Shown here in pieces: positions 1 through 64,000 of a stretch of 64,000 nucleotides of DNA. Source of the stretch: Bryobacterales bacterium (GTDB lineage Bacteria > Acidobacteriota > Terriglobia > Bryobacterales > Bryobacteraceae); the NCBI GenBank assembly GCA_019261985.1, contig JAFAQY010000112.1, positions 1 through 64,000 on the forward strand. Direction: 5' to 3'. Below the pieces are notes generated by a model that did no database searches, was not told where the DNA came from, and saw only the letters and a program-made list of their open reading frames with translations. Position 1 is the first letter of the stretch. Every line of letters starts with the position of its first letter. The position numbers were made by a program, and so were the translations under genes.

Positions 1-2364
1 GGCGGCCAAAGTCATGGCCGGTTGGCCAGTAGCAGGGGAAAAATTCTGATTGTTGGATAGAATATTGCGCGCCGTTATGCCGGTGTCGGGTGTACCGTTG
101 TAAAGGAGGGCCGCTCCTCCGCGGAGCACGGTTTTCGAATTCAACTGATACGCGACTCCCAGCCGCGGCCCAAAACCATAGGGGTAGGTGGGGGCAAATG
201 TGCAATGGCACGTCGCCCCATAGGTGACGCCCCCGAGACGTCCGCCATCTCCCGTATTCGGTACCGTGGGGTCGAAGGTCCCAAAACGGCCATGCTCCTC
301 TACCGAAGCGGTGGAAACATCGTAGCGCAGCCCGTAATCGAGCGTAAGTTTGCGGGTGATCTTCCAACTATCCTGAGCGTAGAATCCCAACTGGTGTTTC
401 CCGAGTTTGCCAACCGCGGGCGCTGAAACGTTGTAGTTATCAACTAGACCCAGCAGGAAACTGGCATAGGGAAGTCCGACGCTGTTGCCGCCGACGGTGC
501 TGCCGTTGGCGAGGTAGGGGAGACCGGTTTCCGCCGCGCTGAACCCGAAAACACCGTCGGTGTTTATGACATTGTAATTGGGGTATCCTTCAATGGACGC
601 TTCACTGCCGAATTTATAGGTGTGGTTGTTCTTGACCCAGGTGAGGTTGGCGATGAAGTTGGTCTTTTCTTCCAGCGAGAGCTGCTGTCCATCAATGCCG
701 CCGGCCACCCCAAGGCCAGTTGTCACGGGGTTACCCGCGCCGCCGGTGCTGTTAGCCCCCAACAGCCCTGTGAATGCCGGAAATTCCAACGGAGTAAATG
801 GCCCCTTTAATCCCAGACTCGCGGTTGGATCGTAACCCGTAACCGCGGCGGGCGCGGAGAGCGAGCTTTTCACGAACGCCCCACCCAAATGCAGGAGCAG
901 AGTGGGTTTGAGGGTCTGGTCGTAGTTGAGGCGATTGCTGGTGGTGACCCAATAGGTCGTAAGAAAATTGGAAAGCAGCGTGGGAAAACCATCGATAGTG
1001 GGATTGGTGGGCGGCCCGGGGGTTCTTATGAACACCTCTCCCCAGTTATAGCTCAGCTTAATCTTGGAATTCACCGAATGGTCGACCTTAATCGAAGGAA
1101 TATGGTCCTGCATGTGGACCGTATATGGGTTAACGTAGTTATTGATCAAGTTGGCCGCGAACGGTCCCTGTGGTTGCGGGATCAGGGCCTGAACTCTCAA
1201 AGCGACCGGATCGAGCCGGTTGAGCGGAATTGTGTTGTTCGGGAAGGCGGTCCGGACGAGTTGCCCATTCGGGGCGAGCATCTGCGTGGCCGGATCGTAA
1301 ATCGCGTTTTGAATTATGGGGTTCCCTAAGGGATCGGTTCCCAAAACCTTATTGCCGACCGCCGCCGTGGCTGCGCTAAAATTCCCCATCTGATATTGCG
1401 GCGTGGGAACCGTGAGGTAGTTGGTGGACGTAGTGGTGGTGGTGGGATGCGTCTCGAAGCTGAAAAAGAAAAAGGTCTTATCTTTGCCGTTGTAGATCTT
1501 GGGAATCCAGACGGGTCCGCCGACGGTGCCGCCGTAGTCGTTCGATCGACTTTTGGGTCGGAGGTGGGAGTAAGAGCCGTGGGCGTTGAGGTCTTCGTTC
1601 ACCAGGTACTCATAAAGAGATCCATGGAATCGGTTGGTCCCCGATCTCATCGTGTAGCTTAAAACGGCGCCGGACGACTGACCGTATTCAGCCGCATAGT
1701 TACTGGTCTGTATCGCGACCTCCTGGAGCGAATCGACGCTCGGCGCTCCAAACGAGTAATAGACGTTGCCCAAGGTGTAAGTTGCGTCCAGGCCATCGAT
1801 CCGGATCCGCTCGCTGCCGGCCGGCGAGCCGTTGATGGCAATCCCGGTGAAGCCGAGGTTCACGCCCTGTATGCCGTTGACGCCGGGAATCGTTGCTACC
1901 ACCTCCGTGCTGACGCGGATGCCGCCGATCTGGCCGATGGGGAGATCGTCTTGTGTGGTGGTAGTGACGTTGTGGCTAATATCGCCGCTTTCCGTTTTCA
2001 GGAGCGGCGCGTCCTCGTTCACTGTGACAGCTTCCGCGGCTTGACCGATTTCGAGCTCCACGTCGACGCGTGTGGTTTGCAGTTGCTGAACGGTGATCCC
2101 CGTCCGAATGTACTTCTTGAATCCGGGTACGGACGCCTCTATCTCATACGTACCGGCGGGAAGCTCGCTGAAGGTGTAATTGCCGGTGGCGCTGGTCGCG
2201 CCCTGATAGACAACGCCGGATTCCGTATGCCTGGCTTGGACCGGAGCGTTCGGAACCACCGCTCCCCCTGGGTCGGAAATCACGCCGGTCAATGTGCCGC
2301 CCGTCTGCCCGAACGCGGCGTAAACGAAGAAAAAAATACCTATCGCTAGTTTTGCAGATCTCAT
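1..2364 (-). CDS. TonB-dependent receptor, Oar-like (3' end outside window)
   Basis: The frame is open from an ATG at 2364 to the left edge, giving 788 codons without a stop, so the C-terminus is missing. An AGGGG ribosome binding site lies about 8 bases before the ATG. Residues 1-20 form a signal peptide ending in FGQ. Residues about 22-100 read as a carboxypeptidase-regulatory-like beta-sandwich (GTLTGVISDPGGAVVPNA, then YTFSELPAGTYEIEA). A plug region follows with the motif TNRFHGSLYEYL, and then beta-barrel segments such as FYAQDSWKITRKLTLDYGLRYD. This architecture is typical of the large outer-membrane receptors expanded in Solibacter-like acidobacteria; the substrate cannot be read from the sequence. 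It is divergent from the cytochrome gene at 2779. Confidence 0.93.
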   Translation of the reverse strand, partial: MRSAKLAIGIFFFVYAAFGQTGGTLTGVISDPGGAVVPNAPVQARHTESGVVYQGATSATGNYTFSELPAGTYEIEASVPGFKKYIRTGITVQQLQTTRVDVELEIGQAAEAVTVNEDAPLLKTESGDISHNVTTTTQDDLPIGQIGGIRVSTEVVATIPGVNGIQGVNLGFTGIAINGSPAGSERIRIDGLDATYTLGNVYYSFGAPSVDSLQEVAIQTSNYAAEYGQSSGAVLSYTMRSGTNRFHGSLYEYLVNEDLNAHGSYSHLRPKSRSNDYGGTVGGPVWIPKIYNGKDKTFFFFSFETHPTTTTTSTNYLTVPTPQYQMGNFSAATAAVGNKVLGTDPLGNPIIQNAIYDPATQMLAPNGQLVRTAFPNNTIPLNRLDPVALRVQALIPQPQGPFAANLINNYVNPYTVHMQDHIPSIKVDHSVNSKIKLSYNWGEVFIRTPGPPTNPTIDGFPTLLSNFLTTYWVTTSNRLNYDQTLKPTLLLHLGGAFVKSSLSAPAAVTGYDPTASLGLKGPFTPLEFPAFTGLLGANSTGGAGNPVTTGLGVAGGIDGQQLSLEEKTNFIANLTWVKNNHTYKFGSEASIEGYPNYNVINTDGVFGFSAAETGLPYLANGSTVGGNSVGLPYASFLLGLVDNYNVSAPAVGKLGKHQLGFYAQDSWKITRKLTLDYGLRYDVSTASVEEHGRFGTFDPTVPNTGDGGRLGGVTYGATCHCTFAPTYPYGFGPRLGVAYQLNSKTVLRGGAALLYNGTPDTGITARNILSNNQNFSPATGQPAMTLAA

Positions 2365-2512
2365 TTATAACCCCTATTCACAATAGATCGCTTTGCAACA
2401 ATTGCCCACCAAAGCATCGTTGGAGTTTACAGCCCCAACCCCGGGCGCACCGCCGTTTGGCTCACCTCCGCCCAGCTCAACGGACATGGAACTTCAGTGA
2501 GTGTTGGGAGGA

Positions 2513-2541
2513 ACAGTATCATGTGGATCTATTGATGTCAA
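2513..2541 (-). promoter_or_regulatory. Sigma-70-like promoter of the TonB-dependent receptor
   Basis: On the minus strand TTGACA (2541-2536) is followed after exactly 17 bases by TACTGT (2518-2513), preceded by an extended TGN. It points at the receptor ATG at 2364 and would leave a leader of about 140 bases. Confidence 0.5.
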
Positions 2542-2598
2542 GCGCCGTCGCTGCTGTGTCGCTGCTGGTACGGATGTGTCAAACGGAAGGGATGCTGA

Positions 2599-2627
2599 TT
2601 GACAATACCAGAGCAGCGTAATATTAT
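2599..2627 (+). promoter_or_regulatory. Sigma-70-like promoter of the cytochrome gene
   Basis: TTGACA at 2599-2604 and TATTAT at 2622-2627 are separated by 17 bases and point towards the ATG at 2779, leaving a leader of about 145 bases. Confidence 0.5.
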
Positions 2628-2778
2628 GAACCCGATCGATTTCGGCTCAAGACTGGGGCAGGTTGCCCAGGAGGAGAAGTCTACGCGCGAGATGACGATC
2701 GCATTCCGGCTGCTGTCAGGCCCTTGTTGGTGCTTCGAAAGAACTGAGGCTTTCTTTTAGCTGCAAAAGGAGCGGGAG

Positions 2779-4845
2779 ATGACAAACAGAACCACCCTGA
2801 TCAAGTTCGTAGCGCTGTCTTTTTTGGTTCTGCTGGCTGTTGTGAGCGCAACCGCCACTCGGACGAAACGCGGGTATTCAGAGCTTCCAAACGGACGTGG
2901 AGGCGTCAACGTCGAAGGCGTCGCTTACAGCGATGAGATGCATTTTGACAAGGCACGGTCGCTGAAGGCGTTCCAAGATACCCTTTATCCGGTGCTTCGC
3001 GCCCACTGCTCCGGATGCCATAGCACGGAAAACACGTCCGCAAGCGGGGCGCAGGCGCCGCTTCATGCAGACGCCGACGTTAACTTAGCTCACGAATACG
3101 CGCTGACTCGGGTGAACTTCCGCGACCCCCAAAACTCAAAGTTCGTGGTTCGTATGGCTATCGACCGCCACAATTGTTTTGCTGCAAACTGCGGCGTTGC
3201 GGCTGAGCAAATGTCGGCAGCCGTAACCGCCTGGCGCGATAAGATCGCCGATATGCTCCCCCCGATTCCTCGGGGTGTCGACGCATCCACGAAAATCAGC
3301 GAAGCGCAGATTTTGAACTGGATTGCCGCCGATAAAGCGAAGACCCCGCAGAAGGACCAGGAGTTTATTAAGTACGCGTCCTTTCATGCGCTTCATAACG
3401 CCGGTGTGAACCCTCAGTATATGAACACCGCGCGCGCCGGTTTATCCAAAGCCTTGAACACCGCGGCGCGCTGGGCCCCGCGAATTATTAATCCGAAAGA
3501 CGTAAACGGAAAGGGAATCCTTTATAAATTCGACATTCGAGATTATTGGGGATATTCGCTCATTGACACTTCAGCTCCGGACTTTAAGCTGTTTTCCACC
3601 CTGTCGGACGACGATACGGCTTTCGCGCCGCGCAAGGTGGATGTAGATGGCAACGTTTTTAAGTACGCTGACGAGCTAAAACAGGTTCACAAGGTAAAGT
3701 CAGAGGTCACGCGAGACGATAAGTTCGCCCGCGTCGTCTGGGCCCGCGTCCTCAGAGGCAACGTGGAAGCGGCGACAAACGAGGAATCTTTCCCTCCCAA
3801 TATCGACGGATTCGTCGGGGATAGGAAAATTGCCGGCAACAAGCGCGAGTACGTCGACCCCGCGGACCTCAAGTATGTAGAGGCTGCCCAGCTTGCCTAC
3901 ACCTTGACCCGTCCCGATGTCTACAACGCGATCATGGCGATTCCGGGATATATGTGGATGTTTGAAAATGAACTCGGCGTCGACAAATCGAAAGGTATTG
4001 ATTCCTACGATTACATGGTTACGGATCGGGCCATCACGATCGATTCCCGTTTCTACTACCGCGCGCAGACACCGACCGGATATTACTGGAAGACGTTCGA
4101 TATCTTTACCGAGGGCAACTACGACCGGATGAAAGGCTATCGGGAAGGGAAGGTCACTTACCCGTTTTGGTCGCATCCGATCCCGAAATTCATTTCCAAC
4201 CAGGGCGGAACCAAACCTGAAGACCTAACGTACGTGGCTACGTTGCCACTCGGCAGCTACGCGAACTATAAATATACGGGAGGTGAAGGCGCCCAAGCCT
4301 CAGCCGAGGAAATGATCTGGAGCCTGCCCAATGGACTCCAGGGATATGCCATATTCGGCGCCTGGAGTCAGCGGCGCGTGGACGCGTTTACCCAGATCGT
4401 TCGCGATCCGAGGCTGCAGAGATACGTGGACGATAAGACGAACGCAAACCTGACCGGCCCCGGCAGACCTGGCGGTGTCACGGATCAGCGATTGAGCAAT
4501 GCGAGTTCCTGTATCGGTTGTCACGAAGATGGGATGAAGCGTTCCAACAATGACATCCGGGATTGGCTCGATGAAGGCGGCGCCCGCCTGCCGAAAGGCG
4601 AGAATGGCGCCGATGCTTGGAAGAACGACCCCGAAACTGTTGCCCGGGTTCGCGAGCTTTACAAGCCGTCTTCGGTGATGCGCGAAAAAATGGAGAACGA
4701 TCGCCGCCAATTTATGAATGCGATGGCTCAGGTCAAAGATGGCATGGTTGTGGGCATAGATAAAAACCTCTATGTCGAGCCGGCCATTTGGATGATCGAG
4801 TGGGCTCAGAAGTACTATAAGTATCCTGTTGCGAGATCGAACTAA
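2779..4845 (+). CDS. Secreted c-type cytochrome domain protein with two CXXCH sites
   Basis: The 688-residue product starts with a hydrophobic export signal (residues about 8-27). Two covalent haem-attachment motifs are visible: CSGCH at residues 77-81, near the N-terminus, and CIGCH at 578-582, near the C-terminus. The roughly 500 residues between them contain no third CXXCH and no domain I can name; an HNCFAANCG stretch near residue 130 adds two further cysteines. A periplasmic electron-transfer or redox role is inferred from the haem motifs only. The start has an AAGGAGCGGGAG ribosome binding site just upstream. Similar long cytochrome-domain proteins occur in acidobacteria and myxobacteria, but I cannot assign a pathway. 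It stands alone between the receptor and a palindromic repeat. Confidence 0.8.
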   Translation: MTNRTTLIKFVALSFLVLLAVVSATATRTKRGYSELPNGRGGVNVEGVAYSDEMHFDKARSLKAFQDTLYPVLRAHCSGCHSTENTSASGAQAPLHADADVNLAHEYALTRVNFRDPQNSKFVVRMAIDRHNCFAANCGVAAEQMSAAVTAWRDKIADMLPPIPRGVDASTKISEAQILNWIAADKAKTPQKDQEFIKYASFHALHNAGVNPQYMNTARAGLSKALNTAARWAPRIINPKDVNGKGILYKFDIRDYWGYSLIDTSAPDFKLFSTLSDDDTAFAPRKVDVDGNVFKYADELKQVHKVKSEVTRDDKFARVVWARVLRGNVEAATNEESFPPNIDGFVGDRKIAGNKREYVDPADLKYVEAAQLAYTLTRPDVYNAIMAIPGYMWMFENELGVDKSKGIDSYDYMVTDRAITIDSRFYYRAQTPTGYYWKTFDIFTEGNYDRMKGYREGKVTYPFWSHPIPKFISNQGGTKPEDLTYVATLPLGSYANYKYTGGEGAQASAEEMIWSLPNGLQGYAIFGAWSQRRVDAFTQIVRDPRLQRYVDDKTNANLTGPGRPGGVTDQRLSNASSCIGCHEDGMKRSNNDIRDWLDEGGARLPKGENGADAWKNDPETVARVRELYKPSSVMREKMENDRRQFMNAMAQVKDGMVVGIDKNLYVEPAIWMIEWAQKYYKYPVARSN

Positions 4846-4884
4846 CTAGCTTTTACTTGGACTGCCCCGATGTATAAAGCACTA

Positions 4885-4971
4885 GTGGGGCAGCCTTTAG
4901 GCTGCGGCGGGCTTCAGCCCGCCCGTCCGCTTGGCGGACTAAAGTCCGCCGCAGCCTAAAGGCTGCCCCAC
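4885..4971. repeat. Cloverleaf-forming palindromic repeat (REP/MITE-like)
   Basis: A perfect 21-base inverted repeat (4885-4905 with 4951-4971) encloses two smaller perfect hairpins: GGCGGGCT-TC-AGCCCGCC at 4906-4923 and GGCGGACT-AA-AGTCCGCC at 4933-4950. Each outer arm is itself nearly palindromic (GCAGCCT-TT-AGGCTGC). The whole could fold as a three-armed cruciform. It lies between the cytochrome stop and the converging hydrolase stop, so it may also act as a bidirectional terminator. Related elements occur at 50513 and, sharing the CTGCCCCAC end, at 30669 and 32114. Confidence 0.85.
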
Positions 4972-4988
4972 ATATGCCTGATTCTTTC

Positions 4989-5789
4989 CTATTGCGACAG
5001 CGAACAGTCCGGGATGACGCGCATGAACCGGCAGATGGCGGACAGAGTAGCTGCGCACTGGTCCCGATGCGGCGCATGACCGCAGTTATCCAGGATCATG
5101 GCCTCCGCCGCGGGGATTTTGCGCTGAATCGCCGCGACCTGCTCGGCGCTTCCATATTCATCGCGCACACCTTGCAGCACGAGGACGGGACAGCGGATAT
5201 GGTCCAACGACGATTCGATATTCCAGTTGCGAAAAGCCGGATCAAGCCAGACATCGTTCCAACCCCAGAACAACGAATGCACTTTTGCGTGATAGCGGGC
5301 TAATCGCTGGGGCAGGTCCGTTTGATTATAGGCTTCTCGGGCTTGAGCGATGCTCGCTATGGTCATATCTTCGACGAATACGTGGGGCGCTTCGAGAATG
5401 ATTCCGGCCGGCGAATCGGGGAAAGTCCCGGAGTAGATGATGGCGATGGATGCGCCATCGCTTTGCCCCAGAAGGACCGGCCGATTTATGTTTGCCTGCC
5501 TCAAGATCTCGGGAAGCACGATTTGCGCCTCGCGATGCATGTAGGATACCGGACGAGGCTCTGTCAGCTCATCCGAGCCGCCGTGCCCATAGCGCGAGAA
5601 AACGAATACTTCCGCCCCAGTCGCCTCAGCCAGCAAGCAAGGGAAATCCTTCCAGTGAGCAACCGATCCAAGTCCCTCATGCAGCAGAACGAGCGCCGGA
5701 AGATGAGCTTCACGCGGCTCAATTCTGGCCGCCTCCAGCCAGTGGCCGTCAACGAAATAGCGCTCTGCGAATGCGCGGATAGAGATCAA
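4989..5789 (-). CDS. Alpha/beta hydrolase of the box island
   Basis: The product is an alpha/beta-fold hydrolase of about 266 residues. It has an oxyanion region LLHEGLGSVAHW, the nucleophile elbow GQSDGAS and a C-terminal catalytic histidine in NCGHAPH. The frame is open far upstream but would run over the regulator gene. I place the start at the TTG at 5789, whose TG overlaps the TGA stop of the regulator (TTGA), a typical coupling arrangement, with GGCGGTGG upstream. It is the last gene of a tannase-boxR-hydrolase run. Hydrolases of this type next to benzoyl-CoA genes may act on lactone or thioester side products; the substrate here is inference. Confidence 0.8.
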   Translation of the reverse strand: MISIRAFAERYFVDGHWLEAARIEPREAHLPALVLLHEGLGSVAHWKDFPCLLAEATGAEVFVFSRYGHGGSDELTEPRPVSYMHREAQIVLPEILRQANINRPVLLGQSDGASIAIIYSGTFPDSPAGIILEAPHVFVEDMTIASIAQAREAYNQTDLPQRLARYHAKVHSLFWGWNDVWLDPAFRNWNIESSLDHIRCPVLVLQGVRDEYGSAEQVAAIQRKIPAAEAMILDNCGHAPHRDQCAATLSAICRFMRVIPDCSLSQ

Positions 5790-6739
5790 TGAGAAACCAC
5801 CGCCAGCGACTCGCGCACCGGAGTCTCGCGTAACGCCTGGATCAGCATTTCGAGGCTTTCTTCGAGACTCCTGGTTGCGGTATTCAATTGAAGGTCGGCT
5901 TTGCTGTACAGTACTTCGCGTTCGCCGAGAATTCGTTTCAAGTCCGACATCGCGTCGCGATTGTTGGCCATTGGGCGCATATCGCCTTGGGCGATTACGC
6001 GTTGCATGTGCTCTTCCGGAGAGGCGCGAAGCCATACAGTGAAGCACGTGGACAGCAGCCGTTCGAAAGTGCCCGGCTCGGAAACAAGACTGCCTCCGGT
6101 AGCGAGCACAAAGCAGGGGCGCCGTTGGAGGACATCCTCCAGGCACTGCCGCTCCAACTGGCGGAAGCCGGCTTGTCCGTGGAAATCGAAGATCAGGTCC
6201 AATGTGAGTCCACTGGTTTGTTCGATAAGACGGTCGAGCTCCAGGAAGGGCATCTCCAGACGTTCCGCAAGAGCGGCGCCCAAAGTAGACTTGCCGGCCC
6301 CGCGAAGTCCGATTAACGCGATCCGCCGGTGCCGGGCCGCCGGATCGACCCCGCCGAACTGGTACAACAACATCTGGCGTGCCAGTTTCAGGTCATCGAT
6401 GGAAAGGCGGCGAAGAAACTCAACGGTGTGGACAAATTCGACCGGCGGCTCCGAGCCTTCCAGAAGCAGCGCGTCGATGGATACGTTTAGCGCTTTCGCC
6501 AGTAGCCGCAGCACAAGGACGGAAATGTTGCCCTTTCCACCTTCGATTTGCGCGAGATAGCGCTCGGACACGCCGGAATCACGGGCGAGTTGTTTCCGTG
6601 TCATCCCGCGGCGCGCTCTTGCCTGCCGGACGCGATCGCCGAGCAATTTCAGCGGGTCGGGGGCGGTGGACTTGGTCTGAACGGCGCGTTTACCAGACCT
6701 GTTGGGATTCCGCGCGGTTCGCGCAGCGGCCTTCTTCAT
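5786..6739 (-). CDS. boxR: BoxR/BzdR-type transcriptional regulator (HTH plus shikimate-kinase-like domain)
   Basis: The 317-residue protein has an XRE-type helix-turn-helix at residues 31-92 (RKQLARDSGVSERYLAQIE). A linker leads to a shikimate-kinase-like domain from about residue 137, with a Walker A loop GLRGAGKST at 144-152. This fusion is the hallmark of BzdR/BoxR, repressors of benzoate catabolism whose C-terminal domain senses benzoyl-CoA. That function is known for the family and inferred here from the fold and from the flanking boxB and boxC genes. It lies 72 bases downstream of the tannase gene and overlaps the hydrolase start, so these three are probably cotranscribed. Likely DNA targets are the palindromes at 8461, 16109 and 16149. 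A basic N-terminal extension of about 28 residues precedes the HTH. Confidence 0.9.
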   Translation of the reverse strand: MKKAAARTARNPNRSGKRAVQTKSTAPDPLKLLGDRVRQARARRGMTRKQLARDSGVSERYLAQIEGGKGNISVLVLRLLAKALNVSIDALLLEGSEPPVEFVHTVEFLRRLSIDDLKLARQMLLYQFGGVDPAARHRRIALIGLRGAGKSTLGAALAERLEMPFLELDRLIEQTSGLTLDLIFDFHGQAGFRQLERQCLEDVLQRRPCFVLATGGSLVSEPGTFERLLSTCFTVWLRASPEEHMQRVIAQGDMRPMANNRDAMSDLKRILGEREVLYSKADLQLNTATRSLEESLEMLIQALRETPVRESLAVVSH

Positions 6740-6811
6740 GTTTCTAAAAGGATACGACGCGGCTCCATCCTCGCCGTAAACGCCTGGCCGGACGATTTTG
6801 GGATGTGGTGT

Positions 6812-8422
6812 TTAGAAGCCCGTGCTACACGCGAAATTCGCCGCATCGTCCGTGCTTCCGCTGCCTTTGTACTTCGCCACCAGCGGGTATTGGCACAAGG
6901 GGCGCGACCGCGTGATTGCGCCGGCTTGATCGCGGCGCGCCGCCGTCAACGTCTCGGGCGCTTTACCATCCTCAACCCACGCGCGGAGTGCATCAAGCTG
7001 CCCATAGGGCGATGGACCCGCTCCCCCGCCGCAATGGCCGACGCCAGGTGCCAGGAACAAGCGCGCGAACTCGGACGTCTTTTTGGCGCCGCCCATTTTT
7101 TCCTGAACTCGCGTGTAGTAGTCGATGGTCCCCTCCGGCGTGATGAGCTGATCGGCCCAGCCATGCCAAATGATCGCCTTGCCGCCGCGATCCCGAAAAG
7201 CTGTCAGATCGGGGTTATCGGTGCCGATGACCACCCCGTATTCCTCGATGGATTGATCGTAATAACGTTCGTACGCGGCGGGTGTTATCGCCGCCGCATC
7301 CAACTGAGGGTTTTGCGAAAGAAAATAGCGGAACCAGTCCATTGAAATTCCGAATGCCTGCGGCTTTAAAGGTGTGCCGCGGCTGCCCCATAGCGCGCTC
7401 AGGTCCGCTCCGCGAGCCATTCCGTACCACAGAAAGCTTCCATCCTCCCGGCGCGGCCCCTCCCAAAACTTTCGAATGAGATTTACGTCGGCTTCGGTGA
7501 AAGCTCCACAATCTCCAGCGGACGTGCCGATAAGCGGCTTCGGATCGTAGTTGCAGCGCTTCGGGTCTTCGATGACGCCATCCTTGACGCCATCCATTGC
7601 GTCGCACGCGGCGATTGCAGCCGCTGTGGCCGCCGCCAGCTTGCACGCGGGAATCGGATTACCGGCGGCATTCATGGCAACGGAGCCCCATAGCTCTTGC
7701 GGAATGAATTTCGCCCAATTGATTGCGGGTGCTCCGGAAACGACGCCGTTGTAGTCCTGCGGATAACGCTGCACCTCCATCAAGCCTTGCCGGCCGCCTG
7801 TGGAGCATCCGTTAAAGTAGGAATATTTCGGCGCGACGCCGTACATCGCTTGCGTCAGCGCCTTGCCCGTCACGGTCATCTCATGAATTCCAACGTGAGC
7901 GTTATCGCGGATTAGCTGCCAGTTCAGCCGGCCGTTGGCATCCAACGCGAAGCTGCCGTTGCCGCCTTCGTGTCCGGTGTCCGTCGATCCGGCCGCATAA
8001 CCGAGCGCGGCGCCGGCATTGGGGCCTTGCTGACTGCCGCCTGAAAATCCGCCGCCGCCATTTCCTAGAAAGCGGCCGTTCCAGTTAGATGCCGGTATCG
8101 CGAGCCAAATCCTGACTTTGTCGCCCGCGGGCGGGTGCGTCGTGACAGCCGTCACGCGGCAGATGCCCGGATTGGTTGAATCTATGGCGGCCGATTCAAT
8201 GGTCGTGTTCGGCAGCGAGACCATTGCGAGGCTCTCGCAAGAGCGGACAGGCTTGGCATTGGCAATGGCCGGTTTGGGAATCACCCCTAATGTGGGTTGC
8301 GCCGCGCCTCGGCCAGCCGCCGCTGGAGGCGCGCCCTGCGCGGGGCCACGGCCGCCTCCCTGGATTTGAGCATTGGCAAACGCGCTAGTGAGCGTCACGA
8401 GGAGCAGTATCCGGTGGGTCAT
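6812..8422 (-). CDS. Tannase / feruloyl esterase family protein, secreted
   Basis: The 536-residue protein has a clear signal peptide (residues 1-18, ending NAQ) followed by a Gly/Pro/Ala-rich linker. The nucleophile sits in FNGCSTGGRQG. The catalytic aspartate lies in HGWADQLITP and the histidine in PGVGHCGGG. The cysteines beside the serine and histidine reproduce the CS-D-HC disulfide arrangement of the tannase/feruloyl-esterase family (PF07519). Enzymes of this family cleave esters of gallic, ferulic or related aromatic acids. It is divergent from boxC and shares a putative BoxR operator with it. This suggests that it feeds aromatic acids into the ligase and box enzymes; the exact ester is not readable. 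Confidence 0.9.
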   Translation of the reverse strand: MTHRILLLVTLTSAFANAQIQGGGRGPAQGAPPAAAGRGAAQPTLGVIPKPAIANAKPVRSCESLAMVSLPNTTIESAAIDSTNPGICRVTAVTTHPPAGDKVRIWLAIPASNWNGRFLGNGGGGFSGGSQQGPNAGAALGYAAGSTDTGHEGGNGSFALDANGRLNWQLIRDNAHVGIHEMTVTGKALTQAMYGVAPKYSYFNGCSTGGRQGLMEVQRYPQDYNGVVSGAPAINWAKFIPQELWGSVAMNAAGNPIPACKLAAATAAAIAACDAMDGVKDGVIEDPKRCNYDPKPLIGTSAGDCGAFTEADVNLIRKFWEGPRREDGSFLWYGMARGADLSALWGSRGTPLKPQAFGISMDWFRYFLSQNPQLDAAAITPAAYERYYDQSIEEYGVVIGTDNPDLTAFRDRGGKAIIWHGWADQLITPEGTIDYYTRVQEKMGGAKKTSEFARLFLAPGVGHCGGGAGPSPYGQLDALRAWVEDGKAPETLTAARRDQAGAITRSRPLCQYPLVAKYKGSGSTDDAANFACSTGF

Positions 8423-8430
8423 GATCTTTC

Positions 8431-8459
8431 TTCTGTATCATCTCCAGAGACCGGCGTCA
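8431..8459 (-). promoter_or_regulatory. Promoter of the tannase-boxR-hydrolase operon
   Basis: On the minus strand TTGACG (8459-8454) and TACAGA (8436-8431) are 17 bases apart with an extended TGN. The -35 box starts one base from the palindrome at 8461-8472, so a bound regulator would interfere with polymerase. Confidence 0.5.
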
Positions 8460-8460
8460 A

Positions 8461-8472
8461 GCAGTATAGTGC
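8461..8472. promoter_or_regulatory. Putative BoxR operator in the tannase/boxC divergent region
   Basis: GCAGTATAGTGC differs by one base from the perfect palindrome found twice in front of the benzoate-CoA ligase. With its flanks it contains TGCA, the core I recall from BzdR operators. AGTGCATT recurs at 8468-8475 and 8500-8507. It lies 38 bases before the tannase start and 46 before boxC. Confidence 0.65.
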
Positions 8473-8483
8473 ATTCGAGTCGT

Positions 8484-8512
8484 TGACTTCACGCATTGAA
8501 GTGCATTATCGT
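8484..8512 (+). promoter_or_regulatory. Candidate promoter of the boxCB operon
   Basis: TTGACT at 8484-8489 and TATCGT at 8507-8512 have a 17-base spacer. Transcription would begin close to the boxC ATG at 8519, which fits the absence of a ribosome binding site there. Confidence 0.4.
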
Positions 8513-8518
8513 TTGATC

Positions 8519-10204
8519 ATGGAAGCCGTAGCGCAGCAGCCGAGTTCTGTCGCAAACTTCGTCGATTTTCAGACTGAACCTTCGCTGTACCGCCATTGGA
8601 AGCTGTCAATCGCTCCGGCTATACAAGGCGGTGGCCGTGTTGCCAGGCTTATCATGGATGTCCAGGAAGACGGCGGAATTCGTCCCGGCTACAAGCTCAA
8701 GCTGAATTCGTACGATCTGGGCGTGGACATCGAACTGCACGATGCACTTCAACGGATTCGATTCGAGCATCCCGCAGTCGCCAGCGTGGTGATCGCAAGC
8801 GCCAAGCCGCGGATATTCTGCTCTGGCGCGAATATCTACATGCTGGGACTTTCCAGTCACGCATGGAAGGTGAACTTCTGCAAATTCACCAATGAGACTC
8901 GCAACGGAATGGAGGATTCCAGCGCCCATTCGGGGCTGAAGTTCATTGCCGCGTGTAACGGGTCCACCGCGGGCGGCGGCTATGAGCTGGCGCTGGCCTG
9001 CGACGAAATCGTTTTGATCGACGACCGGTCTTCTACGGTAAGTCTCCCCGAGGCGCCGCTGCTTGGCGTGCTCCCTGGAACGGGCGGATTGACTCGCTTG
9101 ACGGATAAGAGGCGGGTACGCCGGGATTTGGCGGACGTATTCAGCACGATGCCGGAAGGTATTCAGGGCGAACGCGCCAAGGCGTGGGGACTGGTGGACG
9201 CCGTAGTCAAACCGCAAGACTTCGACGCCTACGTGATGAGCCGGGCGCTGGCTCTAGCGGAAGCGAGCGACCGTCCGCGCGATGCGCAGGGCGTTGAGCT
9301 TACACCGCTCGAGCGCACCATCGACGAGCGCGGATACCACTACCGGCATGTGGACGTGATGCTGGAGCCGCAGCGGCGCACGGCAACGTTCTCGATCAAG
9401 GCGCCGGAATCGCGGGGACCTGCATCGCTCCAGGAAATTCTCACGGCCGGAGCGAAATGGTGGCCCTTGCAAATGGCGCGCGAACTGGATGATGCAATCT
9501 TGTCGCTGCGCGTGAATCACCTCGACCTGGGTCTGTGGGTTTTCAAGACCGAAGGCGATCCGGCCAACATTCTCGGTATCGATTCGACGCTGGTTTCACA
9601 CCGCGATCACTGGTTTGTGCGCGAAGTCATCGGGATGATGCGCCGGACTTTCGCGCGCGTGGACGTGACTTCAAGATCGATCTACGCCATCGTCGAGCCG
9701 GGATCTTGTTTCGCGGGTTCTCTTTTTGAACTGGCGTTGGCCGCGGATCGCGTCTACATGCTGGATGATTCGAAGTCTTCCGTCGCGCTATCGGAGATGA
9801 ATTTCGGTGGATTGGAAGCGGTCAATGGCCGCACGCGGCTGGCCGGCCGGTTCTATGGCGATGCATCGCGAATCGATGCGGTCCGCCGGCGCGCTGGAGC
9901 TGCGCTTGGGCCTGGCGAGGCATCCGAGCTAGGGCTAGTGACGTTCACACCGGACGAGCTGGATTGGAGCGATGAGATCAGGCTTGCCGTCGAGAGCCGG
10001 CTAGCGCTCTCGCCCGATGCCATGACGGGCCTCGAAGCGAATCTCCGGTTTGGCGGCGGCGAAACCATGGAGTCGCGCATATTCGGGCGCCTGTCCGCTT
10101 GGCAAAACTGGATCTTCATCCGGCCGAACGCGGTGGGGCCCGCGGGAGCTCTTAAAGTTTACGGCACGGGCAATCGCCCCAAGTTCGATTGGGAACGGGT
10201 ATAG
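8519..10204 (+). CDS. boxC: 2,3-epoxybenzoyl-CoA dihydrolase (BoxC)
   Basis: BoxC opens and hydrolyses the non-aromatic ring of 2,3-epoxybenzoyl-CoA, giving 3,4-dehydroadipyl-CoA semialdehyde and formate. The protein is of crotonase type with two related halves, seen in SGANIYMLG and GSTAGGGYELALA of the first half and in EPGSCFAGSLFELALAADR of the second. The stretch RPGYKLKLNSYDLGVDIELH is characteristic of BoxC. The frame is open from 8297, but that extension would overlap the tannase start and resembles nothing. The ATG at 8519 gives 561 residues, matching the family length, with the conserved VDFQT(D/E)PS segment at the N-terminus. No Shine-Dalgarno sequence is visible. The boxB ATG follows two bases after the stop. 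Confidence 0.93.
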   Translation: MEAVAQQPSSVANFVDFQTEPSLYRHWKLSIAPAIQGGGRVARLIMDVQEDGGIRPGYKLKLNSYDLGVDIELHDALQRIRFEHPAVASVVIASAKPRIFCSGANIYMLGLSSHAWKVNFCKFTNETRNGMEDSSAHSGLKFIAACNGSTAGGGYELALACDEIVLIDDRSSTVSLPEAPLLGVLPGTGGLTRLTDKRRVRRDLADVFSTMPEGIQGERAKAWGLVDAVVKPQDFDAYVMSRALALAEASDRPRDAQGVELTPLERTIDERGYHYRHVDVMLEPQRRTATFSIKAPESRGPASLQEILTAGAKWWPLQMARELDDAILSLRVNHLDLGLWVFKTEGDPANILGIDSTLVSHRDHWFVREVIGMMRRTFARVDVTSRSIYAIVEPGSCFAGSLFELALAADRVYMLDDSKSSVALSEMNFGGLEAVNGRTRLAGRFYGDASRIDAVRRRAGAALGPGEASELGLVTFTPDELDWSDEIRLAVESRLALSPDAMTGLEANLRFGGGETMESRIFGRLSAWQNWIFIRPNAVGPAGALKVYGTGNRPKFDWERV

Positions 10205-10206
10205 AC

Positions 10207-11658
10207 ATGGCAAACACCGCGGAAGTAACGCAGCAGGCAATCGACTACACTCAGCGCATCCCTAATAATGTCGATCTTGCCAATGACCGGGCCTTGCAGC
10301 GCGCGCTGGAACGGTGGCAGCCCGCGTTCTTGAGCTGGTGGGGCGAAACCGGTCCGGAGAATACCGCCAATCTGGAGGTGTATCTCAGAACGGCTGTCAG
10401 CGTCGATCGCGACGGATGGGCGAACTTTGGCTACGTGCGCATGCCGGAGTACAGATGGGGCATATTCCTGACGCCGCGCGACGAGGGCCGCAACATTCAT
10501 TTCGGCGATCAGAGGGGTCAACCTGCCTGGCAGGATGTGCCCGGCGAATACCGGTCGCCGCTGCGCCGCATCATTGTGACGCAAGGAGACACCGAGCCGG
10601 CATCGGTAGAACAACAGAGATTGCTAGGCGCGACGTGCCCTTCGCTATACGATTTACGAAATCTCTTCCAAGTGAACGTCGAAGAAGGACGGCATCTGTG
10701 GGCCATGGTGTACCTCCTGCACCGGTACTTCGGCCGCGACGGGCGAGAGGAAGCCGAGGCCTTATTGCAGAGGCGGTCGGGGGATGCGAATAACCCGCGT
10801 ATTCTAACTGCCTTCAACGAGAAGACCAGCCACTGGCTCGCCTATTACATGTTCACGTTCTTTACCGACCGCGATGGCAAGTTCCAGTTGGCCGCTCTGG
10901 CGGAATCGGCCTTCGATCCTCTGGCCCGCACCACCAGGTTCATGCTGACGGAGGAAGCCCATCACATGTTTATTGGCGAATCCGGCGTGGCGCGCATTCT
11001 GCAGCGCACGTGCGAAGCGATGAGCCAGAACAAATTTACCGATCCGGCGCAGGTCCGGGCTCAAGGCGTGATCGATTTCGATACGCTGCAAAAATTCGTG
11101 AATTTCCATTACAGCGCCACGCTTGATCTTTTTGGCTCCGAGATCTCCTCCAATGCGGCAAGCTACTACACCGGAGGACTGAAGGGCCGCTTCAGCGAAG
11201 CCAACTTGAAGGACAATCATTCGCTAACGGAAGATTTCTACGCGGTCCAGGAGGTCGCCGGCGGCGAGATCGTCGCCAGGCAAGTCCCGGCATTGACAGC
11301 TCTCAACGCCCGCCTGCGGGACGATTTCACCCGCGAGATTCAGGCCGGCCTCGATCGATGGAATCGAATCCCGGAGAAATTTGGAATACCCATCCGGTTG
11401 AAGCTTCCGCATGCCGGCTTTCATCGCAAGATAGGAAGCTTTGCGGGTCACTACATCACTCCGGACGGTCGCGTTATTTCCAAGGAAGATTGGGAGCGGC
11501 AGTCGCCCGCCTGGCTTCCCACCGACCAGGACCACGCATTCGTGAATTCCCTTATGGGACGAGTCATCGAGCCGGGTCAATTCGCCAACTGGATTGCTCC
11601 GCCCGCGCGCGGCATCAATAATCTGCCGATCGAGTTCGAGTATGTCCGTTTCAATTAG
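10207..11658 (+). CDS. boxB: Benzoyl-CoA 2,3-epoxidase oxygenase subunit (BoxB)
   Basis: BoxB is the di-iron oxygenase that epoxidises benzoyl-CoA, taking electrons from the reductase BoxA. The 483-residue product carries two candidate iron-ligand motifs: EEGRH at residues 159-163 and EEAHH at 249-253. Family-typical stretches include NLEVYLRTAVSVDRDGWANF and MPEYRWGIFLTPRDEGRN. The start at 10207 follows boxC by two bases, with a GGGAACGGG purine stretch upstream; a six-codon longer in-frame start at 10189 would overlap boxC. The gene overlaps the next small ORF by 17 bases. No boxA is present in the window, so the reductase must be encoded elsewhere or replaced. Confidence 0.94.
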   Translation: MANTAEVTQQAIDYTQRIPNNVDLANDRALQRALERWQPAFLSWWGETGPENTANLEVYLRTAVSVDRDGWANFGYVRMPEYRWGIFLTPRDEGRNIHFGDQRGQPAWQDVPGEYRSPLRRIIVTQGDTEPASVEQQRLLGATCPSLYDLRNLFQVNVEEGRHLWAMVYLLHRYFGRDGREEAEALLQRRSGDANNPRILTAFNEKTSHWLAYYMFTFFTDRDGKFQLAALAESAFDPLARTTRFMLTEEAHHMFIGESGVARILQRTCEAMSQNKFTDPAQVRAQGVIDFDTLQKFVNFHYSATLDLFGSEISSNAASYYTGGLKGRFSEANLKDNHSLTEDFYAVQEVAGGEIVARQVPALTALNARLRDDFTREIQAGLDRWNRIPEKFGIPIRLKLPHAGFHRKIGSFAGHYITPDGRVISKEDWERQSPAWLPTDQDHAFVNSLMGRVIEPGQFANWIAPPARGINNLPIEFEYVRFN

Positions 11659-11914
11659 CGGTCTCGCCGCGCCCGCGCGGAAATTATTCGACATCATCGT
11701 TAATGAGGCCTATCATGGTCCGCTCCGTCCGAAAGCCGAAGGTGTGGCGACGCCGCCCGAAATTCTGGAGGCGTGCGGGCTGGATGTGGGCGAGTTCTAC
11801 GATTTGCTGCGTAGTTTGCAAGACGCCGGCCTGATTCGCGTATCAAACGCATATCCTTTCGAAGAAATCACGCTCACGCCCGAGGCGGAGGAAGCGGCAC
11901 GTGCCCGCTCATGA
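11642..11914 (+). CDS. Small unknown protein, winged-helix-like, in the box operon
   Basis: This 90-residue ORF begins at an ATG inside the end of boxB and ends 14 bases inside the MaoC gene, so it is embedded in a tightly overlapping operon. The segment PPEILEACGLDVGEFYDLLR and the following LQDAGLIRVSN resemble a helix-turn-helix with a wing (ITLTPEAEEAA). I do not recognise a named family. A longer in-frame start at 11594 would overlap boxB much more and reads as arginine/serine-rich shadow sequence. It could be a small regulator or an accessory protein of the epoxidase; both are guesses from position. Confidence 0.7.
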   Translation: MSVSISGLAAPARKLFDIIVNEAYHGPLRPKAEGVATPPEILEACGLDVGEFYDLLRSLQDAGLIRVSNAYPFEEITLTPEAEEAARARS

Positions 11915-12401
11915 TTTCGCGGTAGCGGCTGACCAGCGGTATTTCGAAGATTATGTGCCCGGTCGCGTTTATGAATTCGGAACGATCTCGGTAACCGAAC
12001 AGGAGATCATCGAATTCGCGCAGAAATTCGACCCTCAATACTTTCACGTAGATCCGGAGCGGGCCAAGAGCGGCCGGTTTGGCGGGATCGTCGCCTCGGG
12101 ATGGCACACCGTGAGCCTCACGATGCGGCTCTACGTCGATCACTATCTTTCGCATGTGGCGAGCCTGGCGTCGCCGGGCGTCGATGAAGTTCGCTGGCCG
12201 AATCCCGTGCGGCCGGGCGACACGCTGCGGATTCGAGTGGAAATTCTGGAATCGCGCCCGTCGCGTTCCAAGCCGGATCGTGGAGTAGTCCGCGCGAGGA
12301 TCGAAGCTCTGAATCAACGCGACGAACTGGCGCTAAGCATGATCGGCATTAGCATCATCGGCCGCCGCCCGCAGAGTCGAGGCCTTGGCGTCGAAAGCTG
12401 A
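11901..12401 (+). CDS. MaoC-like hot-dog hydratase
   Basis: The 166-residue protein has the R-hydratase/MaoC pattern: YFEDYVPGRVYEFG at the N-terminus, the catalytic region FDPQYFHVDPERA with FGGIVASGWHT, and VRWPNPVRPGDTLRI. Such enzymes hydrate enoyl-CoA thioesters. In this operon it could hydrate an unsaturated dicarboxylyl-CoA formed after ring opening; that step is inferred. The start is a GTG at 11901 with GGAGGAAG about 8 bases upstream, overlapping the preceding gene by 14 bases. Its 3' end overlaps the converging FadJ-like gene by 69 bases, so one of the two C-termini may be unusually long. Confidence 0.88.
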   Translation: MPAHDFAVAADQRYFEDYVPGRVYEFGTISVTEQEIIEFAQKFDPQYFHVDPERAKSGRFGGIVASGWHTVSLTMRLYVDHYLSHVASLASPGVDEVRWPNPVRPGDTLRIRVEILESRPSRSKPDRGVVRARIEALNQRDELALSMIGISIIGRRPQSRGLGVES

Positions 12402-14462
12402 GAAGGAACTCCTCGATTTAGCAAGGTGGGTTAGAAGCGGAGCGGGTTTCCAACCGAACTCCAGTACCCGCTGATGCACCGTATCTAGTGCGGCCTCATC
12501 GGCATAATGCATCGGCCCGCCGCGGTACGCCGGGAATCCATACCCGTTGATATACACGAGATCGATATCCGAGGCGCGCCGCGCGCATCCGTCCTCCAAA
12601 ATGCGCGCGCCCTCATTCACGAGCGCGTAGACGGCGCGCTCGACAATTTCTTCGTTCGAAATCGGCCGGCGCGTCGCGCCAGCTTCGCTCGCGGCGGTCT
12701 CAATGAGCGCATCCACCTTCGGATCCGGCAGCGCGTTGCGTTTTTCATCGTAGGCGTACCATCCGGCGCCTGTCTTTTGCCCGAACCGGCCCAACGCGTA
12801 CAGCATTTCCATCACCCGCGGTTGGCGCAGTTCAGGCGGCTCCATTGCAGAAAACACGTGCCGGCTGCTCATGGCAATATCGATCCCGGCCAAATCCTGC
12901 GCGGCGAACGGCCCCATGGCCATTCCCCATTCCTCGAGCGCTCGATCCACCTGCTGTGGCGATGCACCCTCTTCCAGCAGCAACTGAGCTTCTCGGCGGT
13001 AAACGCGAAGCATGCGATTCCCAATAAAGCCGGGGCAGTTTCCGGCCACGATGGCAATTTTGCCCAGCCGCTTGGCGAGAGCAAGCGCCGCGGCCGTAAC
13101 ACGCGCCGAAGTTGCCTTCCCCGGCGCGACCTCGAGTAATCGCATCACGTTTGCGGGACTAAAGAAGTGTAGGCCGATAACAGATTCGGCGAGCGGACAC
13201 GCTTGAGCGATGTCGTCGATATTCAGATAAGACGTATTAGTGGCAAGAATTGCGCCGGGCTTGGCGACGCCGGCCAATTCCGAGAACAATACCCTCTTGA
13301 CTTCGAGATTTTCGAAGGCTGCCTCGACGATAATGTCCGCGGCTTCGAAGCCCGCGTAATCAAGCTGCGGCTGAATCTTAGAAAACCGGGTCCGCATCTC
13401 GGCGTCCGCAATTCGCCCCTTTCGCACAGAGCTTTCGTAAGATGCCTCAATCGCTTTTATCGCGGACGCCAGCGCTTCCGGGTAGGCTTCCTTCAGCCGC
13501 ACTGGAATTCCGGCATCTGCGAAGCACATCGCAATGCCGCGGCCCATGGTCCCGGCGCCGACAACAGCGGCGGCCTGGATCTCACCATGGGCAGAGCTTG
13601 CGGCCGGTATCTTGCGGGCCGCGCGCTCCGCGAAGAAGACGTGAATCAGGGCCTTCGCCTGGCTAGAAACAAGCATCCGATGGAAGATTTCGCGTTCCTT
13701 CCGGCAGCCCTCTTCAAACCTCGACTGTGTAGCCGCTTCAATAGCATCGATGGCGGCAAGCGGCGCAAGCAGCTTCTTCCGTGTCTTCGGCACTCTTTCC
13801 CGGTACCCGGCAAATAGGGCGGCGTTGGATTCCGGATTGCCGAAGTTCACAGCAAGCTCGCGCGTGCGTCGAGGGGCAACGCCGCTCAGCTCCCGCGCGA
13901 CCTCCATAGCGTGGCCGAGAAGATTTTCTTCAACGACCCGGTCCACGATTCCAAAACGCTGTGCGTCCTCGGCGCGCACGGGCTCGCCGAAGGCGCACAT
14001 CTCGAGAGCCGCTTCAAGGCCGGCCAAACGCGGCAAGCGCTGCGTGCCACCGGCCCCAGGGATGATTCCGAGTTTGACTTCCGGCTGTCCGATTCTGGCG
14101 TCAGCGGTGGCAATGCGATAGTGGGCTGCAAGCGCGACCTCAAGCCCGCCCCCAAAGGCATTCCCATGAATGGCGGCCACCACCGGTTTTGGAGCGGACT
14201 CAACGTCGAACAGGATGCGCGGCAGAATGGAGGGCACAGCACCCTCGTTCGCCATCCGCTGCAAATCCTTGATGTCCGCGCCCGCAATGAACGTATTTCC
14301 GGAGCCTGTTAGAACGATGGCATCGATCTTAGAATCGTCGATCGCTCGCGCCAACGCCTGCTGAAAGCTCTCTTGCACCCTGGCGCTGAGAGCGTTCACG
14401 GGCGGGTTCTCAATCGTGAGAATCGCGATGCGATCTTCAATACGATATTGAACCTGTTCCAT
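12333..14462 (-). CDS. Bifunctional enoyl-CoA hydratase / 3-hydroxyacyl-CoA dehydrogenase (FadJ/FadB-like)
   Basis: The 709-residue protein begins with an enoyl-CoA hydratase/isomerase domain (residues 1-190) containing GADIKDL and GNAFGGGLE near residue 100, with likely acid/base glutamates at 108 and 128. A linker leads to a Rossmann domain with VGAGTMGRG at 301-309. Two 3-hydroxyacyl-CoA dehydrogenase C-terminal domains follow ([16 protein letters not shown], then [15 protein letters not shown]). It would take 3,4-dehydroadipyl-CoA-type intermediates through isomerisation or hydration and oxidation towards 3-oxoadipyl-CoA, a role known for such genes in benzoate clusters. It lies 56 bases downstream of the ligase gene on the same strand, so it probably shares the ligase promoter and its putative operators. 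Confidence 0.93.
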
Positions 14463-14518
14463 GGCTAAGCGCCCGGGTGGTGCAGAGCGTCGCGGATCTC
14501 CTTAATTTGTTGCGCACG

Positions 14519-16105
14519 TCACGTCATCGAGGCTTGTGATACTTTTGCGCTCCCTCCCAATTCGCGGAGCTTGTATCGCAACACTTTTCCGGCGGCTGTC
14601 TTAGGAAGCTCCGGAACAAATTCGATGTGCCGGGGATATTTGTAGGGCGTGATCCGTTGCTTGACAAAGTCCTGAAGCTCCCTGGCTAACCCTGGGCGGC
14701 CCAAACAGCCATCGCGCAGGACAATGAATGCCTTTGGAGTGTGCAGCCCGGTCTCTTCTTCGAAGGCGATTACCGCGGCTTCAAGAACCTGGGAGTGTTC
14801 AATCAGCGCGCTCTCGACTTCGATCGGGGAGACCCATTGGCCGGAGACACGAAACATGTCGTCCGACCTGCCGGCGTACCAGTAGTAGCCGTTTTCATCG
14901 ATCCGGTACTTGTCTCCCGTGAAGAACCACCGTCCCCGCATGCGGTCCTGGCTCAATTCCTGGCGGTTCCAGTAGCACTGAGCGGTGCTCGGTCCCGCAA
15001 CCATCAAATCACCGATTTCACCCAGCGGCACTGATTGGCCGGCGTGATCGACAAGCGCAAGTTCGTAGCCGGGGACCGCCTGGCCGGTGCTGCCTGGATG
15101 AACTCGTCCTGCCCGCGCGGAAAGGTAGATGTGCAACACCTCGGTCGATCCGATGCCGTCCAGAATCTCGACTCCGAAGCGCTCTTTCCACCTCCGGAAG
15201 ATTTCCGCGGGCAAAGGCTCCGCGGCGGAAGCAGCCAGACGGATAGACCCGAGGTCGTAGCGTGTCTTCTCGGCCTCTTGTAGCATCGACGCGTAAAGTG
15301 TCGGCACCGAAAAAAACAGCGTCGAACGATTTGCCTCCGCGGTTTCCAGTATCGCCCTCGCGTGCGGCTTGCCCGGGTACAGGATCGTGGTGGCGCCTAC
15401 ATGGAATGGAAACATGAGCGCGTTGCCCAGGCCGTAAGCGTGGAAGAGCTTGGACGAGGAAAAGACCACATCGCCCGCGCGGATGTCCAGTACACCCCGA
15501 GCATAGTGTTCGCAGCAGTGAACCCAATGATGGTGCAGATGAACAGCGGCTTTGGGGCGACCCGTGCTGCCGGATGTCCAGAGCCAGAACGCGACATCAT
15601 CCTTGGTTGTGCGCGCCGGCTCGAGGTCTGGTGAGGAGTGCCGGAGGACCTCGTCCCAATTCAGGTAATCATGTACGGGCTCGCCACAGACGATCACGTG
15701 CTTTAGGTAGCGCTGACCGGAAAACGCCGGGGCCAGTTCTGCGATGAGCGCCGAGTGCACGATCGCAATTCTGGCGCGGCTCTCCGACAGGAAGTAAGCG
15801 TAATCGCTGGCTCGCATTGCGGTGCTAGTCGGGACGGCAACGCCGCCCATCTTGATCGTGCCGAAATATGCAGCCGCAAACTCCGGAATGTCTGGGAGGA
15901 CTAAAAGCACTCGCTGTTCTTCTTGAAGTCCCAACCCAAGCAAGGCATTGCCGACACGGTTGACCTGCGTTGCCACCTCACAGTACGTAACCCGAGTGCT
16001 TCCGCAAACGATTGCAGTCTTTTCGCCTCGACCTTCTCGAATATGCCGGTCGACGAAGTGATCGACGAGGTTATATCGGTCCGGGAGTTCCAGGGGCTGC
16101 ACCAT
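14519..16105 (-). CDS. bclA: Benzoate-CoA ligase family protein
   Basis: The 528-residue protein activates an aromatic acid with ATP and CoA, the entry step of the island. The ANL-family P-loop TSGSTGRPK lies at residues 177-185, preceded by VAFWLW. The motif FTGDKYRIDENGYYWYAGR is the conserved hinge region. The catalytic lysine is in PKTAAGKVLRYKLREL at the C-terminus. The histidine-rich stretch after the P-loop is typical of benzoate-CoA ligases. The frame is open to 16453, but residues before MVQPLELPDRYN are low-complexity shadow and cover two palindromes, so I place the start at 16105. No ribosome binding site is seen. Whether benzoate or a hydroxylated acid is preferred is not decidable here. 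Confidence 0.9.
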   Translation of the reverse strand: MVQPLELPDRYNLVDHFVDRHIREGRGEKTAIVCGSTRVTYCEVATQVNRVGNALLGLGLQEEQRVLLVLPDIPEFAAAYFGTIKMGGVAVPTSTAMRASDYAYFLSESRARIAIVHSALIAELAPAFSGQRYLKHVIVCGEPVHDYLNWDEVLRHSSPDLEPARTTKDDVAFWLWTSGSTGRPKAAVHLHHHWVHCCEHYARGVLDIRAGDVVFSSSKLFHAYGLGNALMFPFHVGATTILYPGKPHARAILETAEANRSTLFFSVPTLYASMLQEAEKTRYDLGSIRLAASAAEPLPAEIFRRWKERFGVEILDGIGSTEVLHIYLSARAGRVHPGSTGQAVPGYELALVDHAGQSVPLGEIGDLMVAGPSTAQCYWNRQELSQDRMRGRWFFTGDKYRIDENGYYWYAGRSDDMFRVSGQWVSPIEVESALIEHSQVLEAAVIAFEEETGLHTPKAFIVLRDGCLGRPGLARELQDFVKQRITPYKYPRHIEFVPELPKTAAGKVLRYKLRELGGSAKVSQASMT

Positions 16106-16108
16106 GAA

Positions 16109-16120
16109 GCAGTATACTGC
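16109..16120. promoter_or_regulatory. Putative BoxR operator, proximal to the ligase gene
   Basis: GCAGTATACTGC is a perfect 12-base palindrome lying three bases upstream of the ligase ATG. On the minus strand it contains TATACT, a possible -10 box, so bound regulator would cover the start of transcription. Confidence 0.7.
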
Positions 16121-16148
16121 AAAGCCGAGCGTTTCCAGAACGCGATGT

Positions 16149-16160
16149 GCAGTATACTGC
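16149..16160. promoter_or_regulatory. Putative BoxR operator, distal to the ligase gene
   Basis: This is a second identical copy of GCAGTATACTGC, 40 bases from the first (about four helical turns), which would allow cooperative binding on one face of the DNA. Confidence 0.7.
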
Positions 16161-16338
16161 TCGCGTATTTTGCTCGGCGGCGCGGCGATTATCGCGATCA
16201 CAGAACGGCGCGCGCCAGCTGTATTCGGAGAGTTCGTATCCCGGTGAGCCGCGTGCTGGACGACGGCGCCAGCCGTCCCCCGATTCTCTCTTATTACCTG
16301 AGCGGGCGCCAGCAGGCGGCCGCGCTTTCGGCGTTGAT

Positions 16339-17442
16339 CTATTGAAGATGAGCGAGTGAATAGCTCGTGCTGCGTCCGCCGCCGGGATTCTGAACGAGCA
16401 CACGATGCTGGATGAGGTCCTGAATGTCCCGGTGGGCGGTATCCTGCGAGCACTTGGCAAGAATTGCGTACTTCGAGGTCGTGAGCTTGCCTTCAAATCC
16501 GTCGAGTAAACGATTGATCACGAGCCACTGACGGTCGTTGAGCTTCACGTCCGTGATGCGGTCCCAGAAACGCGCTTTCTCAAGTACGGCGCTTAAGGTT
16601 TCCTGTGCCCCATCGATTGCGCGGCCCAGGCAGGCGAGGAACCATTCCATCCATGAAGTCACATCCACGCTTGCTTTTTGCGTGCGTTCCAAGATGTCGT
16701 AATAGTCGTTACGCTCCTGGCGGATTTGCGCCGACATGCTGTAGAACCGCTGCGGGCTATGCTCTGAGCGCGCGAGAGCGAGGTCTGCAATCGCGCGCGC
16801 GATGCGTCCGTTCCCGTCGTCGAACGGGTGTATAGTGACGAACCACAGATGGGCGAGTCCGGCGTTAAGGACCTGGTCATTCGATTTGTCGCCCTCGAAC
16901 CAGTCGAGGAATGATTTCATGTCGCGATCAAGCCGATCCGCCTTCGGAGCTTCGTAATGGACGCGTTCTTTCCCGATCGGACCGGAAACGACCTGCATGG
17001 GTCCCGTGCTGTCATCGCGCCAAGCGCCCACTTTGATCGCGGTCATGCCGCTTCGGCCGGTGGGGAAGAGGGACGCATGCCAGGCGAACAATCGTTCAGC
17101 CGTAAGCGGCTGGTTATAGTGGCGGGTCGCATCGAGCATCATTTCCACGATGCCTTCGACATGTCGATCCGTGGGTTTAAGCGCGCCAATGTCCATGCCG
17201 AGCCGGCGCGCGATCGACGAGCGGACTTGGTCCGCATCGAGCATTTCACCTTCGATTTCGCTGCTTTTGAGAACGTCCGCCGTAAGGGTTTTGAGCACCG
17301 CTTCCTGCTGAAGGTTGAAACCTAAAGCCTCCATGTGCCCGATGAGGCGGCCTTGCCGGTGGCGGACGGAGGCGAGCGGCTCAGCGATTGTTTCCGCGCT
17401 CCAGTGGAACATGGGCCAATCTTTGAGCTCATGAATATACAT
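16339..17442 (-). CDS. Fic family AMP-transferase with N-terminal inhibitory helix
   Basis: The 367-residue protein carries the Fic active-site motif HPFDDGNGRIAR at residues 205-216. Its N-terminal region (residues 1-85) resembles the DUF4172 domain often fused to Fic. It contains S60-SEI-E64-G65, matching the [S/T]xxxE[G/N] inhibitory helix of class II Fic proteins, so the enzyme is probably self-inhibited. The C-terminus (about 295-367) looks like a winged-helix DNA-binding domain (GKLTTSKYAILAKCSQDTAH), as in other Fic regulators. Fic proteins transfer AMP to hydroxyl side chains; the target is unknown. The array of CTCCGCA sites directly upstream suggests autoregulation. It is separate from the box genes. 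Confidence 0.92.
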   Translation of the reverse strand: MYIHELKDWPMFHWSAETIAEPLASVRHRQGRLIGHMEALGFNLQQEAVLKTLTADVLKSSEIEGEMLDADQVRSSIARRLGMDIGALKPTDRHVEGIVEMMLDATRHYNQPLTAERLFAWHASLFPTGRSGMTAIKVGAWRDDSTGPMQVVSGPIGKERVHYEAPKADRLDRDMKSFLDWFEGDKSNDQVLNAGLAHLWFVTIHPFDDGNGRIARAIADLALARSEHSPQRFYSMSAQIRQERNDYYDILERTQKASVDVTSWMEWFLACLGRAIDGAQETLSAVLEKARFWDRITDVKLNDRQWLVINRLLDGFEGKLTTSKYAILAKCSQDTAHRDIQDLIQHRVLVQNPGGGRSTSYSLAHLQ

Positions 17443-17443
17443 T

Positions 17444-17515
17444 CTCCGCAGATCCTGCGGAGACTATAGCATATAATCTCCGCATCTGCCCGCGATCCTC
17501 CGCATGCGTGCGGAG
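17444..17515. repeat. Array of five CTCCGCA half-sites in the Fic promoter
   Basis: CTCCGCA occurs at 17444-17450, 17478-17484 and 17498-17504, and its complement TGCGGAG at 17456-17462 and 17509-17515. Two of these form inverted pairs with 5- and 4-base spacers. The region also contains TATAAT/TATAGT-like sequences, so the array overlaps the promoter and is probably an operator. Confidence 0.7.
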
Positions 17516-17993
17516 AATAGGCCTCGTATTCTGCGCATGTTGATGCGAGATCGCATATTTGCACCGCCGAGCCAACCATAAACTCGAGCGGAGCCGGTAA
17601 TCCGCGATGATAGCGAGGACGCGACTCGGCAGTAAAGGCCGGGCGTACAGTTGGTGCTTCTGTGCCCGTCCTTCAATCGCAACGGGCCGAGCCGTGTTAA
17701 TTCACAACAAGACAATGGTGCCAGGCAAATAAGTCACAAGGTCACGAACCGGACGGAAACAGAAGAATCGAGCGCAGCTGAAGCCGCAAGCTTGGACCTT
17801 AGGACGATCGAGTCCATCCGAAAGCGGGATTAAACGGCGGGCAGGCTTCCGCGAGCCCGCTCGTCCGTGACCTCTTCCGGGCAAACTGATCAGGTCCTGC
17901 ATTACCTGCCATCGGATCGAAGCGTCAATTGAACACAAGTGGCGAGGACGCTGGCAAGAATTTCATCAATCTTCAGCGCGCAAAAATCCACCC
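17516..17993. other. Intergenic region, no gene seen
   Basis: This stretch separates the divergent Fic and PadR genes. All reading frames are short and none shows a recognisable family or a ribosome binding site. Confidence 0.6.
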
Positions 17994-18021
17994 TTGACTG
18001 TAACTAAGATATCTATATACT
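17994..18021 (+). promoter_or_regulatory. padR-ADOP promoter with overlapping dyad
   Basis: TTGACT (17994-17999) and TATACT (18016-18021) are 16 bases apart. The -10 box overlaps an ATAC-N12-GTAT dyad running to 18035, the kind of site that PadR proteins bind; autorepression is inferred. Confidence 0.55.
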
Positions 18022-18034
18022 AAGAGTACTTGGT

Positions 18035-18364
18035 ATGCCTCGTCAGGACTCTCTTCAGGGCGCGCTTGATTTGATGGTCCTGAAAATACTTTCGCGTACG
18101 CCAGGACTGCACGGGTACGGGATTATGACGGCGATTCAGAATACGTCCGAAGGTGTTTTGCGGGTGGAGGAGGGTTCGCTTTACCCCGCGCTCCGCCGCA
18201 TGGAGCAAGATGGCTGGCTCAAGGCGAAGTGGATCACTCGTGACGCCGGACGCCGGGCGCGGATCTATGAACTGACCACGGCGGGAAAAAAACAACTCGC
18301 GGCGGAGGAGACGCGCTGGCAAGCGGGGACCTCCGCCGTGAACCGCGTCTTAAGGATGGCCTAA
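18035..18364 (+). CDS. PadR family transcriptional regulator
   Basis: The 109-residue protein is a winged-helix regulator of the PadR family, with the signatures LDLMVLKILSRTPGLHGYGI, then EGSLYPALRRMEQDGW and ARIYELTTAGKKQL. In acidobacteria such small PadR genes commonly precede ADOP-type permease genes, and here the permease ATG follows two bases after the stop, so both are cotranscribed. It most likely represses its own operon in response to a signal that I cannot identify. Confidence 0.95.
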   Translation: MPRQDSLQGALDLMVLKILSRTPGLHGYGIMTAIQNTSEGVLRVEEGSLYPALRRMEQDGWLKAKWITRDAGRRARIYELTTAGKKQLAAEETRWQAGTSAVNRVLRMA

Positions 18365-18366
18365 CC

Positions 18367-21030
18367 ATGTCTGCGTGGTTCCGCATCGCGAATGTTTTCA
18401 GTCGCCGTCTGAACGACGACATCGACGAAGAGCTGCGGTCTCACATCGAAGATGCGCGGCTCGAAGGCCGCGATCCGACCGAAGCCGCGCGAGCTTTCGG
18501 ATCGCCTCTGCGCGCGCGTGAATCCGTACGCGACGCGGTGGTGGCGAGTTGGCTCGAATCGATATCTGCCGATGTGTTCTTCGGAGGGCGGCAACTGCTG
18601 AAGCACAAAGCTGCATCGGCGGCGGCGATCGTTTCTCTCGCGCTAGGGATCGGCTCTTGCGTTGCTGCATTTCGCCTGATCGACGCAATGCTTTTGCGCC
18701 CGCTCCCCGTTGCGAATCCCGAACGGTTGTACGTACTTACCTACGACACATCCAACGAGCACGGCCAAGCCGTGACTGGCGATTCGTTCGACTACCCGGG
18801 TTTCCGCAAATTGCGCGCCGCCGTCAACGGGCAGGCGGAATTGATGGCGATTGCCGACGCGGGCCGAGCCGATCTTACCTACGGCTCCGATCTCGAAATG
18901 GAGAAAGCTTATCAGCAGCGGGTTTCAGGGTGGACGTTCCAGGAGTTTGGGTTGAAGCCCGCGCTGGGCCGCTTGTTTACGGAGGACGATGACCGTGCTC
19001 CCGGCGCGAGCCCTTACGCAGTCCTGTCCTACGATTACTGGACTCGCCGCTTTGGAAGGAATCCCGCCGTGCTTGGGAAGACTTTCCACTCCGCAGGCCT
19101 CTATCAAATAATTGGCGTTGCACCGCCGGGCTTCACCGGCACTGACCCAGGCACGCTAGCGGATTTTTTCCTCCCCATGATGACGAACCCAAAAGCGATC
19201 AATGAACAGAACTGGCACTGGTTCCGCATATGGGTTCACGTAAATCCGGGCGTTCGCCCAGAACTGGTTGAGCAGCGATTACGCGCGGCCCTCCATACAC
19301 ATCGCCAGGAGCAGGTAAAATCCTGGACCGGAACGCCCCAGAGAGCAATTGAACAATATTTGGCGGAGCCGGTTCATATGGAGCCCGCAGCCGCTGGCGT
19401 TTCGAACCTGCAACGGATGTACCGGCGTGCTCTCGCTATTTTGGGAGCCTTGGTCGCATTGGTACTCCTGATCGCAGCCGCGAACGTCGCGAACTTGATG
19501 ACGGCGCAAGCCGCAGCAAGGGTCCGCGAGATGGCCCTGAGAGTATCGATCGGCGCGGTAAGGGTGCGGCTGGTACAGCTAGTTCTGATCGAGAGTGCAT
19601 TGCTCGCCGCAAGTGCCTCGCTCCTCGGCATCGGGTTCGCATGGTGGGCCGCACCGTTCGTGGTGGGAATGATCAATCCGCCTGACGATCCGGCGCGCCT
19701 GATCCTGCCTGCCGATTTCCGTGTGACCTCATTCGCGATTTTGCTCACGTTCACGGTCGCGATCTTATTTGGTTTAGCGCCTGCGCTCCGTGCTTCTTCC
19801 GTGAAGCCGGCAAGCGCGCTCAAGGGCGGCGATGATCCCAATTCCCGGCGCCGGCTGATGAACATGCTGGTCGCGGCACAGGTGGCATTCTGTTTTCTAG
19901 TGCATTTTGTGGCCGGAATGTTTATCTCGACCTTTCAAAAACTGGCGAACCAACCGACTGGGTTCTCCTCCGCCCACGTACTAGCGCTTGAAACCGTTAG
20001 CGAGCGCGAACTGCCTCAACAGGCTTGGTATCAGACGGCAGACCACCTGAGCGGACTTCCGGGAGTTGAGTCCGCCTCTGCCGCAATGTGGGCGCTGTTC
20101 AGCGGCAGCGGTTGGAACGGTGGCGTCTGGGCGAACGGCCATTCTCCGGGCGGCAGTGAGGTGCCGCCATGGTTCCTCGGCGTATCACCGGGTTGGTTTG
20201 AAACGATGAAAATTCCGCTGCTGGACGGCCGGGATTTCCGGCCGGACGAAGCCTTCCCGGAAGTCGCCGCCGTCAATGCAACATTCGCGCGCGAGTACTT
20301 CGATGGGGGAAGTCCTGTAGGAAGCTCCTTTGAGACCGTCCAGGAAGTTAACGGGCGGATCACCCACGTGACTGTGAGAATCGTGGGGTACGTCGGCGAT
20401 GCTCGTTACACGGACATGCGCCGGCCGATCCCGCCAACCGTTTACGTGCCTTTCCGCACTATGGTCGGCCGTGTGGTCGGCCGTTCGGACTCGGCGACCT
20501 TTCTTGTTCGCACGCGCACCGGGAACCCGCTGGCGCTCGCGTCGATGTTGCGCCAAGAAGTGCATCGCGTGCGCCCCGAGTTGCGCGTCTCGAACATCCG
20601 CACGCAGGACGAATTGGTTCGGCGGCGGACCCTCCAGGAACGCATGTTGGCTACCCTGTCGCTCTTCTTCGCTCTTGTGGCCTTGGTGCTCTCCGGCGTC
20701 GGGCTGTGTGGCGTACTTCATTACACGGTGTTTGCGCGCCGCCGTGAACTGGGTATCCGTATCGCCCTCGGTGCGCGAGCCGGGCATATCGCTTCAAAAG
20801 TTACGCTCGAAATCTTCGCTATGTTGGCGCTTGGCGCGGCTGCGGGACTTGCGTTAGGAGTCGCCTCCGAGCGTTATATCGCCATGCTGCTCTTTCAAGT
20901 GAAAGCTACCGACCCGGCAATCCTGGCCGCGCCCGCGATTACGATCCTGGCGGCTGCGATGCTCGCCGCTGTACCGCCCGTCGTCCGCGCCATCCGCATC
21001 GACCCCGCGCAGATGTTGCGGGCGGAATAA
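18367..21030 (+). CDS. ADOP-type FtsX/MacB-like permease
   Basis: The 887-residue protein belongs to the acidobacterial duplicated orphan permease group (TIGR03434). A soluble N-terminal segment (about 1-80) precedes a first transmembrane helix (AAAIVSLALGIGSCVAAFRL), a periplasmic MacB-type core domain and a three-helix FtsX domain around residues 355-475. The unit is then repeated, with a second periplasmic domain and C-terminal FtsX helices (RRELGIRIALGARAGHI). No ATPase gene is adjacent, as usual for these orphans. Function is unknown; export of or signalling about cell-envelope stress has been suggested for relatives. Its 3' end is overlapped by the converging antitoxin-like frame at 20895. 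Confidence 0.93.
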   Translation: MSAWFRIANVFSRRLNDDIDEELRSHIEDARLEGRDPTEAARAFGSPLRARESVRDAVVASWLESISADVFFGGRQLLKHKAASAAAIVSLALGIGSCVAAFRLIDAMLLRPLPVANPERLYVLTYDTSNEHGQAVTGDSFDYPGFRKLRAAVNGQAELMAIADAGRADLTYGSDLEMEKAYQQRVSGWTFQEFGLKPALGRLFTEDDDRAPGASPYAVLSYDYWTRRFGRNPAVLGKTFHSAGLYQIIGVAPPGFTGTDPGTLADFFLPMMTNPKAINEQNWHWFRIWVHVNPGVRPELVEQRLRAALHTHRQEQVKSWTGTPQRAIEQYLAEPVHMEPAAAGVSNLQRMYRRALAILGALVALVLLIAAANVANLMTAQAAARVREMALRVSIGAVRVRLVQLVLIESALLAASASLLGIGFAWWAAPFVVGMINPPDDPARLILPADFRVTSFAILLTFTVAILFGLAPALRASSVKPASALKGGDDPNSRRRLMNMLVAAQVAFCFLVHFVAGMFISTFQKLANQPTGFSSAHVLALETVSERELPQQAWYQTADHLSGLPGVESASAAMWALFSGSGWNGGVWANGHSPGGSEVPPWFLGVSPGWFETMKIPLLDGRDFRPDEAFPEVAAVNATFAREYFDGGSPVGSSFETVQEVNGRITHVTVRIVGYVGDARYTDMRRPIPPTVYVPFRTMVGRVVGRSDSATFLVRTRTGNPLALASMLRQEVHRVRPELRVSNIRTQDELVRRRTLQERMLATLSLFFALVALVLSGVGLCGVLHYTVFARRRELGIRIALGARAGHIASKVTLEIFAMLALGAAAGLALGVASERYIAMLLFQVKATDPAILAAPAITILAAAMLAAVPPVVRAIRIDPAQMLRAE

Positions 21031-21281
21031 GCCCGTCGCCGCATTGGCCTCAATGTTTCGCGCCGCGAGGATGGACGGTTTTTCGTCAGCGCGAGCACTG
21101 CTCGCAGAGCTTGATTCACCGCGGCCGAGGTTGGAAAAGCGGCATAGACGTCTGGTTCCAGCAGGACGATATTGGAACCCGCGCGATAACGTTTTGCGTA
21201 TTTCCCGCGGACCCGGCCTTTCATATCGGCAAAATCGTACTCGGGGCGGATGTCGTCGTCTGGTGAATTACTCTTGTTCAT
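20895..21281 (-). CDS. Antitoxin-like protein paired with a BrnT remnant
   Basis: The ATG at 21281 overlaps the last 14 bases of the BrnT remnant (ATGAACAAGAGTAA), the usual toxin-antitoxin arrangement. Residues about 12-70 read RPEYDFADMKGRVRGKYAKR, then GSNIVLLEPDVYAAFPTSAA and VNQALRAVL, a pattern I recognise from small partners of BrnT-like toxins. Such proteins are usually about 80-90 residues. Here the frame runs on for 128 residues and its last 45 codons are antisense to the end of the permease gene. The native stop may have been lost, or the tail may be translated. A longer ORF start at 21359 lies inside the toxin remnant and is not used. Confidence 0.65.
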   Translation of the reverse strand: MNKSNSPDDDIRPEYDFADMKGRVRGKYAKRYRAGSNIVLLEPDVYAAFPTSAAVNQALRAVLALTKNRPSSRRETLRPMRRRAYSARNICAGSMRMARTTGGTAASIAAARIVIAGAARIAGSVAFT

Positions 21282-21483
21282 AGAATTTCTGTTCGTTGCG
21301 AGTTGCACGTCGGGCGCTAACAATTCGGATAGTCCCACCCTGGTCCGTATGAACCACAACTAAAACTCGGTTGCGCTCAGACATCCCAATTGTTACGAAT
21401 CTGGATTCCGTTTCGGAGTGATCCGTGTCAGGGTACGTGCTCGATAACGTATCACCAGGTAAGTATAAAGATTCGCTATCACC
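21268..21483 (-). pseudogene. N-terminally truncated BrnT-type toxin
   Basis: Directly after the quinoprotein stop, a frame without any start codon reads STYPDTDHSETESRFVTIGM, then NRVLVVVHTDQ and IRIVSARRATRNEQKFYEQE before TAA. This matches the C-terminal 55-60 residues of BrnT ribonuclease toxins. The N-terminal half is absent, replaced by about 12 unrelated codons. The remnant lies in the same frame as the quinoprotein but is separated from it by its TGA. It is inferred to be non-functional. Confidence 0.8.
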
Positions 21484-23496
21484 TCACCCCGGCAGCCGGA
21501 ACGCGATCAATTCGCCCGCATACCCGTTGCCGCCGACGGCCACGATGACATACTGCTTGCCATTAAGCATGTACGTCATCGGAGTCCCACTTTGCTGCGC
21601 CGGCAAATAGACCGCGCCGACCTCCTGCCCAGTCGCTTTGTTGTAAGCGCGCAGCATCGCGCCTTTGCGCCCATCGGGCATGGTGAACGTTCCCGCTTCG
21701 CCCGCGATCACTAGCGTCTTGGTCAGCAGTGTTCCAATAATGCCGGACCTTCCTGTACGCGGAATGTTCAAGCCCTTTAGCGCCGGATGGTTTCGAATAA
21801 TGTCCGGAGTTTCGCCATGCGCGATTTGCCAGGCGATTTCGCCTTTGTTCAGATCGATCGCCGTGATGCGCCCGTATGGCGGCTTCACCAGCGGAAGGCC
21901 TTGCACCGTGAGCGAAGCGCCGCTCGCTTCCGCAGCCGCGGGTCCCGCGGGAGCTTCGGCCCCTGCTTCCGCCCCCGCGCCACCGGTTCGGCGCGCTCCC
22001 GCCGTGGCGGTCCCTTGCACAAATTCCATTTCGGAGAAGCCGGAATCCGGCGACGGCACCAACCCCAGCGCGCCCATGTTGGTTTGCGAATACGCGTACG
22101 TCATGTGCGTTTCCGGATCGTACGATCCGCCGGGCCAGTTCGTCCCGCCGGTCGCCGACGGCAGAATCAATGTGGCCAGCGGTCCCTCCGCTTTGCTCAC
22201 CACGGGAGCCGTGAACATCGGACCGATTTTGTACTTTGATACGAGCTTTACTGCCTCATCGTGCAACGCAGGCGTGAAGTCGATCAGATCGGAAAGCGAG
22301 ACGCCTTGACGGTCGTACGCCGGCGGCTTCGTCGGGAACGGCTGCGTAGGCGAGTACCACTCGCCGGGAACATCGCCCTTAGCGACGGGCCTTTCCTCAA
22401 TCGGCCAAATCGGCTGGCCATTCGTGCGATCGAAAACATACAGGTTCGCCTGTTTGGTGGGCTGAGCGACTGCTTTGATCGTTCGCCCGTTCACTGTGAT
22501 GTCCGCGAGAATCGGCGCGCACGGAATGTCCATGTCCCACAGGCCGTGATGGACAAGCTGATAATGCCACTTGCGCTGACCGGTTTTCAGATCCACCGCA
22601 ACCAGGCTCTCGCCAAAAAGGTTATTGCCGGGCCGGTGCGCGCCGTAGTAATCCCCTGTGGGAAGTTCCACCGGAAGATAGACCAAACCAAGATCTTCGT
22701 CAACGGAAATCTGTCCCCACACGCCCGTATTGCCGGTATAAGACCAGGAATCATTGAGCCACGTGTCGATGCCGAACTCGCCCGGGCGCGGTATCGTGTG
22801 AAAAATCCAAAGGCGTTTCCCCGTGCGGACGTCATATCCGCGCACGAACCCCTTCACGTTGCGGAAGCTCTTCGGAACGCCTCCCGACCGGTGCGCGGCG
22901 CCGACGATGACCGTATCCTTGGCCACAACCGGCGTCGCATGAAGCCCGACTTCGCCCGTCACCAGATCGATTTCCTGATCGTCGTCCAGCTTCAAATCGA
23001 CGACGCCCTTTTCACCGAAGCTCGAGACCGGACTCCCGGTTTTCGCATCCAGCGCGATCAGCCGGTATCCTGGCGTGACGTATAAAATCCGCTCTTCGCG
23101 CCCATCGGTCCAATAGGCGAGGCCGCGCCCGGAAAGCTGGCGCGGCGCATTCGATCCGCGCGCGCCTTCGTTCTCCCGGTGCATCCATAGCATCTCGCCA
23201 TTGGCCGCATCCAGCGCCACCACGTCGCGGCGCGTGCCCGCCGTTGTATATACAACGCCCCGCACCATGAGCGGCGTGGTCTCGAACTGGTACTCCGGCC
23301 GCGGACCCAGCGAGTCCGTCTTAAAGCGCCAGGCGACCGTCAGCTTGTTGAAGTTGCTTGCATCGATCTGATCCAGCGCGGAGTAATGCGTGTTGCCGAG
23401 ATCGGCTCCGTAAGTAGGCCACTCGCCGTTTTTCGCTCCCGTTTGAGCGAAAACCTGCGCGCCCAACAGGCATAGTACCGGAATGACAGCCTTCAT
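21484..23496 (-). CDS. Secreted PQQ-dependent dehydrogenase-like quinoprotein (1)
   Basis: The 670-residue protein has a signal peptide (MKAVIPVLCLLGAQVFAQ) and an eight-bladed propeller of the quinoprotein dehydrogenase type. Characteristic stretches are WPTYGADLGNTHYSALDQID at the N-terminus, HGLWDMDIPCAPIL in the middle and GTPMTYMLNGKQYVIVAVGG at the C-terminus, where blade eight closes. Such periplasmic enzymes oxidise sugars, alcohols or polyols with PQQ; the substrate is not predictable here. No membrane-anchor helices and no haem motif are present. Between about residues 505 and 540 lies an unusual Ala/Gly/Glu-rich insert. It follows the O-methyltransferase gene by 47 bases, with AAAGGA as ribosome binding site. 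Confidence 0.88.
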   Translation of the reverse strand: MKAVIPVLCLLGAQVFAQTGAKNGEWPTYGADLGNTHYSALDQIDASNFNKLTVAWRFKTDSLGPRPEYQFETTPLMVRGVVYTTAGTRRDVVALDAANGEMLWMHRENEGARGSNAPRQLSGRGLAYWTDGREERILYVTPGYRLIALDAKTGSPVSSFGEKGVVDLKLDDDQEIDLVTGEVGLHATPVVAKDTVIVGAAHRSGGVPKSFRNVKGFVRGYDVRTGKRLWIFHTIPRPGEFGIDTWLNDSWSYTGNTGVWGQISVDEDLGLVYLPVELPTGDYYGAHRPGNNLFGESLVAVDLKTGQRKWHYQLVHHGLWDMDIPCAPILADITVNGRTIKAVAQPTKQANLYVFDRTNGQPIWPIEERPVAKGDVPGEWYSPTQPFPTKPPAYDRQGVSLSDLIDFTPALHDEAVKLVSKYKIGPMFTAPVVSKAEGPLATLILPSATGGTNWPGGSYDPETHMTYAYSQTNMGALGLVPSPDSGFSEMEFVQGTATAGARRTGGAGAEAGAEAPAGPAAAEASGASLTVQGLPLVKPPYGRITAIDLNKGEIAWQIAHGETPDIIRNHPALKGLNIPRTGRSGIIGTLLTKTLVIAGEAGTFTMPDGRKGAMLRAYNKATGQEVGAVYLPAQQSGTPMTYMLNGKQYVIVAVGGNGYAGELIAFRLPG

Positions 23497-23543
23497 GGGT
23501 CCGTTTCCTTTCTCGTATGTACTATGGATGATTCTATCGATTG

Positions 23544-24551
23544 TTACTGCCGTGTGAGGACCAGCGGCATAATCGAGCCCTTTAGCGGAATCAGCTCGCT
23601 CTTGCCGAACCCGGCTTGCCGGAACATGCCGTCCAACTCGGAGAACGTATACGCATCGCCCCCGGGAGTAGTAGCCAGCATCATCATGCTGAACGCGGCG
23701 AGGAACGGCGGCGATACGCGGTCGTCATTCGGAATCGCTTCGAGCGTGGCCAGTAGCGCATCCGGATTCATGGCCGCGCGGATCTTCTTAAGCAACTGAA
23801 CGTTGGTTGGCGGATCGAAGTGATGCAGGAAATTGGGCAGCAGCACCAAATCGTATCCGCCGCCAAAATCGACCTCGAAGGCGCTGCCTGGAATCGTGTG
23901 AAAACGATCGGCGACGCCGAGCTTCGCCGCATTCTCCTTGGATACTTCCAGGACATTCGGCCAATCCACGGCGTAGATCTGCGCTGCCGGGTTGTGCTGG
24001 GCGACGAAGATCCCGTACAGGCCCGGCCCCGCCGAGATATCCAGCACTTTCATGGGACGCCCCGGCTGAGCCACCATCGGCACCATCTCGCGCGCCGATA
24101 TTGCAATCGGCATCATATGGCGCGCGAATTCGACCCAGATAGGATCGTTCGGCCCCATATTGCCTTGATTCAGCGACCCATCATTTCGCACTACCGCGGC
24201 GATGTCCAGGAAGTGGGTGACGTGATAACTGTGCGCCAGAAACAGCGCGATCGAACCGATGTATGTAGGCGAGCGCTTATTCAAGAACGCGGAGCTTTCC
24301 GGCGTAAGGCCGTAAGCATTGCCGGTCTTTGTAAGGAAACCGCGAACTGTAAGGAAGTCGCATAGAATTCGCGTCCCGCGCTCGGATGCTTTCGCCCGTT
24401 TTGCAATTTCGGCGGGAGTCGTGGCTCCGTCGGCGATATGGGTGAACACATCCAGTTCGACAGCGCCCCGCAGCGCCAGTGAGATCTGGTACGCATCCAG
24501 GGCTTCGATAATTCCAAGCGGATTCGGTGTGGGAGAAGAGGTTGAACTCAT
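23544..24551 (-). CDS. SAM-dependent O-methyltransferase (acetylserotonin/hydroxyneurosporene type)
   Basis: The 335-residue protein has an N-terminal winged-helix dimerisation domain (EALDAYQISLALRGAVELDV, TTPAEIAKRAKASERGTRIL) and a C-terminal Rossmann methyltransferase domain. The SAM-binding motif is VLDISAGPGLYG, followed by AVDWPNVL, and the catalytic region has LPNFLHHFDP. The family methylates hydroxyl groups of small aromatic or isoprenoid compounds. The open frame extends upstream to 24797, over the SET gene, but the family begins at the ATG at 24551 (MSSTSSPTPN). It lies 29 bases downstream of the SET gene and 47 upstream of the quinoprotein. Confidence 0.88.
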   Translation of the reverse strand: MSSTSSPTPNPLGIIEALDAYQISLALRGAVELDVFTHIADGATTPAEIAKRAKASERGTRILCDFLTVRGFLTKTGNAYGLTPESSAFLNKRSPTYIGSIALFLAHSYHVTHFLDIAAVVRNDGSLNQGNMGPNDPIWVEFARHMMPIAISAREMVPMVAQPGRPMKVLDISAGPGLYGIFVAQHNPAAQIYAVDWPNVLEVSKENAAKLGVADRFHTIPGSAFEVDFGGGYDLVLLPNFLHHFDPPTNVQLLKKIRAAMNPDALLATLEAIPNDDRVSPPFLAAFSMMMLATTPGGDAYTFSELDGMFRQAGFGKSELIPLKGSIMPLVLTRQ

Positions 24552-24580
24552 TCCAAATTTTCTCACGGCGCTGCAGGCAG

Positions 24581-25180
24581 TCAGCCGCCGGCGACAGGCG
24601 ATAGACCGCTGTAGTGAACGCGGCAAGAAGGGACGGGGATTTCGCCTTTGGATGCCGCAAGCACCGTCTCCTTGTCGGTCACGAGCTCCCATAGCGGCTG
24701 ATCGACGCGCCGGAGTAAAGGAAATGCTGCTGCGACGGCCGCGTCCCAGTAGGGCGCCAGCGAAAGCATATCGTCCGGCCGGATCATTCCGCGGCACTCC
24801 CGAGCGTCACACTGGCATTCGAATTCTTCTTCCAAGTTGAGCGTTCCGTAATCGTCGGTGATTTCTTCCCCCGGCAATATGTCGCGCACGGCGATTTCGA
24901 AGTCGAATCCGGGGGCGAGGCATGTCGCGTTGCACGAATGATTCACGATTCGCGCGTGATCCCAGCACAAAATCCGCTGATTGCGTCCGTTCAGGTAGGA
25001 ATATTTGTTCAATAATTCGCGTGTAATGGCCGGCCAGCGCAAGGCCTGTTCCTGGGTGATCACCTGGTCCAGGGGATCCCCCACCCAAGTGATGGTTCCC
25101 TTCGGAATCAGCTTGGTGGCGAAAACGCCGTAACCGATAAGGGGATTGACGAATCGCACTTCGGCGTCGCCATGAATCAT
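24581..25180 (-). CDS. SET-domain protein with post-SET cysteine motif
   Basis: The 199-residue protein has a complete SET fold: GYGVFATKLIPKGT near the N-terminus, the pseudoknot motifs RIVNHSCNATC (NHSC at 80-83) and ILPGEEITDDYGTL (DDYG at 109-112). A post-SET zinc motif CQCDARECRG follows at 122-131. SET proteins are lysine methyltransferases in eukaryotes; bacterial single-domain versions are common, but most targets are unknown. Family members methylating ribosomal or nucleoid proteins are possible. The gene starts 21 bases after the frameshifted KTSC gene and is followed by an O-methyltransferase. Confidence 0.88.
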   Translation of the reverse strand: MIHGDAEVRFVNPLIGYGVFATKLIPKGTITWVGDPLDQVITQEQALRWPAITRELLNKYSYLNGRNQRILCWDHARIVNHSCNATCLAPGFDFEIAVRDILPGEEITDDYGTLNLEEEFECQCDARECRGMIRPDDMLSLAPYWDAAVAAAFPLLRRVDQPLWELVTDKETVLAASKGEIPVPSCRVHYSGLSPVAGG

Positions 25181-25201
25181 GCGAGAAAACCTCCAACGTG
25201 C

Positions 25202-25431
25202 CTATAGCTTCGCATACTTACCAACGTGGGGCCGGATGCCATCCCAATGCCGCAGGAGATGTGGGGTGAGCCGGACATAGGGGAACCTGCCTCGGGGTAC
25301 TCGATTGAAAAAAGCTCCTTGGCTAAAGCGTTCCATACGCCCGGATATTCGTAACAAGAGCGATCGCCGAATCGGACGCGCAGGCGATCAGGGCGCAAAT
25401 CGAAAGCAACTGCCGCCAAGGTCGTGGACAC
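25202..25431 (-). pseudogene. KTSC-domain protein with a single-base frameshift
   Basis: The first frame reads LAAVAFDLRPDRLRVRFGD then SCYEYPGVWNALAK, the N-terminal half of a KTSC domain. After AAGGAGC the frame slips, and the -1 frame continues AFFNRVPRGRFPYVRLTPHL to a TAG at 25204-25202, which is the missing C-terminal half (SKGxFFN...RGRFP). One extra G would restore KGAFFN and an open frame of about 76 codons. It is either a recent pseudogene or a sequencing error. Without the fix the first frame runs into the SET gene start at 25177. Confidence 0.8.
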
Positions 25432-25633
25432 AAATGCAAGCGCACATCAGCGAGGCCCCGCTTGCACATGCGCGAAACTAAGCTCCCGCGGCGGGCCGCC
25501 GCGCAACTGCGCCCATGTCAGGTTTTGTTGGGGAGAGGTCATATAAGACAATATGACGTTGTTTAGTTTTGTTTTATTTGGGGGGCGGCGCCTTATCTAA
25601 GCGGCATTGCGATAGCATCCGGCCCTACAGCGA

Positions 25634-27025
25634 CTACCACCTGGATTGCCACTTGGCCTTCATCGCCGCGCGATCCACTTCCTCGCCCCGCAGGTACACT
25701 TTGTCGATGCGGCGCGAGTTCGCGATGTTGTCGAGAGGGTTTGCGTTCAGCACGATGAAGTCGGCGTTCTTGCCGGCGGCGATTACGCCGGTGTTGAAAT
25801 GGCCCATTTCGGCGGAATCGCGAGTTGCGGCGACAATCGCTTGCATGGGCGTGAGGCCCATCCAGACCCAGTTCTCCATTTCAAGCTGGCCCATCCAGCC
25901 GATAAAGAAGCGCGTCTGCCCCGTATCGCTTCCCAGCACAATCTTCATTCCCGCGTCGCGCAGCCTTAGCGCGTTCGCGGCGCCCATCTGTTTGAGGTTC
26001 TCTCTAGCGCCGGCGACGGATTCGGGTGTCAATTTCGCCAGATAATCGCCCCACTGCGCTTGAATTTGGCTCGCAGGAACGGTTTCGCGAAGAAGGGGAT
26101 CGTTCCAGTCCTCGCGGCTAGTCGCGGTCCATCCCGCGCCGGGGTTGAACCACATATTGGGCCGATCCTTTCGCGCGATACGGTCTTTAATGATGCCGAT
26201 CAGTTCGTCGTCGGGGACCTCGCCCATGCGCACGGGAAGATGAAGCCACCCCTCCACGCCTGCGCGCATCAGCAGCTTGGCGTCCGCCAGCGTCACGTTG
26301 TGCGCTCCCACTGGAATGTTCAATCTGTGGGCTTCCTCGATGATCGGCAGGTAAAGCTCGGGCGTTAGCTTTTTCTTTGTTCCGCCGCGATCGTCCACCC
26401 AGATTTTGATGAACTCGGGTTTCATGCGGGCGTTGTCGCGCACCGCTTCGATGGCTTCGGCAACTGTGGTTACCGGATACGGCACATCCGCGCGCGAGGG
26501 GTGGCCTTGGGCTCCGGAATCGGGCCAGGCGATTCCCGGACCGGCGGTGCGAAAGAGCGCCGCTCCGGGCACAATCTCATCGCGGACACGCAGCGGAACG
26601 TCGCCCCAGTGCGTGCGGCCGCCGTGCAAATCCGATCGGTCCGTCAGATCGCCGATGCCGATAATGGCGCTGAAGCCGTAGTATGCCAGGCGCTGCAGGT
26701 GGTCCATGAGATTTTCGCGAGTGTAGTACTCTTTGGCCATCGTTCCATCGACATCATGCTGAAAACCGATGTGCCCGTGCAGATCGACTTTCGTGGGCAT
26801 GACAGTTTTGCCGGTGAGATCGACCTGAGCCGCCCCGGCGGGAATCCGCAGTTCGCCGCGCCGGCCGACCTGCGTGAAGCGTGCCTCCTCAACCAGGAAC
26901 GCCGAGTTTTCGATCACATCGCCATTGCCGGTAATGAGGCGCGCGCCTTCGAACGCGGTGACGCGGGTTTGAGTTTGAGCGCTGAGAAGCGCGGCGAATA
27001 ACAGCACCGGCGGGAATTGGCGCAT
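25634..27025 (-). CDS. Secreted amidohydrolase family protein
   Basis: The 463-residue protein begins with a signal peptide ending SAQ and has the metal-dependent amidohydrolase layout. The strand VDLTGKTVMPTKVDLHGHIG contains the HxH-type metal pair, a histidine follows in LNIPVGAHNV, and the late aspartate motif is VLGSDTGQTR. The closing ENPLDNI-like segment appears as NANPLDNIANSRRIDKVYLR, typical of imidazolonepropionase- or prolidase-like secreted amidohydrolases. The substrate is unknown. An AT-rich 200-base gap separates it from the KTSC gene, so it is probably transcribed on its own. Confidence 0.88.
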   Translation of the reverse strand: MRQFPPVLLFAALLSAQTQTRVTAFEGARLITGNGDVIENSAFLVEEARFTQVGRRGELRIPAGAAQVDLTGKTVMPTKVDLHGHIGFQHDVDGTMAKEYYTRENLMDHLQRLAYYGFSAIIGIGDLTDRSDLHGGRTHWGDVPLRVRDEIVPGAALFRTAGPGIAWPDSGAQGHPSRADVPYPVTTVAEAIEAVRDNARMKPEFIKIWVDDRGGTKKKLTPELYLPIIEEAHRLNIPVGAHNVTLADAKLLMRAGVEGWLHLPVRMGEVPDDELIGIIKDRIARKDRPNMWFNPGAGWTATSREDWNDPLLRETVPASQIQAQWGDYLAKLTPESVAGARENLKQMGAANALRLRDAGMKIVLGSDTGQTRFFIGWMGQLEMENWVWMGLTPMQAIVAATRDSAEMGHFNTGVIAAGKNADFIVLNANPLDNIANSRRIDKVYLRGEEVDRAAMKAKWQSRW

Positions 27026-27097
27026 AAAAACCCCTAGGTATTATGACGGCCGGGATTTCCGGAGACAAGTTGCCATCTGACGCCGATTAACCCGTGA

Positions 27098-27493
27098 TCA
27101 GCTATTGACGAGGACCTTAAGCCATCCGCATTCGATGAACTGCGAATCATTCGTGACCAGGGTGAGGTCGAGCACCGACGCGGTGGCGGCGAGCAATAGA
27201 TCGCCAGGGTCAGGTTGCGGCAGGTGAATGCGCGATGTTTCGCTTGCGACCGTAAAATTAAACGGGGCCTCGAGAACCGGAACCTCTCGAAAAGCTTGAT
27301 CGATCCACTCGGTAAATGTTTTCTTCAATCGGAATTTGCCGCGCCGGTGCAGGTGATGGGCTTCCCAGATGGAAACCGGAGAAAGATAAAGTTCATTCCT
27401 CGGGTTATCGAGTTGTCTCCGAACTTCCCGACTGATTTTGTCGGGACGCAGTAAGGCCCAGATCCAAATATGCGTATCGAGTAGGAGCCTCAT
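27098..27493 (-). CDS. vapC: VapC-type PIN-domain ribonuclease toxin
   Basis: The 131-residue protein has the PIN-domain acidic residues: LLLDTHIWIWAL at the N-terminus, SPVSIWEAHHLHRRG in the middle and QPDPGDLLLAATA with VTNDSQF at the C-terminus. The ATG at 27493 overlaps the stop of the antitoxin gene (ATGA); a start six codons earlier would overlap it further. These toxins cleave RNA, often tRNA or rRNA, when freed from the antitoxin. Confidence 0.92.
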   Translation of the reverse strand: MRLLLDTHIWIWALLRPDKISREVRRQLDNPRNELYLSPVSIWEAHHLHRRGKFRLKKTFTEWIDQAFREVPVLEAPFNFTVASETSRIHLPQPDPGDLLLAATASVLDLTLVTNDSQFIECGWLKVLVNS

Positions 27494-27729
27494 GGCTCCT
27501 CGACAGTCCATCCATCGAAGGCGCCGATTGGCCCGCCAATGTCGTTATCGACTTCCGCAGTATCGCGCATACAACCCAGCCAGGATCGCTTCGGCTCCGC
27601 CTTGGGCGGGACGATTTCTCCAATAGGCTGCCCAAACCGTGTGACCCGAATGGGCTTTCGTGTGCGCCGCACGTTTTCGAGTACCGCTAAACAGGTCGCT
27701 TTGAGTTTCGAAATCGCGATTTCTTCCAC
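27490..27729 (-). CDS. Phd/YefM-type antitoxin of the VapBC pair
   Basis: The 79-residue protein has the Phd fold signature ISKLKATCLAVLENVRRTRK followed by PIRVTRFGQPIGEIVPP, and a C-terminal acidic tail likely to wrap the toxin. It overlaps the PIN toxin by four bases. Together with its toxin it would bind its own promoter. Confidence 0.9.
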   Translation of the reverse strand: MEEIAISKLKATCLAVLENVRRTRKPIRVTRFGQPIGEIVPPKAEPKRSWLGCMRDTAEVDNDIGGPIGAFDGWTVEEP

Positions 27730-27769
27730 ACAGCGACCGTCCCATAGTCAACGAACCATGGTCAATAAT

Positions 27770-28789
27770 TTACGCTCCGATGTAGCGGGCGTAAATGCTG
27801 CGCGCTACGCCGGTATCCGTCGTGCCGCGAACGATCGCGCGGCCATCGGGGAAAACGGTGATTTCGTACTCGTCGACCACCGCGCGCAGTGCGAATTCGT
27901 TCAAGCGAACGGACGCGAACGGGCGCAACCGGCCGGCAAGTTCCAGCAAATCCAGAGGACGGGACCGTTCATGAATTTGCACTGCGTTTCGCCCGCAGAG
28001 GCTGATGGGAGCGCGCCGGCGGCCGTCTAAATATGGAAGCTCGCGGCGAACGCAGCAAGGGCAATCCGGGTCGCGCGCGGGAGCGGCGATTTGGCGGATC
28101 CGCCCGCTCCAGACGTCAATCGTCGTTAGGAGCGGGTCGACGGAATCCGGCCCTTCCGCCAGCATCTTCAGCGCATCGCCGGATTGGAGTGAAGCGATCG
28201 CGGCAGTAGCCGGACCCAGAACCCCTTCGGTTTCGCACGTCGGCTGCGCGCCCTGCGCAGGGTCGGGATAGACGCAGCGGAAGCAGGCCGTGCGGCCAGG
28301 CACGATCGCGAGCTTGAGTCCGTAACTGCCCACCGCGCCGCCGTAGATCCAAGGCGTGCCTTCGCGCACGGCGAAATCGTTAATCAAATAGCGAGTTTCG
28401 AAATTATCCGTCGCATCGAGAATCAAATCCACGCTGCCGAGGAGTTCATCGGCGTTCGAAGGCGCGAGGTCCGCCACAATCGGATCTACTTCAATGCTGG
28501 AATTGATCCGCGCAACCCGGCGCGCAGCCGCGACCGCCTTTGGAACGGCGTCTTCGGCGTCGGCTTCATCGTAAAGAAATTGTCTTTGCAAGTTGCCGAG
28601 TTCGACGAAATCGCGGTCGACCAAACGCATTGTGCCGGCACCCGCTCGCGCGAGCAGCTCTGCCTGTACCGACCCGAGCGCGCCCAATCCGACGATCGCG
28701 ACGCGCGACCCTTGGATGCGCCGCTGTCCTTCCGCGCCGATGGGCGCAAAGCGGATTTGGCGAACGTAACGGGATTCCTTGCCTGCCAT
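27770..28789 (-). CDS. ThiF/MoeB-type E1-like adenylyltransferase
   Basis: The 339-residue protein has the family start SRYVRQIRFAPIG and the nucleotide loop VAIVGLGALGSVQAELLARA. It shares DRDFVELGNLQRQFLY, DATDNFETRYLINDF and a candidate catalytic cysteine in QPTCETEGVLGP. Two CxxC pairs (CFRC and CPCC) are potential zinc ligands. The C-terminal 80 residues do not form a complete rhodanese domain, unlike MoeZ/UBA4. It would adenylate the C-terminus of a small ThiS/MoaD-like sulfur carrier, but no such carrier is adjacent, so the pathway (thiamine, molybdopterin or other) is open. I start it at the ATG at 28789; the frame extends eight codons upstream. Confidence 0.88.
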   Translation of the reverse strand: MAGKESRYVRQIRFAPIGAEGQRRIQGSRVAIVGLGALGSVQAELLARAGAGTMRLVDRDFVELGNLQRQFLYDEADAEDAVPKAVAAARRVARINSSIEVDPIVADLAPSNADELLGSVDLILDATDNFETRYLINDFAVREGTPWIYGGAVGSYGLKLAIVPGRTACFRCVYPDPAQGAQPTCETEGVLGPATAAIASLQSGDALKMLAEGPDSVDPLLTTIDVWSGRIRQIAAPARDPDCPCCVRRELPYLDGRRRAPISLCGRNAVQIHERSRPLDLLELAGRLRPFASVRLNEFALRAVVDEYEITVFPDGRAIVRGTTDTGVARSIYARYIGA

Positions 28790-28992
28790 GCCTGTATCAC
28801 GATGGTAAAGCACCCGCGCCGCGCGGAAGCTCCGCTACCTATTTGCAGTAGTTGGCATACAGCCAGCTGTGGGCTGTATCGTACTCGCGACCATGCTAAC
28901 GTAAGTACACGCTGGTTCTTGACCTGCGCGGGAGGCAGCCTCACCCGCGCATTTAATTGCGAAGGGACTCATAGACCAGGGAGTTTGGGATC

Positions 28993-30648
28993 ATGCGAAA
29001 AATCGCATGGGCGGCCATCCTCGTCCTCCTCTCGAAAGCTTTCGGCCAATCGCCCGAAAGCGTTCCGAAGTTCGAAATCGCGGATGTTCATAATAGCGCG
29101 AAAACGCCAAACCCATTTGTGCGGACTGGACCGGCGCGCGGCGGCCGTTATGAAGTCAGGACCGCCAGCATGCTGGACTTGGTCCGCATCGCCTACGGCA
29201 TGGACCCGGACAAGGTGTTAGGCGGCCCGAACTGGCTGGAGTTGGATCGCTTCGATGTGATCGCGAAGGTTCCTGCCGATTCCACGCCCGAGACGCAGAA
29301 GCTGATGCTCCAGGGGCTGCTGGCGGACCGGTTCAAGCTCGTGGTCCACAAGGAAACGAAGCCGCTGCCGGCCTACGTCCTGACCGCCGGAAAGAGTCCG
29401 AAGCTGAAGGAAGCCGACGCCTCCGGCGAGACCGGCTGCAAGATGGAGACTGCGTCGGGTCCACCGCGGGAGGGAGTGAACACGCTGAGGATGATGGACG
29501 CGAGCGGCAAGGAGACCGCCATCGTCCTCGGACCGGGCCAAACAGTGCACTATATCTGCCGCAATATGGCTATGGCCGCCTTTGCCGCGGGACTGCGTGG
29601 AATGTTAGGCGCTGCTATTGGTCCGAATCCTGTAGCGGATGAAACCGGCCTCAAGGGAAGCTGGAACTTCGATATTCGATACTCGATCCAGTTTTTCACG
29701 CCTAATGGCGATTCCGGAGGTCAGATCAGCATCTTCGATGCACTCGACAAGCAGCTCGGGCTGAAGTTGGAACAGAAGCCGGTTCCTACTCCCGTGGTCG
29801 TTGTCGATAGCGTGAACCGTACCGCAACCCCAAACCCGGCTGGTGTGGCGGAAGCTTTTCCCGTGCAACCACCGCCAACTGAGTTTGAAGTGGCGGACGT
29901 AAAGCTCACGAACCCGGATCAAAGATTTTCGAGGTTCCAAACGCAGCCGGGAGGGCGCGTCAATATTCAAGGCATTCCAATGCGGTTTCTGATCGGCCGC
30001 GCTTTCAGCGATTATGGCAACGATCAACTCATCGGGGTCCCCAAGTGGGCGGATACGGCGCGGTTCGACATCACCGCTCTTGCGCCGGAAGGCTCGCTCT
30101 CCGGACCCATGATCGACCAGGAGAACCTCGCGACGATGTTGCGCGCGTTACTCAAGGATCAATTCAAGATGACGTGGCACACGGACGAGCGGACTGTACC
30201 GGCGTACACACTAGTGGCTGCGAAACCGAAGTTCAAGAAGGCCGATCCCGAAAGCCGCATTTCGTGCAAAACCGCCTTCGGGCCGCCGGCCGCGCCGCAA
30301 GGCTCGATCAGTTTGACTTGCGAGAACACCACGATGGCGCAATTGGCGGAGCGCCTGCGGAGCCTGCCGCCCGGATTTGGCGCGCCGATTCTGGACTCGA
30401 CCGGACTCGACGGCGGCTGGGATTTCAGCCTTACCTACAGCCAGCTCGCGTCATTTCCGAATTTGCCCCGTCCCGCGGCCGGCGACGGTGCGCAACCCGG
30501 CGCCTTGCCGCAAGCCTCGGACCCTGTCGCCGGGTACTCGCTTTTCGAGGCCATCGAAAAGCAGCTTGGGGTGAAGCTGGAAAAGCAGCCGCGCACGATG
30601 CCGGTAGTGGTGATCGATCATTTGGAGCAAAGGCCGATAGACAATTAG
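28993..30648 (+). CDS. Tandem TIGR03435 family secreted protein
   Basis: The 551-residue protein has a signal peptide (residues 1-19, ending FGQ) and two copies of the TIGR03435 domain, a family found mainly in soil acidobacteria. Copy one spans about 20-265 (FEIADVHNSAKTPNP ... GPNWLELDRFDVIAKVP ... VDSVNRTATPN) and copy two about 290-548 (FEVADVKLTNPDQRF ... GVPKWADTARFDITALAP ... VIDHLEQRP). Single-domain versions are the norm, so this is an internal duplication with divergence. Function is unknown for the family. GGGAG upstream of the ATG serves as ribosome binding site. The stop is followed by a twin-hairpin repeat. Confidence 0.9.
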   Translation: MRKIAWAAILVLLSKAFGQSPESVPKFEIADVHNSAKTPNPFVRTGPARGGRYEVRTASMLDLVRIAYGMDPDKVLGGPNWLELDRFDVIAKVPADSTPETQKLMLQGLLADRFKLVVHKETKPLPAYVLTAGKSPKLKEADASGETGCKMETASGPPREGVNTLRMMDASGKETAIVLGPGQTVHYICRNMAMAAFAAGLRGMLGAAIGPNPVADETGLKGSWNFDIRYSIQFFTPNGDSGGQISIFDALDKQLGLKLEQKPVPTPVVVVDSVNRTATPNPAGVAEAFPVQPPPTEFEVADVKLTNPDQRFSRFQTQPGGRVNIQGIPMRFLIGRAFSDYGNDQLIGVPKWADTARFDITALAPEGSLSGPMIDQENLATMLRALLKDQFKMTWHTDERTVPAYTLVAAKPKFKKADPESRISCKTAFGPPAAPQGSISLTCENTTMAQLAERLRSLPPGFGAPILDSTGLDGGWDFSLTYSQLASFPNLPRPAAGDGAQPGALPQASDPVAGYSLFEAIEKQLGVKLEKQPRTMPVVVIDHLEQRPIDN

Positions 30649-31184
30649 GGCTGCAAAACGCGCGGCCAGGCGGGTTAGCAACCGCCGCAGGTTGGCAACC
30701 TGCCCCACTTTGGCATTTCTAATCCAAGAATTATCCTGAAATCGGGTTCCGTTTCCAATACAAGATGATCCTGAAAAATCGGAGTGAGCGAGGCCGCCCG
30801 CCGGCCGACTTCGTTCTTGGGTTTTGGGCTTGAAGATACGGGACTAGTTGTCATAGTCATGCCTGGATTGTGGGCATTTTCCACAGCCCCCGGCCGTGCT
30901 GCTAGCCGCGCAGTGCAGCCTTAGTTCTTTGGGGCCGCGGCGATTCGCTCTTGACGCGCCGCAATGTTGGTTCTTGGCGGCTCCGATCTGCGCGCACGCT
31001 CGGTGTCGCTCATCTTCTGTGCCACTCGTTCCCACGGCGCGAAGCTCTGCTCGGGTTTTAAGTCATAGCTTCGCGCGGGAGAGGACCGATGTAGTGCTTT
31101 TGACGCGCCCGCCTGTCTCTGGGCCGCTCGCGAAGACTTCCTCCATCTCTTCCGTGAATTCATGCGGAGTGCATATACGAAGCG
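30649..31184. other. Intergenic region with twin hairpin, no convincing gene
   Basis: Apart from the repeat at 30669 this 536-base gap has no gene that I can support. Minus-strand frames near 30921-31163 and a 45-codon frame at about 31060-31195 (HEFTEEMEEVFASGPETGG) look weakly protein-like and could be debris of a lost gene behind the methyltransferase. Confidence 0.5.
30669..30707. repeat. Twin-hairpin repeat ending CTGCCCCAC
   Basis: An imperfect hairpin at 30669-30686 is followed without a gap by a perfect 7-base stem, GCAGGTT-GGC-AACCTGC, at 30687-30703 and then CCCAC. The same layout recurs at 32114-32154 with different stems but the same GGC loop and tail. Confidence 0.75.
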
Positions 31185-32111
31185 CTACGGGATAGCCAAC
31201 TCAGCCAAAGTCAGCGGCGCGGGATCTGGGGTGGGCAAACCTAGCCCGACTACCGTCTGGTCGCGGTGCGTCAAGTAGCGGCGGATGGCGACTGGGCTGT
31301 CGACGGGCAGAACCTCCACTACCTCGAAGCCGAGCTCGCGAAAGAAGGTTTCCGGTTTTTCCGGGATGCCGAAGACCCACGGCTGGCCCCAAGCGGCATC
31401 GAAACGCTCCTGCGGAGAGGTTGGGTCGTGAACGGCGCGGGCGACGGCATCGCTGTTCGCAAAATCCATCACGACGACGCTCCCGGGCGCGGATTGCGAA
31501 ATGTCGTGCAAGATGGCGTGCACGGCCGCGTCGCGATAGTGCATGCTGCCGCCTTCCCAGATGAAGAAAGTCTTTGCACTCGTGCTGAAGCCGGCGCCTC
31601 GCAGAGTTTGAGAGAGTTTGTCGTGAGGGAGGTCGATGGGAACGTACTTAACGTTCGGCGGCGGAGTGCCGAAGACATCTTGTATGCGGCGCTGCTTTAT
31701 TTCCTGAGTGGCTGCGTCGTCGAGCTCGAAAATTTTGGCATTCTGAAGCAGCGAGCGGAAACGGTATGGGCGGCTGTCGAGGCCGGCGCCGATGATGACG
31801 ACTTGAGTTGCGCCGCCGTGGATTGCTCGCTGAAGCGCATCGTCGATGAAGCGCGTGCGCACCGTGTTGAGCTTGATTAGCGGGAGCACATCGGGATCTT
31901 GGACAGAGATGCGCGGGTCTTGATCGACCGCGCGATTTACAGGGTGGCTGAAGATCAGCGCCAATTCAGTTGGACTGAGCAGCGGGCCGGCGAGCCAGTC
32001 GGGATTGCGGGTGAAGGGGTCGGGGTCGTGGGAGCCGACGGCGCGGGCGGCGGCGGCTTCGATGGCCACACTAGAGGGCTGGCCGAGCGAGAGGAGGGTA
32101 AACGGCAGCAC
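31185..32111 (-). CDS. SAM-dependent methyltransferase, LCM/TIGR00027-like
   Basis: The protein has the leucine-carboxyl-methyltransferase-like fold of the TIGR00027 group: VVIIGAGLDSRPYRF as SAM-binding motif, FELDDAATQEIKQRRI as the acidic loop, YVPIDLPHD, and FFIWEGGSMHYRD. Substrates of this family are mostly unknown. The frame is open to an ATG at 32168, but the first 18 codons lie over a twin-hairpin repeat, so the ATG may be accidental. A GTG at 32111, just inside the repeat border, or a GTG at 32070, immediately before the conserved AIEAAAARAVG, are better starts. The hydrophobic LPFTLLSLGQ after the GTG could be a short export signal or chance. Confidence 0.82.
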   Translation of the reverse strand: MLPFTLLSLGQPSSVAIEAAAARAVGSHDPDPFTRNPDWLAGPLLSPTELALIFSHPVNRAVDQDPRISVQDPDVLPLIKLNTVRTRFIDDALQRAIHGGATQVVIIGAGLDSRPYRFRSLLQNAKIFELDDAATQEIKQRRIQDVFGTPPPNVKYVPIDLPHDKLSQTLRGAGFSTSAKTFFIWEGGSMHYRDAAVHAILHDISQSAPGSVVVMDFANSDAVARAVHDPTSPQERFDAAWGQPWVFGIPEKPETFFRELGFEVVEVLPVDSPVAIRRYLTHRDQTVVGLGLPTPDPAPLTLAELAIP

Positions 32112-32113
32112 TA

Positions 32114-32154
32114 GCGCGATTGGCAATCGCGCGCAGGATGGCATCCTGCCCCAC
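32114..32154. repeat. Twin-hairpin repeat ending CTGCCCCAC at the methyltransferase 5' end
   Basis: GCGCGATT-GGC-AATCGCGC (32114-32132) abuts GCAGGAT-GGC-ATCCTGC (32133-32149), followed by CCCAC. Both stems are perfect. The element lies in the 120-base region between the methyltransferase and the alkyltransferase-like gene. Confidence 0.78.
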
Positions 32155-32188
32155 TTCCGCCGCGCCATGGTCTGTATATTAGCAACTG

Positions 32189-32482
32189 ATGTTCACCGCA
32201 ATTCACAAAGCTGTCGCGAAGATTCCGAAGGGTAAGGTCGCCACCTATGGCGCGGTGGCGCGGGCGGCGGGATTGGAGGGGGCCGCGCGGCAAGTGGCTT
32301 GGGCGTTACGAGGAGCGAATGGCAGATTGCCGTGGCATCGTGTGCTGGGCGCGGGCGGGAAAATTTTGCTCACGGGTGAGAGCGGCATGGAGCAGCGGAT
32401 ACGGCTCGAGGCAGAGGGGGTTGAGTTCCGCGGCGGGCGCGTGCGCATGGATCGCCACGAATTTAAGTTTCGAGCGCGGTAA
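32189..32482 (+). CDS. Alkyltransferase-like (ATL) DNA damage-recognition protein
   Basis: The 97-residue protein is the DNA-binding domain of O6-alkylguanine alkyltransferases: IPKGKVATYGAVARAAGLEG, then the helix-turn-helix AARQVAWALRGANG. The active-site motif PCHRV is replaced by PWHRV, with tryptophan at residue 49 instead of the acceptor cysteine. It therefore cannot remove alkyl groups. ATL proteins with this substitution bind O6-alkylguanine and hand the lesion to nucleotide-excision repair. It is divergent from the methyltransferase and 11 bases upstream of the cyclophilin gene. Confidence 0.93.
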   Translation: MFTAIHKAVAKIPKGKVATYGAVARAAGLEGAARQVAWALRGANGRLPWHRVLGAGGKILLTGESGMEQRIRLEAEGVEFRGGRVRMDRHEFKFRAR

Positions 32483-32493
32483 AATGATCGCTT

Positions 32494-33216
32494 ATGAAAC
32501 AATTCATGCTCGCTCTGATTGTGGCGGCGGCCGCGCTCGGCCAGCCGAAATCGGACACTTCGAAGACCGCGCCGAAAGCCGCTGGTCCGGCGGCCAAGGC
32601 TGCTCCGGCGGCGTCGAGTCTGTTGAATCCGTCGTCTTTGAAAGCTCGAGCTCCCGAAATGTTCCAGGCGAAGCTCACCACTACTAAGGGCGACATTGTG
32701 ATCGAAGTTACGCGAGCGTGGGCGCCTCTGGGCGCGGATCGCTTTTACAACCTGGTGCGGTCCGGCTTCTTCACCAATTGCACCTTCTTCCGCATAGTGC
32801 CGCGATTCGTGGTGCAGTTTGGAATCAGCCCGCGGCCCGATGTCGCGCGAGTTTGGGAGAGCGCCAGGATTGTGGACGATCCCGTGCGGCACAGCAACAA
32901 ACGCGGGACCATTACTTTCGCGACCGCGGGGCCAAATACACGCACGACTCAGTTCTTCATCAACTATAGCGATAACGTGCCGTTGGACTCTCAGGGGTTC
33001 GCGGCATTCGGCGAAGTGGTGCAGGGCATGGACACTGTCGTGGATAAGATTTACGCGGGTTACGGCGAGCGTCCCGATCAAGGCCGGCTGCAATCGGAGG
33101 GCAAGGCGTACACGGACCGCGAGTTCCCAATGCTCGACAAAATTCTTTCGGCGACCATCGTGCCGACGCCCGCGGCCGCTCCCGCCGACGGCAAAGCCGC
33201 TGATACGAAGAAATAG
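32494..33216 (+). CDS. Secreted cyclophilin-type peptidyl-prolyl isomerase
   Basis: The 240-residue protein has a signal peptide (MKQFMLALIVAAAALGQ), an Ala/Lys-rich linker to about residue 50, and a cyclophilin domain. Recognisable parts are TTTKGDIVIEVTRAWAPLGA, YNLVRSGFFTNCTFFRIVP, the active-site stretch NKRGTITFATAGPNTRTTQF and GFAAFGEVVQGMDTVDK-like sequence. It would help fold exported proteins in the periplasm. A short Pro/Ala/Lys tail ends the protein. It is probably cotranscribed with the ATL gene. Confidence 0.93.
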   Translation: MKQFMLALIVAAAALGQPKSDTSKTAPKAAGPAAKAAPAASSLLNPSSLKARAPEMFQAKLTTTKGDIVIEVTRAWAPLGADRFYNLVRSGFFTNCTFFRIVPRFVVQFGISPRPDVARVWESARIVDDPVRHSNKRGTITFATAGPNTRTTQFFINYSDNVPLDSQGFAAFGEVVQGMDTVVDKIYAGYGERPDQGRLQSEGKAYTDREFPMLDKILSATIVPTPAAAPADGKAADTKK

Positions 33217-33315
33217 TTCAACCGAAAATTCGCTGTTGCCGGGGGGGAAGCTTGGATGTAAACTTAACTTCACTTCCCCCAATTTCCGCGATTCTTGATC
33301 GCGGCTTCATTGGCA

Positions 33316-34692
33316 ATGGCATCTCCCGCTGATTTAGCTTTCGAAAAAGGCCTTCCATCCAATCCCGACGCGGAGCGGTTCGTGCTTGGGTCGATCATGT
33401 TGAACGACTCGGTGTACCTGCAAGTGGCGGGCGCGCTGGAGCCGGACGATTTCAGCCTCGAGAAACACCGGCGGATCTTCGGGCGCATGAAGGACCTGTA
33501 CGACCGCGGGTTGCGCATCGACCGCATCACGCTCGCCGACGAGCTGATGAAGCAGGGGCAGCTCGAGTCGGTCGACGGCCTGTCCTACCTGATCTCGCTG
33601 GATGAAGGGCTGCCCGAGCTGGCGAATCTGGAAGGCTACATCCGGATCGTCAAAGATAAGTCGACGCTGCGCAAGCTGATCTTTCAATCGCAGAAGACGA
33701 TCAACCGGTGCCTGATCGGCGAGGAGGAACCGGACGAGATTCTGGCGTCGGCTGAAGATGCGCTGCTGAAGCTGGGCGAAGGGCGGACGCGCGATCAACT
33801 CAGCTCGCCCGGGGCGATTGTCGAGCAGTTCCCGGGGGGAGTGGGCGCGTTTCTCGACCCCAGCCAGCGCATTCGCGGGTTGAGCACAGGATTCGCCAAG
33901 TTCGATGAGATGACGGGCGGGCTGAACGGAGGCGAACTGTTTATTCTGGCCGCGCGGCCGTCGATGGGAAAGACGGCGCTGGCGCTCAACATCGCGCAGC
34001 ACGTGGCGACGCATCCGAAGCTGCGCAAATCGGTCGCGGTTTTTTCGCTTGAAATGTCGTCGGCAAGCTTGCTGACGCGATTGTTGTGCGCGGCCGCCCG
34101 CGTCGATCAGCACAAATTCCGCGCGGGGTTTTTGAATCAAGACGAGCGGCGGAAATTGCAGGTCGCGCTGGCGGACTTGACGGAATCGCCGCTGTTTCTC
34201 GACGACACGGCGGGCGTGAATTTGATGGACGTCCATTCGAAGCTGCGGCGCTTGCAGAGCGAGCATGGGCTCGCGCTGGTGGTGATCGACTATTTGCAGT
34301 TGATGAGCAGCCGGGGCCGCTCGGAGAATCGCAACCAGGAAGTGAGCGCGATTTCGCGCGGGCTGAAGCTGATGGCGAAGGATTTGAACGTGCCGTTCCT
34401 GGTGCTATCGCAGTTGAGCCGCGCTTCGGAAACGCGTCCCGGCGACCACAAGCCACAGTTGAGCGATCTGCGCGACTCGGGGTCCATCGAACAGGATGCG
34501 GATCTGGTAGCGTTCATCTATCGCGAGGAAGTTTACAAGCGCGACCGGGAGGATATAAAGGGCCTGGCGGACCTGATTATCGCCAAGCAGCGCAACGGGC
34601 CGATTGGAGTGGTGCCGCTGCGGTTTCTGGGGCAGTTCACCCGCTTCGAGAACCGGGCGGAAGATCTGGCGGATTTGCCGGAAGAGGGATAG
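33316..34692 (+). CDS. dnaB: Replicative DNA helicase DnaB
   Basis: The 458-residue protein has the DnaB N-terminal domain (NPDAERFVLGSIMLND, about residues 16-115) and the RecA-like helicase domain with Walker A ARPSMGKTAL, FSLEMSSASL, VVIDYLQLMSSRG (Walker B) and SDLRDSGSIEQDAD. It unwinds DNA at the replication fork as a hexamer. The frame begins with a TTG at 33295, but the ATG at 33316 fits the family better. Length and motifs are normal, with no intein. A 310-codon frame on the opposite strand is a shadow. Confidence 0.96.
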   Translation: MASPADLAFEKGLPSNPDAERFVLGSIMLNDSVYLQVAGALEPDDFSLEKHRRIFGRMKDLYDRGLRIDRITLADELMKQGQLESVDGLSYLISLDEGLPELANLEGYIRIVKDKSTLRKLIFQSQKTINRCLIGEEEPDEILASAEDALLKLGEGRTRDQLSSPGAIVEQFPGGVGAFLDPSQRIRGLSTGFAKFDEMTGGLNGGELFILAARPSMGKTALALNIAQHVATHPKLRKSVAVFSLEMSSASLLTRLLCAAARVDQHKFRAGFLNQDERRKLQVALADLTESPLFLDDTAGVNLMDVHSKLRRLQSEHGLALVVIDYLQLMSSRGRSENRNQEVSAISRGLKLMAKDLNVPFLVLSQLSRASETRPGDHKPQLSDLRDSGSIEQDADLVAFIYREEVYKRDREDIKGLADLIIAKQRNGPIGVVPLRFLGQFTRFENRAEDLADLPEEG

Positions 34693-34797
34693 GCCGGCTT
34701 GGCGAGCGCGGGCCGCGAGCGGCCGAGTGGCGGGATTTCAACGCCCGGCTTTATACCAGGGCGACCCCGATGCTAGACTTAGAGCCGTGAGGCGCTT

Positions 34798-35370
34798 ATG
34801 GTAGTCTACCTGTCTCACTCGCGACAAAACGCGAGTCTTGCCAATAAACTTTATGACGCGCTGCAGCGCCGCCAATTAAAGCCTTGGCTTGATTCGCGCG
34901 AACTTGAAATCGGCGCGGACTGGAACCAGCAAGTCGCCTCGGCTATCCGGCAGGCGGACGCGATCGTGTTCCTTCTTGGTCCGCCCGACGGGCCAGGAGA
35001 CCCGTTCCAGAAATTCGAGTCCGAACAAGTAGTTGACGAAGAAGCTTATCTCGATCCTTCCAAGCCATTGATTCCCGTTGTTATTGGAGAGGCCAAGCTT
35101 CCCGGTTTCTTGCGGCCTCGCAAATCCATCCATGTCGCTCCAACTTCTATTGACTTCGAGGCGCTCGCGGATTCAATTGCCGGCGCACTAAGTTCGCCGG
35201 GCAGCACCGTGGATCCCGCTCAACTTGAACGCGGCCGTAAGGCTCGCGAAGAGGCGCTGCGGAATCTCCAGGAATATTCGCGGGAACTCGCGGAACAAGA
35301 GGCAAAGCGGGCGGGCTTGCGCGGCCTTAAAGAACCGTGCCCGCGCCGTATGAGAAGTCCGTATTCATAA
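34798..35370 (+). CDS. TIR-domain protein
   Basis: Residues 1-130 form a TIR domain: VVYLSHSRQNASLANKLYDA, then PWLDSRELEIGADWNQQVAS and IRQADAIVFLLGP. The region SEQVVDEEAY is where the catalytic glutamate of TIR NADases lies, and KPLIPVVIG is the next strand. The C-terminal 60 residues are charged and likely helical (RKAREEALRNLQEYSRELAE), perhaps for oligomerisation. GAGG precedes the ATG. It overlaps the next gene by 34 bases, a strong sign of coupled expression. Bacterial TIR proteins are usually effectors that degrade NAD+ or make a cyclic ADP-ribose signal in phage defence; that role here is inference. Confidence 0.88.
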   Translation: MVVYLSHSRQNASLANKLYDALQRRQLKPWLDSRELEIGADWNQQVASAIRQADAIVFLLGPPDGPGDPFQKFESEQVVDEEAYLDPSKPLIPVVIGEAKLPGFLRPRKSIHVAPTSIDFEALADSIAGALSSPGSTVDPAQLERGRKAREEALRNLQEYSRELAEQEAKRAGLRGLKEPCPRRMRSPYS

Positions 35371-35951
35371 ACTGCCCGTACGACAAAGAGTTCGAACCTC
35401 TTTTTCATGCAATCATACTGACCGTCGCGGCATTGGGGTTCGTGCCGCGCTCCGCTCGGGAAAGTGAAGGGCAATCGGAAACGCGAATCAAGCGCATTGC
35501 GATTGGGCTATTGCAGTGCAAATACTCGATTCACGATCTGTCGCGCTTTCAAGGCGAGGGCAACGAAAATTTAGCTCGATTCAATATGCCTCTCGAACTG
35601 GGTATGGCTCTCGGAGTTCAGTATCTGCGGGATCAGCAAACGGCGTCCTCCGACCGGCACAACTGGTGTGTGCTGGTGCCACCTAATTTTGTTCACCAGA
35701 AATTCGTTTCCGATCTGGCCGGATACGATCTACTGGATCATGACGGCGAGCCGCTGACTATTATTAAGCGCGTTGCAAAGTGGCTTAGCTTGCAGGATTT
35801 CAATATGAACATGCCCTCCTCCAAAGCTATCTTCGACGCCTACCCGGGGTTTTGCCAAATGCTGGAGCAGGCGCGCGCGAGGCTGGGAGATCTGATCTGG
35901 CCCGCGATTATGGCGAACGTGGAGGTTGTCGTCGCTGGGCTGCCGCTGTAA
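35337..35951 (+). CDS. TIR/deoxyribosyltransferase-like protein paired with the TIR gene
   Basis: The 204-residue protein starts at a GTG at 35337 inside the TIR gene. It reads KSVFINCPYDKEFEPLFHAI, then LGFVPRSARE, CKYSIHDLSRFQGEGNENLA and RFNMPLELGMALG. I recognise this as a bacterial group with a fold related to TIR and nucleoside 2-deoxyribosyltransferases. In it the D of HDLS and the E of LELGMA correspond to the nucleotide-sugar site. Members are often annotated as hypothetical. The C-terminal 70 residues are helical with no known domain. With the upstream TIR gene it may form a two-protein nucleotide-cleaving or sensing system. Confidence 0.75.
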   Translation: MPAPYEKSVFINCPYDKEFEPLFHAIILTVAALGFVPRSARESEGQSETRIKRIAIGLLQCKYSIHDLSRFQGEGNENLARFNMPLELGMALGVQYLRDQQTASSDRHNWCVLVPPNFVHQKFVSDLAGYDLLDHDGEPLTIIKRVAKWLSLQDFNMNMPSSKAIFDAYPGFCQMLEQARARLGDLIWPAIMANVEVVVAGLPL

Positions 35952-36091
35952 TGGAACACAGGCCTGTTGGCGGGGAGTTCTCCGCCCTGGATCGGAATCA
36001 ATTTTCTGTTGGACGGTGCATGGCGTTCACCACAAGCACATATGAGGAGGAAAGGGCTCGTAGCAAAACCCACAAGCTGGTCTTGTTTCCT

Positions 36092-38005
36092 TCACTCATG
36101 TTTTTCCAGCGCGAACGCTACTAGCGCATTCTGCGCGCCCGAGCCCGTTGCGACCACTATGAACTGGCGGCCCGAGCGAGTCCTATATGTCATCGGCACC
36201 GCCGCCGTGTCATAGGGGAGCGGGCCACGCCAGATCTCTTTGCCGGTCCTTTTATCAAAGGCGTACAGATATCCGTCTCCGCCGCCGATGAAGACCAGTC
36301 CGGACTGCGTCACCATGGCGCCCCCGCGGCTGTTCGGCGACCCGAGTCGAGCCGGCAATTCGATGCCATTCAACAACGGGTGATTGCGAATCGCCGGGCT
36401 GCCTTCGCCGAGCGGCACTTTCCATGCGATCTCGCCTTTGTTCATATTTATCGCCGTAAGGACCGCATACGGCGGTGAAACTAGCGGAAGGCCGCCCGGC
36501 AGGCTTACGGATTCTCCGGTGCGCGCGAACACGTTTGAATAATCCACTTGCACCAGCGGGTCGGACCCGTCATTCTTCGCAACTTTATTCAATCCGACCT
36601 GGTTTGCGGCGCGCACGAACAGGTATCCGGTTTCCGGATCGAATGCCGCGCCGCCCCAGTTGGCTCCGCCGCTTTGCGACGGACGCTGCAGGGTGCCCTC
36701 GAGCGATGGCGGCGTGAAGAGCGGGCCAAGCCGATATTTCCGCATCTGCTCCTGAGCCATGGCGTGGATTTCCGGCGTGAGATTATTGGCATCGTCAAGC
36801 GTTACACCTTGATTCACGAAGGCTGGCGGCTTACTTGGGACAGGCTGCGTAATAGACGGTTTTTCACCAGGGACATTGCTGTCGCTTGGCACGGGAGTCT
36901 CGACGATCGGCCAGACCGGCTTGCCGGTCACTCGATCGAACACATACGTGAATCCCTGCTTGGTGACTTGCGCGACGGCATCGATGCGGCGGCCGTTCAC
37001 GGTTATCGTAATCAGATTCGGGGGCGCCGGATTATCGTAATCCCACAAGCCGTGATGAACCGTCTGGAAATACCATTTCATCTTTCCCGTCGCGGCATCG
37101 AGACACACGAGCGACTCGGCGAACAGATTCGCGCCCTTGCGTTGGCCGCCGTAGTAATCGCTGCTGGGTGTAGAGGTCGGGAGATACAGCAGGCCGCGCG
37201 CTTCGTCCAGCGCCATGGGCGCCCACACGTTCCCATGGCCACTCGTCTTCCAGCTTTCGTTTTCCCAAGTTTCGGCGCCCCCGCCGGTGGACGATTGCGG
37301 AATAACGGAGAACGTCCAGACGCGTTTCCCAGTACGGGCGTTGAATGTCTGAACGTAGCCGACGGGATCGGGCAGTTGAACGCGGTCGGGCACCTGGCTT
37401 CCGAGAATCACGACGTCCTTATAGACCAAGGGCGGCGAACTCTGGGTGGCATGCGATGCGACCGAGAGCCGCGGCAAGCCGTCCGTCAGAGACACATTGC
37501 CTTCGTTGCCGAACGACGGCACTGGCTTTCCCGTCTGCGAATCGAGCATGAAAAGCCGGTTGCGGCTGTTGAGAAAAATGCGGAGCTTTGAGCCGTCGCG
37601 CCAGAAAGCGGCGCCGCGCAGCTTCCACCCGCTCGCCGACAATACTTGGCCGAGCTTGTAGCCTTCACCATCGAAGCGCCACAGCTCCTTACCGGTCTCG
37701 GCATCGAGCGCGGCGATATTGTTGTAAGGCGTCGTAACATACAGCACGCCGTCGATCATCAGCGGCGTGTTTTCAAAGAAGCCGGGAGCGGTCTTGTACT
37801 GTTCGAGTGGCGTATCGAAGTGGCGCCACTGCCAGGCGATCTTCAGCCCACTTATGTTCCGTGGCGTAATATCCGCGAGCGGCGAATACCTGCTGTTACC
37901 GGGATCGCCGCCGTAGTAGGTCCATTCAACCTGGCGATTCGCCTGGAAGCCTGTTAAGCCGGCCGCCCCTGCCAGCACGACGGCGACAGCCCATGGACGG
38001 CGCAT
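36092..38005 (-). CDS. Secreted PQQ-dependent dehydrogenase-like quinoprotein (2)
   Basis: The 637-residue protein is a paralogue of the quinoprotein at 21484. It has a signal peptide (VAVVLAGAAGLTGFQA), the opening motif WTYYGGDPGNSRYSPLADIT, propeller tryptophan-docking segments such as TPYNNIAALDAETGKELWRF, the middle segment HHGLWDYDNPAPPNL and the closing AVPMTYRTRSGRQFIVVATG. No haem motif is present, so electrons must go to an external acceptor. The ATG lies two bases after the stop of the TonB-dependent receptor, so receptor and enzyme are one operon. This suggests uptake and oxidation of the same substrate class; the substrate is unknown. Confidence 0.9.
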   Translation of the reverse strand: MRRPWAVAVVLAGAAGLTGFQANRQVEWTYYGGDPGNSRYSPLADITPRNISGLKIAWQWRHFDTPLEQYKTAPGFFENTPLMIDGVLYVTTPYNNIAALDAETGKELWRFDGEGYKLGQVLSASGWKLRGAAFWRDGSKLRIFLNSRNRLFMLDSQTGKPVPSFGNEGNVSLTDGLPRLSVASHATQSSPPLVYKDVVILGSQVPDRVQLPDPVGYVQTFNARTGKRVWTFSVIPQSSTGGGAETWENESWKTSGHGNVWAPMALDEARGLLYLPTSTPSSDYYGGQRKGANLFAESLVCLDAATGKMKWYFQTVHHGLWDYDNPAPPNLITITVNGRRIDAVAQVTKQGFTYVFDRVTGKPVWPIVETPVPSDSNVPGEKPSITQPVPSKPPAFVNQGVTLDDANNLTPEIHAMAQEQMRKYRLGPLFTPPSLEGTLQRPSQSGGANWGGAAFDPETGYLFVRAANQVGLNKVAKNDGSDPLVQVDYSNVFARTGESVSLPGGLPLVSPPYAVLTAINMNKGEIAWKVPLGEGSPAIRNHPLLNGIELPARLGSPNSRGGAMVTQSGLVFIGGGDGYLYAFDKRTGKEIWRGPLPYDTAAVPMTYRTRSGRQFIVVATGSGAQNALVAFALEKHE

Positions 38006-38007
38006 TC

Positions 38008-41000
38008 CTAAAAGATAAACTTCATCGCGAGTTGAATCACCCGGTAGTCGCCCAGCGTCAAGCCGTTATTGCCGCTGATATCGCTGGTGATCTGGCCGAA
38101 GTTTGTTGCATTCCGATTCTGCTGGCCACCGAACAGAGTCGTGTTCACAGGCAAAATTCCGGGGGTGAAAGGGTTCAGAGTGTTCGGCAGATTGAACGCT
38201 TCGCCGCGCACTTGCAGCGTGGAATGTTCCCGGATGGGGAAGTTTCTCGACAGGGCCAGGTTGAACTGGAACACGCCGGGACCCTTCAGGTTATTCAATC
38301 CCAGATTCCCGTACGTGCCGAGCGCGGGTTGGGTGAACGCGTTAGGATCAAGCCACTGGTTCACGTTCTGGTTCGCCGGGTACGGATTCGGACTCACCAG
38401 GCTCGCGGGCTGGCCAGGAACACCTGTTAGCGCGCGATCAAGGCCGGACAACACCGAAAACTCCTGCGCCGACTTGATGATCATGATCGGCGCGAGCTGC
38501 CAATCGCCGGCGACGACACGGAGCGCTCGGTTGCTAAAACGCGGACTCATCATCACAGCGCTCAACGTGAACGATTGCCGAAGATCCGTTCCAACGCAGT
38601 TGCTGCGCCATTGGCGGCGCGCGCCGGGAATGGCAACTCCGGCGGCGGTTGGGTTCTGATTCCAGGGATCGCTGATGCAATGCGACCACGTATAGTTGGC
38701 GAGCACAGTTGTGCCTTTGCTCAGGCGTTTTTGCGCGGTAAAGTTCAACCCTTCATAGCTTGCGGTTCCACCATCATCCAACGTGCCCGCGCCGCCATAC
38801 AAGCGGCCTTGCGCCGCGTTTTGCAAATAGAAAATCCGGCGGAAGTTGGTGTTCGTGGTGGTAGAACACGGACCCGGAGCAGTTAGGCCGTACTGGCCGG
38901 CAACGCAACTTCCCGGGATGTAAATGGCAGGGTCTATGCTCTCCCCGCTGGGGAGGTGAATGGTGCTGGTTCCGAGATAATTCGCGCTAACCAGCCAATC
39001 TTGCCCGATCTGGCGCTGGATGCTGAGATTCCATTGGTTCACGTACATCGTATGGAAGTTGGTCAAAGGCGAACTGACAAAAGTTCCGAAAGCCGGGAAG
39101 GGAATGTCGGCGGCCGAATGTCCCAACCCTTGCAGCGACGCGAGAATCGGCATTGGATTCTGACCTGGCTGCGAAGCGCCTCCCGCCAGACCCGGGTAGG
39201 TTGACCATGGGTTCGTCAGGTTCGCGCCGCTCTGGCTGACGGTGTTGCCGAAGGGCGGTCCGAACTGCTCCTGACTGAGCGACAGCATGCTCATGCGGTC
39301 CTGAAATAATCCGTAAGCCGCGCGGATGGTCATACGGCCGCTGCCGGTGGGGTCCAAAGCGAAACCCACACGCGGCAAGAACTTATGCCAGTTATCGCAG
39401 TTAAAGCTGTTGCCGCAGGTGTATTGCGGGTCGCCTGAGAACACTACACCCGCCGGAGCGTTTTGATAGTGCGCACTATGGACGCCTTGGGCGAAAAACC
39501 CCGCATCGACGTGCTCATCCTGAAACGGATATTTCTGATAAACGGACAGGTATGGCTCCCACCTGACGCCGTAGTTCAACGTTAGACGGCGATTCGCCTT
39601 CCACGAATCCTGAATGTACAAGGATGCGTAATACTGGCGGCTGTAAAAACCGTAAATAGTGCCTTGACTGAAACCGACTCCACTCATCCTGCCTAACATG
39701 AAATCGGCCAGCACGCTCGCGCCGCCGCCGGCTCCTGTAACGGAGCCGTCGAAGTTCGCGGTGCCGACGGCATTCACGCCGGACCAGTAGTTCAACATTT
39801 GGCGGTAAATACTGCCGCCGAAGCCGATCTGATGTGAGCCTTTGATCCAACTCACGTCGTCGTAGACGGACCAAAGCGGTCCGTTGTGCGACTGCCCTGG
39901 CGAAGCCGCGCCGCCGCCTATCAAGAATTGATTACCCGCAGCGACGGCAATGATATTTCCGGCCAGCGGACTGACATTAGCGCCGAGGCTCGGCCAGGAG
40001 GCGTAGTTGTCGGGAACCTTGACGATATTGGTGCGGCTGGCGCCTGCTCGAAACGTGTTCACGACGTTGCTGCTGATCAGGTAAGTGTGGCCGAGCACAA
40101 GCCCGTAATCGAAATCGTTTAAGCCGTAATTCGCGATGGAGAGCGGATTCTTACCGTCAAAGGTTGATCCCTGGTTCAACTTCGCCGAGTAGAAGCGGCC
40201 GTAGACGGAATGTTTGTCACTGAGCTGGTAATCGATCTTGGCGGCTACCAGGTCTTCATCCTGATTGGCGACTTGTGTATAAGACGTCCGGCCGCACGGG
40301 TCCGTGGTAGCGGGCATGGTTTTAACGATGTCCAGCGCAACTTTATCGAGCAGCAAGGGAGAAATCTGGTTGTTGTTGAACCCGAGCGAAGCCGGCAAAA
40401 CGATCTGCTGTCCTCCATTGCATGCAGGAGAAGCAATGGCCGTAAAATCGCCAGTCGTCATGGCAGGGGTGGGAATAAAGGCAGTATTCGAAACTCCGTC
40501 CGAGCGCAGCGACGTTCGTTGATACCCGCCGAAGAAAAACAATTTGTCTTTCCGTATCGGTCCGCCGATGGTGCCGCCGAATTGATTGCGCTTTAATGTA
40601 TCGCGCGGCTTGCCGATCGCGTTATTGAAAAAGTCGTTGGCGTTCAAGTCGCCGTTGCGCAGGAACTCGAACAGATCGCCGTGGAAAGCGTTGGTTCCCG
40701 ATTTCGTAACTGCGTTCACCGTGGCCGTGGAGTGATAGCCGAACTGCGGAGTGATGGCGCTGGTTTCGACTTTGAATTCCTGCAAGGCGTCGGGGAACGG
40801 CAGAGGCAGGCTCAGATTATTGTAAGGGTCCTGGTGGATCACGCCGTCGAGCTGATAAGAGACCGAGTCCGGCGCGCCGCCGGCTACGGAGACGACTACC
40901 GTCGGATAGTTGCGCACGGTATTGAGCGACGCCGCTCCCGGATAATTCGCCATTCCGGCGAGGAAAATCAATTCGTGGACCTCGCGGCCATTGAGCGGCA

Positions 41001-41421
41001 TTTCGAGCACGCGCTGCGTATCCACCACCTGCCCGATGCTGGTGTTGCGAGTTTCTACCTGCAGAGCTCCGGCTTCGACGGTCACCTGCTCGTTCACCGA
41101 ACCGATTTGCATGGTGATATCGACCGTCGGCGCGGTGTCCACTTGCAGCACGATGCCGCTTTGGACGAACTTGGTGAACCCTTCTTTGGTGACTTCGAGC
41201 AAATACGGGCCGATGGGCAGCGTGGGAAGAACGTAGCCGCCATCGGCGCCGCTGGTGGTGGTACGGATTGCGCCGGTAGCTGTTTGGGTGGCTTTGACGG
41301 CCGCGCCCGGAATCGCGGCTCCGGTGGAATCCTTGACGATGCCGTTGATTTGAGACGTCTGGGCCAACACGGCCGCGGACGCTAAAAAAACACTGAGGAC
41401 AGTTTTCGATATGGGACCCAT
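38008..41421 (-). CDS. TonB-dependent receptor, Oar-like, upstream of quinoprotein 2
   Basis: The protein of about 1137 residues has a signal peptide ending VLAQ, a carboxypeptidase-regulatory-like domain (INGIVKDSTGAAIPGAAVKA ... YLLEVTKEGF, about residues 22-105), a plug (VLEMPLNGREVHELIFLAG) and a long beta barrel ending in VIQLAMKFIF, with terminal phenylalanine as usual for outer-membrane proteins. The frame opens at 41469, but GGGAGGGG lies four bases before the ATG at 41421, which I take as the start. The internal segment KSGTNAFHGDLFEFLRNG is a family hallmark. It is first in an operon with the quinoprotein at 36092. Confidence 0.92.
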   Translation of the reverse strand: MGPISKTVLSVFLASAAVLAQTSQINGIVKDSTGAAIPGAAVKATQTATGAIRTTTSGADGGYVLPTLPIGPYLLEVTKEGFTKFVQSGIVLQVDTAPTVDITMQIGSVNEQVTVEAGALQVETRNTSIGQVVDTQRVLEMPLNGREVHELIFLAGMANYPGAASLNTVRNYPTVVVSVAGGAPDSVSYQLDGVIHQDPYNNLSLPLPFPDALQEFKVETSAITPQFGYHSTATVNAVTKSGTNAFHGDLFEFLRNGDLNANDFFNNAIGKPRDTLKRNQFGGTIGGPIRKDKLFFFGGYQRTSLRSDGVSNTAFIPTPAMTTGDFTAIASPACNGGQQIVLPASLGFNNNQISPLLLDKVALDIVKTMPATTDPCGRTSYTQVANQDEDLVAAKIDYQLSDKHSVYGRFYSAKLNQGSTFDGKNPLSIANYGLNDFDYGLVLGHTYLISSNVVNTFRAGASRTNIVKVPDNYASWPSLGANVSPLAGNIIAVAAGNQFLIGGGAASPGQSHNGPLWSVYDDVSWIKGSHQIGFGGSIYRQMLNYWSGVNAVGTANFDGSVTGAGGGASVLADFMLGRMSGVGFSQGTIYGFYSRQYYASLYIQDSWKANRRLTLNYGVRWEPYLSVYQKYPFQDEHVDAGFFAQGVHSAHYQNAPAGVVFSGDPQYTCGNSFNCDNWHKFLPRVGFALDPTGSGRMTIRAAYGLFQDRMSMLSLSQEQFGPPFGNTVSQSGANLTNPWSTYPGLAGGASQPGQNPMPILASLQGLGHSAADIPFPAFGTFVSSPLTNFHTMYVNQWNLSIQRQIGQDWLVSANYLGTSTIHLPSGESIDPAIYIPGSCVAGQYGLTAPGPCSTTTNTNFRRIFYLQNAAQGRLYGGAGTLDDGGTASYEGLNFTAQKRLSKGTTVLANYTWSHCISDPWNQNPTAAGVAIPGARRQWRSNCVGTDLRQSFTLSAVMMSPRFSNRALRVVAGDWQLAPIMIIKSAQEFSVLSGLDRALTGVPGQPASLVSPNPYPANQNVNQWLDPNAFTQPALGTYGNLGLNNLKGPGVFQFNLALSRNFPIREHSTLQVRGEAFNLPNTLNPFTPGILPVNTTLFGGQQNRNATNFGQITSDISGNNGLTLGDYRVIQLAMKFIF

Positions 41422-41459
41422 TACCCCTCCCATTGCATGCAAGATCGAACTGACGAGAC

Positions 41460-41488
41460 ACGCTATCACCGGCCCGGGTGGACGTCAA
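41460..41488 (-). promoter_or_regulatory. Promoter of the receptor-quinoprotein operon
   Basis: On the minus strand TTGACG (41488-41483) and TAGCGT (41465-41460) are 17 bases apart with an extended TGN, about 40 bases before the ATG at 41421. Confidence 0.5.
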
Positions 41489-41851
41489 GGGGGGCTCCCA
41501 GCCTGTGAGTTGTCCGGTCCAATTAGCACGATGAGTTGCCTGGTCGATCGCCGGGCGGGAACCTAAGGCGTGACGAAGCCCGAAGCGGTATCCGCGGCAC
41601 TCGCTCTCTTCCCTTGCCGCCGCTGTTGCCGTGGCCGAGCACGCGTCCAAGGTCACCGAAATGGGGCACTGCATCGAATCCCCAAACACCCTCAGACGGC
41701 TTTCGACGTCCACCCAATGAACAGCACCAACCGGTGACCCTCCGTTCATGGTTGGTGTTTAAGGGCACCACGTCGAACGGGGGCCACCGTTGCTGCTCAC
41801 TAGGACATGCCAGGCAAGAACGGTGAAGCGGTTATCCGCCTACCTCGGAAG
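41489..41851. other. Intergenic region, no gene seen
   Basis: Only short overlapping frames occur. A minus-strand stretch at 41523-41771 contains the protein-like run WGFDAVPHFGDLGRVLGHG, but no family is recognisable and it could be chance. Confidence 0.45.
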
Positions 41852-43831
41852 TTACTTAGTAACGGCGATACAATCCCGCATGTAATTGTCGGCGTCCACC
41901 GTCACGATTTCCAAGTCGATATACGGTGCATCGGCCGCACTGAAGGGCGCCACACCTTGGGGTATGACCGCATTTACTTGGTAAAGCCCTGGCAAGCCGG
42001 GTGCAAGTCCCTGATAGGAAACAGTCGCCGGCGTCTCACCGATGAATACCTGTTGTATTTGATTGACCACCGGATTCGCCGGCGGTGCCGAACCGGCGGT
42101 GACGGGCGGATTCACAGCACCTAGACCGGTAAGGAAGATCGAAATGGTGTCACCGATCTTTGCTGGATTCGCCGGACTGACGAGATTGTATTTCACATCG
42201 AGCACTGCACAATTTCCGATGCCGGACGGCGGAATGGTGAATACTCCCGGCGAGGTCTTGCTGGTTGACAGTTGAATGGAATTGGACAGCGTCCCATTAT
42301 TGTTGACCTGAATCGTGACTACACTACCGTCACTGGGAGCGGTATACGGCACGATCGCTGAGATCTGCGTTGAGCTGACATAGTAAATCGGCATTGGGGC
42401 GCCATTTAGAGTCACCTCTATGCCGCCCAATGACGATTGCAGCGGCAGGCTTTGCGCAGTGAGCGTGGCGGGCGACAGCCCCGTTCCGTAAAAGGTGACG
42501 AACTCACCAGGCGAGAGTCCTGTTTCAAACGGAACATTGCTCGCCGCATTCTGTGCCCCCATAGGATTGAGGAATACACCGGTACCTGTCGGGGTGGGAG
42601 CCTTCGCATAGAGGGTTAGCTGATAATTGTTGCCGAAGCCAGCGATGATCAGATAATTGCCGTCGGGACTGAAGGCGTACTGGAAGGGGTTAACTGGACC
42701 GAACGCCACTCCATTGGTCGTATTTGAAAAGATGTGATCGTGGTACGTGTACTCGTAATCTGGCCCACCTGCCGGATTGGCTCTTTCGTATGCCAATTCA
42801 TCTATGCAAGGCTGCTTCAATGTCGCACAGGTGCCCGCTCCGGTAACGGTCCCAAGTTCAGTAGCGGCGCCGCGAGAGGCGTACAGCCCCGAACTCATCG
42901 GCCCCGTACTGTTGATGAGCGTCCCCGTAAAGTAAGTTCCTTGAAAATTGTTGCCAAGGGCTGCACCGGACGCTTTCAAGGCGATAAAAAGGTCATAGCC
43001 AGAAGGCGAACCGCCGAGGATCACATTGCTATCGGCAGAGACATAGATGGTCTTGTTTCCTGAGATTAATACGTTATTGGACGACACTCCACTCGGGGAA
43101 GGAAGAGTCAGCGTTCCACTGCCATTCGCCGACAATGAATAGGTCGCCCCGGTAATCGACTGCATGCTGACGCCGGCGCCGCCGTTATTCGCTGTTCCTT
43201 TCACGGAAATTGTGGAAATTCCTCCCTGCCCATTCGCGCTTATCGGGAAGAATGTGTTGCGGGAGGAGTTGGCTACATCGCCGTTAAGAAATTCAAGACT
43301 CGCCGCATTGTAGGTCCCGTTCAAGCTGCCATTAGAAAGGTTGGTAGCCGCCGGTATCGCTATAAAAATATCCGTAAAAGGAGAATCCGTACTGCTGGCC
43401 ACGAGAGATCCAGTCCCAATACCACCCGTGAGAGTCACGCTTGATGAGCTGGAGCCGGCAAAAGCATTCGGAAGAGTGAAGACGCCGCTGGAAAGCACGT
43501 TGTATTTTCCAGCCGTCGAGACATTTGAACCTTTGTCCGATCCCGGGCCACTGTTTACGCTCTGTTGACCGGTGATCGTAAATCCGCCGTTCCCATCGAA
43601 CGCAATAGTGCCCAATGCACTAGTCACTTGGTTGTTGGACGCTGTATTCACGCCGAGGTAGCGAAAGAAATAGTTACCAGTCAGCGATGCGTTTGTGGGG
43701 GGCTGGACGGCGGCTCTATTGCCTAGCGGGTTGCCGATAACGGTTCCGGCGAGTAGGAGCCAACAAGCGATCCCGCACAATGCAGGGCTGCCGCACGCGA
43801 GACTCAGTACAAGATGACAAGCTTTTCTCAT
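41852..43831 (-). CDS. Secreted protein with TIGR03437-type C-terminal domain
   Basis: The 659-residue protein has a hydrophobic N-terminus (residues 8-33). The middle part (about 45-400) is rich in Gly, Ser, Thr and Asn and resembles extracellular beta structure (GNYFFRYLGVNTASNN, FDGNGGFTITGQQSV). The C-terminal 220 residues match the Solibacter-type TIGR03437 domain: AASNVPFETGLSPGEFVTFY, QSLPLQSSLGGIEVTLNG, QISAIVPYTAP, IFLTGLGAVNPPV and GLYQVNAVIPQGV. The domain is common in Solibacter-like genomes, but its role is unknown; exported surface or adhesion functions are plausible. The region upstream of it is decayed. Confidence 0.85.
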   Translation of the reverse strand: MRKACHLVLSLACGSPALCGIACWLLLAGTVIGNPLGNRAAVQPPTNASLTGNYFFRYLGVNTASNNQVTSALGTIAFDGNGGFTITGQQSVNSGPGSDKGSNVSTAGKYNVLSSGVFTLPNAFAGSSSSSVTLTGGIGTGSLVASSTDSPFTDIFIAIPAATNLSNGSLNGTYNAASLEFLNGDVANSSRNTFFPISANGQGGISTISVKGTANNGGAGVSMQSITGATYSLSANGSGTLTLPSPSGVSSNNVLISGNKTIYVSADSNVILGGSPSGYDLFIALKASGAALGNNFQGTYFTGTLINSTGPMSSGLYASRGAATELGTVTGAGTCATLKQPCIDELAYERANPAGGPDYEYTYHDHIFSNTTNGVAFGPVNPFQYAFSPDGNYLIIAGFGNNYQLTLYAKAPTPTGTGVFLNPMGAQNAASNVPFETGLSPGEFVTFYGTGLSPATLTAQSLPLQSSLGGIEVTLNGAPMPIYYVSSTQISAIVPYTAPSDGSVVTIQVNNNGTLSNSIQLSTSKTSPGVFTIPPSGIGNCAVLDVKYNLVSPANPAKIGDTISIFLTGLGAVNPPVTAGSAPPANPVVNQIQQVFIGETPATVSYQGLAPGLPGLYQVNAVIPQGVAPFSAADAPYIDLEIVTVDADNYMRDCIAVTK

Positions 43832-43913
43832 AGAGTTTAGACCTTTATCGTTCGGGTTAGTATTTCATCCTGGTTCGCCCGGTTATGAGGACTCGTAACT
43901 GCTACTTGGCCCT

Positions 43914-44360
43914 TCAGCGACCGTTCAAATTCTTCACAAATTTACGAATCGCAATAGCTACCCGCCACAAATCGCTATAAACCGATGTTTTTGGTTCCGG
44001 CGCCATTGCGGGAACTTCGCTCACCGAGACGTCATTGAAATGATGGAGTGAGATTACGTTGTAGCCGTCAAAAAGGAGTGTAGTGCTCGAACTGGTCGCC
44101 CACAGTGCAGGCAATGTTATTTGAGTATAGTCGAGTTGGTGCAGGGGATCATTGCCGGGCGGATCTTCAGAGGCCGTCAGCCCATTCCAGAGCGCCTGAA
44201 AATCGGTGTTTGTTCAATCGGGGTGCACTGCGAGGCCTGAAAGCAATGTGAGCCACTTGTCTCAAAGCTCGTATTGATTACGATATTCGAGCTCGCCGCA
44301 GGCATTATTATTGAACATAATCCGCAACTGACGCTATGCGAAATTCTGCTATGTACAAAT
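43914..44360 (-). pseudogene. Decayed PEP-CTERM-like secreted protein gene
   Basis: In one minus-strand frame near 44250-44330 the sequence reads SNIVINTSFETSGSHC, the usual mature start of PEP-CTERM proteins. After a break the next frame reads TDFQALWNGLTASEDPPGN, LDYTQITLPALWATSSSTTL, LLFDGYNVISLHHFNDVSVS and EVPAMAPEP, ending in a basic tail after VAIAIRKF. This is the beta-sandwich plus PEP sorting-signal pattern, but frameshifted and with a degraded hydrophobic segment after PEP. It is inferred to be non-functional. Confidence 0.6.
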
Positions 44361-44623
44361 CGTTGTCCGATCCCAAATTTGAATGTAACCATCGATGTCC
44401 CTCCGAGGGAAGTGGTCTCCCGCCTGGTGCTTCTCATCAGGCGTACTGCATACAAGATACTTTCGTTGACCATCTGTTTCGGCTAGGCTCTGCGTAGCTA
44501 TTCAGTCACGCATTATTGCCGCGGGAGGGGGCTGCCAACAAATCACTGCGCCGTAGCGCCCCCGTGCAGACATTTCCGGAAAACACACAAATCCTACCGG
44601 ATTTCACGTCGCCAAACGAATAT

Positions 44624-45240
44624 CACAATTGTGACCACCCTTTATTGTTGATGCTTAGAGGCAACCCCTGAAACGGGCATCCAGTCACTTCGACAGGGAT
44701 AATCGTTCCGTCCCGCGACCACACAAGGCCGTGCGTTCGTCATGCACAAGTCCGATTCGGTATTCGTGTGATCACTCCTTCGTCGTTCATCCTCTGCCGG
44801 GCTGTATCAAAACCTGGGTCGAACGAAGTGACTTTCCATGTGGATCGCACAGAAAAAAGCCAAATGCCCGCCCACTGGCCACGATGTAAGGCCCGTGACC
44901 GCTCCGGCGTCATTGATGCTCGTGGGCATCGGGCGGATGGAACGTAGTGAAGTGCCCTTCGGGATCGCGAATGTATCTCTGCCCCTCCTCCTTGGCCCGT
45001 CTCATAGTAATATCCCGTGATCGCTCCTTCTTCATTGATGCTGGAAGCGGTTGTCCCCAAGCTTCCGGGCCGGTGGAGAATCATAATTGTTCCGCTGGGG
45101 TCACGCACAAATCCGTTAATGCCGTAAGGGTGTGTAGTCGAAGCTCCGCTGATAGAAAACGTGACATAATTCCCGCTAAACGCTCCCTCCGCGACGCCCA
45201 TCGCGCCAATGCACGACATACGAGTCTCTCTGCAAACAGT
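44624..45240 (-). pseudogene. Decayed HAF-like extracellular repeat protein
   Basis: Repeat-like units appear in three different frames in the right order: INGFVRDPSGTIMILHRPGS, then ASSINEEGAITGYYYETG, then in another frame RYIRDPEGHFTTFHPPDA, then TSINDAGAVTG, then SFDPGFDTARQRMNDEGVIT, then HGLVWSRDGTIIPVEVTGCP and PLSINNKG. Each unit has the pattern GFVRDPxGTIxxFxPPGS + SINxxGxITGYY. At least three frameshifts break the gene, so it is a pseudogene. The unbroken frame at 44740-45279 covers only part of it. Confidence 0.75.
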
Positions 45241-45418
45241 ATTTAGTCGTTTTAACCTGCCCGCTTGACGGCTGATCAAAAGCTGGCTTCTGCTGTGGCG
45301 TCTCTTCGTTAATAGAGGTGGGAAGCCAGAGCGGCTCCGGGCGCCCGATCCATCACGAAACGAACTCTGTCGTTAGTGTCGGATCTCTTTTTTGACGTTG
45401 GCGGGTGCGCCGTTATTT

Positions 45419-48400
45419 CTAAAACTGATACTTCAATCCGAGTTGCAATTGACGCATGGGTTGGGCGGTAGTGGTGATGACCCCGAAATTCTGATGGGGG
45501 TTTGTCGACGGTTGCCCCGGAAACGCCGCGCCAGACAAAATGTTGCCGTTCGGCGCGCCCCAATTCGGATGATTGAGCATGTTGAACGCTTCCATGCGGA
45601 ATTGAAGACGATGGTTTTCCAAGTACGGCATCCGGAATTCCTTGTGCACTTCGGCATTGATGATGAAAGTGCCCGGCACGATCATAGTGTCCCGTCCGAC
45701 GTTGCCATAAGTTCCGGGCGCGGCCTCGACGAACGCGGCCGGGTTATACCAGCGCCCCGGGCTCGGATTGGCAACATACAGCGGCGCTCCCGTCGCGCTC
45801 GGCCGGTCGTAACCCGCGGTGGTTTGGGAGTTGTCGACGCCGCCTATGCTTAATGTCGCCGGCACGCCGCTTTGCACAGTCACGATGCCACCGGTTGTCC
45901 ATCCGCCCATGACCGCATTCGCGAAGCGATTATTAATGTTAAGGGCTTTCCCCTTGCCGACCGGCAGGTCATAGAGGACAGACGTGACCCAGCGATTGCG
46001 CACGTCGAATGCGGAAAGGCCGCGCTCGCACTGGAGACAAAAGCTGTTCTGCGGGAACAGCGTGTCATAGCCCTGGACCCGAATACCGCTCGAATTGTCG
46101 ATCGATTTCGAAAAAGTGTAGGAACTGATAAGGTTCATGCCGTGGCTGAAACGCTTGGTGACCTTAAACGATAGAGAGTTGTAGACCGCATTCATGCCGT
46201 CGGCGACCAATTGGATAAAGCCGAAATCGGCCCACGGCAGACGCGATGCCGCGGTGCCGACGGTGCCGGGGATGCCGTCGTTGACATTCTGGAAGCCGTA
46301 CAGGTGATGACTTTGCGAACCCAGGTAACCGGCCTCAATCACCCAGTCGGCGCCAAGTTGGCGTTGCACGTTGAAAAGGTATTGCTCGGTATATGAGGTG
46401 TGGTGCTCGTAGGCGGTAACGTAGCCATAAGGCGCGCCGAAACCCGCGCCGAACGGAGTAACGGCGTTATTCCAGTTTGCGGGGAGGCCCGTCAGCGCTC
46501 CCGACGATGGACCCCAAACGGTCCCATTGGTCACGGCGCTGGCCGTGAAACGCACGCCGATATTGCGCGCCAGATCGAAATACATGGAGTTGGCGTTGTC
46601 CTGCACGAAGAATGTTCCGTATCCGGCGCGGAAGACCGTCTTGGAATCGGGCGAGTAACTGATGCTGACGCGAGGCGCAAAGTCGTTGTACCTCGTCATA
46701 TTGAGGGCGTAATTGTACCGCCCGTTGCTGCACACCGCCGGCGTGACGAGCCAGGTGAAGGGGATGGAAGGAGCGGCTGCATAGGGATCGGTGCAATTCC
46801 CCTGCCGGATGAAGTAGGGTTGTTGGGAAACCGGAGCGTTAGAGACGCCGTAGATGTGCGGGATCGCGATGCTGAACAGGTTCCCGACCGTATCGGTGAA
46901 GGGCGGCGTCAATTCATAGCGCAGGCCCATCGACAAGGTCAGCTTGCGCGTAATCTTCCAGTTATCGTCAACGAAGGCATGCTCCACGTTGCGCTGAAAG
47001 TTCGCGGAGGCAATCTGGAGGGCGGTGGTGGATTGGAAGATGTCGCCCAGCAGAAATTCAGCGAACGAATCGCCGCCGGTGTGAGTGGTGGGGTTCTGTG
47101 TGGCGTTGGGCGAGAAGGTAAATCCGCCACGCAGGTATTGATTGCCTTCCTGGTTGAAGTTTTGGCGGTCGTATTCGAACCCGAATCGGAAGGTGTGTTT
47201 GCCCTTGATCCAAGATAAGTTGTCTACAAACTGGGTGGTGTTGTTGTCGTTCTGATAAGGATAATCCGAGTTGTCGCCGATAGCGGTGAAGCCATCGCCG
47301 GTGAAGTTTTCGGGTGGCACGCCCCATTGCACCGGCGCGCCGGGCGCCAAATTGGGGATCGCGGGACTCAGCGAGCCGACGATATTCGTTCCAAAGGCGG
47401 AAAGTGTGCTGATGGCATTGTAAAAACGGGAGTAACCGAACCGCGCCTCATTCACCAGATTGGGCCGAAACGTACGCGTGTTCGAAAGAAGGTACTGGGA
47501 GTAATTTGTGGTGACCTTGCTTCCCGTGATATTGAGCCCGCCGGTTTGTTGAAGTTCATCGCCCCGGCTATAACGGCCGGTCCACTGCGATTTCGCGGAT
47601 TCGATGAAGTCCATGCGGAGAACGAATCCGTTGCGATCGAAGGGGGAGCTGGTGAATTGAGTGTAGTTGTTGGAGAATCCGGGCAGCGTGGAAGCGGCGT
47701 AGTATTTCAAAAGTTCTTGCGAGATCGGGTTGAGCTGCGTGAGCGGAATAATATTGTTGGGATAAGGGACGCCGCCCGAGTTCGGCTGATAGATGACGGA
47801 GGGATAGGCGCTGAAGTCGCCTCGTTCCATCGCCGCCGTCGGCACGGAGTAGGTCGCCAGAGTGTGCTGCCGCTGCGATAGCCACTCATTATTGACCATA
47901 AAGAATATCCTGTTCTTCCCGTTATAGATCTTCGGAATGTAGACGGGGCCATCCAGCTCGAAACCATAGTCGTTCCACTTGAAAGGAGACTTCGAGGGAT
48001 GGACCGTGGTAAATGCGTACGGCGTAGCGTCGAACACGTCGTTGCGGACGAAGTCGAATAACGAACCGTGGAAGGCATTGCCGCCGGACTTAGTGACAAC
48101 GTTGATCTGCGTCGCGCCATGGCCGAATTCCGCCGGATACACGCCTGTCTGCACCTTGAATTCCTGGATGGCGTCAATGGAGGGAAGCACGATGTAGGTG
48201 TTAAAGTTCACATCCGTGTTGTTGACGCCGTCGAGCGTGAAATAGTCGAAAAAGATGCGATTGCCGCCGGCTGAGATGGACTGGTTGGCGCGGTCGCCGC
48301 CCTGCCGCGACTGGGCCTGCCCGGCCGCCGGTGCGAGGGTATTGGTATTCGAGGCCAGCGTCACCAGATTTAGGTACTGCCGTCCGTTCAGGGGAAGTTC

Positions 48401-48826
48401 ATTGATGCTCTCGGTTTGGATCACAGTGCCGAGAGTAGCGTCGCTCGATTGCAGCAGTTCCGCGGAAGCCTCCACCTGGACGGATTCGGTAACCTGACCG
48501 ACTTCGAGCGTGAAATCCAGCCGCACGCTTTGCTGCACCTGGACCTCGATGTTGTTGCTGGTGGCGTTTTTGAAGCCTGCATGTTCCGTCCTCACGTTGT
48601 ACACGCCGGGCGGGAGCGACGGAAAATCATAGAACCCATCATCGCCGCTCATGGCTTGGCGAATTGCGTTGGTGCTGCTGTTGGTTAACGTTATGTTTGC
48701 GTCAGGCACGCCCGCGCCGCTAGCATCACTAACTCTTCCGGTGATCTCGCCCAACGTTTGAGCCCCCACGGGAAGCCCGAGACAAAGAATGGATCCGGCA
48801 AACACGTCGATCATAGTGATGCGCAT
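45419..48826 (-). CDS. TonB-dependent receptor, Oar-like (third copy)
   Basis: The 1135-residue protein has a signal peptide (residues about 7-23, ending GAQ), a carboxypeptidase-regulatory-like domain (LGEITGRVSDASGAGVPDAN ... YDFPSLPPGVYNVRTEHAGF), the plug motifs INELPLNGRQYLNLVTLASN and QINVVTKSGGNAFHGSLFDF, and a barrel ending MRQLQLGLKYQF. GAGAGG lies about 10 bases before the ATG at 48826. The start is far (about 190 bases) from a near-consensus promoter, implying a long leader. It stands alone with decayed genes downstream; the substrate is unknown. Confidence 0.94.
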   Translation of the reverse strand: MRITMIDVFAGSILCLGLPVGAQTLGEITGRVSDASGAGVPDANITLTNSSTNAIRQAMSGDDGFYDFPSLPPGVYNVRTEHAGFKNATSNNIEVQVQQSVRLDFTLEVGQVTESVQVEASAELLQSSDATLGTVIQTESINELPLNGRQYLNLVTLASNTNTLAPAAGQAQSRQGGDRANQSISAGGNRIFFDYFTLDGVNNTDVNFNTYIVLPSIDAIQEFKVQTGVYPAEFGHGATQINVVTKSGGNAFHGSLFDFVRNDVFDATPYAFTTVHPSKSPFKWNDYGFELDGPVYIPKIYNGKNRIFFMVNNEWLSQRQHTLATYSVPTAAMERGDFSAYPSVIYQPNSGGVPYPNNIIPLTQLNPISQELLKYYAASTLPGFSNNYTQFTSSPFDRNGFVLRMDFIESAKSQWTGRYSRGDELQQTGGLNITGSKVTTNYSQYLLSNTRTFRPNLVNEARFGYSRFYNAISTLSAFGTNIVGSLSPAIPNLAPGAPVQWGVPPENFTGDGFTAIGDNSDYPYQNDNNTTQFVDNLSWIKGKHTFRFGFEYDRQNFNQEGNQYLRGGFTFSPNATQNPTTHTGGDSFAEFLLGDIFQSTTALQIASANFQRNVEHAFVDDNWKITRKLTLSMGLRYELTPPFTDTVGNLFSIAIPHIYGVSNAPVSQQPYFIRQGNCTDPYAAAPSIPFTWLVTPAVCSNGRYNYALNMTRYNDFAPRVSISYSPDSKTVFRAGYGTFFVQDNANSMYFDLARNIGVRFTASAVTNGTVWGPSSGALTGLPANWNNAVTPFGAGFGAPYGYVTAYEHHTSYTEQYLFNVQRQLGADWVIEAGYLGSQSHHLYGFQNVNDGIPGTVGTAASRLPWADFGFIQLVADGMNAVYNSLSFKVTKRFSHGMNLISSYTFSKSIDNSSGIRVQGYDTLFPQNSFCLQCERGLSAFDVRNRWVTSVLYDLPVGKGKALNINNRFANAVMGGWTTGGIVTVQSGVPATLSIGGVDNSQTTAGYDRPSATGAPLYVANPSPGRWYNPAAFVEAAPGTYGNVGRDTMIVPGTFIINAEVHKEFRMPYLENHRLQFRMEAFNMLNHPNWGAPNGNILSGAAFPGQPSTNPHQNFGVITTTAQPMRQLQLGLKYQF

Positions 48827-49015
48827 ATCGATATTTACCTCTCAGGTGGATTAATTGAACGGCGCCTGTGCCGCCGATGGCGATAACGGTAAGGGCGGGG
48901 ACGGCAGCGCAGGAACGGTGGCCGGTGGACCGCGCAACGCATGGAAAACGGACGAACGATAAAGCTCGCATAGAAGACCCTCACCTTGGCCTTAAAGCGT
49001 AAAATCGCTTTGGGG

Positions 49016-49044
49016 ACTATACTTCAGGGGCAAAAGCGTGTCAA
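49016..49044 (-). promoter_or_regulatory. Near-consensus sigma-70 promoter of the third receptor
   Basis: On the minus strand TTGACA (49044-49039) and TATAGT (49021-49016) have a 17-base spacer. It points to the ATG at 48826 and leaves a leader of about 180 bases. Confidence 0.65.
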
Positions 49045-49490
49045 GGGATGGAATTGGGTCACCTAAAATGTCACCAAAGAGGATCGGTTAATGCTGCCTA
49101 CCCAACGCTCCGCGCCGCCCTGCCCCAAAAACAGTGGGGCAGGGCGTCGCTCCGCGGCAGGCAGTAACGTGCCGATTTCTTCGGAGCCATCCCCGTCGCA
49201 TCGGCCTTCGGCGTCCGCTCGGGGCGCGACCCTCGTGGACCGTTTCACAAGACACCAGATCGAAATCGCCTCGCGCGTTCGGTTACTTTTCACGCCCCTT
49301 TCGGTTAACCGGATCCAATCACCAAGTTAATCAGGGTGTGAAGACGCTCCAAGGTGATGTCACCCAAACTTCGATGAAACCCTGTTAGCGGAAACCGGGG
49401 CACTCTGACGCGGCGGAAACTGCGTCGGCAGTTGCGGATCGAGAACTCCTCCGCTTTCTGCGCGTATGACTCTCTAATGCGATCGCTTGA
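49045..49490. other. Intergenic region with one hairpin, no gene seen
   Basis: Apart from the hairpin at 49116 only short frames are present. A CGCTCCGCG direct repeat flanks the hairpin. Confidence 0.5.
49116..49146. repeat. Perfect 11-base stem-loop
   Basis: CGCCCTGCCCC (49116-49126) and GGGGCAGGGCG (49136-49146) are perfect complements around a nine-base loop. The CTGCCCC core matches the ends of the other palindromic elements of the window. Confidence 0.75.
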
Positions 49491-50435
49491 TTACTTCATC
49501 AACTCGGCGAGCTTATCCTTCACCGCGGCTCCCCAGATGTCGTAACCCTTCGCCTGAGGATGGAGGTTGTCAGCACGGAAGGAATCGGGCAGGAAGTAAC
49601 CTCTCTCATCAAGGAACTTCGGACCGATATCCATATAGAATACGTGCTTCTGGTCGTCAAGCTTCGAAATGATTTTGTTGACATCGGCGATCTTGTCGCG
49701 CACTGGATCGCCGGGTAGTCCGCGCGGAAAAATCGCCAGCAGCAGAATCTTCGCGTCCGGAAAATCGTTGCGTAGTTCAAGGACAACTGCGCTGACGCCC
49801 TCGGCAATCTCGGGAGCAGTGAATGTGCCGCTATTATTGGTGCCGATCATCAGCATCACGGCCTTGGGCTGGAACCCTTGACCTTCCCCGTTCTTAAGAC
49901 CCCACAGGACTCCCTGCGTCGTGTCGCCGGCAATTGCGAAATTGGCAGTCCGCATATCGCCGAAATATTTGTCGAACATTGCTTTATTCGCGTCGCCTTG
50001 AACCCACCAGTCGGTAATCGAATCCCCTTCAAGCAGCAGGTCGATGTTGCCTTTGCTCGCAATGTCTACGAAACCCAAGTGACGCGGACCCATGCGCTGC
50101 TGTGTCTGCGTGTATGTCGCCGCAACGTTCAAGCGTGGAGGTTGCAGCATCATCAAGGATTGAAATTTCTCCAGCAGCGGTTTAGTGGGCGAGTTATTCG
50201 AGGCTACCCACTTGGCGATTGCATCGTTGACCTGCGCCAACTCTTCCGGAGTGGGCCGCGGGATCGCTACTTCCGGTGAGACGGGCGCGGAAGGGCCGAC
50301 CACAACCGGTGCGAAGTTCCCTCGCCCCGGACCTTGTAAAGCGCCTGGACCAGGCGCAACAGGCGGTGGACCCTGGGCGAGAGCGACGCCCGTAAGGGTC
50401 AGTGCAGCAATGGAGACATAAAGGATGCGAGTCAT
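49491..50435 (-). CDS. Secreted GDSL/SGNH esterase (PAF-acetylhydrolase-like)
   Basis: The 314-residue protein has a signal peptide ending ALAQ and a Pro/Gly-rich spacer to about residue 60. The SGNH blocks are all present: block I LLLEGDSITDWW with the nucleophile serine, block II NFAIAGDTTQG, block III MIGTNNSG and block V DNLHPQAKGY with the catalytic aspartate and histidine. It resembles the PAF-acetylhydrolase beta/gamma type of GDSL hydrolases, which in soil bacteria often remove acetyl or acyl groups from carbohydrates. AAGGA lies before the ATG. An inverted repeat at 50450 precedes it. Confidence 0.92.
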   Translation of the reverse strand: MTRILYVSIAALTLTGVALAQGPPPVAPGPGALQGPGRGNFAPVVVGPSAPVSPEVAIPRPTPEELAQVNDAIAKWVASNNSPTKPLLEKFQSLMMLQPPRLNVAATYTQTQQRMGPRHLGFVDIASKGNIDLLLEGDSITDWWVQGDANKAMFDKYFGDMRTANFAIAGDTTQGVLWGLKNGEGQGFQPKAVMLMIGTNNSGTFTAPEIAEGVSAVVLELRNDFPDAKILLLAIFPRGLPGDPVRDKIADVNKIISKLDDQKHVFYMDIGPKFLDERGYFLPDSFRADNLHPQAKGYDIWGAAVKDKLAELMK

Positions 50436-50449
50436 TTGGATGTCCTTTT

Positions 50450-50466
50450 CTGATAAATACTATCAG
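50450..50466. repeat. Inverted repeat upstream of the GDSL gene
   Basis: CTGATA-AATAC-TATCAG lies 15 bases before the ATG at 50435, close to the ribosome binding site. It may be an operator or a leader hairpin. Confidence 0.4.
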
Positions 50467-50512
50467 TTTTATGAGAACGGCAGGAAGGCCGGAACGGGCA
50501 ATCGCATCGCGG

Positions 50513-50605
50513 GGAGCTTTAGGGGCTTCAGCATCGGCTTCAGCCCAGCGCCGCGCGGGTGCTGAAGCACCCGTCCCAGGCTAAAGCCGGGCTAAAGCCT
50601 GCTCC
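50513..50605. repeat. Second cloverleaf-like palindromic repeat
   Basis: Between GGAGCTTTAG and CTAAAGCCTGCTCC lie the small hairpins GGCT-TC-AGCC (50536), CGGGTGCT-GA-AGCACCCG (50556-50573, perfect) and GGCT-AA-AGCC (50579). The TC/AA/GA two-base loops and the TTTAGGCT/AGCCTAAA core match the element at 4885, though the outer stem is less perfect. Confidence 0.65.
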
Positions 50606-50679
50606 ACCTGACTTGGTTTACCATGCTTTGCCGATTTGCGTGCGCTGCTATTCTAATCGCGGGTCGTTTGTCGCACGCT

Positions 50680-51678
50680 GTGCTGCTTAACGAATTCGAT
50701 TACCACCTTCCGCCGGAATTAATCGCGCAGGAGCCACTCGGCGACCGCGCGGCCTCGCGCATGCTTGTCGTAGACCGCCCCGCTGGGACGTGGCAGGATT
50801 GTGTGTTTCGGGATTTTCCTCGTTACTTGCGCCCCGGCGATTGCCTGATCCTCAATGACTCGCGCGTCTTCCCTTCCCGGCTGTACGGAGTGCGTGAGCA
50901 CGGGTCCGGCAAAGTCGAGATCTTCCTCACGCGGCCGATTTCTCCCAACGGCTTAACGTGGGAGGCGCTGGTGCACCCCGGCCGAAAAATGCGTACCGGG
51001 GAGCGGATCGTGATTTCCGACGAACTGAGTGCGGAGATCCTCGGACGAGGTGAATACGGCGAGCGCTCGCTGCGGCTGCACCCGCACGGGGATTTGTTCG
51101 CGGTTCTCGACCGGGTAGGCCATGTTCCATTGCCGCCGTATATTCGCCGCGCCGATACTAATCTCGATCGGACGCGGTATCAAACCGTATACGCGCGCGA
51201 ACGAGGGTCGGTCGCCGCACCCACAGCCGGCATGCACTTCACTCCGGAAATACTGGAAGCCTGCCGGGCCGCGGGCGCGGATATCGCTCGCGTGACTCTT
51301 CATGTGGGGCTCGGCACATTTCAGCCGCTGCGCAGCGAGAAATTGGAAGAAGTTCACTTACACAAGGAGTTTTTTACCGTACCGAAAGAGACGCTCGAAA
51401 CCATGCTGCGCGCCGCGCGTGTTCTGGCGGTGGGGACCACCAGCGTCCGCGCGATTGAAAGCGATCCGGATGCGTCTGAAACGGACCTGTTCATCTACCC
51501 GGGATTCCAGTTCCGGCGAACGGGAGCTATGTTGACGAACTTTCACCTGCCTAAGTCAAGCCTGCTGGTTTTAGTGTGCGCTTTTGCAGGAAAAGATCTG
51601 ACTTTGGCGGCCTACAACCACGCCGTCGCCCAGAGATATCGATTTTTTTCTTACGGCGATTGTATGCTGATTCTGTAA
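50680..51678 (+). CDS. queA: tRNA preQ1(34) S-adenosylmethionine ribosyltransferase-isomerase
   Basis: QueA transfers the ribosyl part of SAM to preQ1 in tRNA, forming epoxyqueuosine. The product is recognisable from LLNEFDYHLPPELIAQEP at the start, GDCLILNDSRVFPSRLYG, VAAPTAGMHFTPEIL, HVGLGTFQPLRSE and TNFHLPKSSLLVLVCAFAG. The frame is open from an ATG at 50623, but that extension looks like no QueA, so I take the GTG at 50680, giving 332 residues. The C-terminal YRFFSYGDCMLIL is normal. No other queuosine gene is in the window. The M16 peptidase gene follows after 20 bases. Confidence 0.94.
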   Translation: MLLNEFDYHLPPELIAQEPLGDRAASRMLVVDRPAGTWQDCVFRDFPRYLRPGDCLILNDSRVFPSRLYGVREHGSGKVEIFLTRPISPNGLTWEALVHPGRKMRTGERIVISDELSAEILGRGEYGERSLRLHPHGDLFAVLDRVGHVPLPPYIRRADTNLDRTRYQTVYARERGSVAAPTAGMHFTPEILEACRAAGADIARVTLHVGLGTFQPLRSEKLEEVHLHKEFFTVPKETLETMLRAARVLAVGTTSVRAIESDPDASETDLFIYPGFQFRRTGAMLTNFHLPKSSLLVLVCAFAGKDLTLAAYNHAVAQRYRFFSYGDCMLIL

Positions 51679-51698
51679 CCCTGCACGGAGGACAAAGT

Positions 51699-54446
51699 AT
51701 GCATCAAATAGTGCGCCGCTCGTTCACTCCTGTAATTTACGCCGCTATCGCCTTCGCGCTGTCGGCGTATTCACAAACATCACCGGCCGGCGTTCAGCGA
51801 ATCACTTCGGTCGAGGGAATTACCGAATACCGGCTTCCCAACGGACTCCAGGTTTTGCTCTTTCCGGATAATTCGAAGCCCACGGTGACGGTGAATGTGA
51901 CCTATCTTGTGGGGGCGCGGCACGAAGGTTATGGAGAATCGGGCATGGCCCACCTGCTGGAGCACATGCTCTTCAAAGGAACCGCCAAACGTGCAGAAGT
52001 AGTTTCTGAAATACGGAATCACGCGTCTGCATTTAACGGAACCACCGCGTGGGACCGGACCAACTACTTCGAAACCATGACCGCGACCGACGAAAATCTG
52101 CACTGGGCGCTGGACATGGAATCGGATCGCATGGTGAATTCGCGCGTGTCGCGCCAGGATCTGGATACCGAAATGACGGTGGTTCGAAATGAGTTTGAAA
52201 ACGGCGAGAACAATCCGCAAAACGTTCTGCGCCAGCGCGTGATGTCGACGGCCTATCTGTGGCACGGATATGGACGCGCGGTAATCGGAGCGCGAAGCGA
52301 CATCGAGAAGGTTCCCATCGACAGGCTGCAGGCCTTTTACCACAATTACTATCAGCCCGATAACGCCATTTTGGTGGTAACCGGAAAATACGATCCGGCA
52401 AAGGCCTTGAATTGGGTGCAGGAAACGTTTGGCGCGATCCCGAAGCCCACGCGGAAGCTCAATCCCACCTACACCGAGGAACCGGTTCAGGACGGCGAGC
52501 GCGATGTTACTCTACGGCGCGTCGGCGATACGCAGGCCGTGGTCGCCGCATATCATATCCCGGCGGCATCGCACCCCGATTTCGCCGCTTTGGAAGTACT
52601 GGCCGGAGTCATAGGCGATAATCCTGCCGGCCGGCTCTACAAGGCGCTTGTCGATTCGAAAAAAGCCGTCGCGGCAAACGCCAATGCTTTGCAATTGCAC
52701 GATCCCGGGTTGTTGCTTTTGTACGCAAGCTTGCGCAGGGAGCAATCGCTCGATGACGTTCAGAAGACAATGCTGCAAGTGGTCGAGGGCGTAGTGAAGG
52801 AACAGCCGTCCAAAGAAGAAGTAGACCGGCAGCGAACGCGGTTGCTGAAAGAGTTCGAACTGATGTTAAACGATTCTTCGCGGGTGGGCTTAATCATAAG
52901 CGAAGCGGCCGCGGCCGGCGACTGGCGTCTCCTTTTTACCGAGCGCGACGACCTCCAAAAGGTCACCCCCGCGGATGTGGCGCGCGTCGCGAAGCAATAT
53001 CTCAAGCCCGACAACATGACCCTGGGACGTTTCATTCCCACGGAAGCGCCCGACAGATCGGACATTCCGGCTTCGCCGGACCTGGTATCGAAGCTGAAGG
53101 ATTACAAGGGTAACGCTCCCGTGCAGGAAGGCGAGGTTTTCGAACCTACCCCGGCGAATATTGAGGCACGGGTGGTCCGCGCGACGCTGTCAGGCGGCCT
53201 CAAACTCGTCCTGCTGCCGAAGAAGAATCGCGGAGGGACGGTGGTTGCCGCCATAAGCCTGCACTTCGGCGACGAAAAAACCCTGATGGGCAAGACCGCC
53301 GTCGCGCGGCTTACCGGAGCCGTGTTGATTCGCGGAACGCAGAAGCACACGCGACAACAATTGCAGGATGAGCTTGACAGGTTGAAGGTGCGCCTGAATG
53401 TCGGCGGTTCCGTCACCGGAGCGAATGCAAGTTTAGAAACCGTTCAGGCAAGCTTGGCGCCCGCTCTGAGGCTGGCGGCCGAGGTCTTGCGCGAGCCTTC
53501 GCTTCCGGAATCCGAACTCGAGCAAATTCGCCAGACCCTGCTCGCAGGTTTGGAGAATTCGCGCAGCGAGCCAACCGCAATAGCGGCGATCGCATTGAAC
53601 CGGCATTTTGCGTCGCCTTATCCGGCGGACGACCCCCGCGCCGTCCAAACTTTGGATGAGCAGATCGCGGGTATTAAGAAGGTAACGCTCGCGGATGTTA
53701 AAAAATTCTATGCCGATTTTTATGGCGCATCGAACGGAGAGTTGGCCGTGGTGGGCGATTTCGATCCCGCGGAAGTGCAGAAGGTCGCGGCCGAGTTGTT
53801 CGGGACATGGAAAAGCCCGTCATCGTATTCTCAGGTAAAGCGGACATGGCAGAAGCTGGACCCGATCAATCAGTCGTTCGAGACTCCGGACAAGGCCAAT
53901 GCGATGGTGCTGGGCGCCATCACTCTGAATTTGGATGACGACGATCCCGATTACGCCGCTTTGTGGATCGCCAACAACATCTTCGGCAGCAGCCCGAATA
54001 GCCGCTTATTTACGCGAATTCGCGGCAAAGATGGCCTCAGCTATGGCGTAGGCACCGCCTACAATGCGGGCCCGCAAGAGAAATATGGTCAGCTCGCCTT
54101 CCAGGCAATCGCAAATCCGCAGAACGCGCCCAAGGTGCAGGCTGCGTTCAAGGAAGAGTTAAACCGCGCTGTGACCCAAGGCTTCACTGCCGAGGAAGTA
54201 GAAACCGCTAAGAAACAATTCGCGCAGGATAACGCGGTACAGATGTCTCAGGATGCCTTTCTGGCGAGCACACTGGCTCGGTACACCCAGTACAATCGCA
54301 CGATGGTCCGTCTGGCGGATATGTTGAAGAGGGTGCAGACGCTGACTGCGGACCAAGTCAATGCCGCATTTAAGAAATGGATCGACCCTGCGCAGTTTTC
54401 TTATGTCATGGCGGGAGATTTCAAAAAGGCGGGGGTTACGCCGTAG
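51699..54446 (+). CDS. Secreted M16 family zinc peptidase, double-domain
   Basis: The 915-residue protein has a signal peptide (residues 10-26, ending SQ) and two M16 units. The first contains the inverted zinc motif HLLEH at residues 85-89 with a downstream glutamate in VRNEFENGENNPQN, so it is catalytic. The second (from about residue 490) has VARLTGAVLIRGT in the equivalent place and lacks HxxEH, so it is structural, as in other pitrilysin-like pairs. GGAGGA lies seven bases before the ATG at 51699; the frame itself extends 41 codons upstream into queA. It would degrade peptides in the periplasm. Confidence 0.93.
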   Translation: MHQIVRRSFTPVIYAAIAFALSAYSQTSPAGVQRITSVEGITEYRLPNGLQVLLFPDNSKPTVTVNVTYLVGARHEGYGESGMAHLLEHMLFKGTAKRAEVVSEIRNHASAFNGTTAWDRTNYFETMTATDENLHWALDMESDRMVNSRVSRQDLDTEMTVVRNEFENGENNPQNVLRQRVMSTAYLWHGYGRAVIGARSDIEKVPIDRLQAFYHNYYQPDNAILVVTGKYDPAKALNWVQETFGAIPKPTRKLNPTYTEEPVQDGERDVTLRRVGDTQAVVAAYHIPAASHPDFAALEVLAGVIGDNPAGRLYKALVDSKKAVAANANALQLHDPGLLLLYASLRREQSLDDVQKTMLQVVEGVVKEQPSKEEVDRQRTRLLKEFELMLNDSSRVGLIISEAAAAGDWRLLFTERDDLQKVTPADVARVAKQYLKPDNMTLGRFIPTEAPDRSDIPASPDLVSKLKDYKGNAPVQEGEVFEPTPANIEARVVRATLSGGLKLVLLPKKNRGGTVVAAISLHFGDEKTLMGKTAVARLTGAVLIRGTQKHTRQQLQDELDRLKVRLNVGGSVTGANASLETVQASLAPALRLAAEVLREPSLPESELEQIRQTLLAGLENSRSEPTAIAAIALNRHFASPYPADDPRAVQTLDEQIAGIKKVTLADVKKFYADFYGASNGELAVVGDFDPAEVQKVAAELFGTWKSPSSYSQVKRTWQKLDPINQSFETPDKANAMVLGAITLNLDDDDPDYAALWIANNIFGSSPNSRLFTRIRGKDGLSYGVGTAYNAGPQEKYGQLAFQAIANPQNAPKVQAAFKEELNRAVTQGFTAEEVETAKKQFAQDNAVQMSQDAFLASTLARYTQYNRTMVRLADMLKRVQTLTADQVNAAFKKWIDPAQFSYVMAGDFKKAGVTP

Positions 54447-54477
54447 CGAGCGTGACCACAGTACTCTGGAATTAGCA

Positions 54478-54720
54478 ATGCATCGTGAAAGTTTACACAA
54501 ACTGGTGGACCGTATACCCGAGGACGAGATGGGCGCTGCCCGGCGCTTTCTAGAGTATCTCGCGCTGCCTGCCGCGTATCGTGCCGCGCTCGGTGCACCG
54601 CAAGATGATGAACCCGTCACCGAGTCCGAAGCGGCTAATATTTTGCGAGCACAGAACGAAGTCCGCGCTGGCACGGTAGTCTCGCACGAGGAAATCCTAC
54701 GTGAGTTCGGTCTGCAGTGA
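54478..54720 (+). CDS. Antitoxin-like protein of a RelE-type module
   Basis: The 80-residue acidic protein starts at 54478 (MHRESLHKLVDRIPEDEMGA), with an N-terminal helical part and a C-terminal helix-rich tail (VTESEAANILRAQNEVRAGT, SHEEILREFGL) of the kind found next to RelE/ParE toxins. The C-terminal SHEEILREFGL is a frequent ending of such antitoxins. It overlaps the toxin start by four bases (GTGA). An upstream in-frame start at 54361 lies in the peptidase gene and is not used. Confidence 0.8.
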   Translation: MHRESLHKLVDRIPEDEMGAARRFLEYLALPAAYRAALGAPQDDEPVTESEAANILRAQNEVRAGTVVSHEEILREFGLQ

Positions 54721-54920
54721 AGTTTATTTGGCCGGAATCGGCGCGATCTGAGTTACGAAAAATTCATCGGGAAGCCGCTCAACGAATTCTACAGGTACTA
54801 ACTCGCTATGCATGTTCAGGCGAAGGGGACGTGAAGGCTTTTTCCGGGCAATGGCAGCGTTATTTTCGCCTCCGGGCTGGAGAGTGTCGCGTTCGACATA
54901 GGCCCGACGCATACCGGTAG
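54717..54920 (+). CDS. RelE/ParE-like toxin, internally shortened
   Basis: The 67-residue protein begins at a GTG with KFIWPESARSELRKIHREAA and continues to WQRYFRLRAGECRV, the first two thirds of a RelE-fold toxin. It then jumps directly to RHRPDAYR, the end of the family. The usual strand between them (about 15-20 residues) is missing without a frameshift. Normal members are about 85-90 residues. The toxin is therefore likely inactive or weakened, while the antitoxin remains intact. Confidence 0.75.
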   Translation: MKFIWPESARSELRKIHREAAQRILQVLTRYACSGEGDVKAFSGQWQRYFRLRAGECRVRHRPDAYR

Positions 54921-54927
54921 CCGGAAC

Positions 54928-56286
54928 ATGGGAAAAAACGCCAGGATTTTAATCGCCGATGATCAGCAAGACGTCGTCGAGGCGCTACGTCTGCTGCTCA
55001 AAGGCGAGGGTTTCGACATCGCCACCGCTCACTCTCCGGGAGGGATTGTCGCCTGTTTGGAAAGCGGCGATTTCGATGTTGTCCTGATGGACCTCAACTA
55101 CACGCGCGATACTACTTCCGGACAGGAAGGGCTCGATTTGCTCGCGCGGATTCAGCAGATCGACGGCACGCTCCCGGTCGTGGTTATGACGGCTTGGGGC
55201 AGCGTGGAACTGGCGGTCGAGGCGATGCGGCGCGGCGCCAGCGACTTTGTCCAAAAGCCTTGGGAGAATGCGCGGCTGCTCACGATTGTTCGAACCCAGG
55301 TAGAGCTGAGTCGCGCGCTCAAGCGCAGCCAGCGGCTCGAAGCGGAAAACCGGCTGCTTCGCACCGGAGACCGTCCGGCTTTGATTGCCGAAGCTCCCTC
55401 GATGCAGCCCGTATTACAGTTGATTGCGCGCGTGGGTCCTTCCGATGCGAACGTGCTAATCACAGGCGAGCCCGGCGCCGGAAAGGAAGTAGTTGCGCGA
55501 TCCCTTTACGCGGTTTCGAGCCGGGCCTCGCGGCCGATGGTTACGGTGAATGCTGGCGGGCTCGCCGAGGGAGTGTTCGAAAGCGAGCTGTTTGGACACG
55601 TTAAAGGCGCGTTTACCGACGCCAAGATGGATCGGGTGGGCCGGTTTGAGCTTGCCGACGGAGGCACGCTGTTTCTGGATGAGATCGCGAATGTGCCGCT
55701 GAATCTTCAAGCGAAGCTGCTGCGCGTTCTCGAAACCGGCGAGATGGAGCGGGTAGGATCCTCCAAAACCAAACGCGTGGACGTACGCGTGATCTCAGCC
55801 ACAAATGCAAATCTGGCCGAAGAAGTCGCGAACGGCCGTTTCCGGCAGGACTTGCTCTTCCGGCTCAATACGATCGAAATTCACTTGCCTGCGCTTCGCG
55901 AGCGCCGCGAAGATATTCCCGTGCTGGCCTCCCATTTCCTGCAGACGCATGCGCAGCGCTACCGCAAGCACATCGAAGGGTTCGATCCGGCGGCGATGCA
56001 GGCGCTTCTCGATTATCCATGGCGAGGCAATGTGCGCGAGCTGACTCATGTACTGGAGCGCGCGGTCCTGATGGCGCAGGATTCTTTAATCCGGTCCGGC
56101 GATCTGGCGCTGCGTCCACTCGCTTCAGGCTCCGCGCGGCTGGAAGACATGAGCCTGGAAGAGGTAGAGGAGTTTCTGATCAAGAAAGCGCTGGCGCGGT
56201 ATAACGGAAACGTGAGCCATGCGGCGGCCGCGCTGGGTTTAAGCCGGAGCGCGCTGTACCGCCGCTTGGAGCGCTTCGGGTTGTAA
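54928..56286 (+). CDS. NtrC-family sigma-54-dependent response regulator
   Basis: The 452-residue protein has a receiver domain (residues 1-125) with the acidic pair DD at 11-12, phosphoacceptor D55 in VLMDLN and K110 in FVQKPW. The AAA+ domain follows with Walker A GEPGAGKE at 180-187, GAFTDA at 227-232 (the sigma-54 contact loop) and [13 protein letters not shown] Fis-type helix-turn-helix closes it ([20 protein letters not shown]). It activates sigma-54 promoters after phosphorylation, most likely by the histidine kinase encoded five bases downstream. Targets are unknown; such pairs often control envelope or nitrogen functions. Confidence 0.95.
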
Positions 56287-56291
56287 TTCTT

Positions 56292-57635
56292 ATGAGCATC
56301 CGGCGCTGGCTGTACCGGCTGCGGCCCGTGCACGAACAACGCATGATGCTGCTAGCCCTCGCCGGCGGACTACCAGCCGCGGCCATCGCGATCGTGCTGC
56401 TGTGGACCGGAAACTTCGCCACGCGCACGCGGTGGACGCTGGCAGGTCTCCTCCTTTTGGTGCTTTGGGCTTTCTCATCCGCCGTGCGCGAGCGTGTCGC
56501 CTCGCCCTTGCGAACTCTTTCCAGCCTGCTCGAAGCCATGCGCGAGGGCGACTATTCCATCCGCGCGCGCCGCGCGCGGGGGGAAGACGCGCTCGGCGGG
56601 GTGATGGTCCAGGTGAACGCGATGGCGGCGACGCTGCGTGCTCAGCGACTCGGCGCGCTTGAAGCCACCACTCTTCTGCGAAAAGTGATGGAGGAGATTG
56701 ACGTTGCGGTATTCGCATTCGATGGCGACAGGCGGCTCCGTTTAGTCAATCGCGCCGGCGAGCGCCTGCTGGCATGTCCGGTCGAACGTATGCTTAACGA
56801 CACCGCCGAATCGCTCGGTTTGCAGGAATACCTGGAGGGCGATGAGATGCAGACCGTGCAGAGGACGTTTCCCTCGGGCCCGGGAAGATGGGGCATTCAC
56901 CGTTCAGGCTTTCGTGAAGGAGGATTGCCGCACCAATTATTGGTGGTCACGGATTTGACTCGGGCCTTGCGCGAGGAAGAGCTGCAAGCCTGGCAAAGGC
57001 TGGTTCGCGTGCTGGGACACGAATTGAACAATTCGCTGGCGCCGATTAAGTCCATCGCCGGGAGCCTCGATTCGCTGATACGCCGCAATACGAACGGCGG
57101 CGCGACGGAATGGCGCGAGGATGCGCTTCACGGATTGTCGATCATCGGTTCCCGCAGCGAAAGCCTTAGCCGGTTTATGGGCGCGTATGCGCGGCTGGCG
57201 AAGCTCCCTCGTCCGCAGCTTGCGCCTATGGACGTTCGTGAATGGGTCCGCCATGTGGCGAGTCTGGAGCCTCGGATGCATGTGGAGGTAAGCCCCGGCC
57301 CGGAACTGCGGATTCAAGGCGACCGCGATCAGCTCGAACAGCTTCTGATCAATTTAGTGCGTAACGGAGCGGATGCGGCGCTTGAAACAGGAGGATGCGT
57401 ATTTGTTTCATGGCGGCGGACGGGCCCGCACATCGAGGTTTCTGTCGAAGATGAAGGGCCGGGCTTATCGAATACCTCCAATCTATTCGTTCCGTTCTTC
57501 ACCACAAAACCCGGAGGATCGGGGATCGGGCTGGTCCTGAGCCGGCAAATAGCGGAGGCGCATGGCGGGTCTCTCGATCTGCGCAATCGCGTTCCGGGTC
57601 CCGGGTGCGAAGCGCGCTTAGTGCTGCCGGGCTGA
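56292..57635 (+). CDS. Sensor histidine kinase, partner of the NtrC-type regulator
   Basis: The 447-residue protein has two closely spaced transmembrane helices (MMLLALAGGLPAAAIAIVLL and WTLAGLLLLVLWAFSSAV), a HAMP-like segment, a PAS-like region (residues about 130-220) and a kinase core. The phosphorylated histidine is in VLGHELNNSLAPIKSI. The ATPase boxes are LINLVRNGADAAL (N box), VEDEGPGLSN (G1) and GGSGIGLVLSRQIAEAHGG (G2). The HELNN motif is typical of NtrB/NtrY-like kinases working with sigma-54 activators. There is almost no periplasmic loop, so the signal is probably membrane or cytoplasmic. Confidence 0.94.
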   Translation: MSIRRWLYRLRPVHEQRMMLLALAGGLPAAAIAIVLLWTGNFATRTRWTLAGLLLLVLWAFSSAVRERVASPLRTLSSLLEAMREGDYSIRARRARGEDALGGVMVQVNAMAATLRAQRLGALEATTLLRKVMEEIDVAVFAFDGDRRLRLVNRAGERLLACPVERMLNDTAESLGLQEYLEGDEMQTVQRTFPSGPGRWGIHRSGFREGGLPHQLLVVTDLTRALREEELQAWQRLVRVLGHELNNSLAPIKSIAGSLDSLIRRNTNGGATEWREDALHGLSIIGSRSESLSRFMGAYARLAKLPRPQLAPMDVREWVRHVASLEPRMHVEVSPGPELRIQGDRDQLEQLLINLVRNGADAALETGGCVFVSWRRTGPHIEVSVEDEGPGLSNTSNLFVPFFTTKPGGSGIGLVLSRQIAEAHGGSLDLRNRVPGPGCEARLVLPG

Positions 57636-57689
57636 TTCTTTTCCGGCTCCCTCGGGCAGGCATGCTGTAATGGAAAATTGCCTCCGCCG

Positions 57690-58574
57690 ATGATCGACCT
57701 CCACAGCCACACCGACCGCTCGGACGGAACGCTCAGTCCGGCGGCACTGGTCGAACGCGCGGTGCAAACCGGTCTCACGGCGCTTGCCATCACGGATCAC
57801 GATACGTTCGCCGGCTACGAATTGGCCTTGCCGGTAGCGCAAGCGCGCAGACTCGACTTGGTGTGCGGCATTGAGCTGAGCACTCGCCCGGAAGGGCCGG
57901 GCGGAGGTCAGCGACCGGTATCTATCCACTTACTCGGCTATTTTCCCGCCGAGCCGCCGAGCATGGAATTTCGCCAGTGGATTCAATCCATGCTCAAGAG
58001 CCGTCATCAGCGCAATCTCGGGTTGATCGATAAGCTGCGTTCGTTTGGGCTCGACATATCGCTCGAGGAAGTGCAAGCGCTTGGAAAGCATTTGACGGCG
58101 CGTCCGCATTTCGCGCAAGTTTTGCTGAGGAAAGGCTACGTTTCAAGCTTGCAGGAAGCCTTCGATGTATATCTTGCAGACGAAGCCAAGGCTGCGGTTG
58201 CGCGAGACGAGCCGCCGCTTAAAGAAGCGATTCGCAAAATCGGAGATGCGGGCGGCATCGCATCGCTGGCCCATCCAGTCCGGATTCCGGGGGGCCGCGA
58301 CCGCGCCGTGTTTGCTCCGTTTTTGAAGGATCTCGCCGCCGCGGGCCTTCACGCCATTGAAGTAATTCATACCGAACATCAGCCCTCCGATATCGCGCTG
58401 TACCAGCAGATGGCAAATGAGTTCGGCCTGCTTGCAACCGGCGGCTCCGATTTCCATGGCGACACGAAACCAGGGATAGAATTAGGGACCGGGCGGAATA
58501 ACAACGTCCATGTGGACGCGGCGTTGCTCGACCGGATGAGGGCACGCTGCGCCGCCGGACAGGAGGCACTCTAA
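57690..58574 (+). CDS. PHP-domain phosphoesterase
   Basis: The 294-residue protein has the PHP metal-binding motifs IDLHSHTDRSDGTL, AITDHDTFAGYE, GIELST and SIHLLGYF, with a final GSDFHGD. Members of this TrpH-like group act as 3',5'-nucleotide bisphosphate phosphatases or 5'-3' RNA/DNA exonucleases (RNase AM type). The in-frame TTG at 57678 is ignored in favour of the ATG at 57690 directly before IDLHSH. AGGAGG near the 3' end serves the next gene. Confidence 0.9.
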   Translation: MIDLHSHTDRSDGTLSPAALVERAVQTGLTALAITDHDTFAGYELALPVAQARRLDLVCGIELSTRPEGPGGGQRPVSIHLLGYFPAEPPSMEFRQWIQSMLKSRHQRNLGLIDKLRSFGLDISLEEVQALGKHLTARPHFAQVLLRKGYVSSLQEAFDVYLADEAKAAVARDEPPLKEAIRKIGDAGGIASLAHPVRIPGGRDRAVFAPFLKDLAAAGLHAIEVIHTEHQPSDIALYQQMANEFGLLATGGSDFHGDTKPGIELGTGRNNNVHVDAALLDRMRARCAAGQEAL

Positions 58575-58575
58575 T

Positions 58576-59748
58576 ATGAAGCGCAGCTCGAATCGGATTC
58601 TTACCACCCATGCGGGGCGGCTCGATGGTCCGCCGGACTTCCGGGCCAAGATGGGCCGGATTTTGTCGGGGAAATCGCCGGACTTGGAGTCGCTGAAGCC
58701 GCAAGTCCGTACTTCCATGACGGAAATCGTTCGCCTGCAATCGGAGGCTGGCATTGACGTGATTAGCGATGGCGAGCTTGGAAAGCTCGGCTTCGGCTTC
58801 GCGTACTACGGGCGGCGGTTATCGGGCCTTGGAGTGAGGCCGCTGAAAGCCGGCGAGTCGGGTTGGATGGGGCACAACTCCGGCGAGCGGGCGGAGTTCG
58901 CCGATTTTTATAAAGAACTCGGATTCATGCCCGAGCCGATGGAGCGCTCGATCTGCAACGCTCCGATTACGTATATCGGGCAGGCGGAAGTCCAGAGCGA
59001 TATCGAGACATTCAAATCGGCCCTGGCTGCGTCAGGAGCTAAGCCGGAAGAGGCGTTCATGTGCGTGCTCGCGCCGGGCTGGATCGAGCACTTTTTTCAC
59101 AATGAGTACTACAAAACGGACGAGGATTACCTCTTCGCTTTGGCCGATGCGATGAAGCAGGAATATAAGGCAATTGTCGATGCCGGCTTCATTCTTCAGC
59201 TCGACGATCCCGCGTTGCCGGATACCTATGACATGATTGTGCCCCGGCCAACAGTTGAGGAATATCGAAAATTCGCGGCTGTACGCGTGGATGCGCTCAA
59301 TCACGCCCTCACCGGCTTGCCCGAGGATCGCGTGCGGTTTCATTGCTGCTGGGGAAGCTGGCACGGGCCGCACACCTCCGACCTGCCCTTGAAGCATATT
59401 GTCGATTTGATGCTGAAAATCAAGGCGGGCGCGTATTCGGTGGAGGCGGCGAATCCGCGCCACGAACACGAGTGGAGGGTCTGGCGCGATGTCAAACTCC
59501 CCGAAGGCAAGATTTTGATTCCCGGCGTGGTCAGCCACGCGAGCAACGTGGTGGAGCACCCTGAACTGGTCGCGGATCGCATCGTGTTGTACGCAGGACT
59601 GGTCGGCCGCGAAAACGTGATCGCGGGAACGGACTGCGGACTCGGACTGCGGGTGCATCCGCAGATCGCGTGGGCCAAGCTGAAGACGCTCGCCGAGGGC
59701 GCGGAAATGGCGTCGAAGCAGTTGTGGGGCGCTAAGGCGGGGCTTTAA
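58576..59748 (+). CDS. MetE-like cobalamin-independent methyltransferase family protein
   Basis: The 390-residue protein resembles the C-terminal half of MetE and the epoxyalkane:CoM transferases: TTHAGRLDGPP at the start, SDGELGKLGF, LQLDDPALPDT, and the zinc-site regions HCCWGSWHGPH and GTDCGLGLRVHP. The first histidine-cysteine and the last cysteine would bind zinc that activates a thiol. It lacks the N-terminal MetE half, so the methyl or alkyl donor is not the usual one and the function is unknown. It follows the PHP gene by one base, with AGGAGG upstream. Confidence 0.85.
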   Translation: MKRSSNRILTTHAGRLDGPPDFRAKMGRILSGKSPDLESLKPQVRTSMTEIVRLQSEAGIDVISDGELGKLGFGFAYYGRRLSGLGVRPLKAGESGWMGHNSGERAEFADFYKELGFMPEPMERSICNAPITYIGQAEVQSDIETFKSALAASGAKPEEAFMCVLAPGWIEHFFHNEYYKTDEDYLFALADAMKQEYKAIVDAGFILQLDDPALPDTYDMIVPRPTVEEYRKFAAVRVDALNHALTGLPEDRVRFHCCWGSWHGPHTSDLPLKHIVDLMLKIKAGAYSVEAANPRHEHEWRVWRDVKLPEGKILIPGVVSHASNVVEHPELVADRIVLYAGLVGRENVIAGTDCGLGLRVHPQIAWAKLKTLAEGAEMASKQLWGAKAGL

Positions 59749-59794
59749 ATCGGAACTGGTCAGATGACCAGGTCAGTGCTAATCTAAAAGTGCG

Positions 59795-60037
59795 ATGAAG
59801 ACGCGAACGGTTAGCGCAACGGAGTTCAAAGCCAAATGCCTCGGCTTGCTCGACGAAGTTCAACAGAGTGGAGATACGATCACCGTGACTAAGCGAGGTC
59901 ACCCGGTCGCTGTTGTTAAGCCCGCCCCCAAAAAATATAAATCTCTCCGGAACAGATGGGCCGGTAAAATACAGATCCTCGGCGATATCGTAAATTTCGA
60001 TACTTCCCATCTCTGGGAAGCCCTCAAAAAGGATTGA
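59795..60037 (+). CDS. Phd/YefM-type antitoxin
   Basis: The 80-residue protein reads SATEFKAKCLGLLDEVQQSG then TITVTKRGHPVAVVKPAPKK, the classical Phd fold, with a C-terminal tail WEALKKD. It is seven bases upstream of a PIN toxin and forms a second VapBC-like module in the window, similar to but not identical with the one at 27098. Confidence 0.92.
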   Translation: MKTRTVSATEFKAKCLGLLDEVQQSGDTITVTKRGHPVAVVKPAPKKYKSLRNRWAGKIQILGDIVNFDTSHLWEALKKD

Positions 60038-60044
60038 CGATCTC

Positions 60045-60440
60045 TTGTTGCCCCGTCTCCTATTGGATACTCATATTCTAGTTCGATGGAGCTCCGACGC
60101 GAAGAAGCTAACGCGGGAACAGAGACGCGTGCTCGAGGCAGCAGCGCGCAATTCGGAACCCCTGGCAATCAGTGCGGTAACACTCCTCGAAGTCGCCCTA
60201 CTCTCGAACGGTGGCAAGCTGAAAGCTCCTCTGGACGACTTTTTTGCGGATCTCGAAGCTGACCCACTCGTAAACGTAATACCGCTAACGTATGAAGTGG
60301 CTTCGGAATTTGGCTCAATGGGTGTTTTGCAGGACCCCTCCGATCGAGCAATCGTGGCTACCGCCCGTATCCACGGTCTTCGGCTGGTTACTTCGGATCA
60401 GCGCATTATCGAATCACAGCTTGTACCGGTCGTGGAGTAA
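60045..60440 (+). CDS. vapC: VapC-type PIN-domain toxin
   Basis: The 131-residue protein has the PIN acidic pattern: LLLDTHILVRWSSD, ISAVTLLEVALLSNGG, DPSDRAIVATARIHG and VTSDQRI. The start is a TTG at 60045, seven bases after the antitoxin stop. It is likely a tRNA- or rRNA-cleaving ribonuclease. It converges on the RNase R gene with six bases between the stops. Confidence 0.9.
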   Translation: MLPRLLLDTHILVRWSSDAKKLTREQRRVLEAAARNSEPLAISAVTLLEVALLSNGGKLKAPLDDFFADLEADPLVNVIPLTYEVASEFGSMGVLQDPSDRAIVATARIHGLRLVTSDQRIIESQLVPVVE

Positions 60441-60446
60441 ACCAGT

Positions 60447-62699
60447 TCAGTTCCTTCGTTTCCGCCGCTGCTCCTGCTCCGCCAATAGAGAAAATTGCAA
60501 TTTCTTCTCCACCGCATCCACCCGGTCCAGCCGCACGCGGACGCGATCGCCTATAGAGAACTGGCGGCGCGTTCGCTCGCCGATAATTTTGCGGGTGTTT
60601 TCGTGATACGTGAACCGGTCGCCGGGAACGGTATCCAGCGGAACTAAGCCTTCAATAAAAAGATCCTGCAATTCCACGAAGAACCCAAAGCGCGTGGTGG
60701 AAATGATCAGAGCCGGGAAATCGTCGCCCACACGGTTCATCATGAACTTGACCTTTTTCCAGTCCACCAATTCGCGTTCCGCCTCGGCCGCGCGGCGCTC
60801 GGTCTCCGAGGACATTTCCGCCATGCCTCGCAGGTCGGCATCATACGATTTCCCGTCCAGGTGCCCTTTCAAAATACGATGGACGATCAGATCGGGATAG
60901 CGGCGAATGGGCGAGGTGAAGTGCGTGTAGCTCGCCGCCGCGAGCGCGAAGTGGCCGGCGTTCTGATCGCTATAGCGCGCTTGTTTCAGCGAGCGGAGCA
61001 TCAAATAGCTCAGGATGCGCTCCTCGGGCTTGCCCTCGATCTTCTGCACCAATTTCTGATAACTGCGCGAAGTTAGCAGGGGATTATCCAGCGCAAGGGT
61101 CTCGATGCGGCCGGTCGCTTTGTCGCGAAAGCGCTTCACCGGAGCGGCGCCTGTCCCCAGCGAATAGCCGAAATGCGCCGCGACATCTTCAAATTCGAGG
61201 ACGCGTTTGGGGTCGGGCCGCTCATGAATGCGGAAAATCATTGGCACGGCCCTACTCTCCAAATGCGAAGCGACTGCTTCATTCGCGGCCAGCATGAACT
61301 CTTCGATGATCCGGTGCGCAATATTTCGGGGCGCGCGGGTGACTCCCGTCATCTCTCCGAACTCGTCGAACTCAATCAAAGGCTCGGGAAGATCGAAGTC
61401 GATAGAGCCGCGCCGCACGCGCTTGCGATTCAGAATCAGGGCCAGCTCGCGCATGAGCTCGAAGCGATCGACTAGCTGCGCGTAGCGCTGGCGCAGCGCC
61501 GCATCCCCCTCCAGCACAGCGTGAACGGCGGTGTAGGTCATTCGTTCGGCGCTGCGGATTACACCGCGGGTGAAACGCTGCGATACGACGTCCCCCCGAG
61601 AATCGATCTCGAGCAAAGCCGAGAGGACCAAACGGTCCTCATGGGGGCGAAGTGAGCACTGATCCGTAGATAACTCTACCGGCAGCATTGGAACAGCGCG
61701 ATCCGGGAAGTAGACGCTGGTGCCGCGCAGGAGAGCTTCGCGATCGATGGGCGACCCGGGCCGGACATAGTGACTCACATCCGCGATATGTACCTGCAGC
61801 GCGAACAGGCCGTTTTCAAGCCGGTCCACCCACACCGCATCGTCGAAATCCCGGGCTGTTTCGCCGTCGATGGTCACGATATCCAGCTCGCGAAAATCTT
61901 CTCGCCGCGCGATCTCTTCCGGCGGAATCGGGCCCGGCAGAGATTGCGCCTGGTTCAGCACAGCCTCGGGGAAGCGATGCGGAATGTGGTGGGCGCGAAT
62001 CAGGATTTCGACATCGATCCCGAATTCGTCCGGCTTGCCGATGATTTCCACTATCCGGCCTACAGGCCGCTCGCCGTCTTCGCCGAAGTCAAGGATTTCG
62101 GCCGTGACAATCATTCCATTCAGGTCTTCAATCGTCTGGACGTCCATGGCACGAGCGCCGACGCGATTCACGTTTTCGCCGTCGACCGGCAACGCGAGGT
62201 CTTCCGGTATTTCGATCCATTGCCGGATGCGATCGTCATGTGGAATGACGAACAGGCCCGTTCGCCGGATGCGAAACTCGCCCACGACACTGGGATGCGC
62301 CCGCTGAAGCACCCGAACGATCTCGCCATTGGCGCGGCCGTCCTGTTCTATCCTGCCGATCCGGACCACCACTCGATCGCCGTGCATGGCGCGCCCGGCG
62401 GCTTCTTTCGGAATATAGATATCGCCTCTTAGTCCCGGGACTGGCGCGCGAGGAGCAACGAATGCGTAACCATCGCGATGGACATTCAGAACACCGGTGG
62501 CGAATTCCCGGTTTGTTCCGATCGCGGCATACTGCCCCGACCGCGTTTCCACGACTTCTCCACGCGCCGCCAACGCGTCGAGTTCGGATTCGAGCTCCGC
62601 GCGAGTAACACCGCGGCGCGACAGCTCACGCAGAAGTTGCTTGAGCGTCGCGCGGCCGTGCGGCAATTTGCGGATGTGCTCCAGGACCGGATCGGACAT
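60447..62699 (-). CDS. rnr: Ribonuclease R
   Basis: The 750-residue protein has a winged-helix N-terminus, two cold-shock domains (VAPRAPVPGLRGDIYIPKEA is in the first), the RNB catalytic domain with IDGETARDFDDAVWVDRLEN containing the metal-binding aspartates, HIADVSHYVRPGSPID, and a C-terminal S1 domain (FGFFVELQDLFIEGLVPLDT). A short basic tail follows. It degrades structured RNA from the 3' end. I start it at the ATG at 62699, eight codons inside the open frame, which places SDPVLEHIRKLPHGRATLKQ at the N-terminus as usual. Confidence 0.95.
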   Translation of the reverse strand: MSDPVLEHIRKLPHGRATLKQLLRELSRRGVTRAELESELDALAARGEVVETRSGQYAAIGTNREFATGVLNVHRDGYAFVAPRAPVPGLRGDIYIPKEAAGRAMHGDRVVVRIGRIEQDGRANGEIVRVLQRAHPSVVGEFRIRRTGLFVIPHDDRIRQWIEIPEDLALPVDGENVNRVGARAMDVQTIEDLNGMIVTAEILDFGEDGERPVGRIVEIIGKPDEFGIDVEILIRAHHIPHRFPEAVLNQAQSLPGPIPPEEIARREDFRELDIVTIDGETARDFDDAVWVDRLENGLFALQVHIADVSHYVRPGSPIDREALLRGTSVYFPDRAVPMLPVELSTDQCSLRPHEDRLVLSALLEIDSRGDVVSQRFTRGVIRSAERMTYTAVHAVLEGDAALRQRYAQLVDRFELMRELALILNRKRVRRGSIDFDLPEPLIEFDEFGEMTGVTRAPRNIAHRIIEEFMLAANEAVASHLESRAVPMIFRIHERPDPKRVLEFEDVAAHFGYSLGTGAAPVKRFRDKATGRIETLALDNPLLTSRSYQKLVQKIEGKPEERILSYLMLRSLKQARYSDQNAGHFALAAASYTHFTSPIRRYPDLIVHRILKGHLDGKSYDADLRGMAEMSSETERRAAEAERELVDWKKVKFMMNRVGDDFPALIISTTRFGFFVELQDLFIEGLVPLDTVPGDRFTYHENTRKIIGERTRRQFSIGDRVRVRLDRVDAVEKKLQFSLLAEQEQRRKRRN

Positions 62700-62741
62700 G
62701 TTTCGTCTGTCCGAAAGTAGCACGGCTATGATTGATAGAAC

Positions 62742-63224
62742 ATGGAACTTAAGTCAGTGCGGCTGGAAATTCCCGAGAACGGGAATGTGATTGTCGGCCA
62801 CAGTCATTTCATCAAGACCGTCGAGGATGTCTATGAAGCGATCGTGAACACCGCGCCCCAAATGAAATTCGGCATTGCTTTCAACGAAGCTTCGGGCGCC
62901 TGCCTCACTCGCGTGGACGGCAATGACTCCGATCTCAGAGCGAATGCGACCCGCAATGCGCAAGCAGTGGCGGCCGGGCATACTTTTGTAGTCTCGCTGC
63001 GAGATGGTTTCCCGATCAATATTCTGAGCCGCATTCGGGACATCCCGGAAATGTGCACTATCCATTGCGCTACCGCGAATCCGGTGGAGGTAATCGTCGC
63101 CGAGACTGAACAGGGCCGCGGCATTCTAGGCGTGATCGATGGAAGCTCGCCGAAAGGTGTCGAAGGTCCGGCGGATCTTGAATGGCGGCACGGGCTGCTG
63201 CGAAAAATCGGTTACAAAAAATAG
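62742..63224 (+). CDS. Adenosine-specific kinase family protein
   Basis: The 160-residue protein matches the small PF04008 family by MELKSVRLEIPENGNVIVGH, HFIKTVEDVYEAIVNTAP, FGIAFNEASGACLTR and the C-terminal VIDGSSPKGVE. The family was structurally described in archaea as an adenosine-binding kinase-like protein. It is found in diverse bacteria as a single gene of similar length, and its physiological role is unclear. It is divergent from RNase R with 42 bases between the starts. Confidence 0.85.
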   Translation: MELKSVRLEIPENGNVIVGHSHFIKTVEDVYEAIVNTAPQMKFGIAFNEASGACLTRVDGNDSDLRANATRNAQAVAAGHTFVVSLRDGFPINILSRIRDIPEMCTIHCATANPVEVIVAETEQGRGILGVIDGSSPKGVEGPADLEWRHGLLRKIGYKK

Positions 63225-63280
63225 CCTGCGACTTTCGTTCAAGCGGCTGCATCTGTTAACCTTGCAAAGCGGACTCTCGC

Positions 63281-64000
63281 ATGGAACCAAGTTGTATCCG
63301 ACATACAGAACTGCCCGGAACGTCCCGGCTGTTTGCCGATTTCAGCTACCATTTCGATCGGGTTGCCCGCTTTTACAGGCATAATCCTCACGATGCTGCT
63401 TCGTATGCGGCGGCGGCCGCCGAGATCGAATATCCTAACGATCGCCGGAACGCACTCGTTGAAGCGCTTCGCGCGCAGAACGGTGATAACGAAAATCTCA
63501 GGCGGCTGGGCCGGCCGGGAACGGTGGCCGTCGTTACGGGGCAGCAGGTTGGTTTATTCGGCGGCCCGGCATACACAGTCTATAAAGCCATTACGGCTGC
63601 AAGACTAGCGCAGGATTTGACGGCCCGCGGAATCCCCGCGGCGCCCGTATTCTGGCTCGCTTCCGAAGATCACGATTTTCAGGAAGTAAGCCGGGCATGG
63701 GTTTTCGATTCGACCTATAAGCCGGTATGCTTGCAAACAGAAGCTCCCGACGACGCCCGCGGCCATGCCAGACCCGTCGGCGGAATTCCTCTGCCGGCGC
63801 CGCCAACCGGCGAATTACGGAAAGCTCTTCGCGACTTCCCCAGCGGCGATACGATCACCCGTTTGGTGGAAGAGGCGTACCGGCCCGGCGCTACCATGGC
63901 CGAAGCCTTCCGGGCATTGCTCGAAAAGATTCTCCCGAATGCCGGGTTGGTGTTTCTCGATCCGCTGGACCCGAATATTCGCGCGATCTCCGCTCCGCTG
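63281..64000 (+). CDS. bshC: Bacillithiol biosynthesis BshC (3' end outside window)
   Basis: From the ATG at 63281 the frame is open for 240 codons to the window edge. It reads TELPGTSRLFADFSYHFDRV, then TVAVVTGQQVGLFGGPAYTV, YKAITAARLAQDLTARGIPA and PVFWLASEDHDFQEV, which are the nucleotide-fold signatures of the putative cysteine-adding enzyme of bacillithiol synthesis. Bacillithiol genes are known from some acidobacteria. No bshA or bshB is in the window. The overlapping frame at 63333 is a shadow. Confidence 0.92.
   Translation, partial: MEPSCIRHTELPGTSRLFADFSYHFDRVARFYRHNPHDAASYAAAAAEIEYPNDRRNALVEALRAQNGDNENLRRLGRPGTVAVVTGQQVGLFGGPAYTVYKAITAARLAQDLTARGIPAAPVFWLASEDHDFQEVSRAWVFDSTYKPVCLQTEAPDDARGHARPVGGIPLPAPPTGELRKALRDFPSGDTITRLVEEAYRPGATMAEAFRALLEKILPNAGLVFLDPLDPNIRAISAPL

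What the first reader, a model, noticed from the sequence alone, without database searches (positions are those of the whole stretch)
8461..16160. Three near-identical palindromes mark a candidate BoxR regulon
GCAGTATAGTGC (8461) lies in the tannase/boxC divergent region, and GCAGTATACTGC occurs twice (16109 and 16149, exactly 40 bases apart) in front of the benzoate-CoA ligase. I found no other copy in the window. The sites sit only at promoters of the aromatic genes beside a boxR gene, and one abuts the tannase -35 box. This predicts that one benzoyl-CoA-sensing repressor controls both strands of the island. In acidobacteria this operator is, to my knowledge, undescribed.
Basis: partly seen in the sequence, partly recalled or inferred. 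Interest (0 to 1): 0.8.

Follow-up and report, generated by a model that had tools for sequence, protein, structure and literature searches.

The report
BoxR operator sites in an acidobacterium
Three short DNA palindromes in a soil bacterium's benzoate-degradation genes look like the switch sites of the known repressor BoxR, which extends a control system described in proteobacteria to another phylum.

Summary
GCAGTATAGTGC (8461) and two GCAGTATACTGC (16109, 16149) are the only exact GCAGTATASTGC sites in the 6.49 Mb genome, in a boxR-boxC-boxB-ligase island confirmed by profile.

TGCANTATANTGCA (up to 2 mismatches) lies by the boxR or boxC start in 29 of 30 boxR+ loci of the phylum, and nowhere in 20 box loci without boxR. 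It follows boxR in 7 of 7 independent pairs. A matrix built without the window ranks the three sites 1st to 3rd of its positions: 20.2, 19.3, 19.3 against 10.0 for the next.

Additions: a weak fourth half-site probably overlaps the boxC -10 box. The ligase pair is absent in two close relatives. In L111 and L112 boxR faces boxC directly; here a tannase lies between. BoxR binding and benzoyl-CoA response are inferred. Real; new member of a known kind.

The parts
8460..8473 (+). operator O1 of the tannase/boxC divergent region, AGCAGTATAGTGCA (1 mismatch to TGCANTATANTGCA)
   Evidence: top-scoring window position with a matrix made from other genomes (20.18)
8502..8515 (+). probable degenerate operator O2 (TGCATTATCGTTTG; left half intact, 4 mismatches), 42 bp from O1, overlapping the boxC -10 box; the alternative register 8492-8505 (CGCATTGAAGTGCA) is 32 bp from O1
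   Evidence: the same place holds a site with 2-3 mismatches in L111, L112 and L117, 41-43 bp from O1; low scores here, 5.44 and 7.57; inferred
8483..8512 (+). boxC promoter TTGACT-18-TATCGT; the -10 box ends 6 bp before the ATG at 8519 (leaderless transcript predicted)
   Evidence: TTGACT at the same place in L111, L112, L117
16108..16121 (-). operator O2 of the ligase promoter, TGCAGTATACTGCT on the minus strand; contains TATACT, a possible -10, ending 5 bp before the ATG at 16105
   Evidence: score 19.29
16148..16161 (-). operator O1 of the ligase promoter, AGCAGTATACTGCA on the minus strand, 40 bp upstream of O2
   Evidence: score 19.29; with O2 the only match of the exact pair pattern in the genome
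5786..6739 (-). boxR: XRE helix-turn-helix plus shikimate-kinase-like domain, 317 aa
   Evidence: NF006015 380.8 bits; HTH_3 and SKI
6812..8422 (-). tannase/feruloyl esterase family gene; N-terminus looks like a signal peptide (by eye, no predictor run)
   Evidence: PF07519 355.6 bits; best solved relatives are named carboxylic ester hydrolase, feruloyl esterase B and MHETase
4989..5786 (-). alpha/beta hydrolase downstream of boxR
   Evidence: also downstream of boxR in L111 and L117
8519..10204 (+). boxC
   Evidence: TIGR03222 885.6 bits
10207..11658 (+). boxB
   Evidence: TIGR03225 839.1 bits
11901..12401 (+). MaoC-type dehydratase
   Evidence: PF01575 81.5 bits
12333..14462 (-). enoyl-CoA hydratase/3-hydroxyacyl-CoA dehydrogenase, downstream of the ligase
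   Evidence: ECH_1, 3HCDH_N, 3HCDH; below the FadJ and FadB cut-offs
14519..16105 (-). benzoate-CoA ligase
   Evidence: TIGR02262 603.5 bits

Best explanation
The palindromes are operators for the BoxR repressor encoded in the same island. BoxR dimers bind GCA-N-TATA-N-TGC (TGCA-N6-TGCA with frayed ends) in pairs about 4 helical turns apart, one site just upstream of the -35 region and one over the -10 box, and block transcription of boxCB-maoC and of the ligase-dehydrogenase operon. When the ligase makes benzoyl-CoA, BoxR lets go and both strands are induced. Shown here: the sites, their uniqueness in the genome, their tie to boxR across genomes, and the conserved promoter layout upstream of boxC. 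Inferred from studied relatives: binding by BoxR, repression, and benzoyl-CoA as inducer. Further inference: the site at 8461 also controls the tannase-boxR-hydrolase strand, which would make boxR self-regulating.
For: Exact motif only at these three places in 6.49 Mb. The BoxR/BzdR operator in Betaproteobacteria is TGCA-N6-TGCA, consensus ATGCACTATAGTGCAT, sites multiple and mainly 3-5 turns apart; BoxR and BzdR recognise benzoyl-CoA (passages of PMC6449761, PMC6678401, PMC4424350). TGCANTATANTGCA at 0/1/2 mismatches: 9/22/27 hits in 31 boxR+ loci (475,648 bp, window's first 20 kb included), 0/0/0 in 20 boxR- box loci (293,220 bp); reversed control 0/0/3 and 0/0/0. Window left out, 29 of 30 boxR+ loci have a site by the boxR or boxC start: 50 sites near and 5 elsewhere, against 5.75 (sd 2.5, 20 Markov replicates) expected in all; 18 of 21 spacings are 31-34 or 43-44 bp. 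Operator presence follows boxR in 7 of 7 independent pairs on a BoxB tree, p = 0.016. The matrix from other genomes puts the window sites 1st to 3rd. O1, 9-11 bp, TTGACT, 17-18 bp, -10 inside O2: window, L111, L112, L117. 29 of 31 boxR+ genomes hold boxB over cut-off. A betaproteobacterial box cluster (L145) has sites with 1 and 2 mismatches just upstream of boxR and boxC.
Against: No binding or expression data. G564 (BoxR 82% identical) and G651 have no site within 3 mismatches in the 800 bp before their 80%-identical ligase, so that pair is not conserved there; of four proteobacterial loci with a ligase match, L115 and L116 have sites before it, L113 and L114 none. L061, the second-best BoxR by profile score, has no site within 2 mismatches. 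The fourth site is weak. No consensus promoter is found for ligase or tannase. Under the pair pattern, two boxR+ genomes (G346, G026) and one boxR- genome (G291) have a match away from box genes, and the reversed control matched 5 times in 4 genomes. 25 of 36 boxR+ genomes, the window's own included, have no exact TGCANTATANTGCA. BoxR relative L146 has no site in its stretch. 38 of 67 boxB genomes lack BoxR, so most box clusters of the phylum sample are controlled otherwise.
Confidence: 0.86

Rival explanations
1. Only the boxC site is a working BoxR operator; the ligase pair belongs to another regulator or is a chance feature near the start of the ligase frame.
For: Two close relatives with an 80%-identical ligase lack any site before it. 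The ligase reading frame stays open through both palindromes. No consensus promoter was found there.
Against: Both sites have the exact 12-bp core and score 19.29 against 9.97 for the best place outside the three, and the pair is the only match of the pair pattern in the genome. Ligases in L115 and L116 (Pseudomonadota) also have sites upstream, and ligase genes belong to the betaproteobacterial BoxR regulon (PMC6449761, passages).
Confidence: 0.1
2. The palindromes bind a different regulator that happens to travel with box genes, not BoxR.
For: No binding data here; BoxR proteins of the phylum fall into forms that differ in the helix-turn-helix region (SERYLAQIE-like and SVRFLAQLE-like, by eye), yet share the motif.
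Against: 20 box loci without boxR carry no site and presence tracks boxR in 7 of 7 independent pairs. The sequence matches the experimentally defined BoxR/BzdR operator.
Confidence: 0.03
3. The sites are relics: box genes and boxR were acquired together from elsewhere and the regulation is no longer used.
For: A BoxR match (E <= 1e-30) is found in only 2 of 257 genomes of the order, own included. In G651 boxR is reduced to a fragment and its boxC sites have 2 and 3 mismatches.
Against: In the window boxR is intact and the three sites have one mismatch each; the ligase pair, absent in two relatives, looks gained rather than decayed.
Confidence: 0.05

Closest known systems
BoxR/BzdR operators of Azoarcus and other Betaproteobacteria (PMC6449761, PMC6678401; passages read)
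   Same: TGCA-N6-TGCA palindrome, TATA core in the consensus, multiple sites mainly 3-5 helical turns apart, overlapping promoter elements, beside box genes, boxR and benzoate-CoA ligase
   Different: Inner letters GTATAC or GTATAG instead of CTATAG (those letters vary among the other sites of the phylum); outer T or A changed on one side of each site; boxR not directly divergent from boxC; a tannase lies between; host is an acidobacterium
BoxR regulons of Betaproteobacteria (content; PMC6449761, passages)
   Same: boxC, boxB, benzoate-CoA ligase, a COG2267/COG596 hydrolase, COG2030 acyl dehydratase and COG1250 hydroxyacyl-CoA dehydrogenase are reported members; the window has genes of these kinds (my matching by Pfam, COGs not run)
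   Different: No boxA over cut-off in this genome; the word tannase does not occur in that paper's main text

Membership tests
BoxR/BzdR operator | two TGCA half-sites, inverted, 6 nt apart | tested here: met
   each of the three sites has one full TGCA and one with its outermost base changed; in the other 50 sites of the phylum the outer base is T in 54 of 100 counts
BoxR/BzdR operator | multiple sites a few helical turns apart | tested here: met
   ligase pair 40 bp apart; at boxC only if the weak half-site at 8502 or 8492 counts
BoxR/BzdR operator | co-occurrence with boxR across genomes | tested here: met
   29 of 30 boxR+ loci against 0 of 20 boxR- loci; 7 of 7 independent pairs
BoxR/BzdR operator | bound by the repressor and released by benzoyl-CoA | not testable with these tools
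   needs gel shift or footprint
BoxR repressor | N-terminal XRE helix-turn-helix and C-terminal shikimate-kinase-like domain | tested here: met
   NF006015 380.8 bits over cut-off 204; HTH_3 and SKI in Pfam
BoxR repressor | gene linked to box genes | tested here: met
   window gene order; 29 of 31 boxR+ genomes hold boxB over cut-off; 27 of 30 fetched boxR+ loci hold a boxC match
aerobic benzoyl-CoA (box) pathway | BoxA, BoxB, BoxC and benzoate-CoA ligase present | tested here: not met
   BoxB, BoxC and ligase present; no BoxA over cut-off in this genome, which is 98.8% complete

The most novel reading that the evidence does not exclude
In this lineage a secreted tannase/feruloyl-esterase gene has slipped between boxR and boxC and taken over the old divergent boxR promoter, so that a benzoyl-CoA-sensing repressor, through one shared operator, controls extracellular release of aromatic acids, its own synthesis and ring breakdown; the ligase promoter gained its own operator pair independently. 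BoxR thereby becomes a regulator of plant-polymer ester attack in soil acidobacteria.
Probability: 0.35. Interest if true: 0.5.

Novelty: new member of a known kind. Interest (0 to 1): 0.38.

Why it matters
It carries the BoxR operator code from Proteobacteria into Acidobacteriota, abundant soil bacteria that are hard to grow (general knowledge), and gives a precise motif and layout by which benzoate regulons can be read from their genomes. The tie between regulator and sites across 50 fetched loci makes the prediction cheap to test. It does not change the known mechanism.

Tried and rejected
Rejected: chance occurrence. Rejected: a new operator kind; passages of PMC6449761 and PMC6678401 describe the same architecture. 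Rejected: that the change from CTATAG to GTATAC is a specificity change; those two positions hold all four letters among the other sites of the phylum. Rejected: that the pair matches away from the box locus in G346, G026 and G291 mark ligase genes; no window protein matches in the 5.6-12 kb fetched around them. The two exact matches away from boxR, in G267 and G075, fall inside reading frames. No further regulon member of this genome was found with the exact pair pattern; the single one-mismatch sites elsewhere were not followed up.

Limits and dropped rows: 20 of the 38 boxB+ boxR- genomes were fetched as negatives. Three of the 30 boxR+ loci (L084, L087, L090) hold no boxC match, so their sites count by boxR alone. 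In one search the window was set to 'has operator' by hand, L117 and L145 were left out, and two of the 20 negatives (L098, L102) gave only 21 bp upstream of the boxC match, though their whole loci hold no site. The BoxB tree held 54 rows because matches under about 300 residues were dropped. The matrix was made from sites preselected at 2 mismatches or fewer, so its fixed columns are partly by construction. Of the 13 loci, L118 (fragment at a contig end) and L119-L123 (helix-turn-helix matches only) were not used in counts; L120 has one site with 1 mismatch and L123 one with 2. L132 and L111 are the same contig (26,740 bp) and count once. Papers: passages only of PMC4424350, PMC6449761, PMC6678401 and PMC10803450; listings only for the rest.
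Full report
Observation. The three palindromes are in the sequence at the stated coordinates. In the whole genome (6,487,584 bp) exact GCAGTATASTGC occurs at these three places and nowhere else; matches with one mismatch are no more common than those of the reversed control pattern. Profile searches confirm the neighbours: BoxR, tannase (PF07519), BoxC, BoxB, a MaoC-type dehydratase, a hydratase/dehydrogenase and benzoate-CoA ligase.

What the motif is. Extended by one base on each side the sites read AGCAGTATAGTGCA (8460), AGCAGTATACTGCA (16108) and TGCAGTATACTGCT (16148): TGCA-N6-TGCA with one outer base changed in each. [quoted passage not shown] passages of PMC6678401 give TGCA(N6)TGCA for BzdR operators OR2 and OR3 in Azoarcus. 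The window sites are therefore of a known operator type.

Test across genomes. Of 396 sampled genomes of the phylum, 67 hold boxB over the cut-off and 31 hold BoxR over the cut-off; 29 of these 31 are among the 67 (not G376 and G088), and 38 of the 67 have no BoxR. I fetched the boxR loci of the 30 other boxR+ genomes and 20 of the 38 box loci without boxR. TGCANTATANTGCA at 0/1/2 mismatches gave 9/22/27 hits in the 31 boxR+ loci (window included, first 20 kb only; 475,648 bp) and 0/0/0 in the 20 boxR- loci (293,220 bp); the reversed pattern gave 0/0/3 and 0/0/0. Leaving the window out, 29 of 30 boxR+ loci have a site near the boxR or boxC start (50 sites near, 5 elsewhere; 5.75 expected in all from first-order Markov sequence, largest of 20 replicates 11), and 18 of 21 spacings between neighbouring sites are 31-34 or 43-44 bp. 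The exception is L061. As a positive control from a named betaproteobacterium, the box cluster of Mycetohabitans rhizoxinica (L145) has sites with 1 and 2 mismatches just upstream of boxR and of boxC; a BoxR relative in Methylobacterium bullatum (L146, record without annotation) has none in the stretch.

Control for relatedness. On a BoxB tree of 54 rows, boxR+ and boxR- loci of the phylum are interspersed. A site within 300 bp upstream of boxC was found in 30 of 31 boxR+ rows (25 of the phylum sample and 6 named loci, four of these proteobacterial) and 0 of 20 boxR- rows, window not counted; two of the 20 had only 21 bp upstream. In 7 of 7 independent pairs on supported branches the site goes with boxR (p = 0.016).

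Specificity. In 76 whole genomes (36 with boxR, in one of them only a fragment; 40 without) exact TGCANTATANTGCA occurs at 12 places: 10 beside boxR, 1 elsewhere in a boxR+ genome, 1 in a boxR- genome; reversed control 0. The window's own genome has none, since each of its sites has one changed outer base, and 25 of the 36 boxR+ genomes have none. The two places away from boxR fall inside reading frames. A pair pattern (two half-cores 16-34 bp apart) occurs at 15 places: 11 beside boxR, 1 at the window's ligase promoter, 3 elsewhere (G346, G026, G291); reversed control 5. In the window's genome the ligase pair is the only match of that pattern.

Blind scoring. A symmetric matrix built only from the other genomes ranks the three window sites first to third of all window positions: 20.18, 19.29 and 19.29, next 9.97.

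Promoter anatomy. Upstream of boxC in the window and in L111, L112 and L117 the order is O1, 9-11 bp, TTGACT, 17-18 bp, then a -10-like TATNNT inside a second, weaker site O2, with O1 and O2 starts 41-43 bp apart. In the window O2 is TGCATTATCGTTTG at 8502 (42 bp from O1), or in another register CGCATTGAAGTGCA at 8492 (32 bp); both score low. The consensus scan finds exactly this boxC promoter in 6600-8700 and none for the tannase, and none before the ligase. At the ligase, O2 contains TATACT and its 12-bp core ends 3 bp before the ATG; the layout parallels boxC by eye, but the -35 (TTCTGG) is poor. Both -10 boxes end 5-6 bp before the start codon, so leaderless transcripts are predicted, not shown. 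A Fic-domain gene lies upstream of the ligase on the same strand and no terminator-like site was found between them, so read-through is possible.

What is particular to this genome. In G564/L111 (BoxR 82% identical) and L112 (73%) boxR faces boxC directly; in L117 a 395-aa reading frame lies between them. The window has the tannase there. No tannase match was found in the 30 boxR+ loci, and among the named loci only in L116, next to its ligase. Neither G564 nor G651 has an operator before its 80%-identical ligase; G650 (L112) gave no ligase match at 1e-100. A BoxR match is present in 2 of 257 genomes of the order, own included, and the window's BoxB lies with L111, L112 and L117 on the side of a supported branch that also holds four proteobacterial rows and six of family f48 (root for drawing only). 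Transfer is a natural reading but was not tested. In G651 boxR is a fragment, no intact copy was found elsewhere in that genome, and its boxC sites have 2 and 3 mismatches: a single case that fits loss of selection.

Verdict. The sites are most likely BoxR operators controlling boxCB and the ligase operon, and possibly the tannase-boxR strand. Known mechanism, new phylum; the tannase link is the freshest part and the least supported. No paper on BoxR in Acidobacteriota was found in searches.

Noticed in passing
genome G000 (own): No BoxA (reductase partner of BoxB) over the family cut-off in the whole genome, nor in G564, G650 or G651; another reductase must serve BoxB if the pathway works.
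   Followed up: partly
L078, L079, L081, L083 near the boxR start: On the boxR strand the site TGCACTATARTGCA lies in the boxR frame at its beginning (reads MHYSA in L078 and L079, MHYNA in L083, LHYSA in L081), so operator and boxR start overlap or nearly so.
   Followed up: no
L061:10316-10328: The one boxR+ locus without the motif has, just before boxR, a TATA-centred palindrome with GAA/TTC instead of GCA/TGC half-sites (GGAATTATAGTTC); perhaps a changed specificity.
   Followed up: no
L061-L090: 20 of 30 predicted BoxR frames are 248-288 aa and many run from the helix-turn-helix almost straight into the kinase-like domain, while the window's 317-aa BoxR has a longer linker, as I recall for proteobacterial ones.
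   Followed up: partly
L116:15770-16993 (Caulobacterales MAG): A tannase relative (30% identity) lies next to the benzoate-CoA ligase of another box cluster with boxR, so the tannase link may recur.
   Followed up: no
L117:8701-9888 and 10001-10345 (Bryobacterales MAG, G651): boxR reduced to its C-terminal part, with an unrelated 395-aa reading frame between it and boxC.
   Followed up: partly
12333-12401: The convergent MaoC and hydratase/dehydrogenase frames overlap by 69 bp at their 3' ends.
   Followed up: no
16339-17442: Fic-domain protein (DUF4172 plus Fic) upstream of the ligase promoter on the same strand.
   Followed up: no
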